64,000 nucleotides of DNA from contig NZ_LS974202.1 in NCBI RefSeq assembly GCF_900157305.1, positions 2,666,001-2,730,000 of the forward strand, written 5' to 3'. The position numbers and the translations under genes were made by a program. This document shows, piece after piece, positions 1 to 64,000 of the stretch; the stretch's first letter is position 1; each line of letters begins with the position of its first letter. The notes under the pieces were generated by a model. That model was not told the origin of the DNA. It saw nothing but the letters and a program-made list of their open reading frames with translations, and searched no databases. The stretch comes from Mesotoga infera (lineage in GTDB: Bacteria > Thermotogota > Thermotogae > Petrotogales > Kosmotogaceae).

Positions 1-186
1 AAGCGATGGAAGATTGAGAGGCTGTTCCAGAAAATGAAAGAGGTGTTCAGAGTGGAGATTCCCAGAAAAGGTGGCAGAGATGATCTCTTGTCCAGAGTAA
101 CGGCACTATTTCTAACGGTTGTTACTCTTGCCTTCTCCAAGTTCGTGCTCAACTATCCTATTCTGGATTACCTCAATTGTTGCTGA
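1..186 (+). CDS. IS4-type transposase, C-terminal end (partial)
   Basis: This is an open frame that enters from the left edge and stops at a TGA ending at 186, so only the last 61 residues are visible. Near its start R-WKI-E-RLFQKM-K fits the R(3)E(6)K part of the Y-(2)R-(3)E-(6)K signature of IS4-family DDE transposases; the E would be the third catalytic acid. The rest is a hydrophobic tail typical of these C-termini. No start codon is inside the window. The IS end and its inverted repeat cannot be recognised because the other end is outside. Whether the element is intact cannot be judged. Confidence 0.65.
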   Translation, partial: KRWKIERLFQKMKEVFRVEIPRKGGRDDLLSRVTALFLTVVTLAFSKFVLNYPILDYLNCC

Positions 187-293
187 TTTGTTTATTGGAT
201 ACGGTGTGAGAGGTAGGCGAAACCAGGGAAAATCGATATTAATTGCTCCGGGAGCTTCGTAGAAACACATTTCCCACCGGGAGGTAGAGGACC

Positions 294-794
294 TTGAGAT
301 TGATAGCGATTTTTGCGAGTACAGTCAACGGTATGATAGCTCTCTCCGAGAACGACAGGACCGAATGGACATCGAGGGAAGACAAAAGATATTTCAAAGA
401 ACTCACAACCAGCGTAGGAACGATCATTATGGGTCGAAGAACTTATGAGAGTATAGGAAGAACACTCCCGGGGAGGCTGAACGTTGTTCTCACCAGAAAT
501 CCTACTGCTTATGAAGAATCGGAAAGCCTGATTTTTCGCTCTTCATCGCCCGAAGCGCTGATAGAAGAGATCGAGGAGTGGGGAATCGACCAGGCATGCC
601 TAATCGGCGGGGCAAGAACTTTCGCGGATTTTGCCGACAGAGGATTGGTGAACGAAATCCACATCACACTGGAACCAACTATAAGAAACGGAGTCACGCA
701 CCTCGCGACTCACTTGAAAAAACCTGTTTCGCTTGCCCTGCGCGGGATAGTATCTCTAGGTCCTTCGGTTGTGATGATTTACGATGTGAAATAG
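294..794 (+). CDS. folA: Dihydrofolate reductase, Thermotoga type
   Basis: The 166-residue protein has the size and motifs of dihydrofolate reductase, which reduces dihydrofolate to tetrahydrofolate with NADPH in the cytosol. The N-terminal strand and NGMI loop, an acidic residue in SREDKRYF at the place of the catalytic Asp, the cofactor-binding GRRTYESIGRTLPGR at about residues 47-61, and the later IGG motif (LIGGARTFADF) follow the family order. The start is TTG at 294, behind a GGGAGGTAGAGG ribosome site. RibD-type reductases share the fold, but the short GRRTYESIG motif points to DHFR. No thymidylate synthase gene is next to it. The stop lies one base from the 3' end of the convergent tRNA-Gly gene. 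Confidence 0.75.
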   Translation: MRLIAIFASTVNGMIALSENDRTEWTSREDKRYFKELTTSVGTIIMGRRTYESIGRTLPGRLNVVLTRNPTAYEESESLIFRSSSPEALIEEIEEWGIDQACLIGGARTFADFADRGLVNEIHITLEPTIRNGVTHLATHLKKPVSLALRGIVSLGPSVVMIYDVK

Positions 795-795
795 A

Positions 796-871
796 TGGAG
801 CGGGCGACGGGACTCGAACCCGCGACCCTCAGCTTGGGAAGCTGATGCTCTACCAACTGAGCTACACCCGC
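796..871 (-). tRNA. tRNA-Gly (CCC anticodon)
   Basis: The minus strand folds as a complete tRNA of 76 bases. The acceptor GCGGGTG pairs with CGCCCGC, the D arm has the usual GTAGCTCAGTTGGTAGAGC, the anticodon stem TCAGC/GCTGA holds loop TTCCCAA with anticodon CCC (glycine), and the T arm has GGTTCGAGTCC. The CCA end is encoded at 798-796. It has its own promoter and lies downstream of the MutL-family gene on the same strand. Confidence 0.95.
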
Positions 872-881
872 ATTCAAGGAG

Positions 882-910
882 ATTTTACCATCTGGAATTA
901 CAGGTGTCAA
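882..910 (-). promoter_or_regulatory. Sigma-70 type promoter of tRNA-Gly
   Basis: On the minus strand a perfect -35 TTGACA (910-905) is followed after 17 bases by TAAAAT (887-882). Transcription would start a few bases before the tRNA 5' end at 871. The -35 lies just past the stop of the upstream MutL-family gene. Confidence 0.8.
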
Positions 911-934
911 TGCAAAGCACGTTCGAGAGGGCCC

Positions 935-2299
935 TCACCGCAGCTCTTCGAGTGAGCTGTCTATCAAATCCGTGGCTAGGGAAGCGTCCACCGTCGAGAT
1001 GAGTCCTATGGCCGCGAATATGTAGTTCCTGTCTCTGTAGATTCTTATATCTGGCCCCGGGAGCAGTTCCTTTGAGTGCAGTTTAGACAACGATCTGGCA
1101 TTTTCCATTATCTGACGGGTGTATCTCGATCTGCTCAAAAGCCCTCCAGTTCCGATTATGGATTTTATGGCAGTCAGGTCCTTTCCCTGGGCGATCTCAA
1201 TCCTTCCAGTAGGACCATATATCTGTCGTATATACCCCGCATGGCGCCTTATGGAAGTCTCGAAACAGTATCTGCCGAGACGTGCTGAAAATCTTGAAGC
1301 TTCATCGCTAGTTGGGTAAGGCGATAGCTTGCCTACGATTTCGTCGAATGAAGCGAACTCACCTCTCAACTCCTTCTCACCTATGTAATCTATAACGTGG
1401 TGTGCATTGACGTAGACTCCGAGATCACCCTCGACCGTTCGCTTCGAGTGTGGCTCGGGCGAGACGAGCATTTTCGAGATCTCAGGGTCGCCGTCTGTAA
1501 CAGAATCGACATCGGTGGTAGCCCCACCGATATCCACGACCAGAACGTCGTTGTATGTATTAGAAAACAATTCAGCGGCGAGCATCACAGCGGCCGGGGT
1601 GGGGATAACCGGCTTGTTTGCAATCAAGTAGATCTTTTCCATCCCCGGTCCCCTTGTGATGTTTCTGGAAAAGACTTCCCTTATGATTTTCCTGGTAGGC
1701 TCAACGTTCAACTCATCGATTCTGGGATACACGTTATCTACGAAGTATATTTCTCTTCCTGTCGGAGAGATTATTTCCCGCACCTCGTCGGAGATGGCGG
1801 TGTTGCCAGCGTAAACCAGAGGTATCGACCTGTCGAGTCGATTTATCATTCCGGCGTTATGGATCACCGTCTCTTCTTCTCCATAATCCACGCCCCCCGC
1901 CAGCAGAACGAGTCGCGGTTGAATCTTCGAAATTTTCTCCAGATCGCGCTCTGAAAGCTTTCCAGCAGTTACCAGTTTTATAACTCCACCGGCCCCGAGA
2001 GCCGCCTCTTTCGCTGCCCTAACGGTCATATCGTAAACGAGACCATGAACGGTCATTTTTAGACCGCCAGCCGCACTGGAGGAGGCGATGAAAACCTCCC
2101 AGTCGAGTTTATCATCCTTAAGTCGTTTTTTGAGTTCGATCAGGGCCCTTTCAATTCCTATCGTCACATCGTTCTCGATGACTGTTGTATAAGATTCTCC
2201 CTGGGCCAGGAAAGAAAGCTTTCCGGATGCGTTGCAAGAAAAGGCCGAAAGCACGGTCGTGGTGCTGCCGATTTCGGCGGTGAGTATTTGAACTTTCAT
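935..2299 (-). CDS. MutL/GlmL-family ASKHA ATPase
   Basis: The 454-residue protein belongs to the MutL (GlmL) family, which has an ASKHA (actin-like) ATPase fold and is otherwise linked to glutamate mutase and other B12 mutases as a possible reactivating factor. (It is not the DNA-mismatch MutL.) Visible are the N-terminal phosphate loop EIGSTTTVLSAF, an ASSSAAGGLKM segment, LLAGGVDYG, and a second phosphate motif DIGGATTDVDSV in the middle. No mutase subunits lie nearby; it is the last gene of a translation and cell-division operon and overlaps yqeY by 4 bases. Its role here is therefore unclear, and the partner may be encoded elsewhere. Confidence 0.8.
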   Translation of the reverse strand: MKVQILTAEIGSTTTVLSAFSCNASGKLSFLAQGESYTTVIENDVTIGIERALIELKKRLKDDKLDWEVFIASSSAAGGLKMTVHGLVYDMTVRAAKEAALGAGGVIKLVTAGKLSERDLEKISKIQPRLVLLAGGVDYGEEETVIHNAGMINRLDRSIPLVYAGNTAISDEVREIISPTGREIYFVDNVYPRIDELNVEPTRKIIREVFSRNITRGPGMEKIYLIANKPVIPTPAAVMLAAELFSNTYNDVLVVDIGGATTDVDSVTDGDPEISKMLVSPEPHSKRTVEGDLGVYVNAHHVIDYIGEKELRGEFASFDEIVGKLSPYPTSDEASRFSARLGRYCFETSIRRHAGYIRQIYGPTGRIEIAQGKDLTAIKSIIGTGGLLSRSRYTRQIMENARSLSKLHSKELLPGPDIRIYRDRNYIFAAIGLISTVDASLATDLIDSSLEELR

Positions 2300-2757
2300 C
2301 TACTCTCGAGAAGCTCCCTGACTATTTTGTTGGTCAGTTTTCCGTCGGCCCTTCCCTTGAGCCTGATCATGACCTCGCGCATAACCTTTCCAAGATCCGA
2401 CGGTCCGTTGGCTTTCAGGTCTTCGATAGTCTTCAGCGCAACTGCACGTATTTCGTTCTCACTGAGTTCTTCGGGAAGATAGCCCTTGAGTATCTCCATT
2501 TCCAAAGTTTCCTGGGCCACGAGTTCGTCTCTTCCGGCTTTGACATAGGCCTCTATGGATTCCTCTCTCCGTTTCACTTCTTTTCCGATCAAGCCGATTA
2601 CCGTGTCATCCTTCACTTCGCCCTTTCTGTTCTCTTCCGAAGACGCCTGGAAGTTTTTCACGGCGGCTATGACAGACCTCAACGTATTGGTTCTGAGCAT
2701 ATCCCGCGATTTCATTGCCTCTTTCATATCGTTCTGTATCTTTTCGTACAGACTCAT
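2296..2757 (-). CDS. yqeY: GatB/YqeY domain protein
   Basis: A stand-alone YqeY protein of 153 residues. The family shares the tail domain of GatB, the tRNA-dependent amidotransferase subunit, and is thought to bind tRNA; its exact task is unknown. The N-terminal LYEKIQNDMKEAMKS and the C-terminal LGKVMREVMIRLKGRADG are typical. The open frame extends to a GTG at 2766 that overlaps the lysS stop, but AGGAG lies 8 bases before the ATG at 2757, so I take that as the start. It sits directly behind lysS, which fits a tRNA-related role. Confidence 0.88.
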   Translation of the reverse strand: MSLYEKIQNDMKEAMKSRDMLRTNTLRSVIAAVKNFQASSEENRKGEVKDDTVIGLIGKEVKRREESIEAYVKAGRDELVAQETLEMEILKGYLPEELSENEIRAVALKTIEDLKANGPSDLGKVMREVMIRLKGRADGKLTNKIVRELLESR

Positions 2758-2762
2758 AGAAC

Positions 2763-4271
2763 TCACTCCTGTAATTCTTCCTCGCTCTGCATCTCTTCTT
2801 CTTCAAAAGAGATTGGCTTTACTAGTGGGAAGGGAATTATGTCCCTTATTGTTGGCGAATCGGTTACCAGCATTAGAATTCTGTCCCATCCGATACCCAG
2901 TCCGCCGGTGGGAGGCATTCCATACTCCAGCGCCCTCAAAAAGTCGTCGTCCATCATCTGGGCTTCTTCGTCACCCGCTTCTCTCAGTCCTGCCTGATGC
3001 AAAAATCTTCTGTACTGCTCTATCGGATCGTTGAGTTCACTGAAGGCGTTGGCCATTTCCATAGAGCTTATTATCAATTCGAACCTTTCAGTCACTCTGG
3101 GATCGCTTCTGTGGACCTTGGAAAGAGGCGAGATTATCACAGGATGTTCGGTGACAAAGGTTGGATTAACGAGTTTGTCTTCAACGAGATCCCAGAGTTT
3201 CTCTATCAGGTGGCCCCTCTCTTTCATGTCGGGCTCGCTGCCGTGTTTTTTCAGGACCTCTATCAATTTCTCGTCGGAATCCTCGAGTATATTCACTCCG
3301 AGGTTGTCCTGGATGAAATCGCTCATCTTCACCCTGCGCCAGGGTCTGGAAAAGTCGATCTCTTTTCCCTGATAGTTTATCTTTGTAGAGCCTGTCAGGT
3401 TCTCCACAACATAGTTGATCATTGCTTCGGTGATATCCATAATATCGTTGTAGTCGGCGTAGGCCCAGTAGAGTTCCATCATGGTGAACTCAGGATGGTG
3501 TTTGTAGGATATTCCCTCGTTTCTGAAATTCTTTCCGATTTCGAATATTCTTTCGAACCCCCCAACAAGGTATCTCTTAAGAAAGAGCTCTTCCGCGATC
3601 CTCAGAAACATCTGGGATTCAAAAACGTTTATCCTTGTTTCGAAAGGCCTTGCCGAGGCTCCACCGGTCAGATGGAGAAGTATGGGTGTGTCTACTTCAA
3701 TGAACCTTCTCTGTGCCAGAAATTCCCTTATGAGCCGGAAAAGCTCGGAGCGCATTTTGAAGCGGTTGAGCGCTTCGTCGCTGGAGAGCATTTCGACGTA
3801 TCTCTGGCGATATATTATTTCCTTGTCCTTCAAGCCGTGCCATTTCTCGGGCATGGTTCTCATAGACTTAGAAAGGATCTCGAAGCTTTTTACAAAGACC
3901 GACACCTCGCCTGTATGTGTCTTGAAGGGGAAGCCTATGATACCAACGAAATCGCCCATGTTGACATACTTTTTGAAGATTTCAAAGTTGTCTTTTCCAA
4001 CCGAATCTAGTCTGATGTAGGCCTGAATCCTTCCGGTATCATCGCGAAGGACGAAAAAGAAGGACTTTCCGTGGCTTCTCAAGGCCACTACCCTACCGGC
4101 AGTTCTAATCACTACGTCTTCCTTCGTCTGGGAATTTTCCAGAGTGGAGAATTCGTTCTTTATATCCCCTGCCCAGTGGGTCTTTTCAAAACGATAAGGA
4201 TAGGGTTCTATACCTTCCTCACGCATCTGATCTATTTCTCGAAGCCTCTGTCTTCGTGTCTCTTCACTCAT
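2763..4271 (-). CDS. lysS: Lysyl-tRNA synthetase, class II
   Basis: The 502-residue enzyme charges tRNA-Lys with lysine. An N-terminal OB-fold (about residues 55-150) binds the anticodon. The class II catalytic core follows, with REIIYR-like [13 protein letters not shown], motif 2 in [16 protein letters not shown] and motif 3 in [12 protein letters not shown] near the C-terminus. Length and domain order match bacterial LysS. The start ATG at 4271 has GGAG 6 bases upstream. The gene lies 12 bases after greA and is followed by yqeY. A 337-codon frame on the opposite strand is a shadow of this gene. Confidence 0.97.
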
Positions 4272-4283
4272 AAATGTCTCCGA

Positions 4284-4757
4284 TCATCTGCCGATGGTAA
4301 GTATTTTATACTTGGCCCATCCCGAAGGGGTTTTCACTCTTACGACTTCATCTACTTTGTGGGCAAGTATCCCTTTGCCTATGGGAGAATCGGCACTGAT
4401 TTTACCTTCGAATATGTTGGCTTCTTGAGCATTGACGATTCTGTACTCTGACTTCTCACCGGTTTCCATGTTCTGAAGCTCCACTATATGACCTAGCTTG
4501 ACTGTGCTCATGTCACCATCGTCTTCTATTACTTCAGCGTTGTTCAGTATCTCTTCAAGCTGTTTTATTCTGCTGTCGATTCGACCCTGCTCGTTTTTCG
4601 CTTCATCGTATTCGCTGTTTTCACTCAAATCGCCAAGCTCACGGGCTTCCTTTATTCTTTCGGCAATATCGTACATGAGTCTCTTTCTAAGGCTTTCTAG
4701 TTCCTCTTTCATTCTGTCGTAGCCTTCCTGGGTGAGGTAAATGGCTTTTTTCTTCAC
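4284..4757 (-). CDS. greA: Transcript cleavage factor GreA
   Basis: GreA rescues backtracked RNA polymerase by stimulating cleavage of the nascent RNA 3' end. The protein has the N-terminal antiparallel coiled coil with the tip motif DLSENSEYDEAKNEQ and a C-terminal FKBP-like domain with VGH/VELQ-type sequence (KLGHIVELQNMETGE) and the SPIGKGILAHKVDE ending. The frame is open to an ATG at 4775, which has no ribosome site. A GGAGGGG lies 9 bases before the GTG at 4757, giving a 157-residue protein of normal GreA length. It lies between nrdR and lysS in the operon. Confidence 0.95.
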   Translation of the reverse strand: MKKKAIYLTQEGYDRMKEELESLRKRLMYDIAERIKEARELGDLSENSEYDEAKNEQGRIDSRIKQLEEILNNAEVIEDDGDMSTVKLGHIVELQNMETGEKSEYRIVNAQEANIFEGKISADSPIGKGILAHKVDEVVRVKTPSGWAKYKILTIGR

Positions 4758-4784
4758 GACCTGGATCCCCTCCATTCAACGAAC

Positions 4785-5237
4785 TTAATCGTTCTTTAGC
4801 TCTTTTATTATATCCACGAAATGATCTATGTCCCTGAATTCTTTGTAAACAGATGCGAAGCGAACATACGCAACCCTGTCCAGGAGCTTGAGTTTAGCCA
4901 TTATCATCTCTCCAATCTCCTGCGAGAGAACCTCATGGCGCCCCGACCTCGTGACCTCGTCTTCGATAGAATCTACTATTGAGCTTAGTCTTTCGAGAGA
5001 GATAGGTCTCTTCTCACATGCCCTAAGAAGACCGTTCATAACCTTTTCTCTGTTGAATCTCTCTCTCCTCCCGTCTTTCTTGATTACAAAGAAGGGGAGT
5101 CTTTCGTATCTCTCGTAGGTGGTGAATCTTCCTCCGCAATCTTCGCATTCGCGGCGCCTTCTGATCGAGGTGTTATCCTCAGTCGGTCTGGAGTCTAGAA
5201 CTCTGGTAGATTCGCTGGAGCAGAAAGGACATTTCAT
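4785..5237 (-). CDS. nrdR: Ribonucleotide reductase repressor NrdR
   Basis: NrdR is a nucleotide-sensing repressor that binds NrdR boxes in front of ribonucleotide reductase genes. The 150-residue protein has an N-terminal zinc ribbon made of CPFC and CEDC pairs, followed by an ATP-cone domain starting at about residue 45 ([18 protein letters not shown]). This is the full family length. The start codon overlaps the whiA stop as TGATG, with GGGGGAGA as ribosome site inside the end of whiA. No ribonucleotide reductase gene is in the window, so it acts in trans. Confidence 0.96.
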
Positions 5238-6163
5238 CAGATCTCCCCCATTTTCTCGGCTAACGATATCAGCTTTTTCAACCTATTATATACTGCGGAT
5301 TTACTCATGGGCGGGTTCATCATCTCCCCGAGCTCTCTCAGATTAAGATCTTCGTTTTCCAGTCTAAGTATGGCCACCTGTTTCAACTCGCTATCGAGTC
5401 TGGAGAGACCTATTTTTTCGTCGATGATTCTAATAGCCTTGACGTGTTTGGCCATTGCCTGTCCCGATTTGTTTGCGTTCGCCGTCAGGAAATTCAGCGT
5501 TCGGCTCACATTACCCCTTATCTTTCTTACTTCCACCGCTCTGGAAAGGTGTGCGACCGTGCGTTTTCCTCCCATCAGAGAAAGCAGTTCCATCAAATCA
5601 CCGGCCGATTTTACGTAGGTCTTGAATTTGTTCCTGACTTTAACTACTCCGCACTTGATGTTGAAATTGTCCTGAAGGTAATCTCTAAAAGAACCGACGA
5701 ACTCTCTCGTCGTATCGAGCGTTATTTCGAGATGGTATTCCTTGGAAGGGTCCACTATGGAACCGCCAGCAAGGTATAATCCCCTTACAAAGGCTCCAAA
5801 ATAAACGGGGTCGTCCCTCACGGGAGAGGGTATGATGTCGCTTCTGAGGGAAATGCCGTTGTTTTCAAGGAATTTTTCGACATCTGCGAAGAGGTAGATC
5901 AACTCACCCCCGCGCTTTCTCGAGAGGCGTACCTCTTCGGTGACCTGCGTTTCATATATGGGAAGAGAGAGTCTTCTGGTTATCCGAAATAGTCTTTTTA
6001 GACTGGTTATGGAAGTCAGAGTGATGACCAGGTAAGGCGTTCCATTCCTTATCCTGAGAGTTCCTCTGGACTTGACATAGCCCAGAAACTCCGCCCTGCT
6101 CTCGAAAGTGTCTTCGATGGAGAGATGACATAGTTCTTCCTTCAATTTGTCGGCGTAACTCAA
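5237..6163 (-). CDS. whiA: WhiA-family DNA-binding protein
   Basis: WhiA has an N-terminal fold derived from LAGLIDADG homing endonucleases and a C-terminal helix-turn-helix. Here the degenerate LAGLIDADG-like motif GLYLAGGSI lies near residue 125, a region with [17 protein letters not shown] joins the domains, and the C-terminus has [20 protein letters not shown] as the recognition region. In Firmicutes and actinobacteria WhiA affects cell division and sporulation; in Thermotogota its targets are not known. The start TTG at 6163 overlaps the yvcK stop (TTGA), with GGAGGAGA upstream. The pairing with yvcK is the widely conserved order. Confidence 0.95.
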
Positions 6164-7122
6164 AGCAGAATCTCCTCCAAGATCTCCAGCTCTCTGAGAA
6201 TGGATACAATGCTCTCCCTTGAGTGCCTAACCACGAGCTTCTCTCTTCCATCGATTATAAGCTCGGTAGTAGCTCCACGTATAACGGTTACCCTCGTATC
6301 GTCCGGGAGATCGTTCCTTACAGGTACCGCACCCGCCCGTCTGTACCTTTCCAGAACAGTTTTTTCGACACCGCCAACTTCCGTCCAGAACACACGATCG
6401 AACGTAGTCCCAATGTATGATTCGACGGTATCTACGTGTTTCTTGAGATCGAAGCCTTCCGATTCTTTCGGCTGTGTCATTATGTTGCATATATACACTT
6501 TTTTTCCGGGAGATCTCGAAAAGGCTTCACTTACTCCAGAGACGAGAAAATTCGGAACAACGCTTGTAAAAAGACTGCCCGGTCCAACAATCAGCGTATC
6601 GGCCATCTCTATCTCCCTCAAAACCTCCGGCAAGGCCTGGACCTTTCTATCTAGAGTAAGTCTTTTTATCTTTTTTCCATACCGTGCGACTTCCGATTCA
6701 CCCTCTATTTTCGATCCGTCATCGAGTTCTCCTATAAGACGAACCAGTGCGTCGGCCACCGGTAGAACCTTGCCCTTAATGTTTAACAGTTTCGATGCGG
6801 CGATAACGGCGTCTGGAAAGCTGCCGTACATTTCCGTCAGGCCCGCGATTATGATGTTGCCAAGCGAGTGTTTTTTCATAGCGTCTGTGGAAAACCTGTG
6901 CGAAAATACCTTAGTGAGAATCTCTTCGTTGTTAGCCAATGCGATTATATTATTTCTTATATCGCCGGGGGGTGGTATCTTCATTTCCTCACGAAGAATT
7001 CCAGAGCTTCCTCCATCATCGGTTATCGCAACTACGAGCGTGAGGTCGACCGGAAAACTTTTCAACACTCTCGCAAATGTAGAGAGTCCAGTACCGCCTC
7101 CTATAAGCACTATCTTCCTCAA
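6160..7122 (-). CDS. yvcK: YvcK/CofD-like gluconeogenesis factor
   Basis: YvcK proteins have a CofD-like nucleotide-binding fold. In Bacillus they bind UDP-sugars and are needed for growth on gluconeogenic carbon and for cell shape. The 320-residue protein starts with IGGGTGLSTF, then TDDGGSSGILRE and PPGDIRNNIIALAN, all family signatures; later come GPGSLFTSVVPNFL and NIMTQPKESEGF. The start is a TTG at 7122 with AGAGGG upstream. It sits between murI and whiA, 7 bases after murI, which links wall synthesis and sugar metabolism in one transcript. Confidence 0.95.
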   Translation of the reverse strand: MRKIVLIGGGTGLSTFARVLKSFPVDLTLVVAITDDGGSSGILREEMKIPPPGDIRNNIIALANNEEILTKVFSHRFSTDAMKKHSLGNIIIAGLTEMYGSFPDAVIAASKLLNIKGKVLPVADALVRLIGELDDGSKIEGESEVARYGKKIKRLTLDRKVQALPEVLREIEMADTLIVGPGSLFTSVVPNFLVSGVSEAFSRSPGKKVYICNIMTQPKESEGFDLKKHVDTVESYIGTTFDRVFWTEVGGVEKTVLERYRRAGAVPVRNDLPDDTRVTVIRGATTELIIDGREKLVVRHSRESIVSILRELEILEEILL

Positions 7123-7129
7123 CTCAGCA

Positions 7130-7933
7130 CTACCCTCTTATTGTTATTCTTTCATCTACAAGATCCACCGGTATAACGTTGCCCTCTCTTTGAAAGTATC
7201 TTCCGAGGATTCTCTGGAAGGATTCGGGGTTGCCACTCACGTAGTAGGTGACCCGGGACTCTTTATCACCGGTTTCCCCGATCCAGTTTTTTAAATCCAC
7301 CAGTATATAATCGGCCGGGTCTACCAGAAGAGTTTTTTGAGATATCGAAGCTTCTATGACTTTTCTTATAAAAGGGTAGTGGGTACAGCCCAGTATAAGG
7401 TAATCCGGCTCCATCCGGTTGATCTCGGCCAGATAGTATCTGACCACTGCATCTACTATCTCACCTTCCCAGATGCCCTCTTCGATTATCGGCACGAAGA
7501 GTGGACAGGCTTTTTGGGTTATTCGACGCAGATTTTCGTATCTGAAAAGCTTCCTCAAATACAACGATCTCCTCACAGTGTTGCTAGTCGCCAATATCGA
7601 AACCTCCGACCCTTTCGGAGCGATCGAACCTACCGCTCTGACGGTCGGATCTATGATACTGAAGTACGGCACGGGAAGATTCTGCTTTTCCCTCTGAGAG
7701 AGTATAGAATCCGATGTGTTGCAGGCAGTGACGATTGCGTCGATACCGAGTTGAAAAAAGAAATCGAAAATCTCTCCGACATAACCGCGAAGGGTTTCGA
7801 TGGGTTTCGACCCGTAAGGTACACGTGCTGTATCGGCGAAGTAGAAAAAATCCACGCCGCGGGGAAAGCCCTGCAAGAGTTTTTTTAGTACTGTCAGACC
7901 GCCAATGCCGGAATCGAAGACTCCGATCTTCAA
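7130..7933 (-). CDS. murI: Glutamate racemase
   Basis: MurI makes D-glutamate for peptidoglycan without a cofactor, using two cysteines. The visible signatures are GVFDSGIGGLTV at the N-terminus, TACNTSDS with the first catalytic Cys, and LGCTHYPF with the second. The longest frame runs far back into zapA (start 7987), but the TTG at 7933 gives the usual MKIGVFDSG beginning, lies just past the zapA stop and has AAGGTG 11 bases upstream, so I choose it; a TTG at 7945 is a second option. The length of 267 residues is normal. Confidence 0.95.
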   Translation of the reverse strand: MKIGVFDSGIGGLTVLKKLLQGFPRGVDFFYFADTARVPYGSKPIETLRGYVGEIFDFFFQLGIDAIVTACNTSDSILSQREKQNLPVPYFSIIDPTVRAVGSIAPKGSEVSILATSNTVRRSLYLRKLFRYENLRRITQKACPLFVPIIEEGIWEGEIVDAVVRYYLAEINRMEPDYLILGCTHYPFIRKVIEASISQKTLLVDPADYILVDLKNWIGETGDKESRVTYYVSGNPESFQRILGRYFQREGNVIPVDLVDERITIRG

Positions 7934-7934
7934 A

Positions 7935-8216
7935 TTATTCTTCAACACCTTCACGTCCCTGGAAGTATTCCGAGAGTACCTCTTCATACTTGGCTTTCAA
8001 TCTTACCAGTTCGTTCTGGCTTTTAATGAGATCGTGAGCGAGGTTCACGCAGATACCCACCATCAACTTCTCGAACCCGATTTCATCTTCCTTCTTCTTG
8101 AACGCGTCGTACATTTCGGTGACTTTTGAAAAGACCTGATCGACGACTTCTTGAGGATCGCTGCTCAGAAAGGAGAACTGGCGTCCTCCCAGGTTCAAAG
8201 AGACTGATCGTTTCAT
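7935..8216 (-). CDS. zapA: Cell division protein ZapA
   Basis: ZapA binds and bundles FtsZ at the division ring. The 93-residue protein has the ZapA globular head (SVSLNLGGRQFSFLSSD) followed by a long helix that should form a coiled-coil dimer. The size agrees with Bacillus-type ZapA. It is second in the operon behind a small coiled-coil protein and ahead of murI, a sensible setting for division and wall growth. Confidence 0.85.
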   Translation of the reverse strand: MKRSVSLNLGGRQFSFLSSDPQEVVDQVFSKVTEMYDAFKKKEDEIGFEKLMVGICVNLAHDLIKSQNELVRLKAKYEEVLSEYFQGREGVEE

Positions 8217-8228
8217 AATTATTACTCC

Positions 8229-8465
8229 TTATGTTTTTTTGCTGTTTTCATCGAGACTGACTTTCACACGCTTTATAAGGGAAGATATAGTCTTCGATTC
8301 GCTTTCAAGTCTGAGTTCGAGCTCGCGTATCTTCAGCTCGGCTTCTTCCAGCTTTTGCTGCGACTGTTGAACCTGTTTCCAGAGCTGCTCATTCTCTTTT
8401 TTAATGCGGCTGAATTCTTCGACCATCTTGTCAACAACCAGTTCAAGCTCCTGATAACTATCCAA
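8229..8465 (-). CDS. Small coiled-coil protein, ZapB-like
   Basis: This 78-residue protein is almost entirely heptad-repeat helix, with regular hydrophobic positions in VVDKMVEEFSRIKKENEQL and LEEAELKIRELELRLE, and a basic tail. Size and composition recall ZapB, which links FtsZ-bound ZapA to other division factors, and the gene lies 12 bases ahead of zapA. Homology cannot be shown by eye for a pure coiled coil. The frame is open to a GTG at 8474, but AGGGGG lies 8 bases before the TTG at 8465, which I take as the start. It is the first gene of the operon. Confidence 0.6.
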   Translation of the reverse strand: MDSYQELELVVDKMVEEFSRIKKENEQLWKQVQQSQQKLEEAELKIRELELRLESESKTISSLIKRVKVSLDENSKKT

Positions 8466-8488
8466 GAACCACACCCCCTCATCAGGAG

Positions 8489-8497
8489 ATTATATCA
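8489..8497 (-). promoter_or_regulatory. Extended -10 promoter of the zapB-like to mutL operon
   Basis: Reading the minus strand, TGATATAAT (8497-8489) is a perfect extended -10 element; no good -35 is seen 17 bases upstream. The transcript would start about 15 bases before the first gene, leaving room only for its ribosome site. Confidence 0.6.
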
Positions 8498-8507
8498 TTT
8501 GAGTCGG

Positions 8508-8545
8508 CAAAGAAAACTAAATAGCCGCCCTTCGGGGGCGGCTAT
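8508..8545 (-). terminator. Rho-independent terminator of tpiA
   Basis: A 10-bp GC-rich stem (ATAGCCGCCC with GGGCGGCTAT, loop of 5) lies 15 bases after the tpiA stop. On the minus strand it is followed by a T-rich stretch (TTTAGTTTTCTTT). It ends the dnaX-gap-pgk-tpiA unit ahead of the next operon promoter. Confidence 0.85.
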
Positions 8546-8559
8546 GAATTCAGAATGCC

Positions 8560-9309
8560 TTATGCATGGTTCCTGGCTATGGCAACCAACTGTACGAAGC
8601 TCTCGAGAAGACTCGCTCCACCAACCAGGCCGCCATCAATATCTTCCATGGCCACCAGAGAGTCGAAGTTGTCAGGTTTTATGCTTCCTCCGTAAAGGAT
8701 TCTAATGCTTTCCGCGAAATCACCGTCGTAGAGCCCGGCCAGAAATTGACGGATGTATTTCATCGTCTCTTCGGCCTGGTCAGGTGTCGCCACCACTCCC
8801 GTTCCAATGGCCCAAACAGGTTCATAGGCGATTATTACTCTGGAGGCCTCCTCTTTTGCAAAGCCCATCAGGCCGGCCTTTAACTGCCTCTCCAGAACAC
8901 TGTTGGTGAGGTTCGCCTTTCTCTCTTCGAGAGTCTCTCCGATACAGAGAATCGGCGTAAGACCGTTTTTAAGGATGGCCTTTATCTTCTCGTTGGTCTG
9001 TGCATCAGTCTCCCCGAATAGTTGCCTCCTTTCCGAGTGGCCGACGAGAACGTAATCGATATACAATTCCGTCAACATAGAAGCTGAAATTTCCCCAGTG
9101 AAAGCACCGCTGTCGGCCGGATAAATGTTCTGCACTCCGACTTTGATCTTCGTGTCTTTCATGATGTCGGCAACACCGGAAACGGCCAGACTTGTCGGGA
9201 AGACCGCCACATCGACAGTCGATTCTTCTCCTATCGAAGAGGCCAGGAACCCTGCGAACATTCGCGCCTCCTTCGGCGATTTGTTCATCTTCCAGTTACC
9301 TGCCACCAT
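8560..9309 (-). CDS. tpiA: Triosephosphate isomerase
   Basis: TpiA interconverts dihydroxyacetone phosphate and glyceraldehyde 3-phosphate in glycolysis. Visible active-site parts are AGNWKMNK with the catalytic Lys, VGHSERR with the catalytic His, YEPVWAIGTG with the catalytic Glu, and the phosphate-binding ILYGGSI. It is a full-length 249-residue TIM barrel. The ATG at 9309 overlaps the pgk stop (TGATG) and has no clear Shine-Dalgarno sequence, so translation must depend on coupling to pgk or on frameshifting from it (see the 9318-9327 site). Confidence 0.97.
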   Translation of the reverse strand: MVAGNWKMNKSPKEARMFAGFLASSIGEESTVDVAVFPTSLAVSGVADIMKDTKIKVGVQNIYPADSGAFTGEISASMLTELYIDYVLVGHSERRQLFGETDAQTNEKIKAILKNGLTPILCIGETLEERKANLTNSVLERQLKAGLMGFAKEEASRVIIAYEPVWAIGTGVVATPDQAEETMKYIRQFLAGLYDGDFAESIRILYGGSIKPDNFDSLVAMEDIDGGLVGGASLLESFVQLVAIARNHA

Positions 9310-10526
9310 CAATCTTCGTTTTTTTTTCCGGTCGTATTTGCAAGACTCTCTATACCGGGCATTTCGCGGCCTTCTAGCATCTCTAGCGAAGCACCGCCTC
9401 CAGTCGAAACGTGCGATACTTCCCCGGCCAGCCCGAACTTGTTTATCGCCGCCGCACTGTCTCCGCCGCCGATTATCGTAACTGCGTTTTTTAGAGCGGC
9501 AAGAGCTTTGGCTATCGTTTCGGTTCCTTTCGCAAAATCGTCGATCTCGAATACACCCAAAGGGCCGTTCCAGACGACAGTTTTGGCATCTGCAAGCTTG
9601 GACTCGAATAATTCAACGGTCTTCGGCCCTATATCCAGTCCCTTCCAGCCGGCCGGTATTCCATCATCAATCATGACGACTTTCTTCTCAACTCCGGGGG
9701 CAATTTCCCTGGCCGTAACCGCATCTACCGGAAGCACGAAATCGACTTTCTTTATGGAGGCCTTGTCTAATATTTCTCTGGCAAGTTCGAGTTTATCGTC
9801 TTCCACGAGTGAATCGCCAACGTTTCTACCGAGCGCCTTGAGAAAGGTGAACATCATGGCGCCTCCTATGAGTATTCTATCGGCCTTTTCCAGCAGGTTG
9901 GTTATCACTCCTATCTTGTCGGAAACTTTCGCACCACCCAGTATTACCACGTAAGGATGTTCGGGATTCTCTATCGCCATGCTCAGCATCTCGACTTCCT
10001 TTTCCATCAAAAAGCCTGCTACACTTACCAGATGAGCCGCCACCCCTGCGTTGGAAGCATGGCCTCTGTGGGCCGTCCCAAAGGCATCGTTGACATGAAT
10101 ATCCGCAAAAGCGGCCAGCTTCGCAGCGAATTCCGGGTTGTTCTTCTCTTCCTCGGGATAGAATCTCACATTTTCCAGAAGCAGTATCTCGCCATCTTTC
10201 ATATCGGAAACGGCCTTTTCAACTTCGGGACCGATGCAATCACCAACGAATTTGACAGGCTTACCTATAAGCTTTTCAAGTCTAAAGGCCACATTCTTGA
10301 GGGTGTATTTGGGATCTTTGCTCCCTTTTGGTCTTCCAAGATGGGAGACCAGAATAGCCTTCCCGCCCTTTTCGGTTATATATTCAATCGTAGGAATGGC
10401 CGCCACGATTCTCGTATCGTCGGTCACTTCCCCGGTTGTCTTGTCCAGCGGAACGTTGAAATCGACCCTGACAAGAACTCTTTTTCCTTTGAGTTCGACA
10501 TCTTTCAGTGTTAGTTTCTTAGCCAT
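9309..10526 (-). CDS. pgk: Phosphoglycerate kinase
   Basis: Pgk transfers the acyl phosphate of 1,3-bisphosphoglycerate to ADP. The 405-residue protein has the N-terminal signature [19 protein letters not shown], the hinge region, [24 protein letters not shown] and the C-terminal [13 protein letters not shown] and [13 protein letters not shown]. This is the full two-lobed enzyme. It is followed by tpiA with a 4-base offset overlap and preceded by gap with a hairpin between them, so pgk-tpiA may be made at a lower level than gap. In Thermotoga the two enzymes are fused. Confidence 0.97.
9318..9327 (-). promoter_or_regulatory. Candidate -1 frameshift site joining pgk to tpiA
   Basis: Nine consecutive A bases (9327-9319 on the minus strand) lie four codons before the pgk stop. 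In the pgk frame they read A AAA AAA, a classic slippery heptamer. A -1 slip continues as AAA CGA AGA TTG ATG with no stop, straight into the tpiA frame. The product would be a PGK-TIM fusion with the linker KRRL. Thermotoga maritima is known to make a covalent PGK-TIM protein. No stimulatory structure was checked. Confidence 0.5.
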
Positions 10527-10544
10527 ACTCTGACCCTCCTTCTC

Positions 10545-10571
10545 ATCAAAACGGGGCCATAAATGGCCCCG
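10545..10571 (-). terminator. Hairpin with T-run between gap and pgk
   Basis: CGGGGCCA pairs with TGGCCCCG around a 4-base loop, followed on the minus strand by TTTTGATGAG. It lies 16 bases after the gap stop and 19 before the pgk start, so it probably acts as an attenuating terminator or as a 3' stabiliser of the gap message. Confidence 0.65.
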
Positions 10572-10587
10572 CTTCAGAAAGCTTCGA

Positions 10588-11586
<999 letters not shown>

Positions 11587-11595
11587 CTACACCTC

Positions 11596-11961
11596 CTAAA
11601 GTATATTGTTCGGCAGATTCAGTGCTCCGGTTACCTTTGACATTTCTTCATCGCGTTTTTTCGTTACTTCCGATAGTGCTTCGTTTACTCCGGCGATTAT
11701 AAGATCTTGAACGACCTCGAAATCCTCTTCTTTTAATTCTTGATCGACTTCTATAGATTTTATCCTGTAATCACATGTTGCCACAACGCTGATCGCGCCC
11801 CCGCCGGCCGAAGCCGACACTTCCATGTTCTTGAAGGTGTCTTCAAGGTTGTCCATTTCCTCTTGAGCTTTTTGAGCCTGCTTCAAGAGATCGTTCATGT
11901 TCGCTCCCTTTTTCGAACCTCCGTAATTTCTGCCTCCAAGGCCTCTGAGTTTTTTGGCCAT
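11596..11961 (-). CDS. ybaB: YbaB/EbfC nucleoid-associated protein
   Basis: A 121-residue member of the YbaB/EbfC family, small dimeric DNA-binding proteins found next to dnaX in most bacteria. The core is NDLLKQAQKAQEEMDNLED and the following beta region (VSASAGGGAISVVATCDYRIKSI), ending in VNEALSEVTKKRDEEMSKVTG. The N-terminus carries a basic glycine-rich extension of about 20 residues; MNDLLKQ inside could be an alternative start, so the extension is not certain. The gene begins 1 base after dnaX ends. Confidence 0.9.
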   Translation of the reverse strand: MAKKLRGLGGRNYGGSKKGANMNDLLKQAQKAQEEMDNLEDTFKNMEVSASAGGGAISVVATCDYRIKSIEVDQELKEEDFEVVQDLIIAGVNEALSEVTKKRDEEMSKVTGALNLPNNIL

Positions 11962-11962
11962 T

Positions 11963-13444
11963 TCAGTCCTCCTCTATTTCAATCTTGAATTCTCCAGGTG
12001 CACCGTTAACGTTTAAACCGAGCACATCCATGAAGTTCTTGACGTAGGCCCTTTGGTCTTTATCAAGCTTTTCGAAGGCTTTTGGGCTTTTGTCTCTGGA
12101 GAGAGAGACAGACTTCCCCACGACCTCCGTAGAGATGCTGTTGATCATGTCGAGTTTCTCTTCTATAAGGTGCGAAACAAAATCCTCGTCGCTATCCACA
12201 ATGAGCGATCCTCCGTCTTCCGATAGAGTTATCCTCGAAAGACCGAGGAGCACCCAAAGCAAAGTGAAATCTTTTTCGTAGAGATGATCAAGGAGTTTTT
12301 CAACCGGACCGCGCGAGATATCGTCTCCTCCTGTCGAAAGAGGCGGGACCTCGACTTTGGTCTGTACGTCATTCTTCGCAACGGCCGTGCCCTCAAGCCC
12401 ACCTTTTTTCGAGACGACTCCAGTGGTTTTATTTATACCGGCCAGCTCAGAACTCTTCAATATGGTCATCACTTCGAAGACTGCCTTTTTATCTTCGGCG
12501 TATTTCATCTCCTTGAGTATTTCCCAGAGGCCCGAAATCATCTGCAGGGCGCCCAACCTCATGTCTTTAACGTATTCTTCCTTAACAAATTCTATCGATT
12601 GTTCAAGCAGAGATTCGTACGAAAACCCCTCGTCGAGTACCTCTTTGGAAACTTTAAGCAATCGATTTGGATCTGCCCCCGAAAAGGCTTCCAGAAAGCT
12701 GGTGATAAGTTCGTTCGGGAGTATTCCGAGCGTCAATCTCACCGATTGATCGTCCAGCGAGCCGGTGAAGGCCAAAACCCTCTCCATGAGGTTAACCGCG
12801 TCTCTCATGCCACCACGCGCGGCACGGGCTATCCTCGTCAGACCGTCTTCTGAAAAGGAGAAGGATTCAGAGGTCGCTATTCTTTCAAGATAAATTACGA
12901 TCTCTTCTTCGCTTAAAGTCTTGAAGGTGAATACCTGACACCTTGAGAGTATAGTCTCGGGGACCTTCTCGATATTCGTAGTGGCCAGAATGAAGACTAC
13001 TCTTTCGGGAGGCTCCTCGAGTGTTTTCAATAAAGCATTGAAGGCTTCGCGGGTAAGCATGTGGAACTCATCTATTATGTAGATCTTGTAGCGTCCCATA
13101 ACCGGCCTATAAGCGGCTGAGTCTCTTATCTTTCGGATCTCGTCGATTCCCCGGTACGACGCAGCATCGAGCTCGACGACATCCAGGTGCGACGATGTAT
13201 CTATGGCCCGACAGGATTGACATATGCCACAGGGTTTTTCATTCGATTCGGAGAGGCAGTTGAGCATTTTGGCGAAGATACGGGCAGTTGTGGTCTTTCC
13301 CGTCCCTCTCGAACCCGAGAAAATATAAGCATGCGAGATGGAACTCTTTTCAAAAGACTTAATCAGGACCTCTTTCACTTGATCCTGACCAACCAGCTCA
13401 CTGAAGTTTTTTGGCCTGTACTTTCTGTATAGAACCTCCGACAT
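11963..13444 (-). CDS. dnaX: DNA polymerase III subunit gamma/tau
   Basis: DnaX is the clamp-loader ATPase that organises the replicase. The 493-residue protein starts with the typical YRKYRPKNFSELVGQDQV, has Walker A GSRGTGKTTTARIF near residue 45, a zinc site around CGICQSC, Walker B IIDEFHMLT, the arginine-bearing LSRCQVF sensor region and a shorter C-terminal part than E. coli tau. It heads the ybaB-gap-pgk-tpiA string. A strong extended -10 lies about 20 bases upstream. I saw no internal site that would produce a short gamma form. Confidence 0.95.
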   Translation of the reverse strand: MSEVLYRKYRPKNFSELVGQDQVKEVLIKSFEKSSISHAYIFSGSRGTGKTTTARIFAKMLNCLSESNEKPCGICQSCRAIDTSSHLDVVELDAASYRGIDEIRKIRDSAAYRPVMGRYKIYIIDEFHMLTREAFNALLKTLEEPPERVVFILATTNIEKVPETILSRCQVFTFKTLSEEEIVIYLERIATSESFSFSEDGLTRIARAARGGMRDAVNLMERVLAFTGSLDDQSVRLTLGILPNELITSFLEAFSGADPNRLLKVSKEVLDEGFSYESLLEQSIEFVKEEYVKDMRLGALQMISGLWEILKEMKYAEDKKAVFEVMTILKSSELAGINKTTGVVSKKGGLEGTAVAKNDVQTKVEVPPLSTGGDDISRGPVEKLLDHLYEKDFTLLWVLLGLSRITLSEDGGSLIVDSDEDFVSHLIEEKLDMINSISTEVVGKSVSLSRDKSPKAFEKLDKDQRAYVKNFMDVLGLNVNGAPGEFKIEIEED

Positions 13445-13464
13445 CTTATCACCCGTTCAACTGA

Positions 13465-13473
13465 ATTATAGCA
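13465..13473 (-). promoter_or_regulatory. Extended -10 promoter of dnaX operon
   Basis: On the minus strand TGCTATAAT (13473-13465) is a perfect extended -10; no convincing -35 lies upstream. The message would begin about 14 bases before the dnaX ATG, so the leader is barely longer than the ribosome site GGGTGATAAG. Confidence 0.65.
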
Positions 13474-13584
13474 GATTGCCAGAATTTTGTTTGCCCACAA
13501 TGAAAACATTGAATAAAAATATGTGAAATAATTAACAATCTGTATTATTCAGCAGAACGGTTACCCCTGTCCATAGGCGTTTTC

Positions 13585-14421
13585 TTATACTGTATCCTTC
13601 AAACGTCTCTCACTAGAAAATTCCCGCGCATTGCGATCGAATCGATCGAGCCAGATCTCGTTAAAGGAACGCAGATCGCTTTCAAGATCTTCAACGTATA
13701 TCTCATCACAGCTCTGGAAGAAATCTATGGGACTGACGGAGATGAAGCCAGCCTTAATGCACTTGAAATCCAGATCGGACTCTTCCAGCTCGTAGATTAT
13801 CTCTCTTCTCATCCAGTAAACTGGCTCGCCCCATTCATTCGTATTCTTTTCGAACCAGCGCCTTTTCACTAGCCCGCCAGGTCTAGTACGAGCTATACCA
13901 CGAATATTCTGGCGCGGAAGTGAGGGTACGTTTACGTTCAGAACGGTGTACCTTGGTAGTTTTCTCCAGTCGTAATAAAGTATGAATTTATCGACGAAAT
14001 CCAGTGCTGCCAAGAAATCAGGATTCTCATCGGACACCACTGAAACGGCGATCGCCGGAATACCAAGAGTTCTAGCTTCGAGCGCCGCCGATATGGTACC
14101 CGAATATCTTATGTCCACACCCAGGTTTTGCCCGTGGTTAATTCCACTCACCACTATATCGAAAACGTTATCGCCGAAGAGAGTTGAGGCAGCCACCACG
14201 CAGTCTGCCGGCGTGCCGCTCGTACAGAAGGAATTGACACCTTCCACGGTAGCCTTTTCCCGTATCCTCACGGGAGTCAGCCATGTAATCGAGTGACTCA
14301 CGCCGCTCCGGTTACCTTCCGGAGCCACAACCGTGACATCGTGATTTAGCGCGAGCCTTCTGGCGAGAAGCCGAATCCCCGCGGCTTCTATGCCATCGTC
14401 GTTTGTAAGAAGTACTTTCAA
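13585..14421 (-). CDS. surE: 5'-nucleotidase / survival protein SurE
   Basis: SurE is a metal-dependent phosphatase acting on nucleoside monophosphates. The metal-binding LLTNDDGIEAAG is at the N-terminus, followed by GNRSGVSHSIT, SGINHGQNLG and YSGTISAALEA, all family signatures. At 278 residues it is slightly longer than usual, with an extra charged tail. The start is TTG at 14421 with GGTGG upstream. It stands alone between dnaX and the flavodoxin-like gene on the minus strand. Confidence 0.94.
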   Translation of the reverse strand: MKVLLTNDDGIEAAGIRLLARRLALNHDVTVVAPEGNRSGVSHSITWLTPVRIREKATVEGVNSFCTSGTPADCVVAASTLFGDNVFDIVVSGINHGQNLGVDIRYSGTISAALEARTLGIPAIAVSVVSDENPDFLAALDFVDKFILYYDWRKLPRYTVLNVNVPSLPRQNIRGIARTRPGGLVKRRWFEKNTNEWGEPVYWMRREIIYELEESDLDFKCIKAGFISVSPIDFFQSCDEIYVEDLESDLRSFNEIWLDRFDRNAREFSSERRLKDTV

Positions 14422-14532
14422 TTGAATTCACCACCCGATAAACTGTAAGTATTGATCTATCTATCAACCGGTCAATATAAAGATAAAGCCGGAAACTCAC
14501 TTCTAGCTGCGCCTGTCTTTCCGCATATCGAT

Positions 14533-15066
14533 TCAGAGATCGAGCAGTTCGCGGGCCCACTCTCTTGAAGTCTCAACATACTCGTCCATTCTCGAGGCGG
14601 GCGATTCGAAATCGATCTCCTGAACGATCTCGTTTCCCTTTAGAGCTTTCTTCAGATTCTCCAGCGCAGCGCCAATAATTCCCTGATGCGTGCAGAAGAG
14701 GGCAATCCTTTTACCTTTAATGTTCGTCTTCTCGAAAAATGTGTTGAATGGCGGCGCATAAGTGAGAGCCCATACAGGCGTACCGATGATTATCATTTCA
14801 TAAAGATCGGGATCAAAATTGAATGGCTCGAGTTCAGGTTTGTTATTCATAGCAACCGATTCGCTACCCCAAACATGCTCCCTTTCAGGATTGTATCCGG
14901 GTGCCGATTCTATCTGTTCGGGATTCTCTGCATGATGGTAATAAGTGCGGGCGAACTCACCGGTAGGCACCAGCCTCAACAAATCAGCGCCGATTGAGGA
15001 CGCCATCGCCTCAGCCAGCGTCCTGGTACTTTCATCGAAAGAAAAGTAGATTACTATTGACTTCAT
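14533..15066 (-). CDS. Flavodoxin-family protein
   Basis: A 177-residue protein with a flavodoxin-like fold. The N-terminus IVIYFSFDESTRTLAEAMA has the place of the FMN phosphate loop, and IIIGTPVWALTYAPP is the typical second FMN-contact segment. It has no membrane segment. A long insert (about residues 40-90) sets it apart from short electron-carrier flavodoxins and resembles the family of flavodoxins often annotated as NADPH-dependent FMN proteins of unknown partner. GGAGGCGAAGGGC precedes the ATG. A -10 TATAAT lies 90 bases upstream. Confidence 0.78.
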   Translation of the reverse strand: MKSIVIYFSFDESTRTLAEAMASSIGADLLRLVPTGEFARTYYHHAENPEQIESAPGYNPEREHVWGSESVAMNNKPELEPFNFDPDLYEMIIIGTPVWALTYAPPFNTFFEKTNIKGKRIALFCTHQGIIGAALENLKKALKGNEIVQEIDFESPASRMDEYVETSREWARELLDL

Positions 15067-15154
15067 GCCCTTCGCCTCCTCTTTGGCGGTCTAACAAATC
15101 TCGCTGAATGGAATGCCTCACAGATAAGAAAGGACAAACCTCATAGATACTCTT

Positions 15155-15183
15155 ATTATAGACTGAAAAACCGTCGATTTCAG
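15155..15183 (-). promoter_or_regulatory. Promoter of flavodoxin-like gene
   Basis: On the minus strand TATAAT (15160-15155) has CTGAAA 17 bases upstream (15183-15178), a 4 of 6 match to the -35 consensus. The leader to the ATG at 15066 would be about 80 bases. Confidence 0.5.
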
Positions 15184-15428
15184 GACTCACTGTGAGGATT
15201 ATGAGTCGTACGTTGCAGATTGTTGATAAGAGTTGGGAAAGGGTGTCGAAAGTTCCCTTCACTAACGAAAGAGAGAGCGAAAATAAAAGCTGCCAGTCTC
15301 CTGATGTCTATACCTGATTTTCGCGTCTCGCATCTTGTTCATCTCGCCCTCTCGCCTCTTATCTCTCCATCTCTCCTCCGGTGCCCCGCTCTTTCGATCA
15401 TCTTAATCGTCTATTCGCATCCGGCATG

Positions 15429-15434
15429 TATAAT
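15429..15434 (+). promoter_or_regulatory. -10 element of DUF89-decarboxylase unit
   Basis: ATG-TATAAT at 15426-15434 is a perfect -10; the -35 region is weak. The ATG at 15452 is only about 10 bases past the expected transcription start, with the ribosome site GAGGTGATGGG filling the leader. Confidence 0.5.
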
Positions 15435-15451
15435 TCCGTCGAGGTGATGGG

Positions 15452-16300
15452 ATGAAAATAGATCCGAGATGTATACCATGCAATATGAGCGCGCTGGTGA
15501 GAATACTTTCACAAAACGGCGTCAAGCGAGAAGATCAGCTCTCAGCTGCTAGACTGTTCTTGAAAGATATGGCAGAGATGGATCTGGAGAACGAGACTCC
15601 GATTGAAATTGGACGCAAAGTGGGGAAGGCTCTCAAAGTAGTCTTGGGCGAGATCGATGCCTTCAGGGAGGTCAAAAAAGCGGCTAATGATCTCCTCCTT
15701 GAAGTCTATGACGTGCTAAAGGAGAAACTCCGTGCGCTCGACGATCCTTTGATCGGAGCTCTGAAGCTATCGGTGGCAGGTAATATCATAGATTTCGCCC
15801 CGGGCCACAGAATCGACATAGACGCAACCATGAGGCAGGCTCTCTCCATTCCCTTCGCGATCGACGATCTCGAAGAGCTCTCCAGAAGAATCAAAAAAGC
15901 GAAAAGTATGTTGATTGTGGGTGATAACTGTGGCGAAGTGGTCCTCGATAAACTCCTGATGGAGATAGCAGAAGTTCCGGAAACATATTTCGCAGTGCGC
16001 GGCGAACCGACTCTAAATGACGTCACTATTAGGGAAGCGCTCGAAGTCGGCCTGGACAGCGTAGCTAATCTTATCGATTCTGGGGCAGACGCCCCCGGTA
16101 TGCAGGAAGATAGAATGAATGACGAGTTCGAGGATATATATACCGGTGCCGACGTGGTAATCTCTAAGGGACAGGGAAATCTGGAAGGATTGAGCTCTGC
16201 TAAAAGGGAGATCTTCTTCCTTTTGATGGCCAAGTGCGAGGTTATAGGCAGTTTTCTAAATGTTCCAAAAGGATCGTTTGTAGCCTACAGAAAGGCATGA
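15452..16300 (+). CDS. DUF89/ARMT1-like damage-control phosphatase
   Basis: The 282-residue protein belongs to the DUF89 family, metal-dependent phosphatases proposed to remove damaged or surplus sugar phosphates and related metabolites. Visible are the N-terminal CIPCNMSALVRIL with two cysteines, as in prokaryotic DUF89 proteins, the metal-site motif GDNCGEVVLDKLL, RGEPTLNDVTIREA and SKGQGNLEGL near the end. Its stop is directly followed by the decarboxylase gene, so the two are co-transcribed. Its substrate cannot be told from sequence. Confidence 0.85.
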   Translation: MKIDPRCIPCNMSALVRILSQNGVKREDQLSAARLFLKDMAEMDLENETPIEIGRKVGKALKVVLGEIDAFREVKKAANDLLLEVYDVLKEKLRALDDPLIGALKLSVAGNIIDFAPGHRIDIDATMRQALSIPFAIDDLEELSRRIKKAKSMLIVGDNCGEVVLDKLLMEIAEVPETYFAVRGEPTLNDVTIREALEVGLDSVANLIDSGADAPGMQEDRMNDEFEDIYTGADVVISKGQGNLEGLSSAKREIFFLLMAKCEVIGSFLNVPKGSFVAYRKA

Positions 16301-16315
16301 TTGGGGGGAGCGGAG

Positions 16316-18658
16316 ATGGAGTGGTTCAAGGATTTTTCTATTCTGGTAGTTGACGATGATCTGCGCTCGGAAAACACTGGTGGAAGGGCAACTCGAGAGA
16401 TAATCAAAGAGCTCCAAAAAAGGGGCCTGTCCGTCATAGAATCGTATTCGGGTTATGACTGCAAAATCGAATTCATGTCTCACTCCAATATAAGCTGCAT
16501 CCTGCTCGACTGGGATCTCGTGATAAGATCCGACGAAGAGTTTCTCGGTCCGGGAGAGATAATAGAGATAATCAGGGGCAAAAACGCCCTTATACCGCTC
16601 TTTCTGATGACCGAAAAACTCAGGGTCAAAGAAATTCCGCTCGAGATAGTCAGTCAGATAGACGGTTACGTGTGGAAACTAGAAGACAGCCCATCCTTCA
16701 TAGCCGGCCGTATCGAAGAGGCTATCGAGAGATACATGGAAGAACTACTGCCGCCCTTTCTCAAAGAGCTGATTCATTACGTGGATGAGTTCAAGTACTC
16801 ATGGCACACTCCCGGACACAGCGGTGGCGAAGCCTTTCTGAAATCTCCCACCGGGAAGCTCTTTCACAGGTTTTTCGGAGAGAACGTTTTTCGCAGCGAT
16901 CTCTCCGTATCTGTCCCTGAGCTCGGCTCTCTTCTCGAGCACACCGAAGCCATAGGTGCGGCTGAAAAGTTCGCGGCCAAGATCTTTGGAGCCGACGAGA
17001 CGTACTTTGTCACTAACGGAACGTCCACATCCAACAAGATCGTCTTTCATTCCTGCGTTACCCCTGGCGACATCGTTCTCATTGACAGGAACTGTCATAA
17101 ATCGATAATGCATTCGATTATAATGACAGGTGCGATTCCGATATACCTTACTCCTAGCAGAAACTCTCTCGGTATTATCGGTCCCATTCATGAAGAGGAG
17201 TTCGACTGGGCCGAGATAAAAAAGAAAATCAATTCCAGTTCTCTGGTTAGCGACAAAGAAAACTTCAGAATCAAGCTGGCAGTCGTGACGAATTCGACGT
17301 ACGACGGGCTCTGTTACAACACCAGGAAGATAATCGACAGACTCGAGGGTGTTGTAGATTACGTTCTCTTCGACGAGGCCTGGTACGCGTATGCCAATTT
17401 TCATCCGATGTACGTGGGCAGATACGGGATGTCTCCTGAAATAGATCGAGAGAAGGCTCCGACCGTTTTCACGACTCACTCAACGCACAAACTGCTAGCC
17501 GCTTTTTCCCAGGGTTCAATGATCCATGTTAAAGATGGGAAGAAGAAAATAGATCACGGAAGATTCAACGAGGCTTACATGATGCATATGTCGACCTCGC
17601 CCCAGTACGCTATAATCGCTTCGCTCGATGTTTCCTCGAAGATGATGGCCGGAAACTCCGGTAGATTCCTCATCGACGAAACGATACAGGAAGCGATAAT
17701 CTTCAGGAAGAAGATGAAACACTTGAGCGAAGAAATAGAGGATAAAGAGGTCGATCGCAAGAGAAGATGGTGGTTCGAGATCTGGCAGCCAGCGCAGATC
17801 ACCATGGAGAACGAAAAGGGCGAAAGGAAAAGAGAAGATATAGAAGATATCGACGAACAACTCCTCAAGGAGCATCCCGAATACTGGTGCTTGAAGGGAA
17901 ATGCGGACTGGCACGGTTTCGGGAAGTTGGAAAGCGATTATATACTCCTCGACCCCATCAAAGTGACCGTAATGACGCCGGGGATAACCAAACAGGGCAG
18001 AATGAGGAATTGGGGGATACCTGCCACCATAGTGACTACCTTTCTCAGAGACCGCGGTATAGTGGTCGAGAAATCCGGACACTATTCATTCCTTATACTC
18101 TTTTCGCTGGGTCTCACTAAAGGAAAGTCCGGTACGCTGCTGGCGGAGCTTTTCACGTTCAAGAAGCTGTTCGACGAAAATGCCCCGCTTGACGATATTT
18201 TTCCGGATATAGTCAAGAAACATCCGAAAAAATACGGCAAAATGACTCTCCAGGAGTTATCTGAACAGATGCACGAGTACCTCCGAAAGGCCAGAATCGC
18301 TAGAGTTTTGAAAGACGTCTATTCGCAGGCTCCCGAACAGGTAATGCTTCCGGCAAAAGCTTACTATGAATTGGTAAACGGCAACACCGAACTGGTGAGG
18401 ATAAGGGAACTTCAGAACAGGATTTCCGCTGTCATGGTTGTTCCATACCCTCCCGGCATACCGGTGATCATGCCCGGCGAGAGGTACACGCCCGAAACCA
18501 AGAGGATCATCGAATATCTAAACTTTTCGGAGGATTTCGACAACAGGTTCCCAGGGTTCGAAAACGAGATGCACGGCCTAAAGGTGAAGCTAGACAGCAA
18601 CAATAAAAAGAGATTCTACACCTATTGCCTGAAGGAAACATCCCAGGAATCAACATAA
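16316..18658 (+). CDS. Orn/Lys/Arg decarboxylase, biodegradative type
   Basis: A 780-residue PLP enzyme of the large acid-inducible ornithine/lysine/arginine decarboxylase family, which makes amines and consumes protons. The N-terminal 125 residues form the receiver-like wing domain (ILVVDDDLRS, LLDWDLVI). The PLP core follows with TNGTSTSNKIV, FDEAWYAYANFHPMY and the PLP lysine in THSTHKLLAAFSQGSM; the C-terminal domain ends the protein. The exact amino acid cannot be decided. The frame is open to a TTG at 16301, but the purine-rich GGGGGGAGCGGAG precedes the ATG at 16316. It follows the DUF89 gene by 15 bases. Confidence 0.88.
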   Translation: MEWFKDFSILVVDDDLRSENTGGRATREIIKELQKRGLSVIESYSGYDCKIEFMSHSNISCILLDWDLVIRSDEEFLGPGEIIEIIRGKNALIPLFLMTEKLRVKEIPLEIVSQIDGYVWKLEDSPSFIAGRIEEAIERYMEELLPPFLKELIHYVDEFKYSWHTPGHSGGEAFLKSPTGKLFHRFFGENVFRSDLSVSVPELGSLLEHTEAIGAAEKFAAKIFGADETYFVTNGTSTSNKIVFHSCVTPGDIVLIDRNCHKSIMHSIIMTGAIPIYLTPSRNSLGIIGPIHEEEFDWAEIKKKINSSSLVSDKENFRIKLAVVTNSTYDGLCYNTRKIIDRLEGVVDYVLFDEAWYAYANFHPMYVGRYGMSPEIDREKAPTVFTTHSTHKLLAAFSQGSMIHVKDGKKKIDHGRFNEAYMMHMSTSPQYAIIASLDVSSKMMAGNSGRFLIDETIQEAIIFRKKMKHLSEEIEDKEVDRKRRWWFEIWQPAQITMENEKGERKREDIEDIDEQLLKEHPEYWCLKGNADWHGFGKLESDYILLDPIKVTVMTPGITKQGRMRNWGIPATIVTTFLRDRGIVVEKSGHYSFLILFSLGLTKGKSGTLLAELFTFKKLFDENAPLDDIFPDIVKKHPKKYGKMTLQELSEQMHEYLRKARIARVLKDVYSQAPEQVMLPAKAYYELVNGNTELVRIRELQNRISAVMVVPYPPGIPVIMPGERYTPETKRIIEYLNFSEDFDNRFPGFENEMHGLKVKLDSNNKKRFYTYCLKETSQEST

Positions 18659-18685
18659 TTGATATGTATTTGGAACTGAATAATC

Positions 18686-18715
18686 TTGAGTTTTATTATC
18701 CACATTATGTAGAAT
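18686..18715 (+). promoter_or_regulatory. Promoter of the nitroreductase gene
   Basis: TTGAGT (18686-18691) and TAGAAT (18710-18715) are 18 bases apart. The gene starts at 18735 behind AAAGGAGTG, so the leader is about 12 bases. Confidence 0.65.
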
Positions 18716-18734
18716 ACAGTAAAGGAGTGATTTT

Positions 18735-19442
18735 ATGTACGATAGACAGGAAATCGCCAGAGCGATAGAACTCAGGATTACGCAGAGGAAATTCGAAAAC
18801 AGGCGGCTTAAGGAACATGAAGAAGCATCTGTGAGAGATTCTCTTAAAGGATTAGAGCATCTTGAGCGCTCCGGACCTCTCCAGTGGTACTATTCGCAAA
18901 ACTTTCCCATAGCCTCCGGAATAGTTCTGGCAAAGATGAACGACTTTTCGACCGAGAAGCTTGTGGAGTACGGCTTCGAAGGTGAACAGATAGTTTTGAA
19001 TCTCACGCTCAAAGGCTTCAGCACAAGCTGGGCAAGACTACCCAATTACCTTTCCATGATCATTCTCGGTTATCCCGAGAAGAATGAGATCGTGAATGTA
19101 GAAAGGGCGGCACGGAAACTTTACCGGAATTCAAATCGAAAACCACTCGAAGAACTGATAATGGGCAGAACGGAACTGCTGGATCCTGATATGCGGGAAA
19201 TACTCCTTTCGGGAAGACTTGCCCCCTCTTCGTTCAACCGTCAACCATGGACCTTTGAAATTCTTGACGAAAGAGAGATAGCCATTCACGGCTGGAAGAA
19301 ACTGCCGGTCATTTACGAAGAAGTGATTTCGATAGATCTGGGTGTAGTTCTTTCCCACGTTTATCTGATGGCACGTGCCATCAAGAGCGGGGTTACGCTC
19401 GAGAGAAAGAGCACGAGAACTTATTTGCTCAGGTGGTCCTGA
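18735..19442 (+). CDS. TM1586-type nitroreductase-fold protein
   Basis: The 235-residue protein resembles the nitroreductase-like family named after Thermotoga maritima TM1586: two half-domains, each with a SxR/xxRLAPSSFNRQPW-like element. Here LSGRLAPSSFNRQPW at about residues 155-170 is the FMN-contact signature, preceded by ILGYPEKNE, typical of these FMN proteins. The substrate is unknown. It has its own promoter and lies ahead of two tandem regulator-like genes, but a new -10 at 19486 separates them. Confidence 0.78.
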   Translation: MYDRQEIARAIELRITQRKFENRRLKEHEEASVRDSLKGLEHLERSGPLQWYYSQNFPIASGIVLAKMNDFSTEKLVEYGFEGEQIVLNLTLKGFSTSWARLPNYLSMIILGYPEKNEIVNVERAARKLYRNSNRKPLEELIMGRTELLDPDMREILLSGRLAPSSFNRQPWTFEILDEREIAIHGWKKLPVIYEEVISIDLGVVLSHVYLMARAIKSGVTLERKSTRTYLLRWS

Positions 19443-19485
19443 AATCTCTTCGACTCAGATATCTATGAATAGTCTTTGACTAATG

Positions 19486-19491
19486 TATAAT
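19486..19491 (+). promoter_or_regulatory. -10 element ahead of the regulator pair
   Basis: AATG-TATAAT at 19482-19491, with an overlapping TATACT at 19491-19496. No -35 at good distance was found, although TTGACT lies only 4 bases upstream. It would give a leader of about 30 bases including GGAGGT. Confidence 0.45.
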
Positions 19492-19526
19492 ATACTGAAT
19501 CGACTTCCTGGAATGGAGGTATTTTT

Positions 19527-20621
19527 GTGTTGCCCGAAGGTGTGAATTTCTGTGATTCAAGTAACTATGACTTTCTTTCCTCTCTTTTCAGACTCCAGAA
19601 CAACGAGTTGATAATGGAAAGATTCAAAAGATTGCCTGCCAATCTCGAAATAGAACCGAACGAGAGAATCCTGAAGTGGGTCGAAAAGACAAGAAAAGCT
19701 CTTCCCGATGGAATCAGGGAAAAATTGGGGATTTTTTTCGACAGAGAGTCTTTTTTCGCACTTTTCCTGACCAACCATATAGCGACTAAGAAGTTGATGG
19801 AACCGGAGTCTCTACTTTCATACCTTTCAACGATGTCCGACAAAGACTTGATAGTGAACTTTCTCTGTTCCGGCCACGGATTCTCCGAAGAGGCCGATCT
19901 TTTGAAGCCGATATCGGCCAGCAACAACGAGCGAGAATTGATAGAGTACATATCGAAAAACATGGCTATGCCGACGAAACAGAAGGCCGATCTCTTGAAA
20001 CTCTGCAACAATCCATCAGCAGCAAGAAAAGAGTTGATACACCTTCTTCTATGGTACAACGAAAGGATCTACGAAGATCTGCCCTTCGACCCGGTCCGTG
20101 AGGTCGAAGAACAACGATCGAAGCTGTACGGTTTTTTCGAGAAGTACGGAAAAAACTACGTTCAGTGGCTCACAGGGAGTTCAGTCAGGAGTGGTGTCCC
20201 TGCAACCGGATCCATCACTATAGCTGTCTCCTTCTTCTACGAAATCATTCTGTTGAAGGGCTCAATACCCTACAGAAGAGAGGATATATACGTCGTGGGA
20301 TACAGATACCCTGAAAGGATAACCCCTCCGGTCGATAAAATGGCCTCGGGAGTAGATCTCTTCACCATCCTTGCAAACGATGTGAACCTGCGAATTCTTA
20401 AAAGACTCTCTCAAGGTCCCATGGGAGTAACAGAAATAGCCCTTTCCACAAAACTTACCAACGTCGAGGTAACCGACTACCTGAGCGTGTTGATGAGGTA
20501 CGGAGTTATTGAAGACAGTGTAGAAGGAGATAGAAGACTGTTCAACCTGAATAAAAACTTTTTGATTAGAACCGTTGGAGATTCCGTTAATGAGATCTTC
20601 GGAGAGGCTGTCGATGGCTGA
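19527..20621 (+). CDS. ArsR-like winged-helix protein with large N-terminal domain (first paralogue)
   Basis: The 364-residue protein has a C-terminal winged helix (about residues 278-350: VDLFTILANDVNLRILKRL, TEIALSTKLTNVEVTDYL, RYGVIED) of the ArsR type. The first 270 residues are a mostly helical domain I do not recognise. Such long N-terminal domains in ArsR-like regulators probably sense a ligand or bind a partner. No metal-binding cysteine pair is seen in the HTH. The GTG start at 19527 lies 6 bases after GGAGGT. The next gene is a clear paralogue and overlaps by 8 bases. Confidence 0.72.
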   Translation: MLPEGVNFCDSSNYDFLSSLFRLQNNELIMERFKRLPANLEIEPNERILKWVEKTRKALPDGIREKLGIFFDRESFFALFLTNHIATKKLMEPESLLSYLSTMSDKDLIVNFLCSGHGFSEEADLLKPISASNNERELIEYISKNMAMPTKQKADLLKLCNNPSAARKELIHLLLWYNERIYEDLPFDPVREVEEQRSKLYGFFEKYGKNYVQWLTGSSVRSGVPATGSITIAVSFFYEIILLKGSIPYRREDIYVVGYRYPERITPPVDKMASGVDLFTILANDVNLRILKRLSQGPMGVTEIALSTKLTNVEVTDYLSVLMRYGVIEDSVEGDRRLFNLNKNFLIRTVGDSVNEIFGEAVDG

Positions 20622-21687
20622 TGTAAAGGTTTTTAACAACGAGGCTGTCTCTGTTCTCACTGCACTTTTTCGGCTCAATAACCATGAGAGAATGATCGAT
20701 CGAGATGCAATCGCCGCCGACAGTCTTGCACGATGGGTGGTAAAATCCAGAGTCGCTATCCCCGTGGAGCTCTTCGAAATGATAGAGGTTTTTTTCAGCT
20801 GGGATAGTTTCTTCGGTTTGAGGACGCTTCCTTATGTTTGCTTCGAAGGGATCGACTCCTGCGAAGCTTTTATGGAGTGGCTGGAAGATCTCTCGCCGCA
20901 GAGTTTGATGGCAAAGTTTTTCAGCCCGCAATACTGCGAAGACGGCGAGGCGAGAGATCACGCCTTCAGAAGACTGGAACTCGACGAGCGAGAAGCCCTT
21001 AAATACGTTTTTTCGAACCTGGAGCTCAGCAATTCCGGCAGGTATTCGGCCATCGAAATCCTCAGAGACCAGAGCAGGGCGAAGGAAAGTTTCACGGGAC
21101 TTCTGCATTTCTTTTGCCGGAAACTCTTCGACGACGAGCTGAGAGAAATCTTGCGGCAAAGCTCCCGGACCTTCCGAGAGCTATTCGATGGCAACTTCTC
21201 TCTCTATGGCCTGCCCTTCCTGAGGGAACTGCTGGACATTGAAACAACGAAAGAAAGCGATGAGCCGGACTTTTATATTTTTTCTTCATGGTTTCTGGGA
21301 GGTTCCGTTATCACCGCCAGCCTACCCGAAAGGAACTCTGTGATCTCGATTGTAGGCGAAGAGATGATTAAGAAGAGGAACGTACTTTTGGCAGTCCCGA
21401 ACGCTCTCGAAATAGCCAGAACGCTTTCCATGGATGGTTCTATGAAACTTTTGAGAGTCCTCATGAACCGCCGGATGAACATAGAATCGATCATCGAGGA
21501 AACTGGCCTTCACAGACACGGACTGATCGAAAAACTGGCGGCATTATCCAGACAGCGACTGGTCGTGACAGGCGTTTCCGGCGATGAATTCTGGTTTGAA
21601 ACCGGCGAACAGCTGATAGATAAGGCCTTGTTAACCATGAGAGATATAATGGTAGAAAAGCGGGTGGTCGGCCACCCGCTAAAGTAA
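20614..21687 (+). CDS. Second paralogue of the winged-helix protein
   Basis: The 357-residue protein is related along its length to the gene before it: VLTALFRLNNHERMIDR matches FLSSLFRLQNNELIMER, and FFSWDSFFGL matches FFDRESFFAL. The C-terminal part (LSMDGSMKLLRVLMNRRMN, IIEETGLHRHGLIEKL) is again a winged helix, more diverged. The longest frame starts at 20575, but GGAGAGG precedes the ATG at 20614, which overlaps the first paralogue's stop. Tandem duplication with close coupling suggests they work as a heteromer. Function is unknown. Confidence 0.65.
   Translation: MADVKVFNNEAVSVLTALFRLNNHERMIDRDAIAADSLARWVVKSRVAIPVELFEMIEVFFSWDSFFGLRTLPYVCFEGIDSCEAFMEWLEDLSPQSLMAKFFSPQYCEDGEARDHAFRRLELDEREALKYVFSNLELSNSGRYSAIEILRDQSRAKESFTGLLHFFCRKLFDDELREILRQSSRTFRELFDGNFSLYGLPFLRELLDIETTKESDEPDFYIFSSWFLGGSVITASLPERNSVISIVGEEMIKKRNVLLAVPNALEIARTLSMDGSMKLLRVLMNRRMNIESIIEETGLHRHGLIEKLAALSRQRLVVTGVSGDEFWFETGEQLIDKALLTMRDIMVEKRVVGHPLK
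21654..21680 (-). terminator. Terminator of alpha/beta hydrolase inside the convergent gene end
   Basis: AGCGGGTGG and CCACCCGCT form a 9-bp stem with loop of 4 (21659-21680). On the minus strand it is followed by TTTTCTACC. It overlaps the stop codons of two convergent genes, so it is coding for the plus-strand gene and works as terminator for the minus-strand gene. Confidence 0.65.
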
Positions 21688-22428
21688 TTGATCACAGAGA
21701 AACCTTTCCGACACTTCGAATAGCTCTTCTATCCAGTCGAGCCTCTGGTACTTGTGGTTGGCCCCCTTTACTGCGTGGAACTCAACGCCTCTCTCTCTAG
21801 CGTAGCGCATGACCGGTTCATAAGGTACCGACTCGTCCTCCGACCCGTGGATAATCATTAGAGGGCCGTGGTAATTCTCCAGTTCCGCGGAGGCATCAAC
21901 GCTGAGTCCATCCCTTTGAAAACCGGGGCCTAACTTTAGACCCAGAATATCTTTGTACTTTTCGTCTCTGGAAAAGCTGTACTCTTCTCTTGAGAAGAAC
22001 TCGCCGTTCATTATGACGGGCGACCATAGAAGCACGGCATCGAACTCTCTCTCCCTTCCGGCGAGCAGAGAGGCGACCATTCCGCCCATGCTGTATCCTA
22101 TAAGCGCCAGCTTTCCATTGAACCAGCTCTTCTCTCTCACAAGAGACACTATTTCTAGAGCATCCCGGAGTTCAGTAAGGGGAGACATATCGCAGAACTC
22201 GCCCTCGCTGTCTCCCGAACCCCGGAAATCGAATCTCACGGTCGCTATACCCCTTTTCACGAGTTTTCTCGATAACCGCGGGTATTTGAAGGTCGAGACG
22301 ATGTGCTCTCCGGTGAAACCGTGAAGCATTACCACCACGGGAAAACTGTCGCCGCCTTCGGGGAGTTCGAAGATACCGAAGATCCTGTTACCGTCTAATC
22401 CTGTTGTGAAACTCTCTATTTTCGACAT
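21679..22428 (-). CDS. Alpha/beta hydrolase, acyl esterase type
   Basis: A 249-residue serine hydrolase with a complete triad: nucleophile Ser in GYSMGG, Asp in HGSEDESV and His in GANHKY near the C-terminus. VVVMLHGFTGEH holds the oxyanion site and RFDFRGSGDSEG is typical of the BAAT/feruloyl-esterase-like group. There is no signal peptide, so it should be cytosolic. It is the last gene of the importer-PHP unit, 10 bases after the PHP gene, and may cleave an ester in the imported compound. The gene ends 9 bases inside the convergent regulator gene. Confidence 0.82.
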   Translation of the reverse strand: MSKIESFTTGLDGNRIFGIFELPEGGDSFPVVVMLHGFTGEHIVSTFKYPRLSRKLVKRGIATVRFDFRGSGDSEGEFCDMSPLTELRDALEIVSLVREKSWFNGKLALIGYSMGGMVASLLAGREREFDAVLLWSPVIMNGEFFSREEYSFSRDEKYKDILGLKLGPGFQRDGLSVDASAELENYHGPLMIIHGSEDESVPYEPVMRYARERGVEFHAVKGANHKYQRLDWIEELFEVSERFLCDQLL

Positions 22429-22438
22429 AGATACAACC

Positions 22439-24220
22439 TCAATCGATATTCAGTCTGGATTTTATGAATTGTACGATTTCTTCGTCCAGCGGCTCTTTGC
22501 CGATGGCCTGATTCCACTTTAAAACCAGGCCACCGCTAACTCCGGACGCTATGCCTCCCGAAGGTCCTTCGAAAGAGAGACCACCATCTTCGAGAGAGAC
22601 ACCCCAGGACAGTTCCTCAAAAAGCCTTTCGTAAGTACTCAGCGAATCGTGCGTGATCGCCTTTCTGGCTAGGACAACAATCAGCAGACCACCACTTTCC
22701 ACATAATTCTTGATGAAGGCGATCTGCTTTTCCGAAATGGCCATGAAGTCCTTCATAAAAGTGTCCTGATCGGGTAGCGGAAGAATCAACACCTGGCCTC
22801 TGTTCATTGTCGCTTCCGTCAGCTCGCCTATCACGGGCCTCACATCGCCGCCGAGATTGCTCAAAAGCTCCGTTAGGTACTGCAGCTCGGACACATAGTA
22901 ATTCTCGTGAGAAGTGTCGAGATGAGCAACGAACCTGGTGAAATCGATCTTCAACCTGAATGCGGATTCGCCGTCAATGCAAAAGACAAGATCCTGGGAA
23001 GTGCAGTCTAGAGTCTCCCTTATCTCGACACAACTCATTGGCGGAAGTACGTACTCTTTTTCCATAACAGTACCGCACTCACCCATTATAGTCACATTAA
23101 GTCTCTCTTCACTCTTTCTGGAGTTTATTAGATCGAAAGCTATCTCGAAAGGCAGTCCGAAAACCGGTCTGGCATCGACTGATCTGGCATTCAGTATATA
23201 TTTCTCACTGCTACTTTGGAACCAGATCGGAGAAGAGACTATCTCGTTCCCATCCTTTTGGTCTATCTTAACGAAGTACCAGTTGTAAGAGAACGGATTT
23301 TCGACATCGACATCGATTGTCCAGGAATCGCCCTCGACATCCAGTACCAACGGTCCTTCGTTACTGTAAAGCCAGACCGAAGCTACCGGATCGCCGGGAT
23401 CGCTGTATTCGATCTTCAAAGTTGCTGTCGGTTGATCGTAGAGAATATCGCCCATTTTGGACTGTCCTGCCGAGAAAGATATGAAGGCGTTTCTGTCTTC
23501 GCTGGCGTAGATATTTCTCGTTTTCAGTGCCTCGTAAACCTTCTGAGTGGTAAGCTCGTCGATCACGAAGACCGTTCTCGCGTCGTTGGCCGTCGCCCAG
23601 TTCTCGTAGTGATTGTCCTGATTGGCCGAGGCACCGACGTGCCAACCCCTGTTCAGAGCTCTCTGGTAACGTTCCAGGTATTCAGGCTTGATCACGTTGT
23701 TCGATTTTCCCGCACCATTGCCCACTTCGATAGTATTAATATAGAGATCCACTTCTGGAAAGTACAAAAAATCGAAGAAATCTCCGTAGGTCCGTCCCGG
23801 ATGGCAGAACTGGGCCGTAGCCTTTTTCTCGACTATCCAGGCGTATATGTCCAGGAGGTCCGAACTGCTCCTGTCAAGGAAATCATCGGTGTTGTAGATC
23901 GTGATGTGTCCACGACTTGTAAGAGTCCACTCGTAACCCGAAATCGCTATGAACTTCCCCTCCTGCGTGTACTCTCTTGCCAGGTTACGGATGACGTCCA
24001 GCTTCATAGAGCCGTCGGGAAGGGGATATACCAGATCGTGACAGTGCTCGGTTATTGCCTGTATATCTACCACACCAGAATCCCTGGTGTACCTGAAAGC
24101 CTGATCTGGCGTCCCACGACCATCTGAGTAAGATGTATGAGCGTGAATGTTTCCAAAAAAGACCGCACCGTAAACGATCAGAGAGATCGATATGAACAAT
24201 GCCACAAACACTCTTTTCAT
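22439..24220 (-). CDS. Secreted PHP-domain metal phosphoesterase
   Basis: A 593-residue exported protein. The first 25 residues form a signal peptide (KRVFVALFISISLIVYGAVF). A PHP domain follows directly: NIHAHTSYSDG, AITEHCHD, SGYEWT and SANQDNH supply the metal ligands, so it likely hydrolyses a phosphate ester outside the cytoplasm. After about residue 290 come beta-rich domains I cannot name and a Rossmann-like C-terminal part (VLILPLPDQDTF, LLIVVLARKA). The ATG at 24220 has GAGAGG 8 bases upstream. It lies downstream of the importer genes, suggesting release of phosphate or an alcohol that the importer takes up. Confidence 0.75.
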   Translation of the reverse strand: MKRVFVALFISISLIVYGAVFFGNIHAHTSYSDGRGTPDQAFRYTRDSGVVDIQAITEHCHDLVYPLPDGSMKLDVIRNLAREYTQEGKFIAISGYEWTLTSRGHITIYNTDDFLDRSSSDLLDIYAWIVEKKATAQFCHPGRTYGDFFDFLYFPEVDLYINTIEVGNGAGKSNNVIKPEYLERYQRALNRGWHVGASANQDNHYENWATANDARTVFVIDELTTQKVYEALKTRNIYASEDRNAFISFSAGQSKMGDILYDQPTATLKIEYSDPGDPVASVWLYSNEGPLVLDVEGDSWTIDVDVENPFSYNWYFVKIDQKDGNEIVSSPIWFQSSSEKYILNARSVDARPVFGLPFEIAFDLINSRKSEERLNVTIMGECGTVMEKEYVLPPMSCVEIRETLDCTSQDLVFCIDGESAFRLKIDFTRFVAHLDTSHENYYVSELQYLTELLSNLGGDVRPVIGELTEATMNRGQVLILPLPDQDTFMKDFMAISEKQIAFIKNYVESGGLLIVVLARKAITHDSLSTYERLFEELSWGVSLEDGGLSFEGPSGGIASGVSGGLVLKWNQAIGKEPLDEEIVQFIKSRLNID

Positions 24221-24233
24221 TTCAAACACCTCT

Positions 24234-24266
24234 CAAAAAACAGGGGCAGTCTCCGGCTGCCCCTGT
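24234..24266 (-). terminator. Terminator after the solute-binding protein gene
   Basis: ACAGGGGCAG pairs with CTGCCCCTGT (10 bp, 7-base loop) and on the minus strand is followed by six T bases. The ribosome site of the PHP gene starts directly after the T-run, so part of the transcripts must read through to express PHP and the hydrolase. Confidence 0.85.
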
Positions 24267-24283
24267 CATCGCTGAAAAAAAGA

Positions 24284-25528
24284 TCAATAGTAATCGTCGA
24301 GAACTCTCTGTGCATCCTTGTGAAGCTGCTTTAGGACTGCATCTACGTCTTTTGTGGGATCGGACATCACCGATTCCCAGGCAGACGTGATCATGGCGTG
24401 CACCTCGGGATAGGGACCATACCAGGGTCTTCTTACTGCGCTGTCTCTAAGTTGCTGATATGTGAGGGCGAATCTTGGGTCGTCGGTCATGATCTTTTGT
24501 ATCTCGGGCGATTCGAAGGCCGAGATTCTGCTCGTCATGTATCCAGTTGCCAGAGACCACTTCATGGAATTTTCGGTGGAAGTCAGGAACTTCAGGAATT
24601 CCCAGGCGGCCTGTTTCTCGGCAGCCGGTCTGGAAGAGAACATGAAAACGTTTGCTCCGCCGATCGGAACTACCTGCTTTTCCTGCATCGGCATTATCGT
24701 TGCACCGAGATCGAATTTGGCATTCTGTTTTAGATAACCGAGACTTCCTGTAGAACGGACGACCATCGCTATTCTACCGGAAAGGTCGAGCTCATTTCCG
24801 CCAGTCGTTCCGAATATGAAAATTCCCTCTCTTACACCTTTCTGGAAGAAGTTCCAGGCGTTTACCGTCTCGGGAGAGTAGATCAACATTTTTCTGCCAT
24901 CTTCCGATATGATCTGTCCGCCGAATTGCCATATGTAGGCTTCCAGAAGCCAGTCGTCAATACCAAATCTGTAACCGTAAATGTCGGGACCCAACGTCTT
25001 GATCTGTTTGGACGCGGCATAGACTTCGGTCCATGTTTTCGGAGGATTGTCGGGGTCGAGTCCGGCCTGTCTGAAGAGATCCCTGTTTATGTACAGAAGG
25101 GGCGTACTGCAGTTCAATGGAAGTCCGAGAAGCCCCTGGTCGTAGGTGTTGGCGGCTATGAATCTGGGCCAGAAATCGTCGAGTGTCGCAGCGAATTCCG
25201 GATCGTTCTTGATAAAGACGTTCAAATCCTGGAAAGCTCCCCCGTCAACAAACTGACCGATTCTTGACTGCTCTATCTGGGCTAGTGTAGGCACATCACC
25301 GGCTACCAGAGCTGCCAGCAGTTTCTGCATTGTATCCTGATAGTTTCCAGTGTAGACTGCCTCGACTTCGATTTTGCCTTCCTGGAGTTTGTTAAATTCG
25401 GCAACGATGTCCAGAAGTGTCTGTGAGTAAATGCCCGTCTGCGCATACCACATAGTGACCTTTACGGGAGCTGCAAAGACAAGTGCAACAACTCCGAGTA
25501 CAAGAAGCACTAACAGAGTCTTTCTCAT
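24284..25528 (-). CDS. ABC importer solute-binding protein, UgpB-like
   Basis: A 414-residue extracellular binding protein of family 1. The signal peptide RKTLLVLLVLGVVALVFAAP is followed by VKVTMWYAQTG and FNKLQEGKIEVEAVYTGNYQDT, close in pattern to the glycerol-3-phosphate binding protein UgpB, and by the C-terminal WEFLKFLTS and EVHAMITSAWESV. The ligand could be a sugar, polyol or phosphodiester. GGGAGG lies 7 bases before the ATG. It is third in the operon after two permeases; no ATPase gene is present. The terminator behind it would favour higher expression of this gene relative to downstream ones. Confidence 0.88.
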   Translation of the reverse strand: MRKTLLVLLVLGVVALVFAAPVKVTMWYAQTGIYSQTLLDIVAEFNKLQEGKIEVEAVYTGNYQDTMQKLLAALVAGDVPTLAQIEQSRIGQFVDGGAFQDLNVFIKNDPEFAATLDDFWPRFIAANTYDQGLLGLPLNCSTPLLYINRDLFRQAGLDPDNPPKTWTEVYAASKQIKTLGPDIYGYRFGIDDWLLEAYIWQFGGQIISEDGRKMLIYSPETVNAWNFFQKGVREGIFIFGTTGGNELDLSGRIAMVVRSTGSLGYLKQNAKFDLGATIMPMQEKQVVPIGGANVFMFSSRPAAEKQAAWEFLKFLTSTENSMKWSLATGYMTSRISAFESPEIQKIMTDDPRFALTYQQLRDSAVRRPWYGPYPEVHAMITSAWESVMSDPTKDVDAVLKQLHKDAQRVLDDYY

Positions 25529-25556
25529 AAAAAAACCTCCCCTTTCGAAATTTGGG

Positions 25557-26387
25557 TTATTCCTTCAAACCCGAGATGCTTATTCCTTCGACAAACTGTC
25601 TCTGAACAAAGAAAAAGAAAACTATTACTGGCAAAACCGCCGTCGTCGAAGCGGCCATTCTCATAGTCCACTGAGTCTCCCATCCACTAACGAACTGCGA
25701 AATTCCGACCTGGATCATCTGTTTCTTGGCATCGTTTATAACAATGAGCGGCCACATGTATTCGTTCCAATGTGCGAGGAAAGTGTATAGAGACATCGTG
25801 TACAGGGCCGGTTTCGACAGCGGAATGATGATCTTCAAAAAGATCTTCATCCTGCTGGCGCCATCGATAATAGCCGCCTCTTCCAGTTCTTTTGGTATTC
25901 CCATGAAGAACTGCCTCAACAGGAAGATGCCAAAGGCCGAACTCATGAACGGCACTATCAGAGCTTTGTACTGATTTATCCAACCGAATTGCTTCACGAT
26001 GACGTAGAGAGGAACCATGGTTACTTCCGGCGGAACCATAAGCGTTCCGATCAAGACCATGAAGACAACGCTCGAACCTTTGAATCTTATTCTCGCCAGG
26101 CCGTAAGCGGCGAGCGAGTTGAAGACAAGCTGTAAAAACGTCACCGAAAGAGCAACGAATAGAGTATTGACAACGTATTGGCTAAGAGGGATTAACTGAA
26201 AGGCCTTCACGAAATTCCTGAAATCGAAGATCGTTGGCAGAAAACTGGGCGGTATTGTGAAGGCCGCGTCCTCCGTTTTGAAAGAAGTGACCAGCATCCA
26301 TATGAATGGTAGATTGATCACAATCGCGACGAACAATACCATTAGTACCACTATTGTTCTCAGGGCGATATGAGGTTTTTTTCTCAT
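25557..26387 (-). CDS. ABC importer permease, MalG/UgpE type
   Basis: A 276-residue inner-membrane permease with six predicted segments. The cytoplasmic coupling loop is EAAIIDGASRMKIFLKI, the EAA motif that docks the ATPase. The N-terminal TM helix and the periplasmic loop KTEDAAFTIPPSF are typical of MalG-like subunits. Its ATG overlaps the stop of the upstream permease (ATGA). Together with that permease and the binding protein it forms an importer that must borrow an ATPase from elsewhere. Confidence 0.92.
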   Translation of the reverse strand: MRKKPHIALRTIVVLMVLFVAIVINLPFIWMLVTSFKTEDAAFTIPPSFLPTIFDFRNFVKAFQLIPLSQYVVNTLFVALSVTFLQLVFNSLAAYGLARIRFKGSSVVFMVLIGTLMVPPEVTMVPLYVIVKQFGWINQYKALIVPFMSSAFGIFLLRQFFMGIPKELEEAAIIDGASRMKIFLKIIIPLSKPALYTMSLYTFLAHWNEYMWPLIVINDAKKQMIQVGISQFVSGWETQWTMRMAASTTAVLPVIVFFFFVQRQFVEGISISGLKE

Positions 26388-27262
26388 GAGTAATGCACCC
26401 TCTTTTTGCTGACCGCGAATTGAATTAGAGTGAGAACTACCATCAAGGCGAACATAAACACGGCGATGGCCGAGGCGTAACCGAATTTAATATACTTGAA
26501 GGCATTTTCATACAGGTAGTAGGTTATGACCTGGGTGCTCTTGGCCGGTCCGCCACGCGTCATGACAGATACGGAAACGAAGACCCTGAAAGAGGCGATG
26601 AACTGCATGATAACAACGAACAGCGTGGTCGGTGAGAGGAGCGGAAGAGTTATACTCCTGAACTTATTCCAGGAGGTTGCACCGTCGATCTCTGCTGCTT
26701 CGTAGTAAGTCCTTGGTATAGTCTGAAGTCCGGCCAGAAAGAGAACCATATTGTAGCCCACACGTTTCCAGACGCCAACGATTATCAGCGCGAGCAGAGC
26801 ATAATTGGGATCACTCAACCATTTGATGTTATTTATGCCGAACCACGAGAGAAAATAATTCATCAGTCCGAAATTTGGTTCATAAAGCCATCCCCAAATG
26901 ACGGCAGCCGCGGCCATCGAGGTTACAACGGGGATATAAAAGAGAGTTCTGAAGATTCCCTTTCCCTTCAACCACTCGATATTCAACAACATGGCTAAAA
27001 GGAGGCCTAAAACAACCGAAGGAACGACTGTGCCAAGAACGTAAAGGACCGTTGTCCAGAGAGAGTTCCAGAAATCCGGAGTCTCGAACATCCTTATGTA
27101 GTTTTCCAGACCCACCCACTTCATCGGTCGGATCATGTTCCAGCTGTGAAACGATACGTAGAAAGCCCAGGCCAGTGGAAGATAGATAAAAACCACCTGA
27201 ACAACGAGTGCGGGCGTTACCGTCAACCAACCGGTCATAACCTCCCTGGAACGACGCCGCAA
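26384..27262 (-). CDS. ABC importer permease, MalF/UgpA type
   Basis: A 292-residue membrane permease with the coupling motif EAAEIDGATSWNKF and the usual six segments. The frame is open to a TTG at 27352, but that start has no ribosome site; AGGGG lies 8 bases before the TTG at 27262, and the resulting N-terminus MRRRSREVMTGWLTVTPAL is what this family normally has. This gives a leader of about 145 bases after the promoter at 27415-27444. First gene of the importer operon. Confidence 0.9.
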   Translation of the reverse strand: MRRRSREVMTGWLTVTPALVVQVVFIYLPLAWAFYVSFHSWNMIRPMKWVGLENYIRMFETPDFWNSLWTTVLYVLGTVVPSVVLGLLLAMLLNIEWLKGKGIFRTLFYIPVVTSMAAAAVIWGWLYEPNFGLMNYFLSWFGINNIKWLSDPNYALLALIIVGVWKRVGYNMVLFLAGLQTIPRTYYEAAEIDGATSWNKFRSITLPLLSPTTLFVVIMQFIASFRVFVSVSVMTRGGPAKSTQVITYYLYENAFKYIKFGYASAIAVFMFALMVVLTLIQFAVSKKRVHYS

Positions 27263-27414
27263 GTGTATCACCCCTCTTATCCGAAAGTACGCAAAATTAG
27301 TTACAGCGATTATGACGGCAAAATTCAGGCACGAGATCAAAAACCAGATCAAAAAAAAAGAAAGCCGACGCCATAAAGACGCAACTTTCTCATCATCTCT
27401 GTCACGCTATGAAT

Positions 27415-27444
27415 AGTTTAGCATATTCATCAACGCGAAATCAA
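27415..27444 (-). promoter_or_regulatory. Promoter of the UgpABE-like importer operon
   Basis: On the minus strand TTGATT (27444-27439), 18-base spacer, TAAACT (27420-27415) with an extended TGC in front. The leader of about 145 bases up to the start at 27262 holds a T9 tract (about 27355-27347) but no strong hairpin. Confidence 0.55.
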
Positions 27445-27480
27445 CCTGCGGGAAATGTTGGCTCTTCGATCGTCCTTTCG

Positions 27481-27489
27481 TGTTATCAT
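27481..27489 (+). promoter_or_regulatory. Possible promoter of the patatin gene
   Basis: TGT-TATCAT is an extended -10 with 5 of 6 matches. TTGGCT lies 20 bases upstream, which is too far for a normal -35, so this is a weak call. Confidence 0.35.
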
Positions 27490-27549
27490 TCCCAGCGGGA
27501 GAATGAATCATCATATAAGGAAAGGATTATCTGAAGCGGGGTGACTGGA

Positions 27550-28857
27550 TTGCCGAAAGTACCGATAGAGGAAAATTACAATGAGAAAGACGAGTTTCGT
27601 TTCGATGGAAAGACGGCTCTGATACTCTCCGGCGGCGGCGCGAGGGGCAGCTACCAAATAGGCTGCTGGAAAGCCCTCAAGGACCATGGAATAGAGATAG
27701 CCGGTGTTTACGGTACCTCGGTAGGTTCGATAAACGCCGCGGCGGTCGCGATGAATAACTTCGAGTTGGCGGCTGAACTGTGGAAAAAAATAGATTATTC
27801 GACGGTGATGGAGATATCTCCTGAAGTGGAATCAGTAATTCAGATGGCCAAAGCCAAAGCAGGCATCAGAGAGGTCTTCATGGGTATCAAACTTCTTATG
27901 GATGGCCGAGGAATCGATATAACTCCCTTGAGGAGATACCTCCATTCCATGATCGATGAAGAGCGCATCAGAAGATCGGGTATCGATTTCGGATTGGTCA
28001 CATATTCCCTTAGCGAGATGAAACCGGTTATGCTTTACATAGACGAGATACCCCGCGGAATGCTCGTCGATTACATTCTTGCGAGCGCCAACTACCCCGT
28101 TTTCAAAAGAGAGGAGTTCGATCGCCGCAAATTCATAGACGGCGGGGTTTATATAAACATTCCCATAGACATGGCCAGAAAAAGGGGCTTTATAGACATG
28201 GTCATAATCGATATAGGCACCAAGAGCCTTATAGACAGACTTAGAGTTATAACCGGAGCCTTCGAAAAAGACAAAACCCTGTATATAAGGCCCAAAAGAC
28301 ACTTCGGCAGCCCTATGCAGTTCGAACGCGAGATAACAATGAAATATCTTGTCGAAGGCTACCTCGATACTCTGATGGCTCTGGGAATCGTTCAGGGCAG
28401 TTATACCTACATCTACGAGACAGAGGATCTGCTGGCGAGACTGTTCTGGTCCATAGACGAAGAAACGTTTTCCAGGGCGCTCGGTATTCTGAACATAGAG
28501 CGTAAGAAAACGGAAAGCCCCATGTACTTTTACTTCAAACAACTTCTGCCGCTTCTAGAAATTGGTCTCAAGACCTGCGGAAGCAAAGGCGTTCTGTGCG
28601 GGCTCGCCGATTACACCTTCGGGCTGATGGAGGTCGAAGAACTCGGGCTTTACTCCGGACTCGATTTTTTCGAAGCGATATCCGCAAGACCCCCGACCTC
28701 TTTAGAAAGCCTTCGCGGTGCCACAATCAACGAGATACCCCTTGCCGGCCTGCTGGAGATGTTATCGCTCGTGTACAGAAAGAGCCGGTTCAAGGTGAAA
28801 AGACCGGCCAGATTCGATCAATATCGGAGTAGCCTGGATTTCCTGGGAGCGAAGTGA
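27550..28857 (+). CDS. Patatin-like phospholipase/acylhydrolase
   Basis: A 435-residue protein with a patatin domain in the N-terminal two thirds. The oxyanion loop LSGGGARGSYQIG, the nucleophile elbow GTSVGSINA and the catalytic Asp in DGGVYINIP are intact, so it should be an active Ser-Asp acyl hydrolase on lipids. No signal peptide is seen. The C-terminal 130 residues are a helical part I do not recognise. The frame begins at GTG 27541, but GGGGTGA lies 8 bases before the TTG at 27550, which I choose. It runs convergent to uvrA with only 14 bases between stops. Confidence 0.87.
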   Translation: MPKVPIEENYNEKDEFRFDGKTALILSGGGARGSYQIGCWKALKDHGIEIAGVYGTSVGSINAAAVAMNNFELAAELWKKIDYSTVMEISPEVESVIQMAKAKAGIREVFMGIKLLMDGRGIDITPLRRYLHSMIDEERIRRSGIDFGLVTYSLSEMKPVMLYIDEIPRGMLVDYILASANYPVFKREEFDRRKFIDGGVYINIPIDMARKRGFIDMVIIDIGTKSLIDRLRVITGAFEKDKTLYIRPKRHFGSPMQFEREITMKYLVEGYLDTLMALGIVQGSYTYIYETEDLLARLFWSIDEETFSRALGILNIERKKTESPMYFYFKQLLPLLEIGLKTCGSKGVLCGLADYTFGLMEVEELGLYSGLDFFEAISARPPTSLESLRGATINEIPLAGLLEMLSLVYRKSRFKVKRPARFDQYRSSLDFLGAK

Positions 28858-28871
28858 AAATCCTGGCGCGA

Positions 28872-31703
28872 TCACCTGACGGGGTTCAACAACTTTCTCA
28901 AATAATAGCCGGTATGGCTGAACCTCGTCTCGGCCACTTCCTCGGGCGTCCCCGAGATCACGACCTCTCCCCCTCTGGCTCCTCCTTCCGGTCCGAGGTC
29001 TATTATATAATCGGCGTTCTTTATAACGTCCATGTTGTGTTCCACCACAACCACGGTGTTTCCGAGTTCGACCAGCCTCTTGAGGACTTTCACCAGTTTT
29101 GACACATCGTCAAAGTGAAGTCCTGTGGTGGGCTCGTCGAGAATGTAGAAGGTACTGCCGGTAGATTTTTTCTTCAATTCCGAAGCCAGTTTTATTCTCT
29201 GTGCCTCTCCTCCAGAAAGCGTGGTCGCTGGCTGGCCAAGCCTTATATAACCCAGTCCGACATCGTTGAGCAGCTCCAGTATCCTGTTGAGAACCGGTAT
29301 TCTTTCGAAAAAAGAAGTGGCCTCTTCCACAGTCATGTTCAAAACATCCGAGATCGATCTACCCCTATATTTTATCTCCATGGTCTCTTTATTGTAGCGA
29401 CGGCCTTTACAGACATCGCACTCCACGTAAACATCCGGCAGGAACTGCATCTCGATCTTTATCATTCCATGTCCCTGGCAGGCTTCACACCTTCCTCCTT
29501 TAACATTGAAGGAGAACCGCCCTTTCGAGTAGCCTCTCGCTCTTGCCTCTTGCGTTTTAGCGAATAGATCCCTAACGAAATCGAAGAGACCGGTATAGGT
29601 AGCCGGGTTGGATCTCGGCGTTCTACCTATGGGGCTTTGGTCTATAACTATTACGCTGTCGATCGCTTCCCAGCCTTCGAGGCTGGCTCCGGTATCTATC
29701 GGGGTTTTGGAGTTGCCCAGACGGTTTTTTAAAGAGGGGTAAACCGTGTCCATCACCAGTGAACTCTTGCCACTGCCGGAGACCCCCGTAACAGTTATGA
29801 ACCTACCCAGGGGAAAGGCGACGTCTATGTTTTTCAGATTGTTGCGCGATGCTCCCCTTACTGTCAACCAGCCGCGATCGCCGTTGCCGGCGACTTCAAG
29901 CCTCGGGACTGAACACTCACCTTTTAGATACCTTCCCGTCAGAGATCTTTCAGGAGGATCTTCGATGAGTCTCTGCGTAGGGCCCTGATATACTATCTCT
30001 CCGCCGTGAACACCCGCTCCCGGCCCCACATCCACAATGTAATCGGAACTTCTTATAACTTCTTCGTCATGTTCGACTACTATCACCGTGTTTCCCAGGT
30101 CGCGCAGGTTCTTGAGAGTTTTGATAAGTCTATCGTTGTCTCGGGAATGGAGACCGATGGTCGGTTCGTCCAGTACGTAGGTAACTCCGGTGAGACCCGA
30201 GCCAATCTGCGTGGCCAACCTTATTCTTTGGGACTCCCCGCCGGATAGCGTCATCGCGTATCTTGAGAGCGTAATATAATCTAAACCGACATCTATCAGA
30301 AACTTCAATCTCTTCTCGATCTCGCCCATGAGTTCGCCGACTATCTCGAACTGGTGTTCGCTGAGGTGTATTTCCTGCACAAAATCGAAGAGCTCCTGGA
30401 TCGTCATATCGGAAATTGATGCGATATTCCTGTCCTTGAGTGTAACGGCCAGAGCCTCGGGGCGCAGCCGCTGCCCGTTGCACTGAGTGCAGGTTTGCTG
30501 AACCATGAAACTGCTCTCCATCCAGTAGCGCATTTCTTCGGACTGGGTTTCCTGGTATCGCCTCTTGAGGTTGTTGATAACACCTTCGTAAGGCCTTTTC
30601 AATTCGTAGGTCAGTCTTTCCGATTTGTACTTCATGGTTATGTCATCGGTTGTGCCAAAGAGCAGGGCATTTTTCACGTCTTCTCGCAAATCTTTGAAAG
30701 GTTTATCTGGAGAATCCCCGAGCGATTCGATAACCCTGATCAACATCTTCATGGTGAAACTGTCCTGTGACCCAGAGATAGCTTTGAAGGCACCTTTTAG
30801 TACGCTCAGATCTTCGTTGACGACTAGATCCCTGGAGAATTCCATTGTATACCCCAGGCCATGACATCTAGGACAGGCACCAAAAGGATTGTTGAAGGAG
30901 AAGATTTTGGGGCTTATCTCAGGAAGGCTTATCCCACAGACCGGGCAGGCAAAGTTCTCGCTGAAGATCTTTCTCTCCTCTGTTTCTATCAAACCCACCT
31001 CCACGAATCCGTTCCCTTCGTGGAGTGCCATCTCTACGCTGTCGGCGATTCTCGAGGCGTTCTCTCTCTCGACTTTCAACCTGTCGATCACCAGGCTTAT
31101 TGTGTGTCTCTTGTTCTTGTCTAGTTTTAAATCCTCTTCGAGATCGTAGATATGATCGTCGATCTCCACGCGCACGTAACCCTTCTTTCTGAGATTCTCC
31201 AACTCCTTCTTGAATTCGCCTTTCTTCTCCTTGCAAATCGGTGAGTATATGGCTATTCTAGAACCTTCGGAGAACTCTTTGAAGATACCCTCCACTATCT
31301 CGTCGAGACTCTGTCGCTGAACTGTTCTTCCGCATGAAGGACAATGTGGCACGCCGACACGCGCGTAAAGAATTCTCAAATGATCGTGGATCTCCGTTAC
31401 CGTTCCGACAGTGGATCTTGGGTTGTGACTGACGGTCTTCTGTTCTATGGCTATTGCAGGCGAAAGCCCTTCGATGCTCTCTACATCGGGTCTTTTCAGT
31501 TCACCCAGAAACTGTCTAGCGTAGGTTGAAAGCGATTCTAAATACCGTCTCTGACCTTCGGCGTAAATGGTATCCAGTGCGAGTGAAGATTTGCCAGAAC
31601 CGGAAAGGCCGGTTATGATCGTTAACGAGTTTTTGGGTATTTCGACGTTCACGTTCTTCAGATTGTGGACTCTGGCCCCCTTGACAGATATGTATCTATC
31701 CAT
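28872..31703 (-). CDS. uvrA: Excinuclease ABC subunit A
   Basis: UvrA is the damage-recognition ATPase of nucleotide excision repair. The 943-residue protein has two ABC modules: Walker [14 protein letters not shown] near the N-terminus with signature LSGGESQRI, and [13 protein letters not shown] in the second half with LSGGEAQRI. Zinc modules show CPSCG and CPVCG in the first half and CEACQGHG with CDVCKGRRY in the second. The frame is open to 31727, but GAGGAG precedes the ATG at 31703, giving the normal [15 protein letters not shown] start and an 8-base overlap with glmM. Confidence 0.97.
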
Positions 31704-33012
31704 TGCTGCACTCCTCGACGAGCTCAACGAGCTCTTGACAGGTCTCCTCCACTTCGTGCGAATCGACGCCTTCGACCATCACTCTCACATACGGTTCGGT
31801 GCCCGATGGACGTAATACTATACGCAGATCGCTCTTGCATTCGAGTTCGCAGAGTCTTGTCTTAAGCTTTTCACACTCCATGACGCCTTTTTTATCGGAA
31901 ACAGGCACGTTCTTGAGCAGCTGGGGAAACACCGGGAACTCCTTAAGGAAGTCCTCTAGAGTTTCACCGAGCTCACTCAGAGTATTTAACGTTTCCAGTG
32001 AAGTTATCAGACCGTCTCCGGTAGTACTTCTGTCCAGGAATATGATGTGTCCGGACTGCTCTCCGCCCAGAACACCGCCGGTCTGTAGCATTCTCTCAAG
32101 AACGTATTTATCGCCGACCTTTGTTCTCTCCAGACCGATTCCTCTGCCGGAGAGATACTTCTCGAAACCGAGGTTGGACATCACTGTCGCAACGACGCGG
32201 TTGCCCTTCAATCTACCCTGCCTGACCATTTTTCTCGAATTGAGGGCCATTAGCATATCGCCGTCCACAACACGCGAACCCTGAAGAACGAAAAGGCATC
32301 TGTCGGCATCGCCATCGAAGAGTATTCCGACCTCTCTTTCCCCGAGAGCCGCTCCAATGAACTCCGGGTGAAGTGAGCCACACCCATCGTTGATGTTTAT
32401 GCCGTTGGGCTCCATACAGATGAATCGGGCTTCTATGCCGAGTTCATTATAGACAGGTTCGACGACCGTAGTGATTGCGCCGTTCGCCCCGTCGAGAACG
32501 AGCTCATTATCGGGGAATTTCTGGCCTGTGAAGATCTTTATGATGTAATCTATGTACTCCTCACGATAAGATGTGACTGTGCGTGTCTTCCCAACACCTG
32601 AATAAACGGTATAATGGAAGGGTTTGTTCACTATGAGATTTTCGATCTCGACCTCGTCTTCATCAGAGATTTTCATCCCTTTGGCCAGTACTTTTATACC
32701 ATTGTAAACTGCCGGATTGTGGGAAGCCGAGATAACCGCTCCGATAGTGTCCAATTTCCTGGTTATATACGCCAGCGAAGGTGTCGGCATAACGCCAGCA
32801 AAGTCGACGTTCATGCCTGCTGAAGCGGCTCCCGCGGCCAGTGCGTTTTCTAAAAGATCGCCCGAGCTCCTGGTGTCTTTGGCAATGATAAAGTTCCTAT
32901 ATTTTCCGAGATAGTATCTCCCTATGGCGTTTCCAAGCTTCATTGCGAGTTCTGCAGTCAATTCTTCGTTTATAACCCCCCTGATACCGTCTGTACCGAA
33001 GAGTTTCTTCAT
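31696..33012 (-). CDS. glmM: Phosphoglucosamine mutase
   Basis: GlmM converts glucosamine 6-phosphate to glucosamine 1-phosphate for UDP-GlcNAc and peptidoglycan synthesis. The N-terminus [12 protein letters not shown], the phosphoserine loop [14 protein letters not shown], the metal loop DGDADRCLF, the sugar-binding GEQSGHI and the phosphate-binding [12 protein letters not shown] are all present in 438 residues. The frame extends to 33036, but the typical start is the ATG at 33012 with a GGGGG-rich site upstream. It is co-transcribed with uvrA. A TTGTGT/TATAGA pair 18 bases apart just upstream may be its promoter. Confidence 0.96.
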
Positions 33013-33072
33013 CTTTTCGCCCCCGATAATCAACATTTCTATACCTATCCTTTAGTTTACCACACAATTGCG

Positions 33073-33101
33073 TTGACAACTTTAACTACGGTCTATATAA
33101 T
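33073..33101 (+). promoter_or_regulatory. Consensus promoter of tRNA-Ser
   Basis: A perfect TTGACA (33073-33078), 17-base spacer and perfect TATAAT (33096-33101). The start would fall within a few bases of the tRNA 5' end. It is back to back with the glmM-uvrA unit. Confidence 0.92.
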
Positions 33102-33111
33102 TGTCTGTGTT

Positions 33112-33202
33112 GGAGAGATGGCCGAGCGGTCGAAGGCGTACGCCTGGAGAGCGTATGACGAGCAAAACTCGTCCGTGGGTTCAAATCCCACTCTCTCCGC
33201 CA
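33112..33202 (+). tRNA. tRNA-Ser (GGA anticodon)
   Basis: A 91-base tRNA with a long variable arm as in serine tRNAs. The acceptor GGAGAGA pairs with TCTCTCC, the anticodon stem TACGC/GCGTA holds loop CTGGAGA with anticodon GGA, the variable arm GACGAG/CTCGTC forms a stem, and the T arm has GGTTCAAATCC. Discriminator G and an encoded CCA end it at 33202. Confidence 0.95.
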
Positions 33203-33214
33203 TTAAAAAGGCAG

Positions 33215-33237
33215 CCCGTCTTCATGACGGGTTTTTC
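33215..33237 (+). terminator. Terminator after tRNA-Ser
   Basis: CCCGTC and GACGGG form a stem around TTCAT, followed by five T bases. It ends the tRNA transcript 13 bases after the gene and before ksgA. Confidence 0.85.
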
Positions 33238-33286
33238 CTTCTGGGCATACATTTTGAACAGATTGAACAGGACTGGAGGAGGTTAC

Positions 33287-34126
33287 TTGGCCAAAGATAG
33301 CGTGAATATCAGACTCAACACGGCTTTGGGACAGAATTTTCTGAAAAATGACAGGATCGCCAGGAAAATGGCCGAATTCATAGACCTACCAGTTGGTTCT
33401 ACCGTCATAGAAATAGGCGTAGGTTCGGGAATATTGACCAGAGTCCTTCTAGAACGCGGCTTCGCCGTTGTAGGTTTCGAACTGGACAGAAGATTCGTTG
33501 AAGTCAATCACAAGCTAGAAGGACCCGCCTGCAAACTGATATACGAAGATTTCTTGAAGGCCGATCTCGGTTCTATTCCCGACTATGTAGCTTATGTCGC
33601 GAACATTCCTTACTACATAACCTCACCAATAATCGAAAGGATCATGTTCGAAGGCCCGCGTTTTTCAAGTGCGTTGCTCATGGTGCAGAAGGAGTATGCA
33701 GAAAGACTGACTGCGTCAGCCGGGACCAAAGAATACGGCGTTCTCACAGTAAACGTGAATACCTTCGCCACGGTCAGGGAGCTTTTCCAGGTTTCAAGAA
33801 GCGAGTTTATACCCCATCCAGAAGTGGATTCTACGGTCATAGAGCTTCGACTCCTGGAAAGGCTTGAAGAGTTGCCCGATAGAGACGGTTACAGGGCTTT
33901 TATTAGGCATTGCTTTTCTCAGAGAAGGAAGAAGCTAACCAATAACCTCAAGTCCTTGATTGACTCGCCCGATGAACTTCTCCTCTCCTGTGGAATAGAT
34001 ACCTCGGTAAGGGCCGAGGAACTTTCGATAAACCAATTCAAGAAGCTTTATAGCCTTTACACCCTTCAAAGAGAAGCCGGGCATGGGCCGGAAAACAGGA
34101 GCGATCGTGAACCGGGATCTCTTTGA
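33287..34126 (+). CDS. ksgA: 16S rRNA dimethyladenosine transferase
   Basis: KsgA (RsmA) dimethylates two adenines near the 3' end of 16S rRNA during small-subunit assembly. The 279-residue protein has GQNFLKN at the N-terminus, the SAM motif VIEIGVGSGILT, the catalytic NIPYYITSPI and the C-terminal SQRRKKLTNNL. A longer frame reaching back through the tRNA to 33101 is false; GGAGGAGG lies 5 bases before the TTG at 33287. The end overlaps the next gene. Confidence 0.95.
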   Translation: MAKDSVNIRLNTALGQNFLKNDRIARKMAEFIDLPVGSTVIEIGVGSGILTRVLLERGFAVVGFELDRRFVEVNHKLEGPACKLIYEDFLKADLGSIPDYVAYVANIPYYITSPIIERIMFEGPRFSSALLMVQKEYAERLTASAGTKEYGVLTVNVNTFATVRELFQVSRSEFIPHPEVDSTVIELRLLERLEELPDRDGYRAFIRHCFSQRRKKLTNNLKSLIDSPDELLLSCGIDTSVRAEELSINQFKKLYSLYTLQREAGHGPENRSDREPGSL

Positions 34127-35816
34127 TAGAATACTCAACTTTCTGATGGAAGGCATAATAGTCATCGATGCCACTGGTAAGATCATTTTCATAAATGAAG
34201 AGGCTTTGAAAATAGTCGGACTCACCAGAGACAGGGCAGAAAACCGCCTCATAATCGATACCATACCCAATACCAGATTACATATCGTTCTCCAGAGCGG
34301 CACTCCCGAAATAAACAGGATTCAGTATCTGGGGGACAAAACTATCGTAACCTCCCGCTTCCCTCTTATGGACGAGAGCGGAAAAGTCTATGCCGCTATG
34401 GCCATCTTTCGCGACATGACGAACGTGGAAAAGATGGCCGAGGAGGTCATCAACCACAAAGAGATGGAGTCTCTTTTGACCGGCATTATCGATGCCACCT
34501 ACGATGCGATATCTGTCGCCGATGAAAAGGGCAAAATTGTGCTGGTCAACAAGGCTTATACTAGAATCACAGGCATGAGCGCAGAATACGTCATAGGAAA
34601 GATGGCCACTGTCGACATTGCAGAAGGGTCGTCACTACACATGGAAGTGGCGAGGATCAGAGAACCCGTCTTCAACGCGAAATTAAAAGTCGGGCCGGGG
34701 AAAAAGGACGTCATAGTGAACGTAACTCCGCTTCTTGTCAAAGGAAAATTCAAAGGCAGCGTTGGAGTAATCCATGATATATCGGAAATTGAACGACTCG
34801 CAAAGGAACTCGAAGATGCAAGACGACTTCTGAGATACGTAAAAGCCAAATACACCTTCGATGATATCGCCGGCTCCTCACCGCTCATGAAAATTGCGAA
34901 AGAACAGGCCCGCAAAGTATCCAGAACGCGCGCCACCGTACTACTGAACGGGCAGAGCGGAACCGGAAAGGAACTCTTCGCACATGCCATACACAACTCC
35001 AGCGACAGACGCGACGCAAATTTTATCAGCGTCAATTGTGCAGCCCTTCCCGAAACCCTGCTCGAGTCGGAACTGTTCGGTTATGTTGAGGGAGCCTTCA
35101 CCGGTGCCATACGCGGGGGCAAGAAGGGGTTGCTTCAGGAAGCTAACGGTGGAACGGTCTTCCTCGATGAAGTTGGAAAGATGAACCTCTCGGTGCAGTC
35201 GAAGTTTTTAAGGTTTCTTCAGGACCACGAAATCAAGCCTGTCGGCGGAAACAAATCAGTGAAGCTAGACGTTCGGATAATCGCAGCGACTAACTTAGAG
35301 CTCGACAAACTGGTGGAAGAGGGGAGGTTCCTCTCAGACTTATACTACCGGCTCAACGTGGTGCCTATCGTAATCCCAGCGCTCAAAAATCATCTCGAAG
35401 ACATACCCGAAATAGTACATACAATAATAATGCGCCTCAACCAGGAGTATGGCAGAATGGTTGAAAGAATCGAACCGGCTGCATTGAATTTGCTTCAAAA
35501 GCATGATTGGCCCGGAAACGTAAGGGAGCTGGAAAACGTCATAGGCAGAGCCATCATCAACATGGAGCCAGACGAGCACACAATCAAAACATCACACCTT
35601 CAGGGACTCTCTGTCGTATCGGAAAGACGCGATTTACTGCCGGAGGGCGATCTCGAGAAGATGATGAGTGACTACGAAAAGCGAGTCATCGTTGCCGCGC
35701 TGGATAAAAACGACTGGAACAAGACTGCGACAGCCAAAGAACTGGGAATAAGTATCAGGAATCTATACTATAAGATCGAAAGGTACGGAATACGTGACAA
35801 CAAAGGTTCCGGATGA
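34107..35816 (+). CDS. PAS-domain sigma-54 activator
   Basis: A sigma-54-dependent enhancer-binding protein of 569 residues. Two PAS domains (about 10-110 and 130-235 of the longer frame) would sense a small molecule or redox state. The AAA+ module follows with Walker A GQSGTGKELF, the sigma-54 contact loop GAFTGA and Walker B GTVFLDEVG, then a Fis-type helix-turn-helix (AKELGISIRNLYYKI). There is no receiver domain, so the PAS part is the input. The frame begins at ATG 34083, but AGGAG sits 6 bases before the GTG at 34107; either start overlaps ksgA. No target promoter was recognised in the window. Confidence 0.88.
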   Translation: MNRDLFDRILNFLMEGIIVIDATGKIIFINEEALKIVGLTRDRAENRLIIDTIPNTRLHIVLQSGTPEINRIQYLGDKTIVTSRFPLMDESGKVYAAMAIFRDMTNVEKMAEEVINHKEMESLLTGIIDATYDAISVADEKGKIVLVNKAYTRITGMSAEYVIGKMATVDIAEGSSLHMEVARIREPVFNAKLKVGPGKKDVIVNVTPLLVKGKFKGSVGVIHDISEIERLAKELEDARRLLRYVKAKYTFDDIAGSSPLMKIAKEQARKVSRTRATVLLNGQSGTGKELFAHAIHNSSDRRDANFISVNCAALPETLLESELFGYVEGAFTGAIRGGKKGLLQEANGGTVFLDEVGKMNLSVQSKFLRFLQDHEIKPVGGNKSVKLDVRIIAATNLELDKLVEEGRFLSDLYYRLNVVPIVIPALKNHLEDIPEIVHTIIMRLNQEYGRMVERIEPAALNLLQKHDWPGNVRELENVIGRAIINMEPDEHTIKTSHLQGLSVVSERRDLLPEGDLEKMMSDYEKRVIVAALDKNDWNKTATAKELGISIRNLYYKIERYGIRDNKGSG

Positions 35817-35822
35817 TATAAT
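35794..35822 (+). promoter_or_regulatory. Promoter of tmRNA
   Basis: GTGACA (35794-35799), 17-base spacer and TATAAT (35817-35822) preceded by TGA, so both -35 and an extended -10 are present. Most of it lies within the 3' end of the sigma-54 activator gene. The tmRNA 5' end is 9 bases downstream. Confidence 0.8.
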
Positions 35823-35830
35823 AAAAAATT

Positions 35831-36181
35831 GGGGGCGAAACGGTTTCGACGGGGTCAACGCACCTGCAGGAGCGAGTCGAGGTTCCGGAGCCGCGTTAAA
35901 AAACCGGACAAATAGAAATGCCAACAATGAATTTGCTCTTGCTGCTTAATAATTAGTAAGTAGCCGCTCTATCGGCTTTGTGGTTCGATGGGTCGAGATG
36001 AGCGTCAGAAAATCGAACTTAACCTGTGCCTTAGCTCCGAAGGTTCGGGGACATTCAGGAGCTCGGATGGTCGGACTCTGCCAGTGTAGTCTTGGCCGTT
36101 GACGATGATCACTGGCTGCGCTCGGAGACCCTGCAGGGAACTTGGTTTCGGACGCGAGTTCGACTCTCGCCGCCTCCACCA
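35831..36181 (+). ncRNA. ssrA: Transfer-messenger RNA (tmRNA)
   Basis: The 351-base gene has the tRNA-like ends of tmRNA: 5' GGGGGCG pairs with 3' CGCCTCC, followed by A and an encoded CCA, and the T arm has GAGTTCGACTCTC. Inside is the tag reading frame starting at GCC 35920, which reads ANNEFALAA and ends with TAA at 35949. It frees stalled ribosomes and marks their products for proteolysis. Pseudoknot stems were not worked out. A strong terminator follows. Confidence 0.95.
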
Positions 36182-36246
36182 TCATGACTAAACATCCATC
36201 TAGCCTAGACGTTGCTTTGGAACGAATACGGAATTTGTTGGCTTAA

Positions 36247-36281
36247 CCTCACACAAAATAATTGTGTGAGGTTTTGCTTTT
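36247..36281 (+). terminator. Terminator of tmRNA
   Basis: CCTCACACAA pairs perfectly with TTGTGTGAGG around a 5-base loop, followed by TTTTGCTTTT. Confidence 0.88.
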
Positions 36282-36342
36282 CAAAAGAACTAGGAGTTGA
36301 GGTTACGAATTGAACACTCCTGATTATCTAACCCCATTTCTC

Positions 36343-38460
36343 CTACTTCTTTTCATCGGGTGATTGTTGGTATGATTTATAGATATCGGCAAACATTCTC
36401 GCGACAACCGAAATCGAATACCTTCTATACACAGTCCTGCTGCCGTTTTCGGCAATCATTTTCATTTTACGCAGTGATAGGTCTTTGTCCAGAAGTATTT
36501 TGACCAGGTCCCTTCCGAGGGTTTCTTCAGAGGTGGTATCGATGAGGAATCCATTCAAACCGTGCTTTATATACTCTTTCACGCCACCTCTGCGTGGGGC
36601 TATCGCCAAAAAACCGGCGGACATGGCTTCAAGAATCGCTATGCCGAACTCCTCCTTGTAAGAGGGCGCTACATAAACCGGTGGTCGTGGACTTTGAGAG
36701 ATCGCAATATCGTTTTCGAGACAGCGCACGTAATCGTTTTCCATAGCCGGGAGATGACAGAACCCCGCTGAAATCAAGGGGGATTTACGAATGTACTCCT
36801 CAATTTTTCTCAGTTCTCCGGCCTCAATTTCATCGGGGTTTTCTATACTACCTCCCACGATGACGAGGTTGTATCTGTTGAAGAGCGGGGATTCTCCCCA
36901 GGCTTTAAGAAGTTTAAACTGCCCTTTTAGCGGATCCATTCTCCCCACCGTGAAAATAATGGGCAGATTTTTTCTATTGCGGTCGATGTGGTACTTTCTC
37001 TCCATCTCGAACAGCGAATCGTATCCAATATATCTCTGGCGCATTTCGGATGGACATTCATCTCTTAAGGATATTCCTTCCGGCACCATGTTCAACTTAC
37101 AGCGTAGATTCTCTCTTATCAGCGGCGGATAGTAAGAAATCAGCTGATGTTCGTTCCGGCTTGCTCCGATTCCTATCAAACTATCACACTCTCTCAGCAT
37201 TCTCCAGGAGATCTGGACCCGAGAAGTGTCTTCCATAACTCTATCGATTCCGGCTTCAAGCAGAGCCCCTCCACCACCGGAAAACCTTCTTTGAGGATCG
37301 GCCGTTAATGTGAAGTGAGTCTTTATTCCTCTGAGTTTTGCAAGTTTCATCATAGACAGCGAAGCGTAATCCGAAAATCTCATATGAAAATATGCTGGAG
37401 AGATTCCAGCTATCGAAAGAATGTCGTCCATCGTCGAAGCTAGCGGCCATTGATAACCGCTGAAGTGAGCGGCTTTAAGTTTCTGATAACCATAAAGCGG
37501 AAAGTAGATGAACAAGTGGCCGTCTTTCTCGACCCTATCTAGCTTGAAATGTTCATCCAGCTCTGTTTCTTCGACGGGGATAACTGTAATAACGCTATCC
37601 AAAACACCGGCAAGTTCGTTCCCAAGAGTTCTGAGAAAAGTCCCGATTCCGCCACTGGAGCCCCGACCGGATTTGAAAGGATCTCCATGAAAAGAGAACT
37701 GGACCAGCGATCCGACGGCAGTGTAAACGCCTTTTAACTTTTCTAGAGAATGGTAAAGTCCGTTCGCCCAATTGAACCGGCATTTCGAAAGGAACTCCGG
37801 AATGATCCCCCGTCTGACCGCTTTGAGTATGGCTTTCATCGAGAGAAGAGGATCGGAAAGGCTGGAACGCTTTAGATATTCCGACCAGTTTGCGTTGCGA
37901 GAATCGAGGTAATCCAGTGCCAGAGCCCCTCTATTTCCCCCTTTCATGAGTTCCTCTTCCAGATCTCCCGCAAACTCGAGATCATCACCTTTCAACATGG
38001 ACGATTCGAGCAAGAAGGAGGAATTGGTTTTGCGTTCTTTAAACTCAACGGTTTCCAGTAGCAACTCATCCATTTCGAGGTTCGTTCCGAAGAGGACGTC
38101 GAGGGTTTCGACCGGAAGTGTTCTGCCACTTCTCGCCATTCCGCGCAGGAGAGCAGTTACTGCAAGCCTTTCCGATTCAGGATTAATGATGAATTTGGAA
38201 AGTCCTTCAGCAGGGAGAATCTCGCCCAGACGAATGAATGCAAGAACTCTGATATGGGCGTTGTGGGATCTTCCAATCTCGAACAACCTGGAAGCGTTCG
38301 TTATCTCACCCGTGAGATACTCGAGGGCTGAGAAATCGTCCTCAACGAGTTCAAATCTCTTCAGAGCCTTTACTGCATCTTCCAGAGAGATTTTGGATCT
38401 ATCGACCTTCGAAGCTATTTCTTCGAGATTTTCTGTGAACCTGCCATCGTCATATTTCAC
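36343..38460 (-). CDS. Large GT4-type glycosyltransferase with helical N-terminus
   Basis: A 705-residue protein. The C-terminal part (from about residue 240) is a GT-B glycosyltransferase of the GT4 group: a glycine-rich SGRGSSGGIGTFLRTLG acceptor loop, FTVGRMDPLKGQ, and the nucleotide-sugar site PSYKEEFGIAILEAMSAG followed by GGVKEYI. This pattern resembles sucrose-phosphate-synthase-like enzymes. The first 230 residues are helical repeats resembling HEAT repeats. The open frame begins at 38505, but GGAGGT lies 5 bases before the GTG at 38460. Donor and product are unknown; a compatible-solute or storage sugar is possible. It is monocistronic. Confidence 0.78.
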   Translation of the reverse strand: MKYDDGRFTENLEEIASKVDRSKISLEDAVKALKRFELVEDDFSALEYLTGEITNASRLFEIGRSHNAHIRVLAFIRLGEILPAEGLSKFIINPESERLAVTALLRGMARSGRTLPVETLDVLFGTNLEMDELLLETVEFKERKTNSSFLLESSMLKGDDLEFAGDLEEELMKGGNRGALALDYLDSRNANWSEYLKRSSLSDPLLSMKAILKAVRRGIIPEFLSKCRFNWANGLYHSLEKLKGVYTAVGSLVQFSFHGDPFKSGRGSSGGIGTFLRTLGNELAGVLDSVITVIPVEETELDEHFKLDRVEKDGHLFIYFPLYGYQKLKAAHFSGYQWPLASTMDDILSIAGISPAYFHMRFSDYASLSMMKLAKLRGIKTHFTLTADPQRRFSGGGGALLEAGIDRVMEDTSRVQISWRMLRECDSLIGIGASRNEHQLISYYPPLIRENLRCKLNMVPEGISLRDECPSEMRQRYIGYDSLFEMERKYHIDRNRKNLPIIFTVGRMDPLKGQFKLLKAWGESPLFNRYNLVIVGGSIENPDEIEAGELRKIEEYIRKSPLISAGFCHLPAMENDYVRCLENDIAISQSPRPPVYVAPSYKEEFGIAILEAMSAGFLAIAPRRGGVKEYIKHGLNGFLIDTTSEETLGRDLVKILLDKDLSLRKMKMIAENGSRTVYRRYSISVVARMFADIYKSYQQSPDEKK

Positions 38461-38546
38461 GGAACACCTCCGAATAGATGATAATAGGCCCACATAGGAA
38501 ATCATCTGTAGCCAGCCGTTGAGATGCTTCTAAGAAGGCCTAATGC

Positions 38547-40961
38547 TCACCATTCTTTTTTCGCCTTTCTGAAAGCCAGGTCGAGCGCGTAAGGCCACTC
38601 CCAAAAATCTGTCTCTCCCCTTTCCTTCGCGCGCAGGGCTTTGAAAACCCTTTCCCTGCTAAGCGGGTAACTGTGTATCCTTATGCCGGTGGCGTTGAAA
38701 AGGGCGTTGTTTGTGGCGGGGGCCGGCGCGATCATTGAATGCTCCCCGACTCCACGGTTACCGTATGGAGAGAGCTCTTCAGGTGTCTCTTCCCAGAAGG
38801 CTTCTATCTCGGCAGGCGCATCCTTGAAAGTCGCTATTTTATAATCGGTAAAATCGGGGGTTAACAATTTTCCATTTTCATCGTAGGCCATGGCTTCCAT
38901 AAGGCAGGCCGAAAGCCCCTGCACAGTTCCACCTTCTATCTGGCCGCGTACATTGATCGGGGTTATCGCCTTTCCCACATCGTAACCTGCAACCGCTCTG
39001 TTTATTGCTATCTTTCCGGTTCCAGGATCGACTTCCATATCCACACCGATAGCTCCGAGCGTGAAGTGTACCACGCTCTTGGCCGATTGGCCGGTATCGG
39101 TGTCGGGATAGATTATGTCTGGAGGCGTAAATGAACCAGTACCTATAATTGGACCACCTTTTAAAACACCGTCGGGCATTTTGAAACCGTTCTGGACTCT
39201 TTCATCGATTCTTTCACTCTTCCCAAGTTTTCTGCATTTCACAACTCCGTATTCAATACTTATACTGTCCTCTGAAACCTGCCAGTATTCGGAAAATAAC
39301 GCTATGAGTTTTTCTCTCACATCGCACGCTGCACGCTTCACCGCCATTCCCATGGACCAACAGGAACGGCTAGCAACCGTTTGCCAATCATAGGGATGGC
39401 TCTGGGTGTCGGGGTAGTAAACCTTTATCCAGTCGTACGGTACGCCGAGTTCTTCCGAGACGATCTGCGCATAAGCGCTGTAAGTTCCCTGTCCCATATC
39501 CATAGTCGCCGCGAGGACTTCGACCGTTCCATCTCCGTTCAATTTCACTATGGCCGAAGAGGAAGCGTCCGCCGGAATAGCAGGGGCCTTTATCGCGAGG
39601 GCTATCCCCTTTCCCCTCTTCCAACCTTCCCTTACGGGCGGCTCTTTCTCTGAAATCTTCAGTTTAGCGGCAACTCTGTCGATGATTTTGTCGAGTGCGT
39701 GATCGTGCATAGGCATGCCTGTACATGTAGTCTGGCCTTTCTTTAGAAGGTTTTTCTTCCTGAACTCCACCGGATCGATGTGCAACTTGTCGGCGGCGAT
39801 ATCTATCACGACCTCGAGTGCGCTCATGAGTTCGGGAAGGCCGAATCCCCTATAAGCGCCCCCGAAGGGTTTGTTGGTGTAAACTGCGTAGCAGTCGGAC
39901 CAGACGTTTGGTATGTTGTATGCTCCCATTGATGTATAGCCGGCACTCCTGACGGGGTTGGCGCCGTACTCGGCTGAAATACCAGTGTCGAACCAGAAGG
40001 TATTGCGGATTGCCTGTATCAGGCCGTCATTATTAACTGCGAGTTCGATTTTGGCCACGAAGCCCTGTCGGACCCATGATGTGAGAAGCACTTCTTCTCT
40101 GGGTATGAAGAGCTTGACCGGTCTTCCCGCTATCTCCTTATCCATGGCAGCCGCAAGACAGAGAGCTTCGATCGTCATTCCGGCCTTTCCGCCAAAACCT
40201 CCGCCTATCGGAGGAGCTATGACTCTTATTTTATGGAGAGGATAGCCGATGCCTTTCGCGATTATATCCCTGACGGTAAAGGCCGACTGGGCCGATGTCC
40301 AGATCGTTATCTCGCCGGATGCGGGGTCTTGTTTGCAGATCGAGCACAGCGTTTCGAGAAAGCCGTGGGCTATCTGCGGACAGGTTACGGTCTCTTCGAA
40401 GATATGGTCTGCTTCCTCAAAGGCCTTTTCGACGTCGCCCTTTCTTATCCTGAACCAGTTGCCTATGTTCGTATTGGGTTGGGGTGTTATGAAATCCACG
40501 TGTTCATATTTGTGAAGTTCTGGATGTACGAGAACGGTGTTGGTCGTGGCTGCCTTCACCGGATCGAAGATAGCTTCTAGCTTTTTGTAATCTACCCTGA
40601 CACGCTTCACTGCTTCCCGTGCAGTATTTTCGTTTTCGGCCACTACCAGTGCCACCGGCTCTCCGCAGTATCTCGTTCTGCCGATAGCCATCGGTGTTCG
40701 ATCCTTGAGATAGAGACCGAAATGGTGGGGAAAATCCTCGCCGACTATAACTCTTACGACTCCGGGCATTTCGAGGGCCTTAGTGGTATCGATCGATAGT
40801 ATCTCGCCATGTGGAATGGATGAGCGAACGACGGCAGCATGAAGAAGCTCCGGTCCGAATCTTAGATCGTCGGTGAACTGAAGAGTACCTGCCGCCTTCT
40901 CAAGATCGAACTTTCTCGGCAACCATTTTCCAACGCCGGTACTGGTTTTTATATTCTTCAT
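38547..40961 (-). CDS. Molybdenum hydroxylase large subunit, xanthine dehydrogenase type
   Basis: The 804-residue catalytic subunit binds the molybdopterin cofactor. GGGFGGKAG near residue 250, the AYRGFG motif and GVGEHSMIAPA with the active-site Glu near residue 740 place it in the xanthine dehydrogenase/aldehyde oxidase family. CO dehydrogenases instead carry an AYRCSFR-type loop, which is absent. It would hydroxylate a carbon next to a ring nitrogen, or an aldehyde, with water as oxygen source. It is the last gene of a ten-gene operon, 1 base after the iron-sulfur subunit. The substrate cannot be assigned; purine-like rings are one option. Confidence 0.9.
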   Translation of the reverse strand: MKNIKTSTGVGKWLPRKFDLEKAAGTLQFTDDLRFGPELLHAAVVRSSIPHGEILSIDTTKALEMPGVVRVIVGEDFPHHFGLYLKDRTPMAIGRTRYCGEPVALVVAENENTAREAVKRVRVDYKKLEAIFDPVKAATTNTVLVHPELHKYEHVDFITPQPNTNIGNWFRIRKGDVEKAFEEADHIFEETVTCPQIAHGFLETLCSICKQDPASGEITIWTSAQSAFTVRDIIAKGIGYPLHKIRVIAPPIGGGFGGKAGMTIEALCLAAAMDKEIAGRPVKLFIPREEVLLTSWVRQGFVAKIELAVNNDGLIQAIRNTFWFDTGISAEYGANPVRSAGYTSMGAYNIPNVWSDCYAVYTNKPFGGAYRGFGLPELMSALEVVIDIAADKLHIDPVEFRKKNLLKKGQTTCTGMPMHDHALDKIIDRVAAKLKISEKEPPVREGWKRGKGIALAIKAPAIPADASSSAIVKLNGDGTVEVLAATMDMGQGTYSAYAQIVSEELGVPYDWIKVYYPDTQSHPYDWQTVASRSCWSMGMAVKRAACDVREKLIALFSEYWQVSEDSISIEYGVVKCRKLGKSERIDERVQNGFKMPDGVLKGGPIIGTGSFTPPDIIYPDTDTGQSAKSVVHFTLGAIGVDMEVDPGTGKIAINRAVAGYDVGKAITPINVRGQIEGGTVQGLSACLMEAMAYDENGKLLTPDFTDYKIATFKDAPAEIEAFWEETPEELSPYGNRGVGEHSMIAPAPATNNALFNATGIRIHSYPLSRERVFKALRAKERGETDFWEWPYALDLAFRKAKKEW

Positions 40962-40962
40962 A

Positions 40963-41451
40963 TCACTCGCCCCCTTCGCTTCTACCTGCCATGATCCGGG
41001 CGCTCTTCTTTATGGCTCTGACGATCGAGAGGTAACCTGTACACCTGCAGAGGTTGCCCGAAAGCGCCTCTTTTATCTCTTCTTCGATTGGAGAGGGATT
41101 CTTCAGCAGTAGAGCATAGGTTGTCATAATCATTCCTGGGGTGCAGTAACCGCACTGTATAGCTCCTTCGTCTATGAAAGATTGTTGTATGGGATGAAGT
41201 CTCCCATCTTTTATCAGTCCTTCGACGGTGAGGATATCTGCCCCTTCTGCTTCGGCCGCCAGGATGAGACAGGATTTCTCTGGTAGGCTGTTCATGATTA
41301 CGGTGCAGGCACCGCACTCTCCCTCTTCACAACCCCTCTTTAAGCTTGTGATGCCGTGCTCCCTGAGGGCGTTGAGAAGGGTGGTGTTGTCGCCGGCCAC
41401 GAGGAAAACGGGCCGACCGTTCAGAGTGAGCTGTATTTTTCTTTCTCTCAT
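40963..41451 (-). CDS. Molybdenum hydroxylase [2Fe-2S] subunit
   Basis: The 162-residue electron-transfer subunit has both iron-sulfur centres of the family: a plant-ferredoxin-type cluster in CEEGECGACTV with a further Cys in PEKSCLI, and the helical cluster domain with QCGYCTPGM and NLCRCTGY. It links the molybdenum site to the FAD subunit. The start overlaps the FAD gene stop by 4 bases. Confidence 0.95.
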   Translation of the reverse strand: MRERKIQLTLNGRPVFLVAGDNTTLLNALREHGITSLKRGCEEGECGACTVIMNSLPEKSCLILAAEAEGADILTVEGLIKDGRLHPIQQSFIDEGAIQCGYCTPGMIMTTYALLLKNPSPIEEEIKEALSGNLCRCTGYLSIVRAIKKSARIMAGRSEGGE

Positions 41452-42332
41452 GTTGGCCCTCCCCCTTCCAGCTGCTCTACACAGCTTTTTATAGCTCTGC
41501 GCGTGAGTTCTTCTACCATCGCCAGGCGGTACTCTCTGCTGGCCCTAACATCTGTAATGGGATTGACAGCCTCCATGGCCAGCTTCACCGCTCTATCGAC
41601 AATGTCACTATCCATTTTAGTCGTGCCGTTGAGTAGCCTTTCTGCCTCAATGGCTCTGACAGGGCGTGGCGAGACAGCACAGAATGAGATTCTGAACTCC
41701 CTGGTGACTTTTTCAAAAGCCGTACAACAAACTGCCGCCTGTGCTATGTCCAGGGCTTCACGACGACCGATCTTGAGGTAACATCCGGCCGATTTCCCCT
41801 CGGGCAAAGCGATCTTGATCGCCGTTACTATTTCATCGACAGCGAGAGCCATCTGCTTAGGGCCGGTTATGAAATCGTCGATTCTGAGCGTTCTATTACC
41901 CGAAGTGCCGGCAATCTCAACAACCGCCCCGTAACAGAGCAGGGGAGCTATTAAGTCTCCCGACGGAATGGCCGAGCACACGTTGCCGACGACCGTGGCC
42001 CTGTTTCTGATCAGAGGATCGGAATGGGCCAAACAGGCCTGTAAAAGCGCCGGCAATCGCTCTTTAACAGAAGGGTGAGAAGCCACCTCGTTCAGTGTTG
42101 CAAGAGCTTTTATCTCTATACATTCCTTCGATATCTCAATTCCCTTAAGCTGTTCTATCTTCGTTAGATCGATCACATAGTCGGGATTAACAAGCGATTT
42201 ATGGAGCCAGACAATCAAATCCGTTCCGCCGCTCTTCACCATGGCCCTTCCTCCAGCTTTTTTCAGGATACCCAAAGCTTCGGGGATGGATTGCGGCCGT
42301 TCTAGAATGAAATCTCGCATCGTTATCGCCAC
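41448..42332 (-). CDS. Molybdenum hydroxylase FAD subunit
   Basis: A 294-residue CoxM/XdhB-type flavoprotein. AMVKSGGTDLIVWLHKS is the pyrophosphate loop near residue 30, and TVVGNVCSAIPSGDLIAPLLCYGA carries the second FAD motif (family form is TxGGNL-S-PxxD). The C-terminal CO-dehydrogenase flavoprotein domain follows. It passes electrons from the iron-sulfur subunit to NAD or a ferredoxin. It lies 15 bases after the cyclase gene. Confidence 0.93.
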   Translation of the reverse strand: MAITMRDFILERPQSIPEALGILKKAGGRAMVKSGGTDLIVWLHKSLVNPDYVIDLTKIEQLKGIEISKECIEIKALATLNEVASHPSVKERLPALLQACLAHSDPLIRNRATVVGNVCSAIPSGDLIAPLLCYGAVVEIAGTSGNRTLRIDDFITGPKQMALAVDEIVTAIKIALPEGKSAGCYLKIGRREALDIAQAAVCCTAFEKVTREFRISFCAVSPRPVRAIEAERLLNGTTKMDSDIVDRAVKLAMEAVNPITDVRASREYRLAMVEELTRRAIKSCVEQLEGGGPT

Positions 42333-42347
42333 GCTTTCAATTAAAAT

Positions 42348-43139
42348 TTATTCCTCTTCGTCGAAAGCTACTATTCTACTTATGCATGACTCTCCACCCA
42401 CGAATCTCCAGGGAAAACAACCAATTATCATTCTCCTGTTGAGTATCTGGTCGATTTCTCCGCCGACGTTTTCGGCATGTATTATATCGTAGGGGAAGAG
42501 AAGTACGTGCATCAACTGGTAATCGTCCGGTGGGAAGATCTCATCAAGAGCCTTGCCGTATTTTTTACGGAAAAAGACGTCACATTCTTTAGCTTGAACG
42601 GGCATCCAGTCTCTAATCTTTGTGTTCATCGGATGATCAGCCGAACCGCAATCGACGCCAATCCACTTCAACTTCTTCTTTCTGCACCAATCGGCAAACT
42701 CTCTCGTTGGACCGGGATGCTTAATCATATAGCGCACTTCGTCGGCTTCCGGTTGATCGAAGGCGTATCTATGGTATCCCGTGTTGATGATCAATATATC
42801 TCCTTCCCTCACCTCGACCCGGTCCTCGATATCTTTGGAGGTATATATCCCGTAATCCTCCGCTATATCGGAGAGATCTACGATAACTCCAGGGGCAACG
42901 AGTTCGTTGAGCGGTATGCTCGCAATATCCCGACCGTGAGTACAGAAATGGAGCGATCCATCCAGGTGTGTTCCCACATGGTTTGAGTGCGTAAGAAGCT
43001 GACCATTGGCACCATTTGGCGCGAGCCTTTTGAAAAACTTAATCTGCAAAGGTTCGTAGGTAGGCCATGGAGGCGTCAGGTGGCTGATAGGTTGTGAGAG
43101 TTCGTAGATTCTGATTTTCTCCCAGTTTTTTAATTCCAT
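42348..43139 (-). CDS. Cyclase-family metal amidohydrolase
   Basis: The 263-residue enzyme belongs to the cyclase family (kynurenine formamidase, isatin hydrolase), manganese or zinc hydrolases of amide or lactam bonds. HVGTHLDGSLHF matches the metal motif HxGTHxDxxxH, and IINTGYHRYAF, GVDCGSADHPMNT and the C-terminal IIHAENVGGEID are in the usual order. It would open a cyclic amide or deformylate the hydroxylated ring product. The frame runs to 43196, but AAGGAGG precedes the ATG at 43139. It lies between AllG-like and FAD-subunit genes. Confidence 0.87.
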   Translation of the reverse strand: MELKNWEKIRIYELSQPISHLTPPWPTYEPLQIKFFKRLAPNGANGQLLTHSNHVGTHLDGSLHFCTHGRDIASIPLNELVAPGVIVDLSDIAEDYGIYTSKDIEDRVEVREGDILIINTGYHRYAFDQPEADEVRYMIKHPGPTREFADWCRKKKLKWIGVDCGSADHPMNTKIRDWMPVQAKECDVFFRKKYGKALDEIFPPDDYQLMHVLLFPYDIIHAENVGGEIDQILNRRMIIGCFPWRFVGGESCISRIVAFDEEE

Positions 43140-43155
43140 TAGCGGTTTTCCTCCT

Positions 43156-44409
43156 TTATAAATACCTGTCGGTAAAAGCATTTGCGGCCGACACAAAGGC
43201 CTTGGAAGGCATTCTTACTATGCCGGCGCCAACTTGTCCCTTGCCGGCTTCGCGATGGGCGGCTCCGGTGTCGAGAACAGGTGTGATACCGGTCTCCACA
43301 ACTTTTATTAGATCTATACCCGTTGGCGTTCCCCTAAAATTGAGAGAGGGAATCGTGAAGTTCCTGTTCTCACCAAGGCAGATCTCATACATCTCTCTTG
43401 TGTAGTTGATAGCATCCTGAGGCGTACCGCCGACGAACTGGACGATAGCGGGCGCGGCCGCCAGTGCGAACCCCCCGACTCCGTAGGTTTCCATTATCGC
43501 GCTGTCACCTATATCCCTGTTTACGTCGGCCCTGGTGAATCCCGGGAAAAGCAAAACGTCAGGTAGAGCTGCCTGGCAGGTGAACCATCGCCTTTCTAGA
43601 CCGGCTATTTGTATCCCGAAATCCGTTCCGTTTCTCGCCATAACGGTTACCATCGTAGAACCCTCGACGAAACCGATGCTGTCCAGCGAAACCTTGGCTG
43701 CAGCCATACCGGGATTGAGAAAGAAATGATCGTTGCCGGCCATGAAACGCATCACTTTCGCCAGAGAGGTGTTGTCGGTGGAGGATTCCACAAGATAAGG
43801 CGCGAGCGTTCGGATTAACAAGGAGGTAGCAGCCCGGTTTCTGTTATGAAGTTCGTCGCCCATATGAAGGGCCTGGGAGATAAGGCTTTTAAGATTGATT
43901 CCTCCGTTATCATTCACATAATGTTCCACGCCTGCCTTTAGCACGGGGAAAAGGATCTCTCTCATCCAGCGAAGCCTTTCGATTACCTCTTCGTCAAAGG
44001 CGCCCATTCTGAGGACTTTTCCCAGTCCTTCATTGAGGGTAGCGTAGCTCCTTTTGCCGCTTGAGCGGTCCTCTACAATCCATACGGGCATTCCGGGTGA
44101 TATTATTCCCGCCATCGGTCCAACTGCACCGTGATGGTGACATGGATCGAACACCACATTGTTTTCTTTCAAGTACTCTGCGGCCTTTTGGGGTGTGTCT
44201 GCCCAGCCTTCGTAGATGACTGCTCCTATCATGGCCCCCATCATAGGCCCCGACATCCTTTCCAGTTCTATCGGCGGTCCGGCATGTAGTATGGTGTTCT
44301 TCTCTATTCCGGGAATCACTTCACAGGCTATACCGAGATCCACTATATGTGGCTCGGCTTTTTGGAGTCTTTCAAATGCTATCTGATTGGCCTTTTCGAT
44401 ATCAAACAA
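43156..44409 (-). CDS. DUF1116 protein, AllG-like subunit
   Basis: About 417 residues of the DUF1116 family (E. coli YlbE/AllG), recognised by GPPIELERMSGPMMGA near residue 45, HHHGAVGPMAGI and the later MARNGTDFGIQIAG. In E. coli this protein is reported to be one subunit of the oxamate carbamoyltransferase formed with FdrA and YlbF. The frame begins at GTG 44418, but AGAGG lies 8 bases before a TTG at 44409, overlapping the stop of the small FdrA-C gene. The active chemistry here is inferred only from the neighbours. Confidence 0.85.
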   Translation of the reverse strand: MFDIEKANQIAFERLQKAEPHIVDLGIACEVIPGIEKNTILHAGPPIELERMSGPMMGAMIGAVIYEGWADTPQKAAEYLKENNVVFDPCHHHGAVGPMAGIISPGMPVWIVEDRSSGKRSYATLNEGLGKVLRMGAFDEEVIERLRWMREILFPVLKAGVEHYVNDNGGINLKSLISQALHMGDELHNRNRAATSLLIRTLAPYLVESSTDNTSLAKVMRFMAGNDHFFLNPGMAAAKVSLDSIGFVEGSTMVTVMARNGTDFGIQIAGLERRWFTCQAALPDVLLFPGFTRADVNRDIGDSAIMETYGVGGFALAAAPAIVQFVGGTPQDAINYTREMYEICLGENRNFTIPSLNFRGTPTGIDLIKVVETGITPVLDTGAAHREAGKGQVGAGIVRMPSKAFVSAANAFTDRYL

Positions 44410-44581
44410 AGTTACCACCTCTCAGCTTCTTCAATTTCCCGAGCAGTTCTTTGTCGGCCAATGGAGGCTTCCAATCGACCCAGACGGTAGGTACTTCACG
44501 GGCTTTAAGATCGATATAGAATTGCTCAATTCCAATGTTTATTACTTTTGGAACGTCTTTCAGCAGTTTTTTCAGACTCAT
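44402..44581 (-). CDS. Small protein equal to the C-terminal piece of FdrA
   Basis: A 59-residue reading frame below usual ORF-length cut-offs. Its ATG overlaps the fdrA stop as ATGA and its end overlaps the DUF1116 start. The sequence (VPKVINIGIEQFYIDL, VPTVWVDWKPP, LLGKLKKLR) matches in pattern the last 50 residues of E. coli FdrA as I recall them (VAVINIGLRSF, QWSPVAGG, LARLLERLQ). The upstream FdrA lacks this part. It is therefore likely a genuine separately translated subunit of the complex. Confidence 0.75.
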   Translation of the reverse strand: MSLKKLLKDVPKVINIGIEQFYIDLKAREVPTVWVDWKPPLADKELLGKLKKLRGGNFV

Positions 44582-46113
44582 TTCCGTTCTCTCCCCTCCG
44601 TAGCCGCCGCTGCGAAAATCGCCGCTTTCGCGTTGCTTTCGAATACATGAACGCCGGCTTCCTTAAGAATTCCGGTCTGTCTCTCCAGATTCTGGGGGTC
44701 GCCCGACGTTCCACATACGTAGGCGACGTAAAGAGGTCCTTTCTTCCTCTCAAGGCTTTTTATCGCACTTACCACATCGGCTGAAGGATCCGGTGCGCTG
44801 CCGTAGCCGAGAACAACATCGAAGAGAACTACCGCGACTGAAGGATCCTCTGATTGTATCCTGAGCTGCCCGGATCGGAAGGAAGGATCGATCATAGGGT
44901 GGAGTTTACCCTGAGTGAATTCATCTTCACCGTAGTCTATGAAACTGTTTTTAATAGGCTTAAGACTATCGGGTAACTTCATTCCGATCTCTAGCGGGTT
45001 ATTTCCGTAAACCGATTCGAGATATCTCCTGGCTATGCTTTCGGCCTCATAGCAGAGAGTACCGCCCGTGAAGAGACCTCGCAGGAACCGTCCGGAAGCT
45101 TCGCTCTTCCGTCCCAGGACTTCGATTTTCAAATACTCATTTATCAAATCCTCTCTGGCTTTTATCACGTCTTTTCCACCCAGGAGAGCCGCCGCTAGAG
45201 TTGCGCACTCCTCAAGACCGGTAGCGTATTTCAACTTTGGTTCATCCTCGCGTGGTGATTCTCCCATGAAACACGTAACCGAAGGCTTTCCGCTGCTTCT
45301 CAGTGCCTGGACAATCTTCTCCCTCACTTCGGGCGAGGGTGGTTTGCTTATAAACACCATTACGGAGATTTCGGGATCGTTCGCTAGAGCCTCTACCGCA
45401 GTCAGCGAAGAGATACCGCCCACGGCCGACTTAATATCTCTGCCACCCGTTCCTAGACCATGTTTCACACCTATTCCACGCCTGGCAAGCTGGACCATTA
45501 CTTCCTGCAATCCCGTACCGGATGCAGAGACTATACCGACCGGGCCCACCGGGCAGACATTGGAGAAGCCCAGCCCTTGACCGTTTATGACCACTGTTCC
45601 GCAATCCGGACCCATCACTATCAGTTCGTTCCGGGAGGCGTACCTCTTCAGCTCGATCTCCTCTTCCAGCGAAACATTGTCGGAGTAGAGCATTACATTC
45701 AAACCTCTCTTCAGGGCTTTCATCGCTTCTGCCGCAGCGTATCTTCCTGGCAGGGAAATCAGTGCGACATTGGCTCCCGGAAGCACAGATAGCGCTCCTT
45801 CTAGTGTCTTGGGCGTATATTCGCCAGGCTCTTCACTATCCTTCCACGGCAGCGAGGAGAGATAGGATCTGGCCATCTCCATAAGTCTGTCGTACAGCTT
45901 TCCAGGACAGTCAATTCCAATTATCAGATCGTCCGGAGAGGCATTTACACTCTCCACCTCGAAACCCGCGGCTTTCATGACATGCAAATTCGCCTCCGTC
46001 GCCATATTCAACGTGGCTTCGGTAACGCCTTCGATCTTCTTAAGCTCCTTTGCCACGAGCATGAGAGTCACACTGTCGTAATATTCACCCTTAATAATCT
46101 CTACTCTTTTCAA
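44578..46113 (-). CDS. fdrA: FdrA family protein, AllF-like
   Basis: A 511-residue FdrA protein with a succinyl-CoA-synthetase-like fold. Visible are the CoA-binding-like part LISLPGRYAAAEAMKAL, VMGPDCGTVVINGQG, GIVSASGTGLQEVMVQL, GLGTGGRDI and the ligase part FTGGTLCYEAE with HPMIDPSFR. In E. coli FdrA is reported as a subunit of oxamate carbamoyltransferase in allantoin breakdown. The frame starts at ATG 46128, but GGAGG lies 8 bases before the TTG at 46113; the resulting start MKRVEIIKGEYYDSV aligns with the E. coli N-terminus. The C-terminal 50 residues are encoded separately by the next gene. Confidence 0.9.
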   Translation of the reverse strand: MKRVEIIKGEYYDSVTLMLVAKELKKIEGVTEATLNMATEANLHVMKAAGFEVESVNASPDDLIIGIDCPGKLYDRLMEMARSYLSSLPWKDSEEPGEYTPKTLEGALSVLPGANVALISLPGRYAAAEAMKALKRGLNVMLYSDNVSLEEEIELKRYASRNELIVMGPDCGTVVINGQGLGFSNVCPVGPVGIVSASGTGLQEVMVQLARRGIGVKHGLGTGGRDIKSAVGGISSLTAVEALANDPEISVMVFISKPPSPEVREKIVQALRSSGKPSVTCFMGESPREDEPKLKYATGLEECATLAAALLGGKDVIKAREDLINEYLKIEVLGRKSEASGRFLRGLFTGGTLCYEAESIARRYLESVYGNNPLEIGMKLPDSLKPIKNSFIDYGEDEFTQGKLHPMIDPSFRSGQLRIQSEDPSVAVVLFDVVLGYGSAPDPSADVVSAIKSLERKKGPLYVAYVCGTSGDPQNLERQTGILKEAGVHVFESNAKAAIFAAAATEGRERK

Positions 46114-46150
46114 GAGATCGACCTCCATTCTCTCATCTATCTACTCTCAC

Positions 46151-46843
46151 TCACGAAATCCCTTCAAGTCCAGTAGAAAACCCTGCGAGCCAGGCCCTGC
46201 CGGAGAGATGCCCCCATTGGAGAATACTCCCGACCGCCGATAGGAACTCAGACGCTGAACTGCCAACTAGTGCCTGGCAGAGTTTATAGCCTCTCTTCCA
46301 GATATATCCATTCAAAGCATCTCTTATCATCTGAGTTGAAAACCAAGTCGTTCCGTTTTTCTCCAGCGCCTTAAAAAACCGTTCGCCCACCTCTACCCCC
46401 GTCCATCTGAATGCCGTTATAAGGCCGGTGACAAAGTCGTCGCCAGCAGGTGTCGTTCCCGGACCGAGGCCTATCATTCTTTCGGGATTCTCCAGCTGAT
46501 CCAGCAAACACTCGAACCGGTCATCAAGCAAAAAACGTCTCCACTCACTCCAGAGAGGTTGCCAGAGGAGATTGGCAGGCTCCGAAACTGGATTGATCGA
46601 AGGGTCAAAACCCACACTGGAAAGTTCCTGAGAGACTCTTACGCTTTCCCCGGTGCGCAAAACAGGAAGCGCCTCTATGAGAGATGCTCTTGGCAGATAA
46701 TCCACTTCCCTGGTGATCAGAGAATACCTCCTGTTATCATCTCCTTCAAAATTGATAACCTTAGAATAGATGCTGTGGACCTTCACGACTGACTCAATTT
46801 TCTGCCAATCGGAACTTCGTTCAAATGGGTACAGAGTGATCAT
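46151..46843 (-). CDS. DUF2877 protein, AllH-like subunit
   Basis: The 230-residue protein has the DUF2877 hallmark GLGPGTTPAGDDFVTG and the late HLSGRAWLAGF, as in E. coli YlbF/AllH. In E. coli this is the third subunit of the proposed oxamate carbamoyltransferase. The start ATGA overlaps the stop of the CoA-transferase gene, with GAGGGG 5 bases upstream. It is 37 bases ahead of fdrA. Which subunit holds the active site is not settled to my knowledge. Confidence 0.87.
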   Translation of the reverse strand: MITLYPFERSSDWQKIESVVKVHSIYSKVINFEGDDNRRYSLITREVDYLPRASLIEALPVLRTGESVRVSQELSSVGFDPSINPVSEPANLLWQPLWSEWRRFLLDDRFECLLDQLENPERMIGLGPGTTPAGDDFVTGLITAFRWTGVEVGERFFKALEKNGTTWFSTQMIRDALNGYIWKRGYKLCQALVGSSASEFLSAVGSILQWGHLSGRAWLAGFSTGLEGIS

Positions 46844-48030
46844 ATGACCCCTCTTTTTTTATACTCCTCTAACTCTTGGAGACTCAAACCAAGTAGTTCC
46901 TGATATATTTCTCCATTGTTTTCTCCAAGCGATGGAGCCGGTCCACAGATTCCCGCTGGCGTTGCCGAGAACTTTATGGGTACGCCGGGCATCTTTACGT
47001 TGAACCCCTTCTGGGGAACGTCCACGATCATTTCACGCGCAAGTACTTGTGGATCGGTGAAGAGATCAGCGATGTTGTTTATACGACCGGACGGTATATC
47101 GAGTTCCTGGAAGAGATCGAGCCAATCTCTGGTGGTTTTCCCAGAAAGAGTGACAGAGATTATCTTTGTGAGTTCGATTATATTTCTCACACGCTCTGGA
47201 TTGGTGGAAAACCTCGGATCTTCGCACAACTCCGGCCGCTCTATCGCCATGCAGAATTTTTGCCATATACTGTCGTTTCCGATTGCGATGTTTATCTGAC
47301 CATCAAGTGTCGCGAACGAAGCGAAGGGTGCGATCGACGGATGACTATTGCCGATAGGTTCTGGTATCCTTCCAGTTGCCGAAAACCTCGCGATAGCATT
47401 CTCGAGAACGGCAACCATGCTGTCCAGCATCGCGACATCCACCATCTGTCCTTCACCATTTTTTTGCCTGTTGTGGAGAGCCGCTAGAATACCGATACAG
47501 GCGAAGGTTCCACAAAATATGTCGGCAATAGAACTCCCGGTCTTCGTAGGGTGGTCTCTATCCGGACCCGTTATGCTCATTATTCCGCTCAATCCCTGTA
47601 TTATCAGATCGTAAGCCGTCCTCTGACTCATCGGTCCGGAATGTCCAAAACCTGATAATGCCGTGTATATAAGCGAAGAGTTAAGCTCCTTGAGTCTTTC
47701 GTAGGAAAACCCGAGCTTCTTCATCACGCCTGGTTTGAAATTCTCCACCAACACATCGGCCTTTTCAACGAGTCGTTTGAAGAGCACCTTCCCCTCGGGA
47801 GCTTTCAGGTTCAACGTTATACTCTTCTTTCCCCTGTTGATACTCATGAAATATGCGCTTTCACCGTTTATCATGGGACTGAAAGTGCGGGAATCGTCTC
47901 CGCCGTCTGGCCGTTCGACCTTCACCACGGCCGCTCCCATATCGCAGAGCAACATCGTGCAAAATGGCCCCGCGAGGACTCTGGTTAGGTCGAGTACGAA
48001 CAATCCTTCGAGTGGCTTGGGCAATTTCAT
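46840..48030 (-). CDS. Class III (CaiB/BaiF) CoA-transferase
   Basis: The 396-residue protein moves CoA between carboxylic acids through an aspartyl thioester. It begins with PLEGLFVLDLTRVLAGP, then VVKVERPDGGDD, SINRGKKSITLNLK, VENFKPGVMKKLG and SGFGHSGPMSQR, all typical. GSSIADIFCG holds the likely catalytic Asp. The start overlaps the nitrilase stop by 4 bases. Its presence suggests that a carboxylic acid from ring breakdown, such as an oxalate- or oxamate-like acid, is activated with CoA. Substrates cannot be read from sequence. Confidence 0.9.
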   Translation of the reverse strand: MKLPKPLEGLFVLDLTRVLAGPFCTMLLCDMGAAVVKVERPDGGDDSRTFSPMINGESAYFMSINRGKKSITLNLKAPEGKVLFKRLVEKADVLVENFKPGVMKKLGFSYERLKELNSSLIYTALSGFGHSGPMSQRTAYDLIIQGLSGIMSITGPDRDHPTKTGSSIADIFCGTFACIGILAALHNRQKNGEGQMVDVAMLDSMVAVLENAIARFSATGRIPEPIGNSHPSIAPFASFATLDGQINIAIGNDSIWQKFCMAIERPELCEDPRFSTNPERVRNIIELTKIISVTLSGKTTRDWLDLFQELDIPSGRINNIADLFTDPQVLAREMIVDVPQKGFNVKMPGVPIKFSATPAGICGPAPSLGENNGEIYQELLGLSLQELEEYKKRGVI

Positions 48031-48917
48031 CTCCTCCTGAATGGAATGCGCTTTGCCGGTTCGAAGGCTGATTTACCCTCTTCGAGAATTCCGGTGTAGG
48101 CCTCTGTGTTCCTGTCTTGAATATGGTCGAATATCTGGTCTCTGTTCGAGCCGGGAATGATCTTTTTTATTGGATCGGGGTCCAGTTCGGCATGGATGAA
48201 CTCGTCACAACCCCCGGCCTGAGAGAGTTTCATACCTGAAGGGTGAACGATCATCGAGCAGCCGAAGAAATATGCCCCGCTGGCATCTCTTCCGACAGAA
48301 TTGGTACCTATCCAGTAAACGTGATTATCGTAGGCACGCGCCCTGTTGGTAAGTTCCCACTGATCGAACGTTCGCAGAAAAGCCGATGGTCTGCATATTA
48401 TCTCAGCTCCCTTCAGGGTCGTAATTCTCGCAAGTTCGGGGAAATCTCCGTCATAACAGATCACCATACCTATGTTGCCTATCGGAGTCTCAACTGAGAA
48501 GGGCTCCCTGCCTGGTGTGGTCCATCCGCCTGCCTCCAGTCGTTCCGATGGAAAGGGATGGGTCTTTCTATAAACACCCAGCAGACCATCTGGGCCTATC
48601 AGTGCGGCGCTGTTATAGATAACCGGAAAGACCTCACCCCTCTCGTAAGTTGGAAAGCATATATACATATCCAGTTCACTGGCCCATTGAACGGCCCTAT
48701 CAATTATCGGACCGGGAATTGTGGAAACTGCCTTCCAGAGGTCTTTGACACCACCAATAGGAGTAAACCCGGTAGTGAAACTCTCAGGTAGTACCACCAG
48801 ATTTGCGTTGGAGAACTCTTTGGTCTTCGTTATCCAGTAATGGGCTATCGAAAGGTTCTTTTCGACGTTCATCGGTTCGATTGCAAACTGTACGGCAGAA
48901 ACAACGATTCTCTCCAT
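48027..48917 (-). CDS. Nitrilase-family carbon-nitrogen hydrolase
   Basis: The 296-residue hydrolase has the Glu-Lys-Cys triad of the nitrilase superfamily: Glu in LPESFTTGF, Lys in YRKTHPF and Cys in MVICYDGDFPE. A second Glu occurs in AEL- and the C-terminal half fits amidases such as N-carbamoyl amino acid hydrolase or beta-ureidopropionase. It likely splits a linear amide or carbamoyl group and would fit ureide breakdown. The frame runs to 48956, but AAGGAG lies 7 bases before the ATG at 48917. It is the first gene of the ten-gene operon. Confidence 0.87.
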   Translation of the reverse strand: MERIVVSAVQFAIEPMNVEKNLSIAHYWITKTKEFSNANLVVLPESFTTGFTPIGGVKDLWKAVSTIPGPIIDRAVQWASELDMYICFPTYERGEVFPVIYNSAALIGPDGLLGVYRKTHPFPSERLEAGGWTTPGREPFSVETPIGNIGMVICYDGDFPELARITTLKGAEIICRPSAFLRTFDQWELTNRARAYDNHVYWIGTNSVGRDASGAYFFGCSMIVHPSGMKLSQAGGCDEFIHAELDPDPIKKIIPGSNRDQIFDHIQDRNTEAYTGILEEGKSAFEPAKRIPFRRR

Positions 48918-49278
48918 ATCTACTCCTTTTTCACAAAGAAGTGGGGATATGCCCAATCTATCACATTTTTATCCAATTTAGGAATAATGGAGAGCAGTGT
49001 GTTTGGTGGTTTTTGACTTTGAGAATTGAACCATGTTGAAGAGTGGCAAGTACTCTATAAATGGACTCCTTTTGGTCGGTATCTCAAAAGACCGGAAGCT
49101 TTTCAAGGTGTCAATCGAGTATGGATAAGAGGTATGAGAGCAGGCAAATAAGCCAAATTATTGAGTAATGAGTTCTTATATATTGCTTAAAACTCTTTTC
49201 TATTGCGGCCTTTAATTTTCTCAATTCTCTCCGTAACAGATTTTTTACATTTATACCCGACAAAATACCTCTTATATA
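48918..49278. other. Intergenic region upstream of the catabolic operon
   Basis: About 360 bases between the nitrilase gene (minus) and the small-RNA promoter (plus). The part next to the nitrilase must hold the operon promoter; a TTGGAT followed 18 bases later by GCATAT is a weak candidate, near the partial dyad GGGGATATGCCC (48945-48956). A 31-codon frame at 49033-49128 has protein-like composition but no ribosome site. AT-rich stretches follow. No confident gene is visible. Confidence 0.5.
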
Positions 49279-49307
49279 TTGACAAAAACGAGTAAATTGG
49301 GTAGAAT
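49279..49307 (+). promoter_or_regulatory. Promoter of an orphan small RNA
   Basis: Perfect TTGACA (49279-49284), 17-base spacer, TAGAAT (49302-49307). No reading frame with a ribosome site follows before the terminator at 49459-49481. Confidence 0.8.
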
Positions 49308-49312
49308 TATAT

Positions 49313-49481
49313 CAAGAAGAACGAGAAGACAGTAAGAACCCTTGCTACCCCCAAGAGTAAAAGGTCACTGAAAAGACAGGAGATAGCAAAAAGAACCCTA
49401 GTCATCAACGTGCATGGTCAGGCATGTTGAAACCCCCCTAGAAAATCCCGATTATTGAGCCGCCGGATGGCGGCTTTTTTT
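49313..49481 (+). ncRNA. Candidate small RNA of about 170 bases
   Basis: A consensus promoter and a strong terminator enclose about 170 bases without a gene. Inside, CAACGTGC pairs with GCATGTTG (49406-49429, one G-U pair, 8-base loop), TTGCTA can pair with TAGCAA (49342-49347 and 49384-49389), and the 9-base AAGAACCCT is repeated at 49334 and 49391. Two unpaired C runs (49348-49352 and 49433-49438) could bind G-rich ribosome sites, as C-rich loops do in some Gram-positive small RNAs. It does not match the signal recognition particle RNA or 6S RNA patterns I know. The neighbouring NUDIX gene is convergent, so this is not a leader. Confidence 0.6.
49459..49481 (+). terminator. Terminator of the small RNA
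   Basis: GCCGCC pairs with GGCGGC around GGAT, followed by seven T bases. Confidence 0.88.
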
Positions 49482-49526
49482 CGTGACGCCGATATGGATG
49501 ATGAAAATATGCTGACGTTGAAACGT

Positions 49527-49913
49527 TTATCTATGAGAGTCTTTCAAGCTTTCTACGAAGGGGAGATCGGCGGGAGATAAATCGTAACTACCCAGCTCCT
49601 GAACGCAGATCCAGCGAACTTCCGAATGATCTTTCAAATCGAACTCCTCCGAGATAAATTCAACACTGAAAGCCTCAAGCCTAATTTTTCCAAACGGGTA
49701 TTCGTAAATTGAGGTGCCGAAGTGACCCTGAATGTTAATCTCGACACCGAGTTCTTCTTTTATTTCACGTTTCAAACACTGCTCCAGACCCTCGCCGGTT
49801 TCAGCTTTGCCACCGGGAAATTCCCATTTCCCGGGTAGCCTTCCCTTATTGAGCCTCCTGGCTATCAGAACCATACCGTTTCTCTGGGCGATTGCGGCCG
49901 TCACCACTACCAA
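49527..49913 (-). CDS. NUDIX hydrolase, MutT-like
   Basis: A 128-residue enzyme with the complete NUDIX box GKAETGEGLEQCLKREIKEE(L) starting near residue 35, where the REIKEE part binds the metal. The short length and WEFPGGK lead-in are typical of MutT-type 8-oxo-dGTP pyrophosphatases, which clean the nucleotide pool, although other nucleoside diphosphate substrates are possible. It is convergent with the small-RNA candidate and lies about 110 bases from the Crp/Fnr gene on the same strand. Confidence 0.85.
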   Translation of the reverse strand: MVVVTAAIAQRNGMVLIARRLNKGRLPGKWEFPGGKAETGEGLEQCLKREIKEELGVEINIQGHFGTSIYEYPFGKIRLEAFSVEFISEEFDLKDHSEVRWICVQELGSYDLSPADLPFVESLKDSHR

Positions 49914-50021
49914 AAGATCACTCCCCCTTCAAGATGCTTTCAAAATAGATTCTCTCATGAATCCAGTCAGTACAGACAATTATAAAACCAATAGACGAAA
50001 AGACCGGAAGAAATCGGTTCT

Positions 50022-50717
50022 TCAAAGGTCTGCCGGTTCTCCCACGATTCTTTTCAGAGCGTCCTCGTCGAGTACCCTTATCTTTTTCCCGTCTTGGCCG
50101 ATGATTCCTTCGGATGTGAACTCCCCGAAAACTCTGGACAACGAAGGCCTTGCAACACCGAAAGCGTCGGCCAGTTCTTCTCTTGTTATCTTAAGTTCGA
50201 ACTCCGGACCGTTTTCAGAGGCTTTTTTTAAAAGAAAATGCGCCAGTTTCTGGCTTATAGTGTTCAGGGATAGCAACCACACTTTTTCGGCCAGAGTGGT
50301 GAGTCTGTTGCCCATATCGCCTAGGAGATTAACCAGGAATCTCTCGTTGTTTCCACATATAGAAATAATTCCGGTCTTCTCCATATAGAGTATTGTGACG
50401 TGATCTATGGCAACTATATCGACCGGTAACTTTCTGTCTTTGGCGAAGATGAAACCTGAGGCCAGAATCGAAGGGGCCTTGATTCTCTCAATCTGAACGA
50501 CCTTACCCGAGAAGTCCTGCATCTGTGCCTTTACTTCACCCAAAAGGAGCACAAGCATTTCCTCGCAGCTACTCCCCTGTTCCTCTATGAGTTCTCCCGG
50601 CAGGAATCTACGGATCCTGTGTTTTACCTTTGAAAAAATATCTTCAAGCTGACCCACCGGGATACCGGCAAAGAGGTCACACCTTCCCAGGTTGTAAATC
50701 AGAGGATTCAAATGCAT
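50022..50717 (-). CDS. Crp/Fnr-family regulator
   Basis: The 231-residue protein has an N-terminal cyclic-nucleotide-like beta barrel (LPGELIEEQGSSCEEMLVLL) and a C-terminal winged helix with ITREELADAFGVARPSLSRVFGE-type recognition segment. There is no N-terminal cysteine set for an Fnr iron-sulfur cluster, and the phosphate-binding RxxS of true cAMP receptors is not evident, so the signal is unknown. It is the only global-type regulator in this half of the window and could act on the neighbouring operons. No partner gene shares its transcript with certainty. Confidence 0.85.
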   Translation of the reverse strand: MHLNPLIYNLGRCDLFAGIPVGQLEDIFSKVKHRIRRFLPGELIEEQGSSCEEMLVLLLGEVKAQMQDFSGKVVQIERIKAPSILASGFIFAKDRKLPVDIVAIDHVTILYMEKTGIISICGNNERFLVNLLGDMGNRLTTLAEKVWLLSLNTISQKLAHFLLKKASENGPEFELKITREELADAFGVARPSLSRVFGEFTSEGIIGQDGKKIRVLDEDALKRIVGEPADL

Positions 50718-51020
50718 TCACCACCTTAATGAGTTTCATCAGAGATGTCGATATAGAGAGCCATTTTTTATTTACGGCAAATTAGATGCCTTCCAGGCTC
50801 TCCTGGGTAGATTATACTTATCGATTGCTGAATATCAACGATTTCTGACCAAAAGTTCCCTTCGATTTCTCTTGATTTTGGGTACTGACAAAAGGTATTA
50901 TATTAAAGTACACTTTGATATCCTGATTTTATGGGTTGTTTCAGATGGGATTTTCGGGTTCAATTTACTTAACCTGTTGTAGTTAATGTATATTTGTAAA
51001 TACATTGTTTGGAGGCCGAG
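50718..51020. other. Divergent intergenic region with operator-like palindrome
   Basis: About 300 AT-rich bases between the Crp/Fnr gene (minus) and the HAD-importer operon (plus). It contains TTACTT followed after 18 bases by TATATT (50965-50970 and 50989-50994) as plus-strand promoter, and a 22-base dyad listed separately. A TATATT at about 50896 may be an additional start. No gene or structured RNA is evident. Confidence 0.5.
50985..51006. promoter_or_regulatory. Operator-like dyad over the -10 of the HAD-importer operon
   Basis: AATGTAT and ATACATT are perfect 7-base arms separated by 8 bases, and the centre is itself nearly symmetric. The left arm covers the -10 TATATT and the right arm the expected transcription start, 15 bases before the first gene. 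This is a typical place for a repressor site. Confidence 0.55.
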
Positions 51021-51593
51021 TTGAGACTCTTTATCTTCGATGTTGGCGGTGTTGTTGCCGCAAATACCAGTGTGGTTCCCCAAATATGCGATTATCTCGA
51101 TATTCCCCAGGAAAGGTTCATAGAACTCGCAGGCCATGAAAGCATCAAGGCCCTCCAAACGGGCGGGATGACCGAAGAGGACTTTGCCCTTCGTCTGTCT
51201 TCAAAGATAGGTAAAGAAGTACCTTCCAATATCTGGTCGATCTTCTTTAATCCTGTTCCGATCGAAGGCACGATCAAGATCATAGAAAAATTAAAAACCC
51301 GGTACAGGGTGGTAGCCGGGACGAACACAATTGACCCCCACTACAGGATACATAAAGAACGAAACGATTATGTCTTGTTTGACGAAGTTTACGCCTCCCA
51401 CATCATGGGTCTGGCTAAACCCGATTCAGAGTTTTACCGTCATATCCTTTATGCCGAGAACTGCACGCCTGAGGAGGCTTTTTTCGCCGACGACACTTTG
51501 AAAAATGTTCTGGCAGCGAGAAATCTGGGTATTGTATCATTTCATTTCACAGAACCTTCCGCTCTGGAAGAAAGGCTCAAAGAGTATCTTTGA
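51021..51593 (+). CDS. HAD-family phosphatase, YihX-like
   Basis: A 190-residue HAD hydrolase. LFIFDVGGVV is motif I with the nucleophile Asp (a G in place of the second acid, as in YihX-type FDLGNV), VVAGTNT is motif II, the Lys in GLAKPDSEFY is motif III and FADDTLKNV is motif IV. YihX dephosphorylates glucose 1-phosphate. In this operon the gene could act on the phosphate of an imported sugar. The frame starts at 51009, but GGAGG lies 5 bases before the TTG at 51021. Confidence 0.8.
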   Translation: MRLFIFDVGGVVAANTSVVPQICDYLDIPQERFIELAGHESIKALQTGGMTEEDFALRLSSKIGKEVPSNIWSIFFNPVPIEGTIKIIEKLKTRYRVVAGTNTIDPHYRIHKERNDYVLFDEVYASHIMGLAKPDSEFYRHILYAENCTPEEAFFADDTLKNVLAARNLGIVSFHFTEPSALEERLKEYL

Positions 51594-51618
51594 GTAAAAA
51601 TCGAAAGGGGTGAAAAGA

Positions 51619-52962
51619 ATGAGAAGACTCACTGTAATTCTACTTGTTTTGCTGATTCTGGTTATTCCTATCGGCGCGATGGCGAAAATCACCATAACGT
51701 GGTGGATCAATCCCTGGAGAATAGCACCTCCCGGGTTCCCAGCCGACAAAGCAGCAACAGAAGAGGACTTCCCGAAGTGGGCCGCAGAGGAGTTCATGAG
51801 GCTCCATCCTGATGTAGAAATCAAGTACGTAGTTGTAGGCAACACTGAGTACGCACAGAAGATGGCTGCCGCAATAGCGACTGGAACTCAGCCGGATATC
51901 TTCAAGGGACCCGTCTGGGATAACAGATGGGTAGGTGCAGGACTTCTCGAGCCAATCGACGACTATCTCACTCAGGAAGATATCGACGATTTCTACGAGC
52001 TGGCACTGGAAAGCGGATATGTTAACGGAAAGCACTATATCTGGCCATGGAATCTCGGCACAAATGGAATGGGTACATCGATGCTTCTGTACACTCCAGA
52101 TTTCGAGAAGGCTGGAATCGACTGGAAGAAGATAGTCGAAGAAGGCTGGACAATGGAGGAGTTCGTAGAAATTGCCAAGAAGCTCACATGGGATTCCGAC
52201 GGTGATGGCAATATTGACCACTATGCTATAAGTTTCGGTGCCCAGGATACCCACAATCTGATGAACTTCATCTACGCTTTCGGCGCAAAGCTAATCAATG
52301 AAGACGAAACGAAAGTCATATTCAATTCCCAGGAAGCCATCGATGGTCTGCAGTTCCTGGTAGATCTGGTTGAAGTTCATGGCGTGGCTCCCAAAGGTGT
52401 CGAGGCGATGGGTGTTTACGATGTAATAGGTAACTTCCACTCCCACAAAACCAGCATAGGTTTTGGAGGTCCTTATGAAATCGGTAGAATAACAAGATAT
52501 GTCAAGTCCGGCCAGCTTGCCGAACAGTTCTATCCGGTCATCGCTCCTTTCCCACATGTAGAAGGAAAGAAAGGTGTATCTTACGCTTCTGCGAGTGGCT
52601 TTGTGGTATTCAAGCAGAAAGATGCAGCCAAGAAGGAGAAAGTGATGGAGTTTGCAAAGTTCCTCACCAACAAAGAGAACACGGCGCTTCTCGAGAGCCT
52701 TCTTTATCTGACAGCGAGAAAATCGGTGAACGCACAGCTCTTCAAGAGTGATGAATACCTCAACGATCAGACACAGACCTTTGCTAGAATTATGGACGAA
52801 ACCGGTATGGAGTTCTTTGGATCGCAGAGTTTCCCGTGGTCAGAAATTTCCAAATTCTTCACAAGCGCTATGCAAGGTGCCTTTGGACTGACAAAAACTG
52901 TTAAGGAAGCCCTCGATGGTTTCGTTACAGAAGCAAACAGGGCTCTAGCTTACTACTATTGA
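51619..52962 (+). CDS. ABC importer solute-binding protein (second system)
   Basis: A 447-residue family 1 binding protein with signal peptide RRLTVILLVLLILVIPIGAMA, then ITITWWINPWRIAPPG and a long WDSDGDGNIDHYAISFG calcium-loop-like segment, which is common in sugar-binding proteins of this group. The ligand is unknown; sugars or oligosaccharides are likely. The ATG at 51619 has AGGGG 8 bases upstream. It lies between the HAD gene and two permeases. A stable hairpin after its stop probably keeps its message level high. Confidence 0.88.
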   Translation: MRRLTVILLVLLILVIPIGAMAKITITWWINPWRIAPPGFPADKAATEEDFPKWAAEEFMRLHPDVEIKYVVVGNTEYAQKMAAAIATGTQPDIFKGPVWDNRWVGAGLLEPIDDYLTQEDIDDFYELALESGYVNGKHYIWPWNLGTNGMGTSMLLYTPDFEKAGIDWKKIVEEGWTMEEFVEIAKKLTWDSDGDGNIDHYAISFGAQDTHNLMNFIYAFGAKLINEDETKVIFNSQEAIDGLQFLVDLVEVHGVAPKGVEAMGVYDVIGNFHSHKTSIGFGGPYEIGRITRYVKSGQLAEQFYPVIAPFPHVEGKKGVSYASASGFVVFKQKDAAKKEKVMEFAKFLTNKENTALLESLLYLTARKSVNAQLFKSDEYLNDQTQTFARIMDETGMEFFGSQSFPWSEISKFFTSAMQGAFGLTKTVKEALDGFVTEANRALAYYY

Positions 52963-52980
52963 TCCAAAGCAATCAGTCAA

Positions 52981-53020
52981 AGGAACAGCCTCTACCCCGG
53001 TTGGGTCTGGGGCTGTTCCT
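52981..53020 (+). terminator. Hairpin after the binding-protein gene
   Basis: AGGAACAGCC pairs with GGCTGTTCCT (10 bp), with a further CCC/GGG stem in the loop. Only three T bases follow, so it is more likely a 3' stabiliser or partial terminator than a full stop; two permease genes of the same operon follow. Confidence 0.55.
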
Positions 53021-53040
53021 ATTTGATGGGGTGATGAGTT

Positions 53041-53949
53041 TTGAAGCAGATTCCGGCTAAACAGCATAAGAAGAACGTGCTAAAAGAGGTGTGGAAGAAT
53101 CGATCGGGATACTTCTTCGTTCTACCGCATTTTGTACTGTTTGCCGTTTTCTTTTTAGTACCTGTTGGTTGGGGCATGTATCTCAGTATGTTCCGACACA
53201 ATGTCTTTTCGCAGACCTTCGTCTGGTTCGACAACTATAAAAGGATCTTGAGTGATTGGCTTTTTTTAAAGGCCCTCAAGAATACCTTTGTTTATACATT
53301 CGGAGTAGTGCCTTTGTGGCTCGGGAAAGCTTTACTGGTAACCGTTTTGATATATCCGTTCCGCAAATCGATACAGACTTTTTTCAAGGCGGCTTTTTAT
53401 TTGCCTCACGTTACCTCCTCAGTTATAATTTCGATGATCTGGCTCTGGGTTTTCAACCCCAACTTTGGTCTTCTCAACTACTTCATGACCCGGCTAGGAC
53501 TGGACCCGGTCATATGGCTGGGAAGATCGCTCACGGCCATGCCTTCTTTGATAATCATGCAGGTGATTATGGGAGGAGGATCGACCATAGTGCTTCTTTC
53601 GGCGGCCATGGCCTCGATTCCCGAGTACTATTTTGAAGCCGCGACTCTGGAAGGAGCGAGCTCCTGGGCGATTTTCAGAAAGATAACGATTCCCCTGCTC
53701 AAACCTACGATTCTCTATGCGTTGGTGATGGGTACTATTGCTAACTTCCAGACGTTCTCTAATATCTACATCATGACCAAGGGTGGGCCGGAGTTTTCAA
53801 CTACAACTATTGCGTACCTCATCTATGAAACGGCCTTCAAAAGCTATAACCTTGGACTGGCTTCCGCGATGTCTATGGTGATGTTCGTGATACTAGTCGT
53901 TTTGGGAATAATACAGTTCAAGTGGCTGGGTTCAAATGTGGAGTATTGA
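53041..53949 (+). CDS. ABC importer permease, MalF type (second system)
   Basis: A 302-residue membrane protein with six segments and the coupling motif EAATLEGASSWAIFRKI. The basic N-terminus (KQHKKNVLKEVWKNR) precedes the first helix. The TTG start at 53041 follows GGGGTGATGAG. It pairs with the next permease. No ATPase is encoded in this operon. Confidence 0.92.
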   Translation: MKQIPAKQHKKNVLKEVWKNRSGYFFVLPHFVLFAVFFLVPVGWGMYLSMFRHNVFSQTFVWFDNYKRILSDWLFLKALKNTFVYTFGVVPLWLGKALLVTVLIYPFRKSIQTFFKAAFYLPHVTSSVIISMIWLWVFNPNFGLLNYFMTRLGLDPVIWLGRSLTAMPSLIIMQVIMGGGSTIVLLSAAMASIPEYYFEAATLEGASSWAIFRKITIPLLKPTILYALVMGTIANFQTFSNIYIMTKGGPEFSTTTIAYLIYETAFKSYNLGLASAMSMVMFVILVVLGIIQFKWLGSNVEY

Positions 53950-53960
53950 GGTGATTGTGC

Positions 53961-54791
53961 GTGAAAGCGAAAACTAAAAAGAATATAAAAAAGGTGATAT
54001 CTCTGTTGATACTGGCTGTACTCGCTTCAATGGCCTTCATTCCACTTTACTGGATGGTAGCAACTGCTTTCACTCAGCCATCGCTTACAATGAAGTTTCC
54101 TCCAGATATTATACCAAAAAAACCAACGCTTCAGAACTTCAGTGATCTCTTTGAGAGAAGCATTATCTTCAGATGGACCTTGAACAGTTTCATAGTAGCC
54201 GGTACCGTCACATTTGCGCAGATCTTCGTTTGCGCCATGGCAGGGTATTCTCTCGCAAAAAAGCGTTTCCCAGGCAGCAAAGCGTTGTTTTCTATCTATA
54301 TCGCTTCTATGATGATACCGACGCAGGTGACGCTTGTTCCCCTTTATATCCTCATATCCAAAATGGGTATGATCGATACTTACCAGGCTCTAATTCTGCC
54401 AGCGATCGCGGCTCCCTTCGGAGTTTTTCTGATGAGGCAGTTCATGGTTTCCATTCCAACAGAGATAATCGAAGCGGCGAGAATCGATGGAGCCGGTGAG
54501 TTCAGAACCTTTATAGAGATAATAGTACCGATATCCAAACCAGCTATGGCCGTGCTCGGCATATTCACTTTCATGGGCCAGTGGAATAGCTTTTTATGGC
54601 CTTTGATCGTAACCAACACCATTCAGATGAGAACACTGCAGGCCGGTCTTTCGCTGTTGCAGGAACAGGTCCCGATGCAGTATTCTTATCTTATGGCCAG
54701 TGCCACATATTCTGCCATTCCCATGATAATAGTATTTCTTGCATTCCAGAAATATTTCTTGAAAGGAATTACTGTGGGAGCGATCAAATAA
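53961..54791 (+). CDS. ABC importer permease, MalG type (second system)
   Basis: A 276-residue membrane protein with the coupling motif EAARIDGAGEFRTFIEI and the MalG-like periplasmic loop TQPSLTMKFPPDI. The frame is open from TTG 53955, but GAGGTGAT precedes the GTG at 53961 at a better distance. It is 11 bases after the partner permease and ahead of the NlpC/P60 gene. Confidence 0.92.
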   Translation: MKAKTKKNIKKVISLLILAVLASMAFIPLYWMVATAFTQPSLTMKFPPDIIPKKPTLQNFSDLFERSIIFRWTLNSFIVAGTVTFAQIFVCAMAGYSLAKKRFPGSKALFSIYIASMMIPTQVTLVPLYILISKMGMIDTYQALILPAIAAPFGVFLMRQFMVSIPTEIIEAARIDGAGEFRTFIEIIVPISKPAMAVLGIFTFMGQWNSFLWPLIVTNTIQMRTLQAGLSLLQEQVPMQYSYLMASATYSAIPMIIVFLAFQKYFLKGITVGAIK

Positions 54792-54813
54792 ACATGAGCT
54801 TGGAGTGATATTT

Positions 54814-56148
54814 ATGCATAAACAGTATTTTATGGTTCCGGAAGGCACTTCGATCGAAATGCTTTCTGCCAGGTTTTGGACGCGGAGGATAACGGGCCCG
54901 GGTAAGCGTTGGTTGAAAAAATCCGAGCTGAGCGTCTTCAACAAAGAATTGTTAGATAACGCCAAAAGAGAGGGTCTGGAGCGATTTTATCGTGATCTGG
55001 ATGAGTTTCCCGCCAGGGTTGAGTTGGATTCGATAAGAGCCATGATAGGGGAAATGATTCCGGAAGGCTTTTTCGCAAGAACGTTGGTTTCACCCGAAGG
55101 GGAAGAGGTCCCCAAGGAAATAAGCGACGATATTCTTGAAAACGCCACCAATCTCATGAATCAGGACATGGTTCTTCAAATGGGCCTTACAACACGTCGA
55201 ACACATTTGAGAGCCATGCCAACAGATCTGATCCTGGTCGAAGAGTTTCTTGATAACGATGATCTGCAGTTGACTTCAGTAAGCCTTGCCAGTCCATTTG
55301 TCGCTCTGGCCAGAAGCCGTGATAAATCCTGGCTTTTCGTTCAAACACGAACCTACAGAGGCTGGATCAAGAGTGATCACGTCGCCTTAGCCAGAAACAG
55401 AAGCGAAGTAATCGATTACCGTAAAAAGGAAGAGTTTTTACTGGCCACCGGTAGCAGAGTAGAGATAGAGCCGGACCCGTTTCTTCCCGATACATGGGAC
55501 CTCTTTCTTCAGATGGGTGACAGATTGCCGTTGGAGAAACCAAAAGACGTCGAAAATCCCCATGCTCAGGGACCTTACGGCTGTTACGCGGTGAAAATAC
55601 CCTTTCGTAATCGCAAGGGAACCCTAGAATTTCGAACCGGTCTTATACGGGCAAGCGAAGATGTCAACATGGGTTTCATGAAATTGACCACCAAAAATGT
55701 ACTTAGACAGGCCTTCAAAATGCTAGGCGAAAGATATGGATGGGGAGACTCTTATAAGAGACGAGATTGCTCGCGATTCGTCCAAGATATATATAAGTGT
55801 TTTGGCCTGGAACTACCCAGAGATTCAGGAGTTCAGGAGAGATTGATACCCTCTCCCCGGATCGAGTTCACAGGAAACGCTGTGGAAAGAGAAAGGCAGC
55901 TTGCCTCTTTGAGACCGGGAAATCCTCTCTATATGCCTGGACACACTATGATCTATCTTGGGCAACACGATGGACATTTTTATGTGATTCACGATGGAAG
56001 CGGTTACACCGATGGGAAGGGCAGACAGGTCTCAGTGCATGGAGTTTTTGTCATGGATCTCTCTCTTAGAACTATGAAGAGTCAGAAAGGCTATATAGAG
56101 CTACTGACTAGCGCCTTCGAGATAGATAAAAAGCTCATGGACAGATAG
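54814..56148 (+). CDS. SH3 plus NlpC/P60 cysteine peptidase
   Basis: A 444-residue protein with a central SH3b region (SPFVALARSRDKSWLFVQ, YRGWIKSDHVALA) and a C-terminal NlpC/P60 domain: catalytic Cys in YGWGDSYKRRDCSRFVQ and His in PGHTMIYLG. The arrangement resembles YkfC-type enzymes that cut between D-glutamate and the diamino acid in muropeptides. No signal peptide is seen, so it likely acts in the cytosol on imported wall fragments. GGAG lies 8 bases before the ATG at 54814. As last gene of the importer operon it hints that the importer carries cell-wall sugars or glycopeptides. Confidence 0.82.
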   Translation: MHKQYFMVPEGTSIEMLSARFWTRRITGPGKRWLKKSELSVFNKELLDNAKREGLERFYRDLDEFPARVELDSIRAMIGEMIPEGFFARTLVSPEGEEVPKEISDDILENATNLMNQDMVLQMGLTTRRTHLRAMPTDLILVEEFLDNDDLQLTSVSLASPFVALARSRDKSWLFVQTRTYRGWIKSDHVALARNRSEVIDYRKKEEFLLATGSRVEIEPDPFLPDTWDLFLQMGDRLPLEKPKDVENPHAQGPYGCYAVKIPFRNRKGTLEFRTGLIRASEDVNMGFMKLTTKNVLRQAFKMLGERYGWGDSYKRRDCSRFVQDIYKCFGLELPRDSGVQERLIPSPRIEFTGNAVERERQLASLRPGNPLYMPGHTMIYLGQHDGHFYVIHDGSGYTDGKGRQVSVHGVFVMDLSLRTMKSQKGYIELLTSAFEIDKKLMDR

Positions 56149-56178
56149 GGTGGCGTGAGGGCGAAAGTTTTCATGAAT

Positions 56179-56754
56179 TCAACCGTAAACGATTGAGAGA
56201 TATCGTTCAAATCTCCATCTCTGAAGGGGTTCGACAAATGGTATGTTGGGCGGAAGAGGTCTGACCGTGTTGTCTATTGTAATAGCGAGCGAGCGAGCGG
56301 TGTAAACCGGATTGTTGGTTACTTCGATAAAATATTTGGCCGGTAGATCCCAAAATTTCCAGGGGTCGGGTATGACATTTCGCGTCTGCGATGTTTCTAT
56401 CTCGATAACAAAGCCTATATTGGGAACAAAGTATCTGTCTATAACACCTTCGAGTCGCTTTCGCGGATAAACATATCTGGCCTTCACTACGGCCCTCTCG
56501 TTCGCCAAACGACAGGCCATCTCGTGAAGGGTCTCTAAGGGAATTTCCCGTTCCTTCTCCTCTCTGACCAGTCCAGAACCGGTCTTCACGGTTTCTATCA
56601 TTTTGGAACTCCCGGGAGAGACCACAAGTCGGAGTCTTCTTGCGTCAGGTAGGCTCAGATACCACTGAATTATGAGCAGGCAGACCTCCGCTCCCGCAAG
56701 TGTTGGATCGTCTATATTTCCACTATAAAGGAATTTTCGTTCAATCTCCAGCAT
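56179..56754 (-). CDS. CYTH-like triphosphate tunnel protein
   Basis: A 191-residue protein with the EIERKF(L) opening of CYTH proteins, which act on triphosphates (inorganic triphosphatase, thiamine triphosphatase, class IV adenylate cyclase). Further charged strands such as LRLVVSPG, MIETVKTG, VKARYVY and VIEIETSQT supply the Lys, Arg and Glu residues of the tunnel. The frame extends to 56823, but GAGAGGGG precedes the ATG at 56754. It is on its own, divergent from the DUF1292 gene; substrate unknown. Confidence 0.75.
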   Translation of the reverse strand: MLEIERKFLYSGNIDDPTLAGAEVCLLIIQWYLSLPDARRLRLVVSPGSSKMIETVKTGSGLVREEKEREIPLETLHEMACRLANERAVVKARYVYPRKRLEGVIDRYFVPNIGFVIEIETSQTRNVIPDPWKFWDLPAKYFIEVTNNPVYTARSLAITIDNTVRPLPPNIPFVEPLQRWRFERYLSIVYG

Positions 56755-56809
56755 CTTTAGACCCCTCTCCGAAGATGTCTTCTTAAGCAATTCTACTACG
56801 TGTTGCTTG

Positions 56810-56838
56810 TTGCGACTTTTCACTTACTGTGTTAGTAT
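56810..56838 (+). promoter_or_regulatory. Promoter of the DUF1292 gene
   Basis: TTGCGA (56810-56815), 17-base spacer, TAGTAT (56833-56838). The leader to the ATG at 56869 is about 25 bases and holds GGAGG. Confidence 0.65.
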
Positions 56839-56868
56839 CAACCGAATCGCAAATAATGGAGGTTTACA

Positions 56869-57252
56869 ATGGAAGAAAGAGATGAACTGGAGCTGCAAAA
56901 TTGTGAAGACTGTTGTGATGGAGACTGTGACTGCAACCACGAATACGAACCCGAAAGATTCTCTGTAACAGATGAAGAGGGTGTCGAACACCATTTCGAG
57001 ATTATTTACGAATTGGAAGATGATGGCAAGTTCTACTGGATAACCCAAGAATTTTTCGAAGATGAAGATGGGGAACCCATAGAGGACGATGACGAATCGG
57101 AATACGTTGTTTTCAGAGCTGAGTACAGTGAGAATAACGATCCGGTACTTTATTCGGTTGATGATGAAGAATTCGAGAAGGTTAGTGCAGCCTGGAACAA
57201 GATAGTCGAAGAGATGCTCACCCAGACTGACGATACAGAAGAGGAAGAATAA
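56869..57252 (+). CDS. Acidic DUF1292 protein with cysteine-rich N-terminus
   Basis: A 127-residue, very acidic protein. Residues 35-115 fit DUF1292 (YrzB-like), small proteins of unknown function in Firmicutes and relatives: FSVTDEEGVEHHFEII, VFRAEYSENNDPVLYSV and DDEEFEKV. The N-terminal CEDCCDGDCDCNH has five cysteines and a histidine in a short span and looks like a metal-binding segment, which is not part of the usual domain. It has its own promoter and terminator, so it is monocistronic. Confidence 0.75.
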   Translation: MEERDELELQNCEDCCDGDCDCNHEYEPERFSVTDEEGVEHHFEIIYELEDDGKFYWITQEFFEDEDGEPIEDDDESEYVVFRAEYSENNDPVLYSVDDEEFEKVSAAWNKIVEEMLTQTDDTEEEE

Positions 57253-57279
57253 AAGAGGGGACCTTGGGTCCCCTTTTTT
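57253..57279 (+). terminator. Terminator of the DUF1292 gene
   Basis: GGGGACC pairs with GGTCCCC around TTG, extended by A-T pairs and followed by six T bases. Its end touches the next promoter. Confidence 0.88.
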
Positions 57280-57287
57280 GTTATAAT
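57279..57287 (+). promoter_or_regulatory. Extended -10 promoter of the nucleosidase operon
   Basis: TGTTATAAT is a perfect extended -10 starting in the last base of the preceding T-run. The usual -35 position lies inside the terminator hairpin and has no match. Confidence 0.6.
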
Positions 57288-57305
57288 CTCTGTGGGGGTG
57301 ATCCG

Positions 57306-57968
57306 ATGATTCTCGCTCTGGGTATCTTTGCACCTGAAGTGAAACCTATTATAGACCAGATGCATGTTATCGAATCGGGGGAGATTCTTGGAAGGAGTTA
57401 CAGCAGGGGTGTCATAGGCAACAACGAAGTCGTTGCCTGCAGTGGCTTCGTGGGAAAGGTGGAGACCGCCTTTGTGACTCAAAAGCTGATAGATTGTTTT
57501 CAACCCCGACTGGCCCTGCTTCTCTCCGGCGCTGCCGCTCTCGATAAGTCTCTTAATCCTGGTGACTTGGTGATAGGCACGGAGTTTGAAGAGTACGATA
57601 CATTCTTCCCCCTTAGTCAGGATAAAATGTCTATAAAGGCACCAGATAATCTGGTTATGAGGTTCCTGAAGATTTATTTTAAAGACGGGAAATTTGGCAA
57701 GATAATATCGGGCGACGGTGTAGTTTACAGCGCAGAAGAAAGAGATAGGATAGCGAGCTCCCACAGAGCGCTGGCCCTGGATATGGATTCGGCGGCCTTC
57801 GCCAAGATGGCTCACGAAAACAACCAGAGTTTCGTTGTGATAAAAACCATTCTTGATATGGCCGACGAGAACACACAGAGAGATTTTGACAGGAATTTTC
57901 CGATTTTTTGCGGAAAACCTGCCCGGCTGATGGTAGAGTTAATGAAAACTCATTATATAGACAGATAG
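57306..57968 (+). CDS. MTA/SAH nucleosidase-like protein
   Basis: A 220-residue member of the nucleoside phosphorylase/nucleosidase fold. ILALGIFAPEVKPIID is the family start, LLLSGAAALDKSLNPGDLVIG the GxAG-like core strand, GDGVVYSAEERDRI follows, and DMDSAAFAKMAHENNQSF is the place of the catalytic acid and purine-ribose contacts. It likely cleaves methylthioadenosine or S-adenosylhomocysteine, which the methyltransferase two genes later would produce. The frame starts at 57264, but GGGGGTGA precedes the ATG at 57306. First gene of a six-gene operon. Confidence 0.75.
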   Translation: MILALGIFAPEVKPIIDQMHVIESGEILGRSYSRGVIGNNEVVACSGFVGKVETAFVTQKLIDCFQPRLALLLSGAAALDKSLNPGDLVIGTEFEEYDTFFPLSQDKMSIKAPDNLVMRFLKIYFKDGKFGKIISGDGVVYSAEERDRIASSHRALALDMDSAAFAKMAHENNQSFVVIKTILDMADENTQRDFDRNFPIFCGKPARLMVELMKTHYIDR

Positions 57969-57980
57969 GGAGTGTTAATT

Positions 57981-58319
57981 ATGGACTGTGTGTTCTGCAA
58001 AATCGCTGGCGGTCAGATAAAGAGCGCCTTCGTTTCCGAAAACGAAGATTTTGTTGCTTTCGACGATATCAATCCGGTAGCTTCCTGCCATGTGCTCGTG
58101 GTTCCAAAGAGACACATCAAAAGCATCAAAGAGCTGTCCGGCTTTTCCGGTCAGGCGCTCAAGAATCTACTCGGCATTATAGATACTGTCACCGACGAAA
58201 AAGGCGTCAAGCAGACTGGTTACAGAGTGATCGTAAATCAGGGGAGCGATGCCGGTCAGGAAGTGGAACATCTCCACTTTCACGTTATTGGTGGAAGGAA
58301 GCTTGGAAGACTAGGATGA
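57981..58319 (+). CDS. HIT-family nucleotide hydrolase
   Basis: A 112-residue histidine-triad protein with CVFCKIAGGQ at the N-terminus, AFDDINPVASCHVLVVPKRH in the middle and the triad HLHFHVIGG near the end. HIT proteins of this HinT-like branch hydrolyse purine nucleoside phosphoramidates. GGGAG lies 8 bases before the ATG at 57981; the longer frame from 57972 is unlikely. It follows the nucleosidase by 12 bases and overlaps the methyltransferase start (ATGA). Confidence 0.9.
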   Translation: MDCVFCKIAGGQIKSAFVSENEDFVAFDDINPVASCHVLVVPKRHIKSIKELSGFSGQALKNLLGIIDTVTDEKGVKQTGYRVIVNQGSDAGQEVEHLHFHVIGGRKLGRLG

Positions 58320-58924
58320 AAAAAGGCTTTGAGCACTATTTTACAGATCAAAAACTGCCACCTAGAACGGTCAAGACAGTGAGGTTCGATCTTAAGAACG
58401 GTCATCAGTACATCTTCAAGAGTCCTGAAGGAGTTTTCGCCTATGGAAAGGTTGATCGGGCGTCGGCGATACTGGTCGAGAACTGTGTTGTTTTTGCAGG
58501 GAATCGTGTTCTTGATATAGGCAGCGGTTTCGGAATGGTAGGAATCACCTTGAAGCGCGAATACCCTGATATATTTCTCTTCATGAGTGATGTAAATACC
58601 AGAGCTGTCACCTTCAGCAAGATCAACGCCAGAGATAACAACGTTCAGGCCGATGTGAGGAAGGGCGATCTTTACGAACCGTGGAAAGATATGGAATTCG
58701 ATGTAATCCTTTCCAATCCACCCATGGCTGCCGGAAAATCGGTTTGGGAAAGAATCGTTCTTGAGGCACCGACACATCTTGCACTGGGAGGAAGCCTGCA
58801 GATAGTCGCCTTTCATAATAAGGGAGGATCACGCATCGAGGGAATAATGAAGCAAGTTTTCGGTAACTGCACCACTCTGGTGAAGTCCGGTGGTATCCGT
58901 GTATATCTCTCCAGAAAGGCGTAA
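58316..58924 (+). CDS. RsmC-like class I methyltransferase
   Basis: A 202-residue SAM-dependent methyltransferase of the small MTS domain type. VLDIGSGFGMVGI binds SAM, MSDVNTRAVTFSKINA follows, and VILSNPPMAAG is the catalytic NPP motif used for amino groups of guanine or adenine in RNA. It corresponds to the catalytic half of RsmC, so an rRNA base is a likely target. The ATG at 58316 overlaps the HIT stop; a longer frame from 57908 is a shadow. Confidence 0.85.
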   Translation: MKKGFEHYFTDQKLPPRTVKTVRFDLKNGHQYIFKSPEGVFAYGKVDRASAILVENCVVFAGNRVLDIGSGFGMVGITLKREYPDIFLFMSDVNTRAVTFSKINARDNNVQADVRKGDLYEPWKDMEFDVILSNPPMAAGKSVWERIVLEAPTHLALGGSLQIVAFHNKGGSRIEGIMKQVFGNCTTLVKSGGIRVYLSRKA

Positions 58925-59615
58925 AATTCTCTCTCTGAAGGGAGTATCCATTTCATTCAACGGCAACAGGGTGGTTTCAAACGTGTCTCTTGTGCTTCAT
59001 CAGGGTGAGTCACTCGCTATTATAGGTCTTAACGGTTCGGGGAAGACATCGCTTCTAAGATCCATAGCCGGGATAATAGAGGAAGTCTCGGGCGAGATCC
59101 TAGTCGATGGCAGAATCGGGATGGTTTTCCAGAACCCCGATCTATCACTCTTCGGCACAACCGTGGAAGAAAATTTATTGTTCTTGCTCAACGGCTGCGA
59201 AGACGACGAGGAAATTATCTCCTCGAAGATCAAGAAGTCTCTTGAAAGATTCTCTATATCGAAGTTGAGAAAGAGGGATATACTTTCGCTCTCCGGTGGA
59301 GAGCGCCAGCGTGTCGCTCTTGCAGCTGCAACCGTTGTCTCACCGGACCTCTTACTTCTCGACGAGCCTTTTTCCATGCTGGACAGGTGCGAGATAAGGA
59401 ATTTGCTCGATATCTTACACATTATGAAGCAGAGAGGTACTTCAATAGTGTTGAGCACCAACAGGTTTTCCGAACTCTCTGATTTTGATCACTTTCTCGT
59501 GCTGGGAGACGGTTCAATGATCTTCTACGGCAGCTGGGAGTCTCTAAAAAAAAACCGTGAGATCTTCGCACTGGCCGGTATGCCTGTGCCATTCGAACTG
59601 GAGCTCTCATGTTGA
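58899..59615 (+). CDS. ECF-type ABC ATPase, first of pair
   Basis: About 235 residues of an ABC ATPase. Walker A GLNGSGKTSLLRS, Q-loop VFQNPDLSLFG, signature LSGGERQRVALAAA, Walker B LLLLDEPFSML and a switch region ending in STNRF, where the usual switch His is replaced by Asn. The FQNPD Q-loop is typical of energy-coupling factor A subunits, which power vitamin and metal uptake. The start is uncertain: GTG at 58890 or 58899 overlap the methyltransferase end, and an ATT at 58926 with AAAGG upstream would fit the protein better. Confidence 0.78.
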   Translation: MYISPERRKILSLKGVSISFNGNRVVSNVSLVLHQGESLAIIGLNGSGKTSLLRSIAGIIEEVSGEILVDGRIGMVFQNPDLSLFGTTVEENLLFLLNGCEDDEEIISSKIKKSLERFSISKLRKRDILSLSGGERQRVALAAATVVSPDLLLLDEPFSMLDRCEIRNLLDILHIMKQRGTSIVLSTNRFSELSDFDHFLVLGDGSMIFYGSWESLKKNREIFALAGMPVPFELELSC

Positions 59616-60394
59616 AAGTTAAGAACCTTTCCTTTGCATACCCCTCAAGAAGATCCAAGCCTGTGAAGGTTTTATCGAACATCTCCTTCGAAGTCCAAGA
59701 AGATTCTCTCGTTCTCCTTACGGGACCTACCGGTTCGGGAAAAACGACCCTCCTGAAGCTTCTTTGTGGTCTTCTGAGGGCGGAATCTGGGGAGATAAGC
59801 CTGGACGACGAGAATGTGGAAGGCCATGCGACGATGGTTTTCCAATCCCCAGAAGAGTCGTTCTTCAATGCCACCGTCAGAGAAGAGATTCTTTTCGCCT
59901 TTAAAGAGAGACGCTATCCTCACGTTGAAGATCGGTACAGAAATATCTTGAAAACTTGCGGTCTCGATGACGAGAAGTATTCGTCGCGTTCTCCACTCAG
60001 TCTTTCCGGAGGTGAGCAACGGCGTGTGGCGTTCGCGTCGATGCTCGGCCTTTCGAAAAAGCTCCTCCTTCTCGATGAACCGGCCGCCGAACTCGACGAG
60101 CCGGGAATTGAAGACATACGAAAAATCGTCACATCCGAACGTGACACAAAGAGGATACTCTTTATCGCTACGCATCATTTAATAGATTTTCTCGATCTTG
60201 CAACCCATGTTGCAGCTCTGGAGAGTGGTAGGTTAAAATATTTCGTTACAACAAACGAGTATATTCTTGAAAAGGTCCGTGTCGAGGATCTGGGTCTCAG
60301 GGAGAAATTGATAGTTCATTACTACCGCAATTTTGGTCGCTTTCCCGGCGACGAGGAGCTTCTATCTTATTGGAGGGGTGAATTTAATTGCTGA
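59609..60394 (+). CDS. ECF-type ABC ATPase, second of pair
   Basis: A 261-residue ABC ATPase with Walker A GPTGSGKTTLLKL, Q-loop VFQSPEESFF, signature LSGGEQRRVAFA, Walker B LLLLDEPAAELD and the switch His in ATHHLID. Its Q-loop is again of the ECF A type. It overlaps the first ATPase by 7 bases, so the two probably form a heterodimer. The EcfT and substrate-binding S subunits are not next to it; DUF554 follows instead. It could therefore be a shared group II module or serve an unknown exporter. Confidence 0.8.
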   Translation: MLKVKNLSFAYPSRRSKPVKVLSNISFEVQEDSLVLLTGPTGSGKTTLLKLLCGLLRAESGEISLDDENVEGHATMVFQSPEESFFNATVREEILFAFKERRYPHVEDRYRNILKTCGLDDEKYSSRSPLSLSGGEQRRVAFASMLGLSKKLLLLDEPAAELDEPGIEDIRKIVTSERDTKRILFIATHHLIDFLDLATHVAALESGRLKYFVTTNEYILEKVRVEDLGLREKLIVHYYRNFGRFPGDEELLSYWRGEFNC

Positions 60395-61065
60395 ATATCT
60401 CTGTGATCGTAAACACTCTTGCCGTTATTGCCGGTTCGCTCCTAGGAATCTTCGGTGGAAAGTTGGTCAAAGAAAGTTACAGGAAGGTATTCTTCAACGT
60501 AATCGGTTTGCTGACCATAGCGCTGGGAATAGAGATGTTTCTCGATACCAGCAGTGTACTGGTTGTCCTCGGAAGTCTCATAATCGGAGGAGCCATCGGT
60601 CAGGCTCTGGATATAGAGGAAAAAATAGGAAAACTCACGGGAAAGAAAAGTGAAGATGTGAATTTCGTGAAAGGGTTCATAACGGCTTCCGTTCTCTTCG
60701 TCGCAGGTCCAATGACGGTAATAGGTTCTTTGAAAGCCGGTTTGAGCGGTGAAAATGAACTCATATTCATAAAGTCATTAATGGACGGTATCTCTTCTAT
60801 AATGCTCGCGGCAGCTATGGGCAGAGGTGTACTCCTATCGGCCGGATCGGTCTATATCGTACAAGGCTCTTTGGTTTCCCTAGCCGGTCTTCTCTCCTTT
60901 CTTCAGAGTCCCGTTTATCTGGGCGACTTTTCGGGAGTAGGAGGCCTGATGTTGCTGGGACTGGGATTGAGATTGCTCGAAATAAAAGAAATCAGGGTCG
61001 GCAACTTTCTCCCGGCCCTGATAGTATCTCCGGTACTCACATGGATTTCGACGCTTTTTACCTGA
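60388..61065 (+). CDS. DUF554 membrane protein
   Basis: A 225-residue membrane protein of the DUF554 (YdfK) family with about six or seven hydrophobic segments and the glycine-rich signature SLIIGGAIGQALDIEEKIG and FVAGPMTVIGSLKAGL. The family has no known function; a transport role has been suggested. The TTG start at 60388 overlaps the ATPase stop. Co-expression with two ECF-type ATPases is interesting, but it does not resemble a known EcfT or S component. Confidence 0.85.
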   Translation: MLNISVIVNTLAVIAGSLLGIFGGKLVKESYRKVFFNVIGLLTIALGIEMFLDTSSVLVVLGSLIIGGAIGQALDIEEKIGKLTGKKSEDVNFVKGFITASVLFVAGPMTVIGSLKAGLSGENELIFIKSLMDGISSIMLAAAMGRGVLLSAGSVYIVQGSLVSLAGLLSFLQSPVYLGDFSGVGGLMLLGLGLRLLEIKEIRVGNFLPALIVSPVLTWISTLFT

Positions 61066-61909
61066 AGGATTCCAGCTCTCTCTCGAGATTGAACTCCTTC
61101 GAGTCTTTCACTGGAACCACGCCGTCCTTCAAAACAGCGTGCAACTCACAGTAAGAGGGTTTGTCTCTGGTGTATATAATACCCATCGGAATGCGCTCAC
61201 CCCATTCAAGAGACTTCTCAAAAGCCTTCGCCTTATCGCCTGGATCGTATGATGGGTTCTCTTCCTTGACATCGTATAGACGGTCCTTGTAATATTTGAA
61301 AGTGTTCACCTTGTTGAAAGTCACACAAGGTTGCATTATATCGACCACCGAAAAGCCCCTGTGCCTTATCGCGGCAGCAACTACTCTCTTGAAGTGTTCA
61401 CTATCGCCAATAAAGGTTCTACCGACGAAAGCTGCATCCATTGCAATCGTAAGTGCCAGAGGATTGAGCGGCTCATTTATGACACCCTGCAACTGGGAAC
61501 TCGTAACCTGACCCTTCTGAGTTGTAGGAGAACCCTGACCCTTGGTGAGCCCATAAATTTGGTTGTCGTGGATGAGGACTGTAATGTCTATGTTTCTCCT
61601 AATTCCGTGAATGAAATGATTGCCGCCTTCGCCATACATATCCCCGTCGCCCGATTCGGCAACGACCGTGAGCCGTGGATTGACAGCTTTAATCGCAAAA
61701 GCAACTGGCAAACTCCGGCCATGAAGACCGTTGAAGAAGTTCAACTCCAGATAGTGCGGCATCTTTGCAGCCTGACCGATTCCCGAAACCATAACGAAGA
61801 GTTCTTTGGGGACTTTCAATTCATCCAGCGTTTCGATCAGATTCTTTCTTAGGGGAAAGTTCCCACAACCGGGGCACCATGCAGGTTCACACTCTCTAAA
61901 ATATGTCAT
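61058..61909 (-). CDS. korB: 2-oxoacid:ferredoxin oxidoreductase beta subunit
   Basis: The 283-residue subunit binds thiamine diphosphate and an iron-sulfur cluster. WCPGCGNFPL holds two cluster cysteines, and ESGDGDMYGEGGNHFIH with NQIYGLTKGQGSPTT forms the thiamine diphosphate motif. The enzyme oxidatively decarboxylates 2-oxoglutarate or another 2-oxoacid to the acyl-CoA with ferredoxin. The ATG overlaps the alpha-subunit stop (ATGA). It ends convergent to DUF554 with an 8-base overlap. The substrate (2-oxoglutarate, branched or generic) is not decided. Confidence 0.9.
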   Translation of the reverse strand: MTYFRECEPAWCPGCGNFPLRKNLIETLDELKVPKELFVMVSGIGQAAKMPHYLELNFFNGLHGRSLPVAFAIKAVNPRLTVVAESGDGDMYGEGGNHFIHGIRRNIDITVLIHDNQIYGLTKGQGSPTTQKGQVTSSQLQGVINEPLNPLALTIAMDAAFVGRTFIGDSEHFKRVVAAAIRHRGFSVVDIMQPCVTFNKVNTFKYYKDRLYDVKEENPSYDPGDKAKAFEKSLEWGERIPMGIIYTRDKPSYCELHAVLKDGVVPVKDSKEFNLERELESFR

Positions 61910-63576
61910 GACAGCCCCTCCCTTTCTATCTCTTTTGCAATCCAGGAAGCGCTTATCGGTCTGCCATCGTACCTTCCCAGGTGTTTTATATCGAGTTTCG
62001 TTATCGATTTGAGAAGCATGGCGAACTGACCGGTGAAGTTTCCTTCCACCGTAACGACCTTTTTGCCGCGCAGAAGATTCGCCACAGAGGCATCGAGGGG
62101 GAAAACTTCGTTGTAATGTATATAACCTACATCCTTTCTGCTCCTGGAGAACTCATCTATCGCACCCCAGCTATCGCCCCAGCCGACCAGAACGAGCGGG
62201 GCATCGAGGTTGAATTTCAGAGGGTCTGAGACTTCACGTACAAGATCATCTAGCTTTTTCATTCGTTTCTCAACCATCTCTTTGCGTATCTTCAGATCTT
62301 CAGTTATATGCCCGTACTCATCATGTTCGTCAGAATCAACTTTCACCAGAGCTTTACCACCGGGTATGGCTCTTGGAGAAATACCGCTTGAAGTTAGTAT
62401 ATATCTTTTGTAATTCTCCTCGCCATCTACTATCGATCTTTCCAAGTATTCTTCTCTGTGCGTCGGTTTCTCAATTGTCGCAGATGAATCCGTCAGACAT
62501 TGACTTAGGAGTATAATGACGGGTATCTGGTACTTATCGGCTATGTAGAAGGCCTTCTCAGTAATTTCGAAGGCATCTCGGGCGGTTCTTGGAGCGACGA
62601 CGTATTTCGGGAACTCACCGTGGCCCGAGTGAATCACGAAATGGAGATCCTCCTGCGCTGTTCTCGTTGGTAATCCGGTCGCCGGAGCCGGGCGCTGTGC
62701 ATCTATGATCACCAGTGGAGTTTCCGTCATTGCCGCCAGCGAAACACCCTCCTGCATCAGGGCGAAACCTCCTCCGGAAGTTGTTACGAGGGATCTTGCA
62801 CCGGCAAAGGAAGCCCCCACGGCCATATTCACCGCGGCTATTTCATCTTCGGCCTGTTCTACAACTATCCCATGTTTCAAGGAGTTCGAAGCAAGGAAAG
62901 TCATCACTCCCGTTCCCGGAGTCATGGGGTAGGCGGCCAGAAATTTGCATCCTGCAGCTATGGCACCAAGACCAGTCCCTTCCGTCCCATTCATGAGATA
63001 GTATTCTCTGGAGGTGGTCTGGAAGGCAGGCACTTCAATGGGCAAGGCTATTTCATAGCCTTTGCTAAGGGCAAGAAGGTTGGCCCTGGCTACTTCTTCT
63101 TTACCTTTGAAAGCCTCTTTAACAAGTTTCTCGGGGATCTCTTTTTTTACTTTGAGAAGGTTCAAAAGTGCACCTAGAGAAACCACATTCTGTGCACGCG
63201 CTTCCCCCGCTTCTTTTGCCATTCTTTTAAACGGGAATTTGACCTCTTTGAAGGATATTCCCGCTTCTTCGGGGGAGACGTGATCGGAATCGGAATCGAA
63301 GACCAGTACTGTTTCGTCGTGGAAGTACTCTATCTGACTCAGCGTGGTGCTTTTACTCAGAGAGACCACAAGATCGAATTCCTGCCGCATCGAATAAAGG
63401 GGTGTCTCGGATATTCTTATGCGATAAACATACTCTCCACCCCTGATTCTTGAATGGTAGCTCTTGTCGGTAAAGACGCAATAGCCATTTCTGAAAAGGC
63501 TTAGGGCCAGCATATCTCCTATAGTGTTTATACCCTGGCCAGCTTCTCCAGAGATAGCGATCACATAGTCCTTCAA
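61906..63576 (-). CDS. korA: 2-oxoacid:ferredoxin oxidoreductase alpha subunit (gamma fused)
   Basis: The 556-residue subunit carries the gamma-type domain (residues 1-180, ISGEAGQGINTIGDML, SYHSRIRGGEYVYRI) fused to the alpha domain (AAGCKFLAAYPMTPGTGVM, VVEQAEDEIAAVNMAVGAS, TTSGGGFALMQEG), as in KorA-type two-subunit enzymes. No separate ferredoxin-like delta gene is present. The TTG start at 63576 follows GGAGGTG. It lies behind rubredoxin, but a terminator separates them, so korAB probably has an own promoter or depends on read-through. Confidence 0.93.
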   Translation of the reverse strand: MKDYVIAISGEAGQGINTIGDMLALSLFRNGYCVFTDKSYHSRIRGGEYVYRIRISETPLYSMRQEFDLVVSLSKSTTLSQIEYFHDETVLVFDSDSDHVSPEEAGISFKEVKFPFKRMAKEAGEARAQNVVSLGALLNLLKVKKEIPEKLVKEAFKGKEEVARANLLALSKGYEIALPIEVPAFQTTSREYYLMNGTEGTGLGAIAAGCKFLAAYPMTPGTGVMTFLASNSLKHGIVVEQAEDEIAAVNMAVGASFAGARSLVTTSGGGFALMQEGVSLAAMTETPLVIIDAQRPAPATGLPTRTAQEDLHFVIHSGHGEFPKYVVAPRTARDAFEITEKAFYIADKYQIPVIILLSQCLTDSSATIEKPTHREEYLERSIVDGEENYKRYILTSSGISPRAIPGGKALVKVDSDEHDEYGHITEDLKIRKEMVEKRMKKLDDLVREVSDPLKFNLDAPLVLVGWGDSWGAIDEFSRSRKDVGYIHYNEVFPLDASVANLLRGKKVVTVEGNFTGQFAMLLKSITKLDIKHLGRYDGRPISASWIAKEIEREGLS

Positions 63577-63608
63577 ATTGACACCTCCAGGTCGATCTAA
63601 CTTGTTAC

Positions 63609-63635
63609 CAAAAAAAGCGGGAGTTGGACTCCCGC
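63609..63635 (-). terminator. Terminator after rubredoxin
   Basis: GCGGGAGT pairs with ACTCCCGC around a 3-base loop, followed on the minus strand by seven T bases. Confidence 0.88.
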
Positions 63636-63641
63636 CAAAGT

Positions 63642-63800
63642 TCAGTCGATAGGTTCAAAATCGTCCTTACTGGCTCCGCACAAAGGGCAAACCCAATCAT
63701 CTGGAACATCGTCAAAGCCTGTACCGGGATCGACACCGTTGTCGGGATCTCCGACTTCGGGATCATAGATATACCCGCAAATCGTACATCTGTACTTCAT
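63642..63800 (-). CDS. Rubredoxin
   Basis: A 52-residue rubredoxin with two CxxCG pairs, [17 protein letters not shown] and [13 protein letters not shown], that bind one iron. It passes electrons to superoxide reductase, whose gene lies just upstream on the same strand. A longer frame to 63887 overlaps that gene; AAGGAGG lies before the ATG at 63800. Confidence 0.97.
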
Positions 63801-63825
63801 CACACCAACCTCCTTGTACTTGATA

Positions 63826-64000
63826 CTAAAAATCGACTTTTTTGGAGCTTTCCCAAAGGCCATGAATATTGCAATAGGAAGTTGCAATAAGGGTTCCTGA
63901 CTTTTCGAGCTTGATGCTGAGTACTGCCCTGGATTGGGTTGTGACGGGTGTCAACTCGATATGTCCCAGATGAACCAGTAGTTGTCCGTCATCGTACTTG
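63826..64000 (-). CDS. Superoxide reductase (neelaredoxin type), C-terminal part
   Basis: An open frame entering from the right edge and stopping with TAG at 63828-63826. The visible 57 residues match the end of superoxide reductases: [20 protein letters not shown] is a beta-sandwich strand pair and [17 protein letters not shown] holds the Cys and His that complete the Fe(His)4Cys site. It converts superoxide to hydrogen peroxide with electrons from rubredoxin. Whether an N-terminal desulforedoxin domain is present cannot be seen. Confidence 0.87.

Follow-up and report, generated by a model that had tools for sequence, protein, structure and literature searches.

A 64,000-nt stretch of Mesotoga infera contig NZ_LS974202.1 (hereafter the window) contains a genuine small-RNA gene. 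The gene represents a new RNA family that belongs to a known functional kind, and each of the ten genomes examined from the genus (Mesotoga/Kosmotogaceae, Thermotogota) has a homolog. We propose that it probably encodes a free-standing, trans-acting sRNA whose C-rich boxes block AGGGGG-type ribosome sites, with a dedicated regulator and a co-regulated paralog. Sequence evidence establishes the gene borders with their promoter and terminator, the conservation of the family, the existence of a paralog, the predicted accessibility of the C boxes and the presence of hfq. Features of the window copy are listed in Table 1.

Table 1. Features of the sRNA locus in the 64-kb window
Feature	Position	Strand	Basis
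Upstream box TTTACATTTATACCCGACAA	49244..49263	+	About 16-35 bp 5' of the -35 hexamer; invariant TTTAC/CCGAYAA columns, 12 loci
Sigma-70-type promoter TTGACA-17-TAGAAT	49279..49307	+	-35 TTGACA at 49279-49284, -10 TAGAAT at 49302-49307, 17-nt spacer; hexamers kept at 12/12 loci
Predicted sRNA, about 168 nt	49314..49481	+	Covariance-model match and alignment; start placed about 7 nt past the -10
A-rich, ARN-type 5' tail AAGAAGAACGAGAAGACAG	49314..49333	+	Sequence; candidate Hfq distal-face site, putative binding
C-rich box 1 AAGAACCCTTGCTACCCCC	49334..49352	+	AACC-YTTGC-ACCCC kept in nearly all copies; C5 run at 49348-49352
Second AAGAACCCT (direct repeat)	49391..49399	+	One of exactly two occurrences in the window (49334 and 49391); exclusive to the window paralog type
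Stem-loop 2, shortened; hairpin TCAACGTGC/GCATGTTGA	49405..49430	+	Helix 97.7% paired across the family
C-rich box 3 GTTGAAACCCCCCTAGAAAATCCCGATT	49426..49453	+	Most strongly conserved element of the RNA; column identity averages 95% across 30 columns; C6 run at 49433-49438
Intrinsic terminator, GC stem and T7	49457..49481	+	Stem 49457-49476, T7 49475-49481; 7 stem pairs unchanged across 11 copies

A genus-wide small-RNA gene

An earlier note, made from the window alone, described an orphan sRNA with a consensus promoter, a GC hairpin followed by seven T residues and no gene in between. The promoter and the hairpin lie where it placed them, and the intervening sequence of about 168 nt holds no credible gene. 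Pattern matches of this kind are weak evidence when taken alone, since they are not clearly above shuffled sequence: 7 kb contained 14 promoter-like sites (9.4 expected from shuffled sequence) and 5 terminator-like sites (6.7 expected). A strict promoter pattern, TTGACA-16..18-TAnnWT, matched four times in the window. Two of these matches lie directly 5' of tRNA genes (33073; 910, minus strand), one is the sRNA locus itself, and one falls within a gene on the opposite strand.

Conservation in all ten genomes takes the locus beyond chance pattern matches. A DNA search of 61 related genomes matched all ten members of the genus and no others. We built a covariance model from ten copies, leaving out the window copy, and this model recovered the window copy with a score of 101.5 bits (E 3.4e-23). 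Across 103 genomes of the class, it matched nine of the ten members of the genus strongly; in the tenth (G007), a contig edge leaves only the promoter and 5' end. The conserved block extends from the upstream box to the T-run of the terminator, and mean column identity reaches 84% across the promoter region and 85% within the transcript, compared with 55% farther upstream. Every complete copy retains the promoter, stem 2, the terminator and both C-rich boxes, so the locus passes the test set by the earlier note, which asked for a promoter, hairpins and terminator conserved in relatives.

Outside the genus, the covariance model found no convincing homolog in the 93 other genomes of the class. 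Distant matches within the class (E 3e-4 to 7e-3) were rejected as 3'-terminator regions or coding sequence without a promoter, and matches in sister genera of the family (E above 0.06) look coding or unrelated. A search for the box-3 pattern over 84,980 species returned four Mesotoga/Kosmotogaceae loci, in Mesotoga sp. WOFB36, Kosmotogaceae bacterium UBA1373 (two copies) and a Kosmotogaceae MAG. Five further matches in non-Thermotogota look coding and are about as many as chance predicts, and viral contigs contained none. Scanning the locus against Rfam 15 with cmscan, at gathering and relaxed thresholds, yielded nothing above noise.

Three of the weak matches (in G019, G027 and G029) carry AACCCCC-x3-AAAATCCCC before a terminator and were not accepted as homologs. 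These box-3-like sites lie at gene 3' ends in two other Thermotogota genera (L035, L037 and L038, ~1501-1637) and could be 3'-UTR-derived sRNAs or chance occurrences.

Conservation upstream of the transcript is not limited to the promoter hexamers. The spacer elements CCGA and TTGGGT are also kept in the alignment of 12 loci, and the invariant columns of the upstream box suggest that it is a probable activator or regulator site. The sequence TTTACA-N7-CCGAYAA, allowing 0-1 mismatch, occurs in the M. infera genome only at the two sRNA loci described below, and with these set aside the total number of matches in that genome was not above control. A near match at 2756650 was rejected as a third copy; it lies inside a coding gene. 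The restriction of the full box to the two sRNA loci suggests that the two copies are probably co-regulated. A separate 13-mer, AAAAGACCGGAAG, occurs at 49086-49098 and 49998-50010 and thus flanks the sRNA/NUDIX pair once on each side; its copies lie near a divergent promoter region and beside a Crp-like gene.

Paralogs and gene neighborhoods

The earlier note's description of the RNA as an orphan did not survive a search of the same genome. A second copy lies 1.04 Mb away, at G000:C1:1673748 (71% identity, E 8e-24). The window copy (type A) and this paralog (type B) occur together in M. infera (G000) and in G003. Seven other genomes carry a type-C copy beside degV, with the degV neighbor read from the flank only in some of them, and the copy in G007 adjoins a TrmB-like gene. 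A phylogenetic tree joins types A and B (support 0.94) and gives A a long branch, a topology that fits an origin of A and B by duplication in the G000/G003 lineage. The sRNA is absent from the downstream side of degV in M. infera. At this position, where its relatives carry the sRNA, the region 3' of degV (G000:C1 ~1294540-1294900, L115) contains several TGTCATCCCG-type repeats.

The family occupies four contexts: CN-hydrolase/NUDIX, beta-lactamase-like/Tex, MFS/DegV and TrmB-like. Because these neighborhoods are all different, we regard the sRNA gene as an independent cassette, in agreement with the earlier note's view that it is independent of both of its neighbors. A promoter followed by a terminator could also mark an attenuated leader, and we considered a cis-acting role in which the element belongs to a neighboring gene, as its leader, its attenuator or its 3' region. 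The changing neighbors contradict this role, as does the orientation of the downstream gene: at each of the three loci where this gene can be seen (NUDIX, Tex and DegV), it runs toward the sRNA gene. We give a cis element almost no weight. The RNA has its own promoter and intrinsic terminator and serves no neighboring gene, as expected of a free-standing sRNA.

On the upstream side of the window copy, a minus-strand operon (window 43156-48956) encodes AllG, an FdrA/AllF-like protein with a CoA-ligase fold, AllH, a CaiB-type CoA-transferase and a carbon-nitrogen hydrolase. This operon is an oxamate carbamoyltransferase set in unusual company; its genes were assigned by Pfam, except that the CoA-transferase was assigned by eye.

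Transcript architecture and conserved C-rich boxes

The RNA is predicted to be about 168 nt long for the window copy and 175-204 nt in relatives. The family layout opens with an A-rich 5' tail, which the alignment shows to be shorter in the DegV-linked copies, and C-rich box 1. A weak stem 1 and then stem 2 come next, followed by box 3 and finally the terminator. The 8-bp hairpin of the earlier note corresponds to the 8-9 bp of stem 2, and its two C runs are the C5 of box 1 and the C6 of box 3. The direct repeat that it reported is real but limited to one paralog type. The second AAGAACCCT is present in G000A and G003A, and copies outside type A have the first AAGAACCCT only, with a AAAGCACCTGAG-like sequence in place of the second.

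Stem-loop 2 is truncated in the window copy. The outer stem is retained, and the apical C5-6 loop is gone (36 alignment columns). The corresponding loop reads ACCACA in the M. infera paralog and contains C5 or C6 in every other complete copy. Judged from this alignment, the apical C box is lost from both genes in M. infera.

The remaining C runs are predicted to be accessible. In ensembles computed for 11 copies, the C runs of boxes 1b and 3a are 64-96% unpaired, compared with a mean of about 52% for the whole RNA. The individual predictions are 0.64-0.94 for the second C run of box 1 and 0.75-0.96 for box 3 in all copies, and the retained, scorable C5-6 apical loops are predicted to be 72-95% unpaired. 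The window RNA is moderately stable (fold z-score -1.9). The named helices form in 96% of alignment cells, a value that falls to 27-44% when the pairing partners are slid by 1-3 columns. Two-sided changes affect three helix pairs only, so covariation appears to give the helices slight to modest support and primary-sequence conservation dominates. These figures come from a model-based alignment, which replaced a plain MAFFT alignment on which RNAalifold misaligned stem 2 and found zero covariation.

Box 3 stays almost identical from copy to copy across 28-30 nt, a stretch longer than a typical seed. This would suit an sRNA that works through protein binding, as a sponge or scaffold for a CsrA/Rsm-like or other RNA-binding protein, with the boxes as protein sites. 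A CsrA/Rsm sponge is expected to hold several conserved GGA motifs in hairpin loops, and the family lacks them. In type A, TAGAAA replaces the TGGAAT of box 3, and the window copy has lost the apical arm that bears GGA. Without its hallmark motifs conserved, a CsrA sponge is an unlikely reading. What is conserved instead is C runs in predicted single strands, and we consider protein binding in general an unlikely explanation for the boxes.

We also weighed a small encoded peptide, which would make this a dual-function RNA. A short frame ends in MVRHVETPLENPDY in the window copy, in MDRHVGTPLENPDY in G003A and in MKDRHVETPWNIPI in four relatives. The start codon of this frame is missing in the B copies, and its stop is missing in B and G004. 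An extra C inside box 3 shifts the frame between types, and third codon positions are conserved as much as the others. With neither start, stop nor frame preserved, a coding function appears unlikely, and we attach very little credence to a dual-function RNA.

Finally, the length of the RNA, its presence throughout the genus and a consensus promoter resembling those of tRNA genes would be compatible with a housekeeping RNA that has gone unrecognized in this lineage, for example a divergent form of 6S RNA. A search of the M. infera genome with RF00013 found no 6S RNA, which counts in favor of this reading; the Thermotoga maritima control also gave no match. A 6S RNA would be expected to match RF00013 and to form a rod-like fold with a central bulge, and the sRNA does neither. 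It lacks a closing stem and ends in an unpaired tail on one side and a terminator on the other. The empty Rfam scan also speaks against a housekeeping RNA, as do the duplication of the gene, its relocation between loci and its absence from the sister genera searched. We therefore find a housekeeping role highly improbable.

Proposed mechanism and relation to known sRNAs

We favor the model of a trans-acting sRNA, in which transcription, Hfq binding, Shine-Dalgarno pairing and the identities of targets and regulator are inferred. The strong promoter would drive the sRNA under a dedicated regulator that recognizes the upstream TTTACA/CCGAYAA box. The exposed C-rich boxes would pair with G-rich (AGGGGG-type) Shine-Dalgarno regions of several mRNAs and block translation initiation, with Hfq probably assisting the pairing, and the second paralog in the same genome would be co-regulated. 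The genome contains an hfq gene, and the RNA has the sequence features of an Hfq-dependent sRNA: a 3' end of seven T and an ARN-rich AAGAAGAAC 5' tail. Its conserved C-rich motifs lie in predicted single strands, as this functional class would require.

Perfectly complementary ribosome sites are plentiful. Box 3 contains ACCCCCU, the exact complement of AGGGGGU, and AGGGGGT-N2-10-ATG occurs 64 times in the genome, compared with 14 times for a backward control. About 50 AGGGGGT Shine-Dalgarno sites are present in M. infera. The earlier note's suggestion that the C runs could pair with G-rich ribosome sites is plausible and agrees with the predicted accessibility of the boxes and with these sites; no conserved specific target was found among the candidates examined. 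A bias toward envelope genes was rejected: signal peptides occur in 11/36 genes with AGGGGGT and 19/58 with AGGAGGT (P=1), and in this comparison AGGGGGT-site genes show no functional bias. Omp-alpha was rejected because its AGGGGGTAGG leader is equally conserved in genera that lack the sRNA, and phosphofructokinase because its extended leader match is confined to G000/G003 and is not conserved. In the SLH-domain gene that resembles Omp-alpha, the 5' leader GAAAGGGGGTAGG-ATG (L209-L225) hardly varies across the readable genera of the family, a degree of conservation far greater than a ribosome site requires.

A bolder version of the model is possible, although we hold it only tentatively. The RNA would represent a Thermotogota-specific family of C-rich sRNAs, independent of those in Firmicutes, that globally tunes the ~50 mRNAs with AGGGGG sites under one dedicated stress or nutrient regulator, with a target set that shifts as C boxes are lost and gained. 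The apical C loop, lost jointly from both paralogs in this species, would be an example of such turnover.

We compared the Mesotoga RNA to characterized sRNAs with C-rich motifs. LhrC of Listeria is a multicopy sRNA that binds G-rich mRNA starts through three redundant C-rich motifs, located in a loop, in a single strand and in the terminator region (PMC4132741). The Mesotoga RNA resembles LhrC in the layout of its C-rich motifs and in being multicopy. It differs in phylum, in length (LhrC is 111-114 nt) and in copy number, with one or two diverged copies rather than five near-identical ones. The UCCC motif of LhrC is absent from box 1 and the apical loop, and the Rfam 15 scan did not place the RNA in the LhrC family.

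IsrR of Staphylococcus blocks Shine-Dalgarno sites and is rich in C in three regions, of which one is single-stranded and two lie in loops (PMC9410917). One of its C regions varies from four to seven C between species, its primary sequence is conserved with little covariation, and it is regulated by Fur (PMC9410917). The Mesotoga RNA shares the C-rich layout and the conserved primary sequence with little covariation, whereas its upstream box is not recognized as a Fur site. We know of no sequence relation between the two RNAs. RsaE/RoxS, FsrA and other C-rich sRNAs of Firmicutes likewise direct a single-stranded C-rich motif against Shine-Dalgarno sequences (PMC4132741, PMC9410917); the Mesotoga RNA differs from them in that it matches no Rfam family above noise. 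The best reading of these comparisons is that the sRNA may work like LhrC or IsrR, yet is unrelated to them by sequence.

Within its own phylum, transcriptomics of Thermotoga maritima identified about a dozen putative ncRNAs, without defined structures, and reported a paucity of ncRNAs (PMC3636130). The Mesotoga sRNA has no convincing homolog among the 93 genomes of the class searched outside its genus, and we found no characterized trans-acting sRNA from Thermotogota in the open-access literature searched. A duplicated, well-delimited, genus-wide sRNA gene in a mesophilic member of the Thermotogota, in a genome with hfq, offers a concrete locus at which to ask whether Shine-Dalgarno-blocking control by sRNAs occurs in this deep-branching phylum and whether C-rich sRNAs arose more than once.
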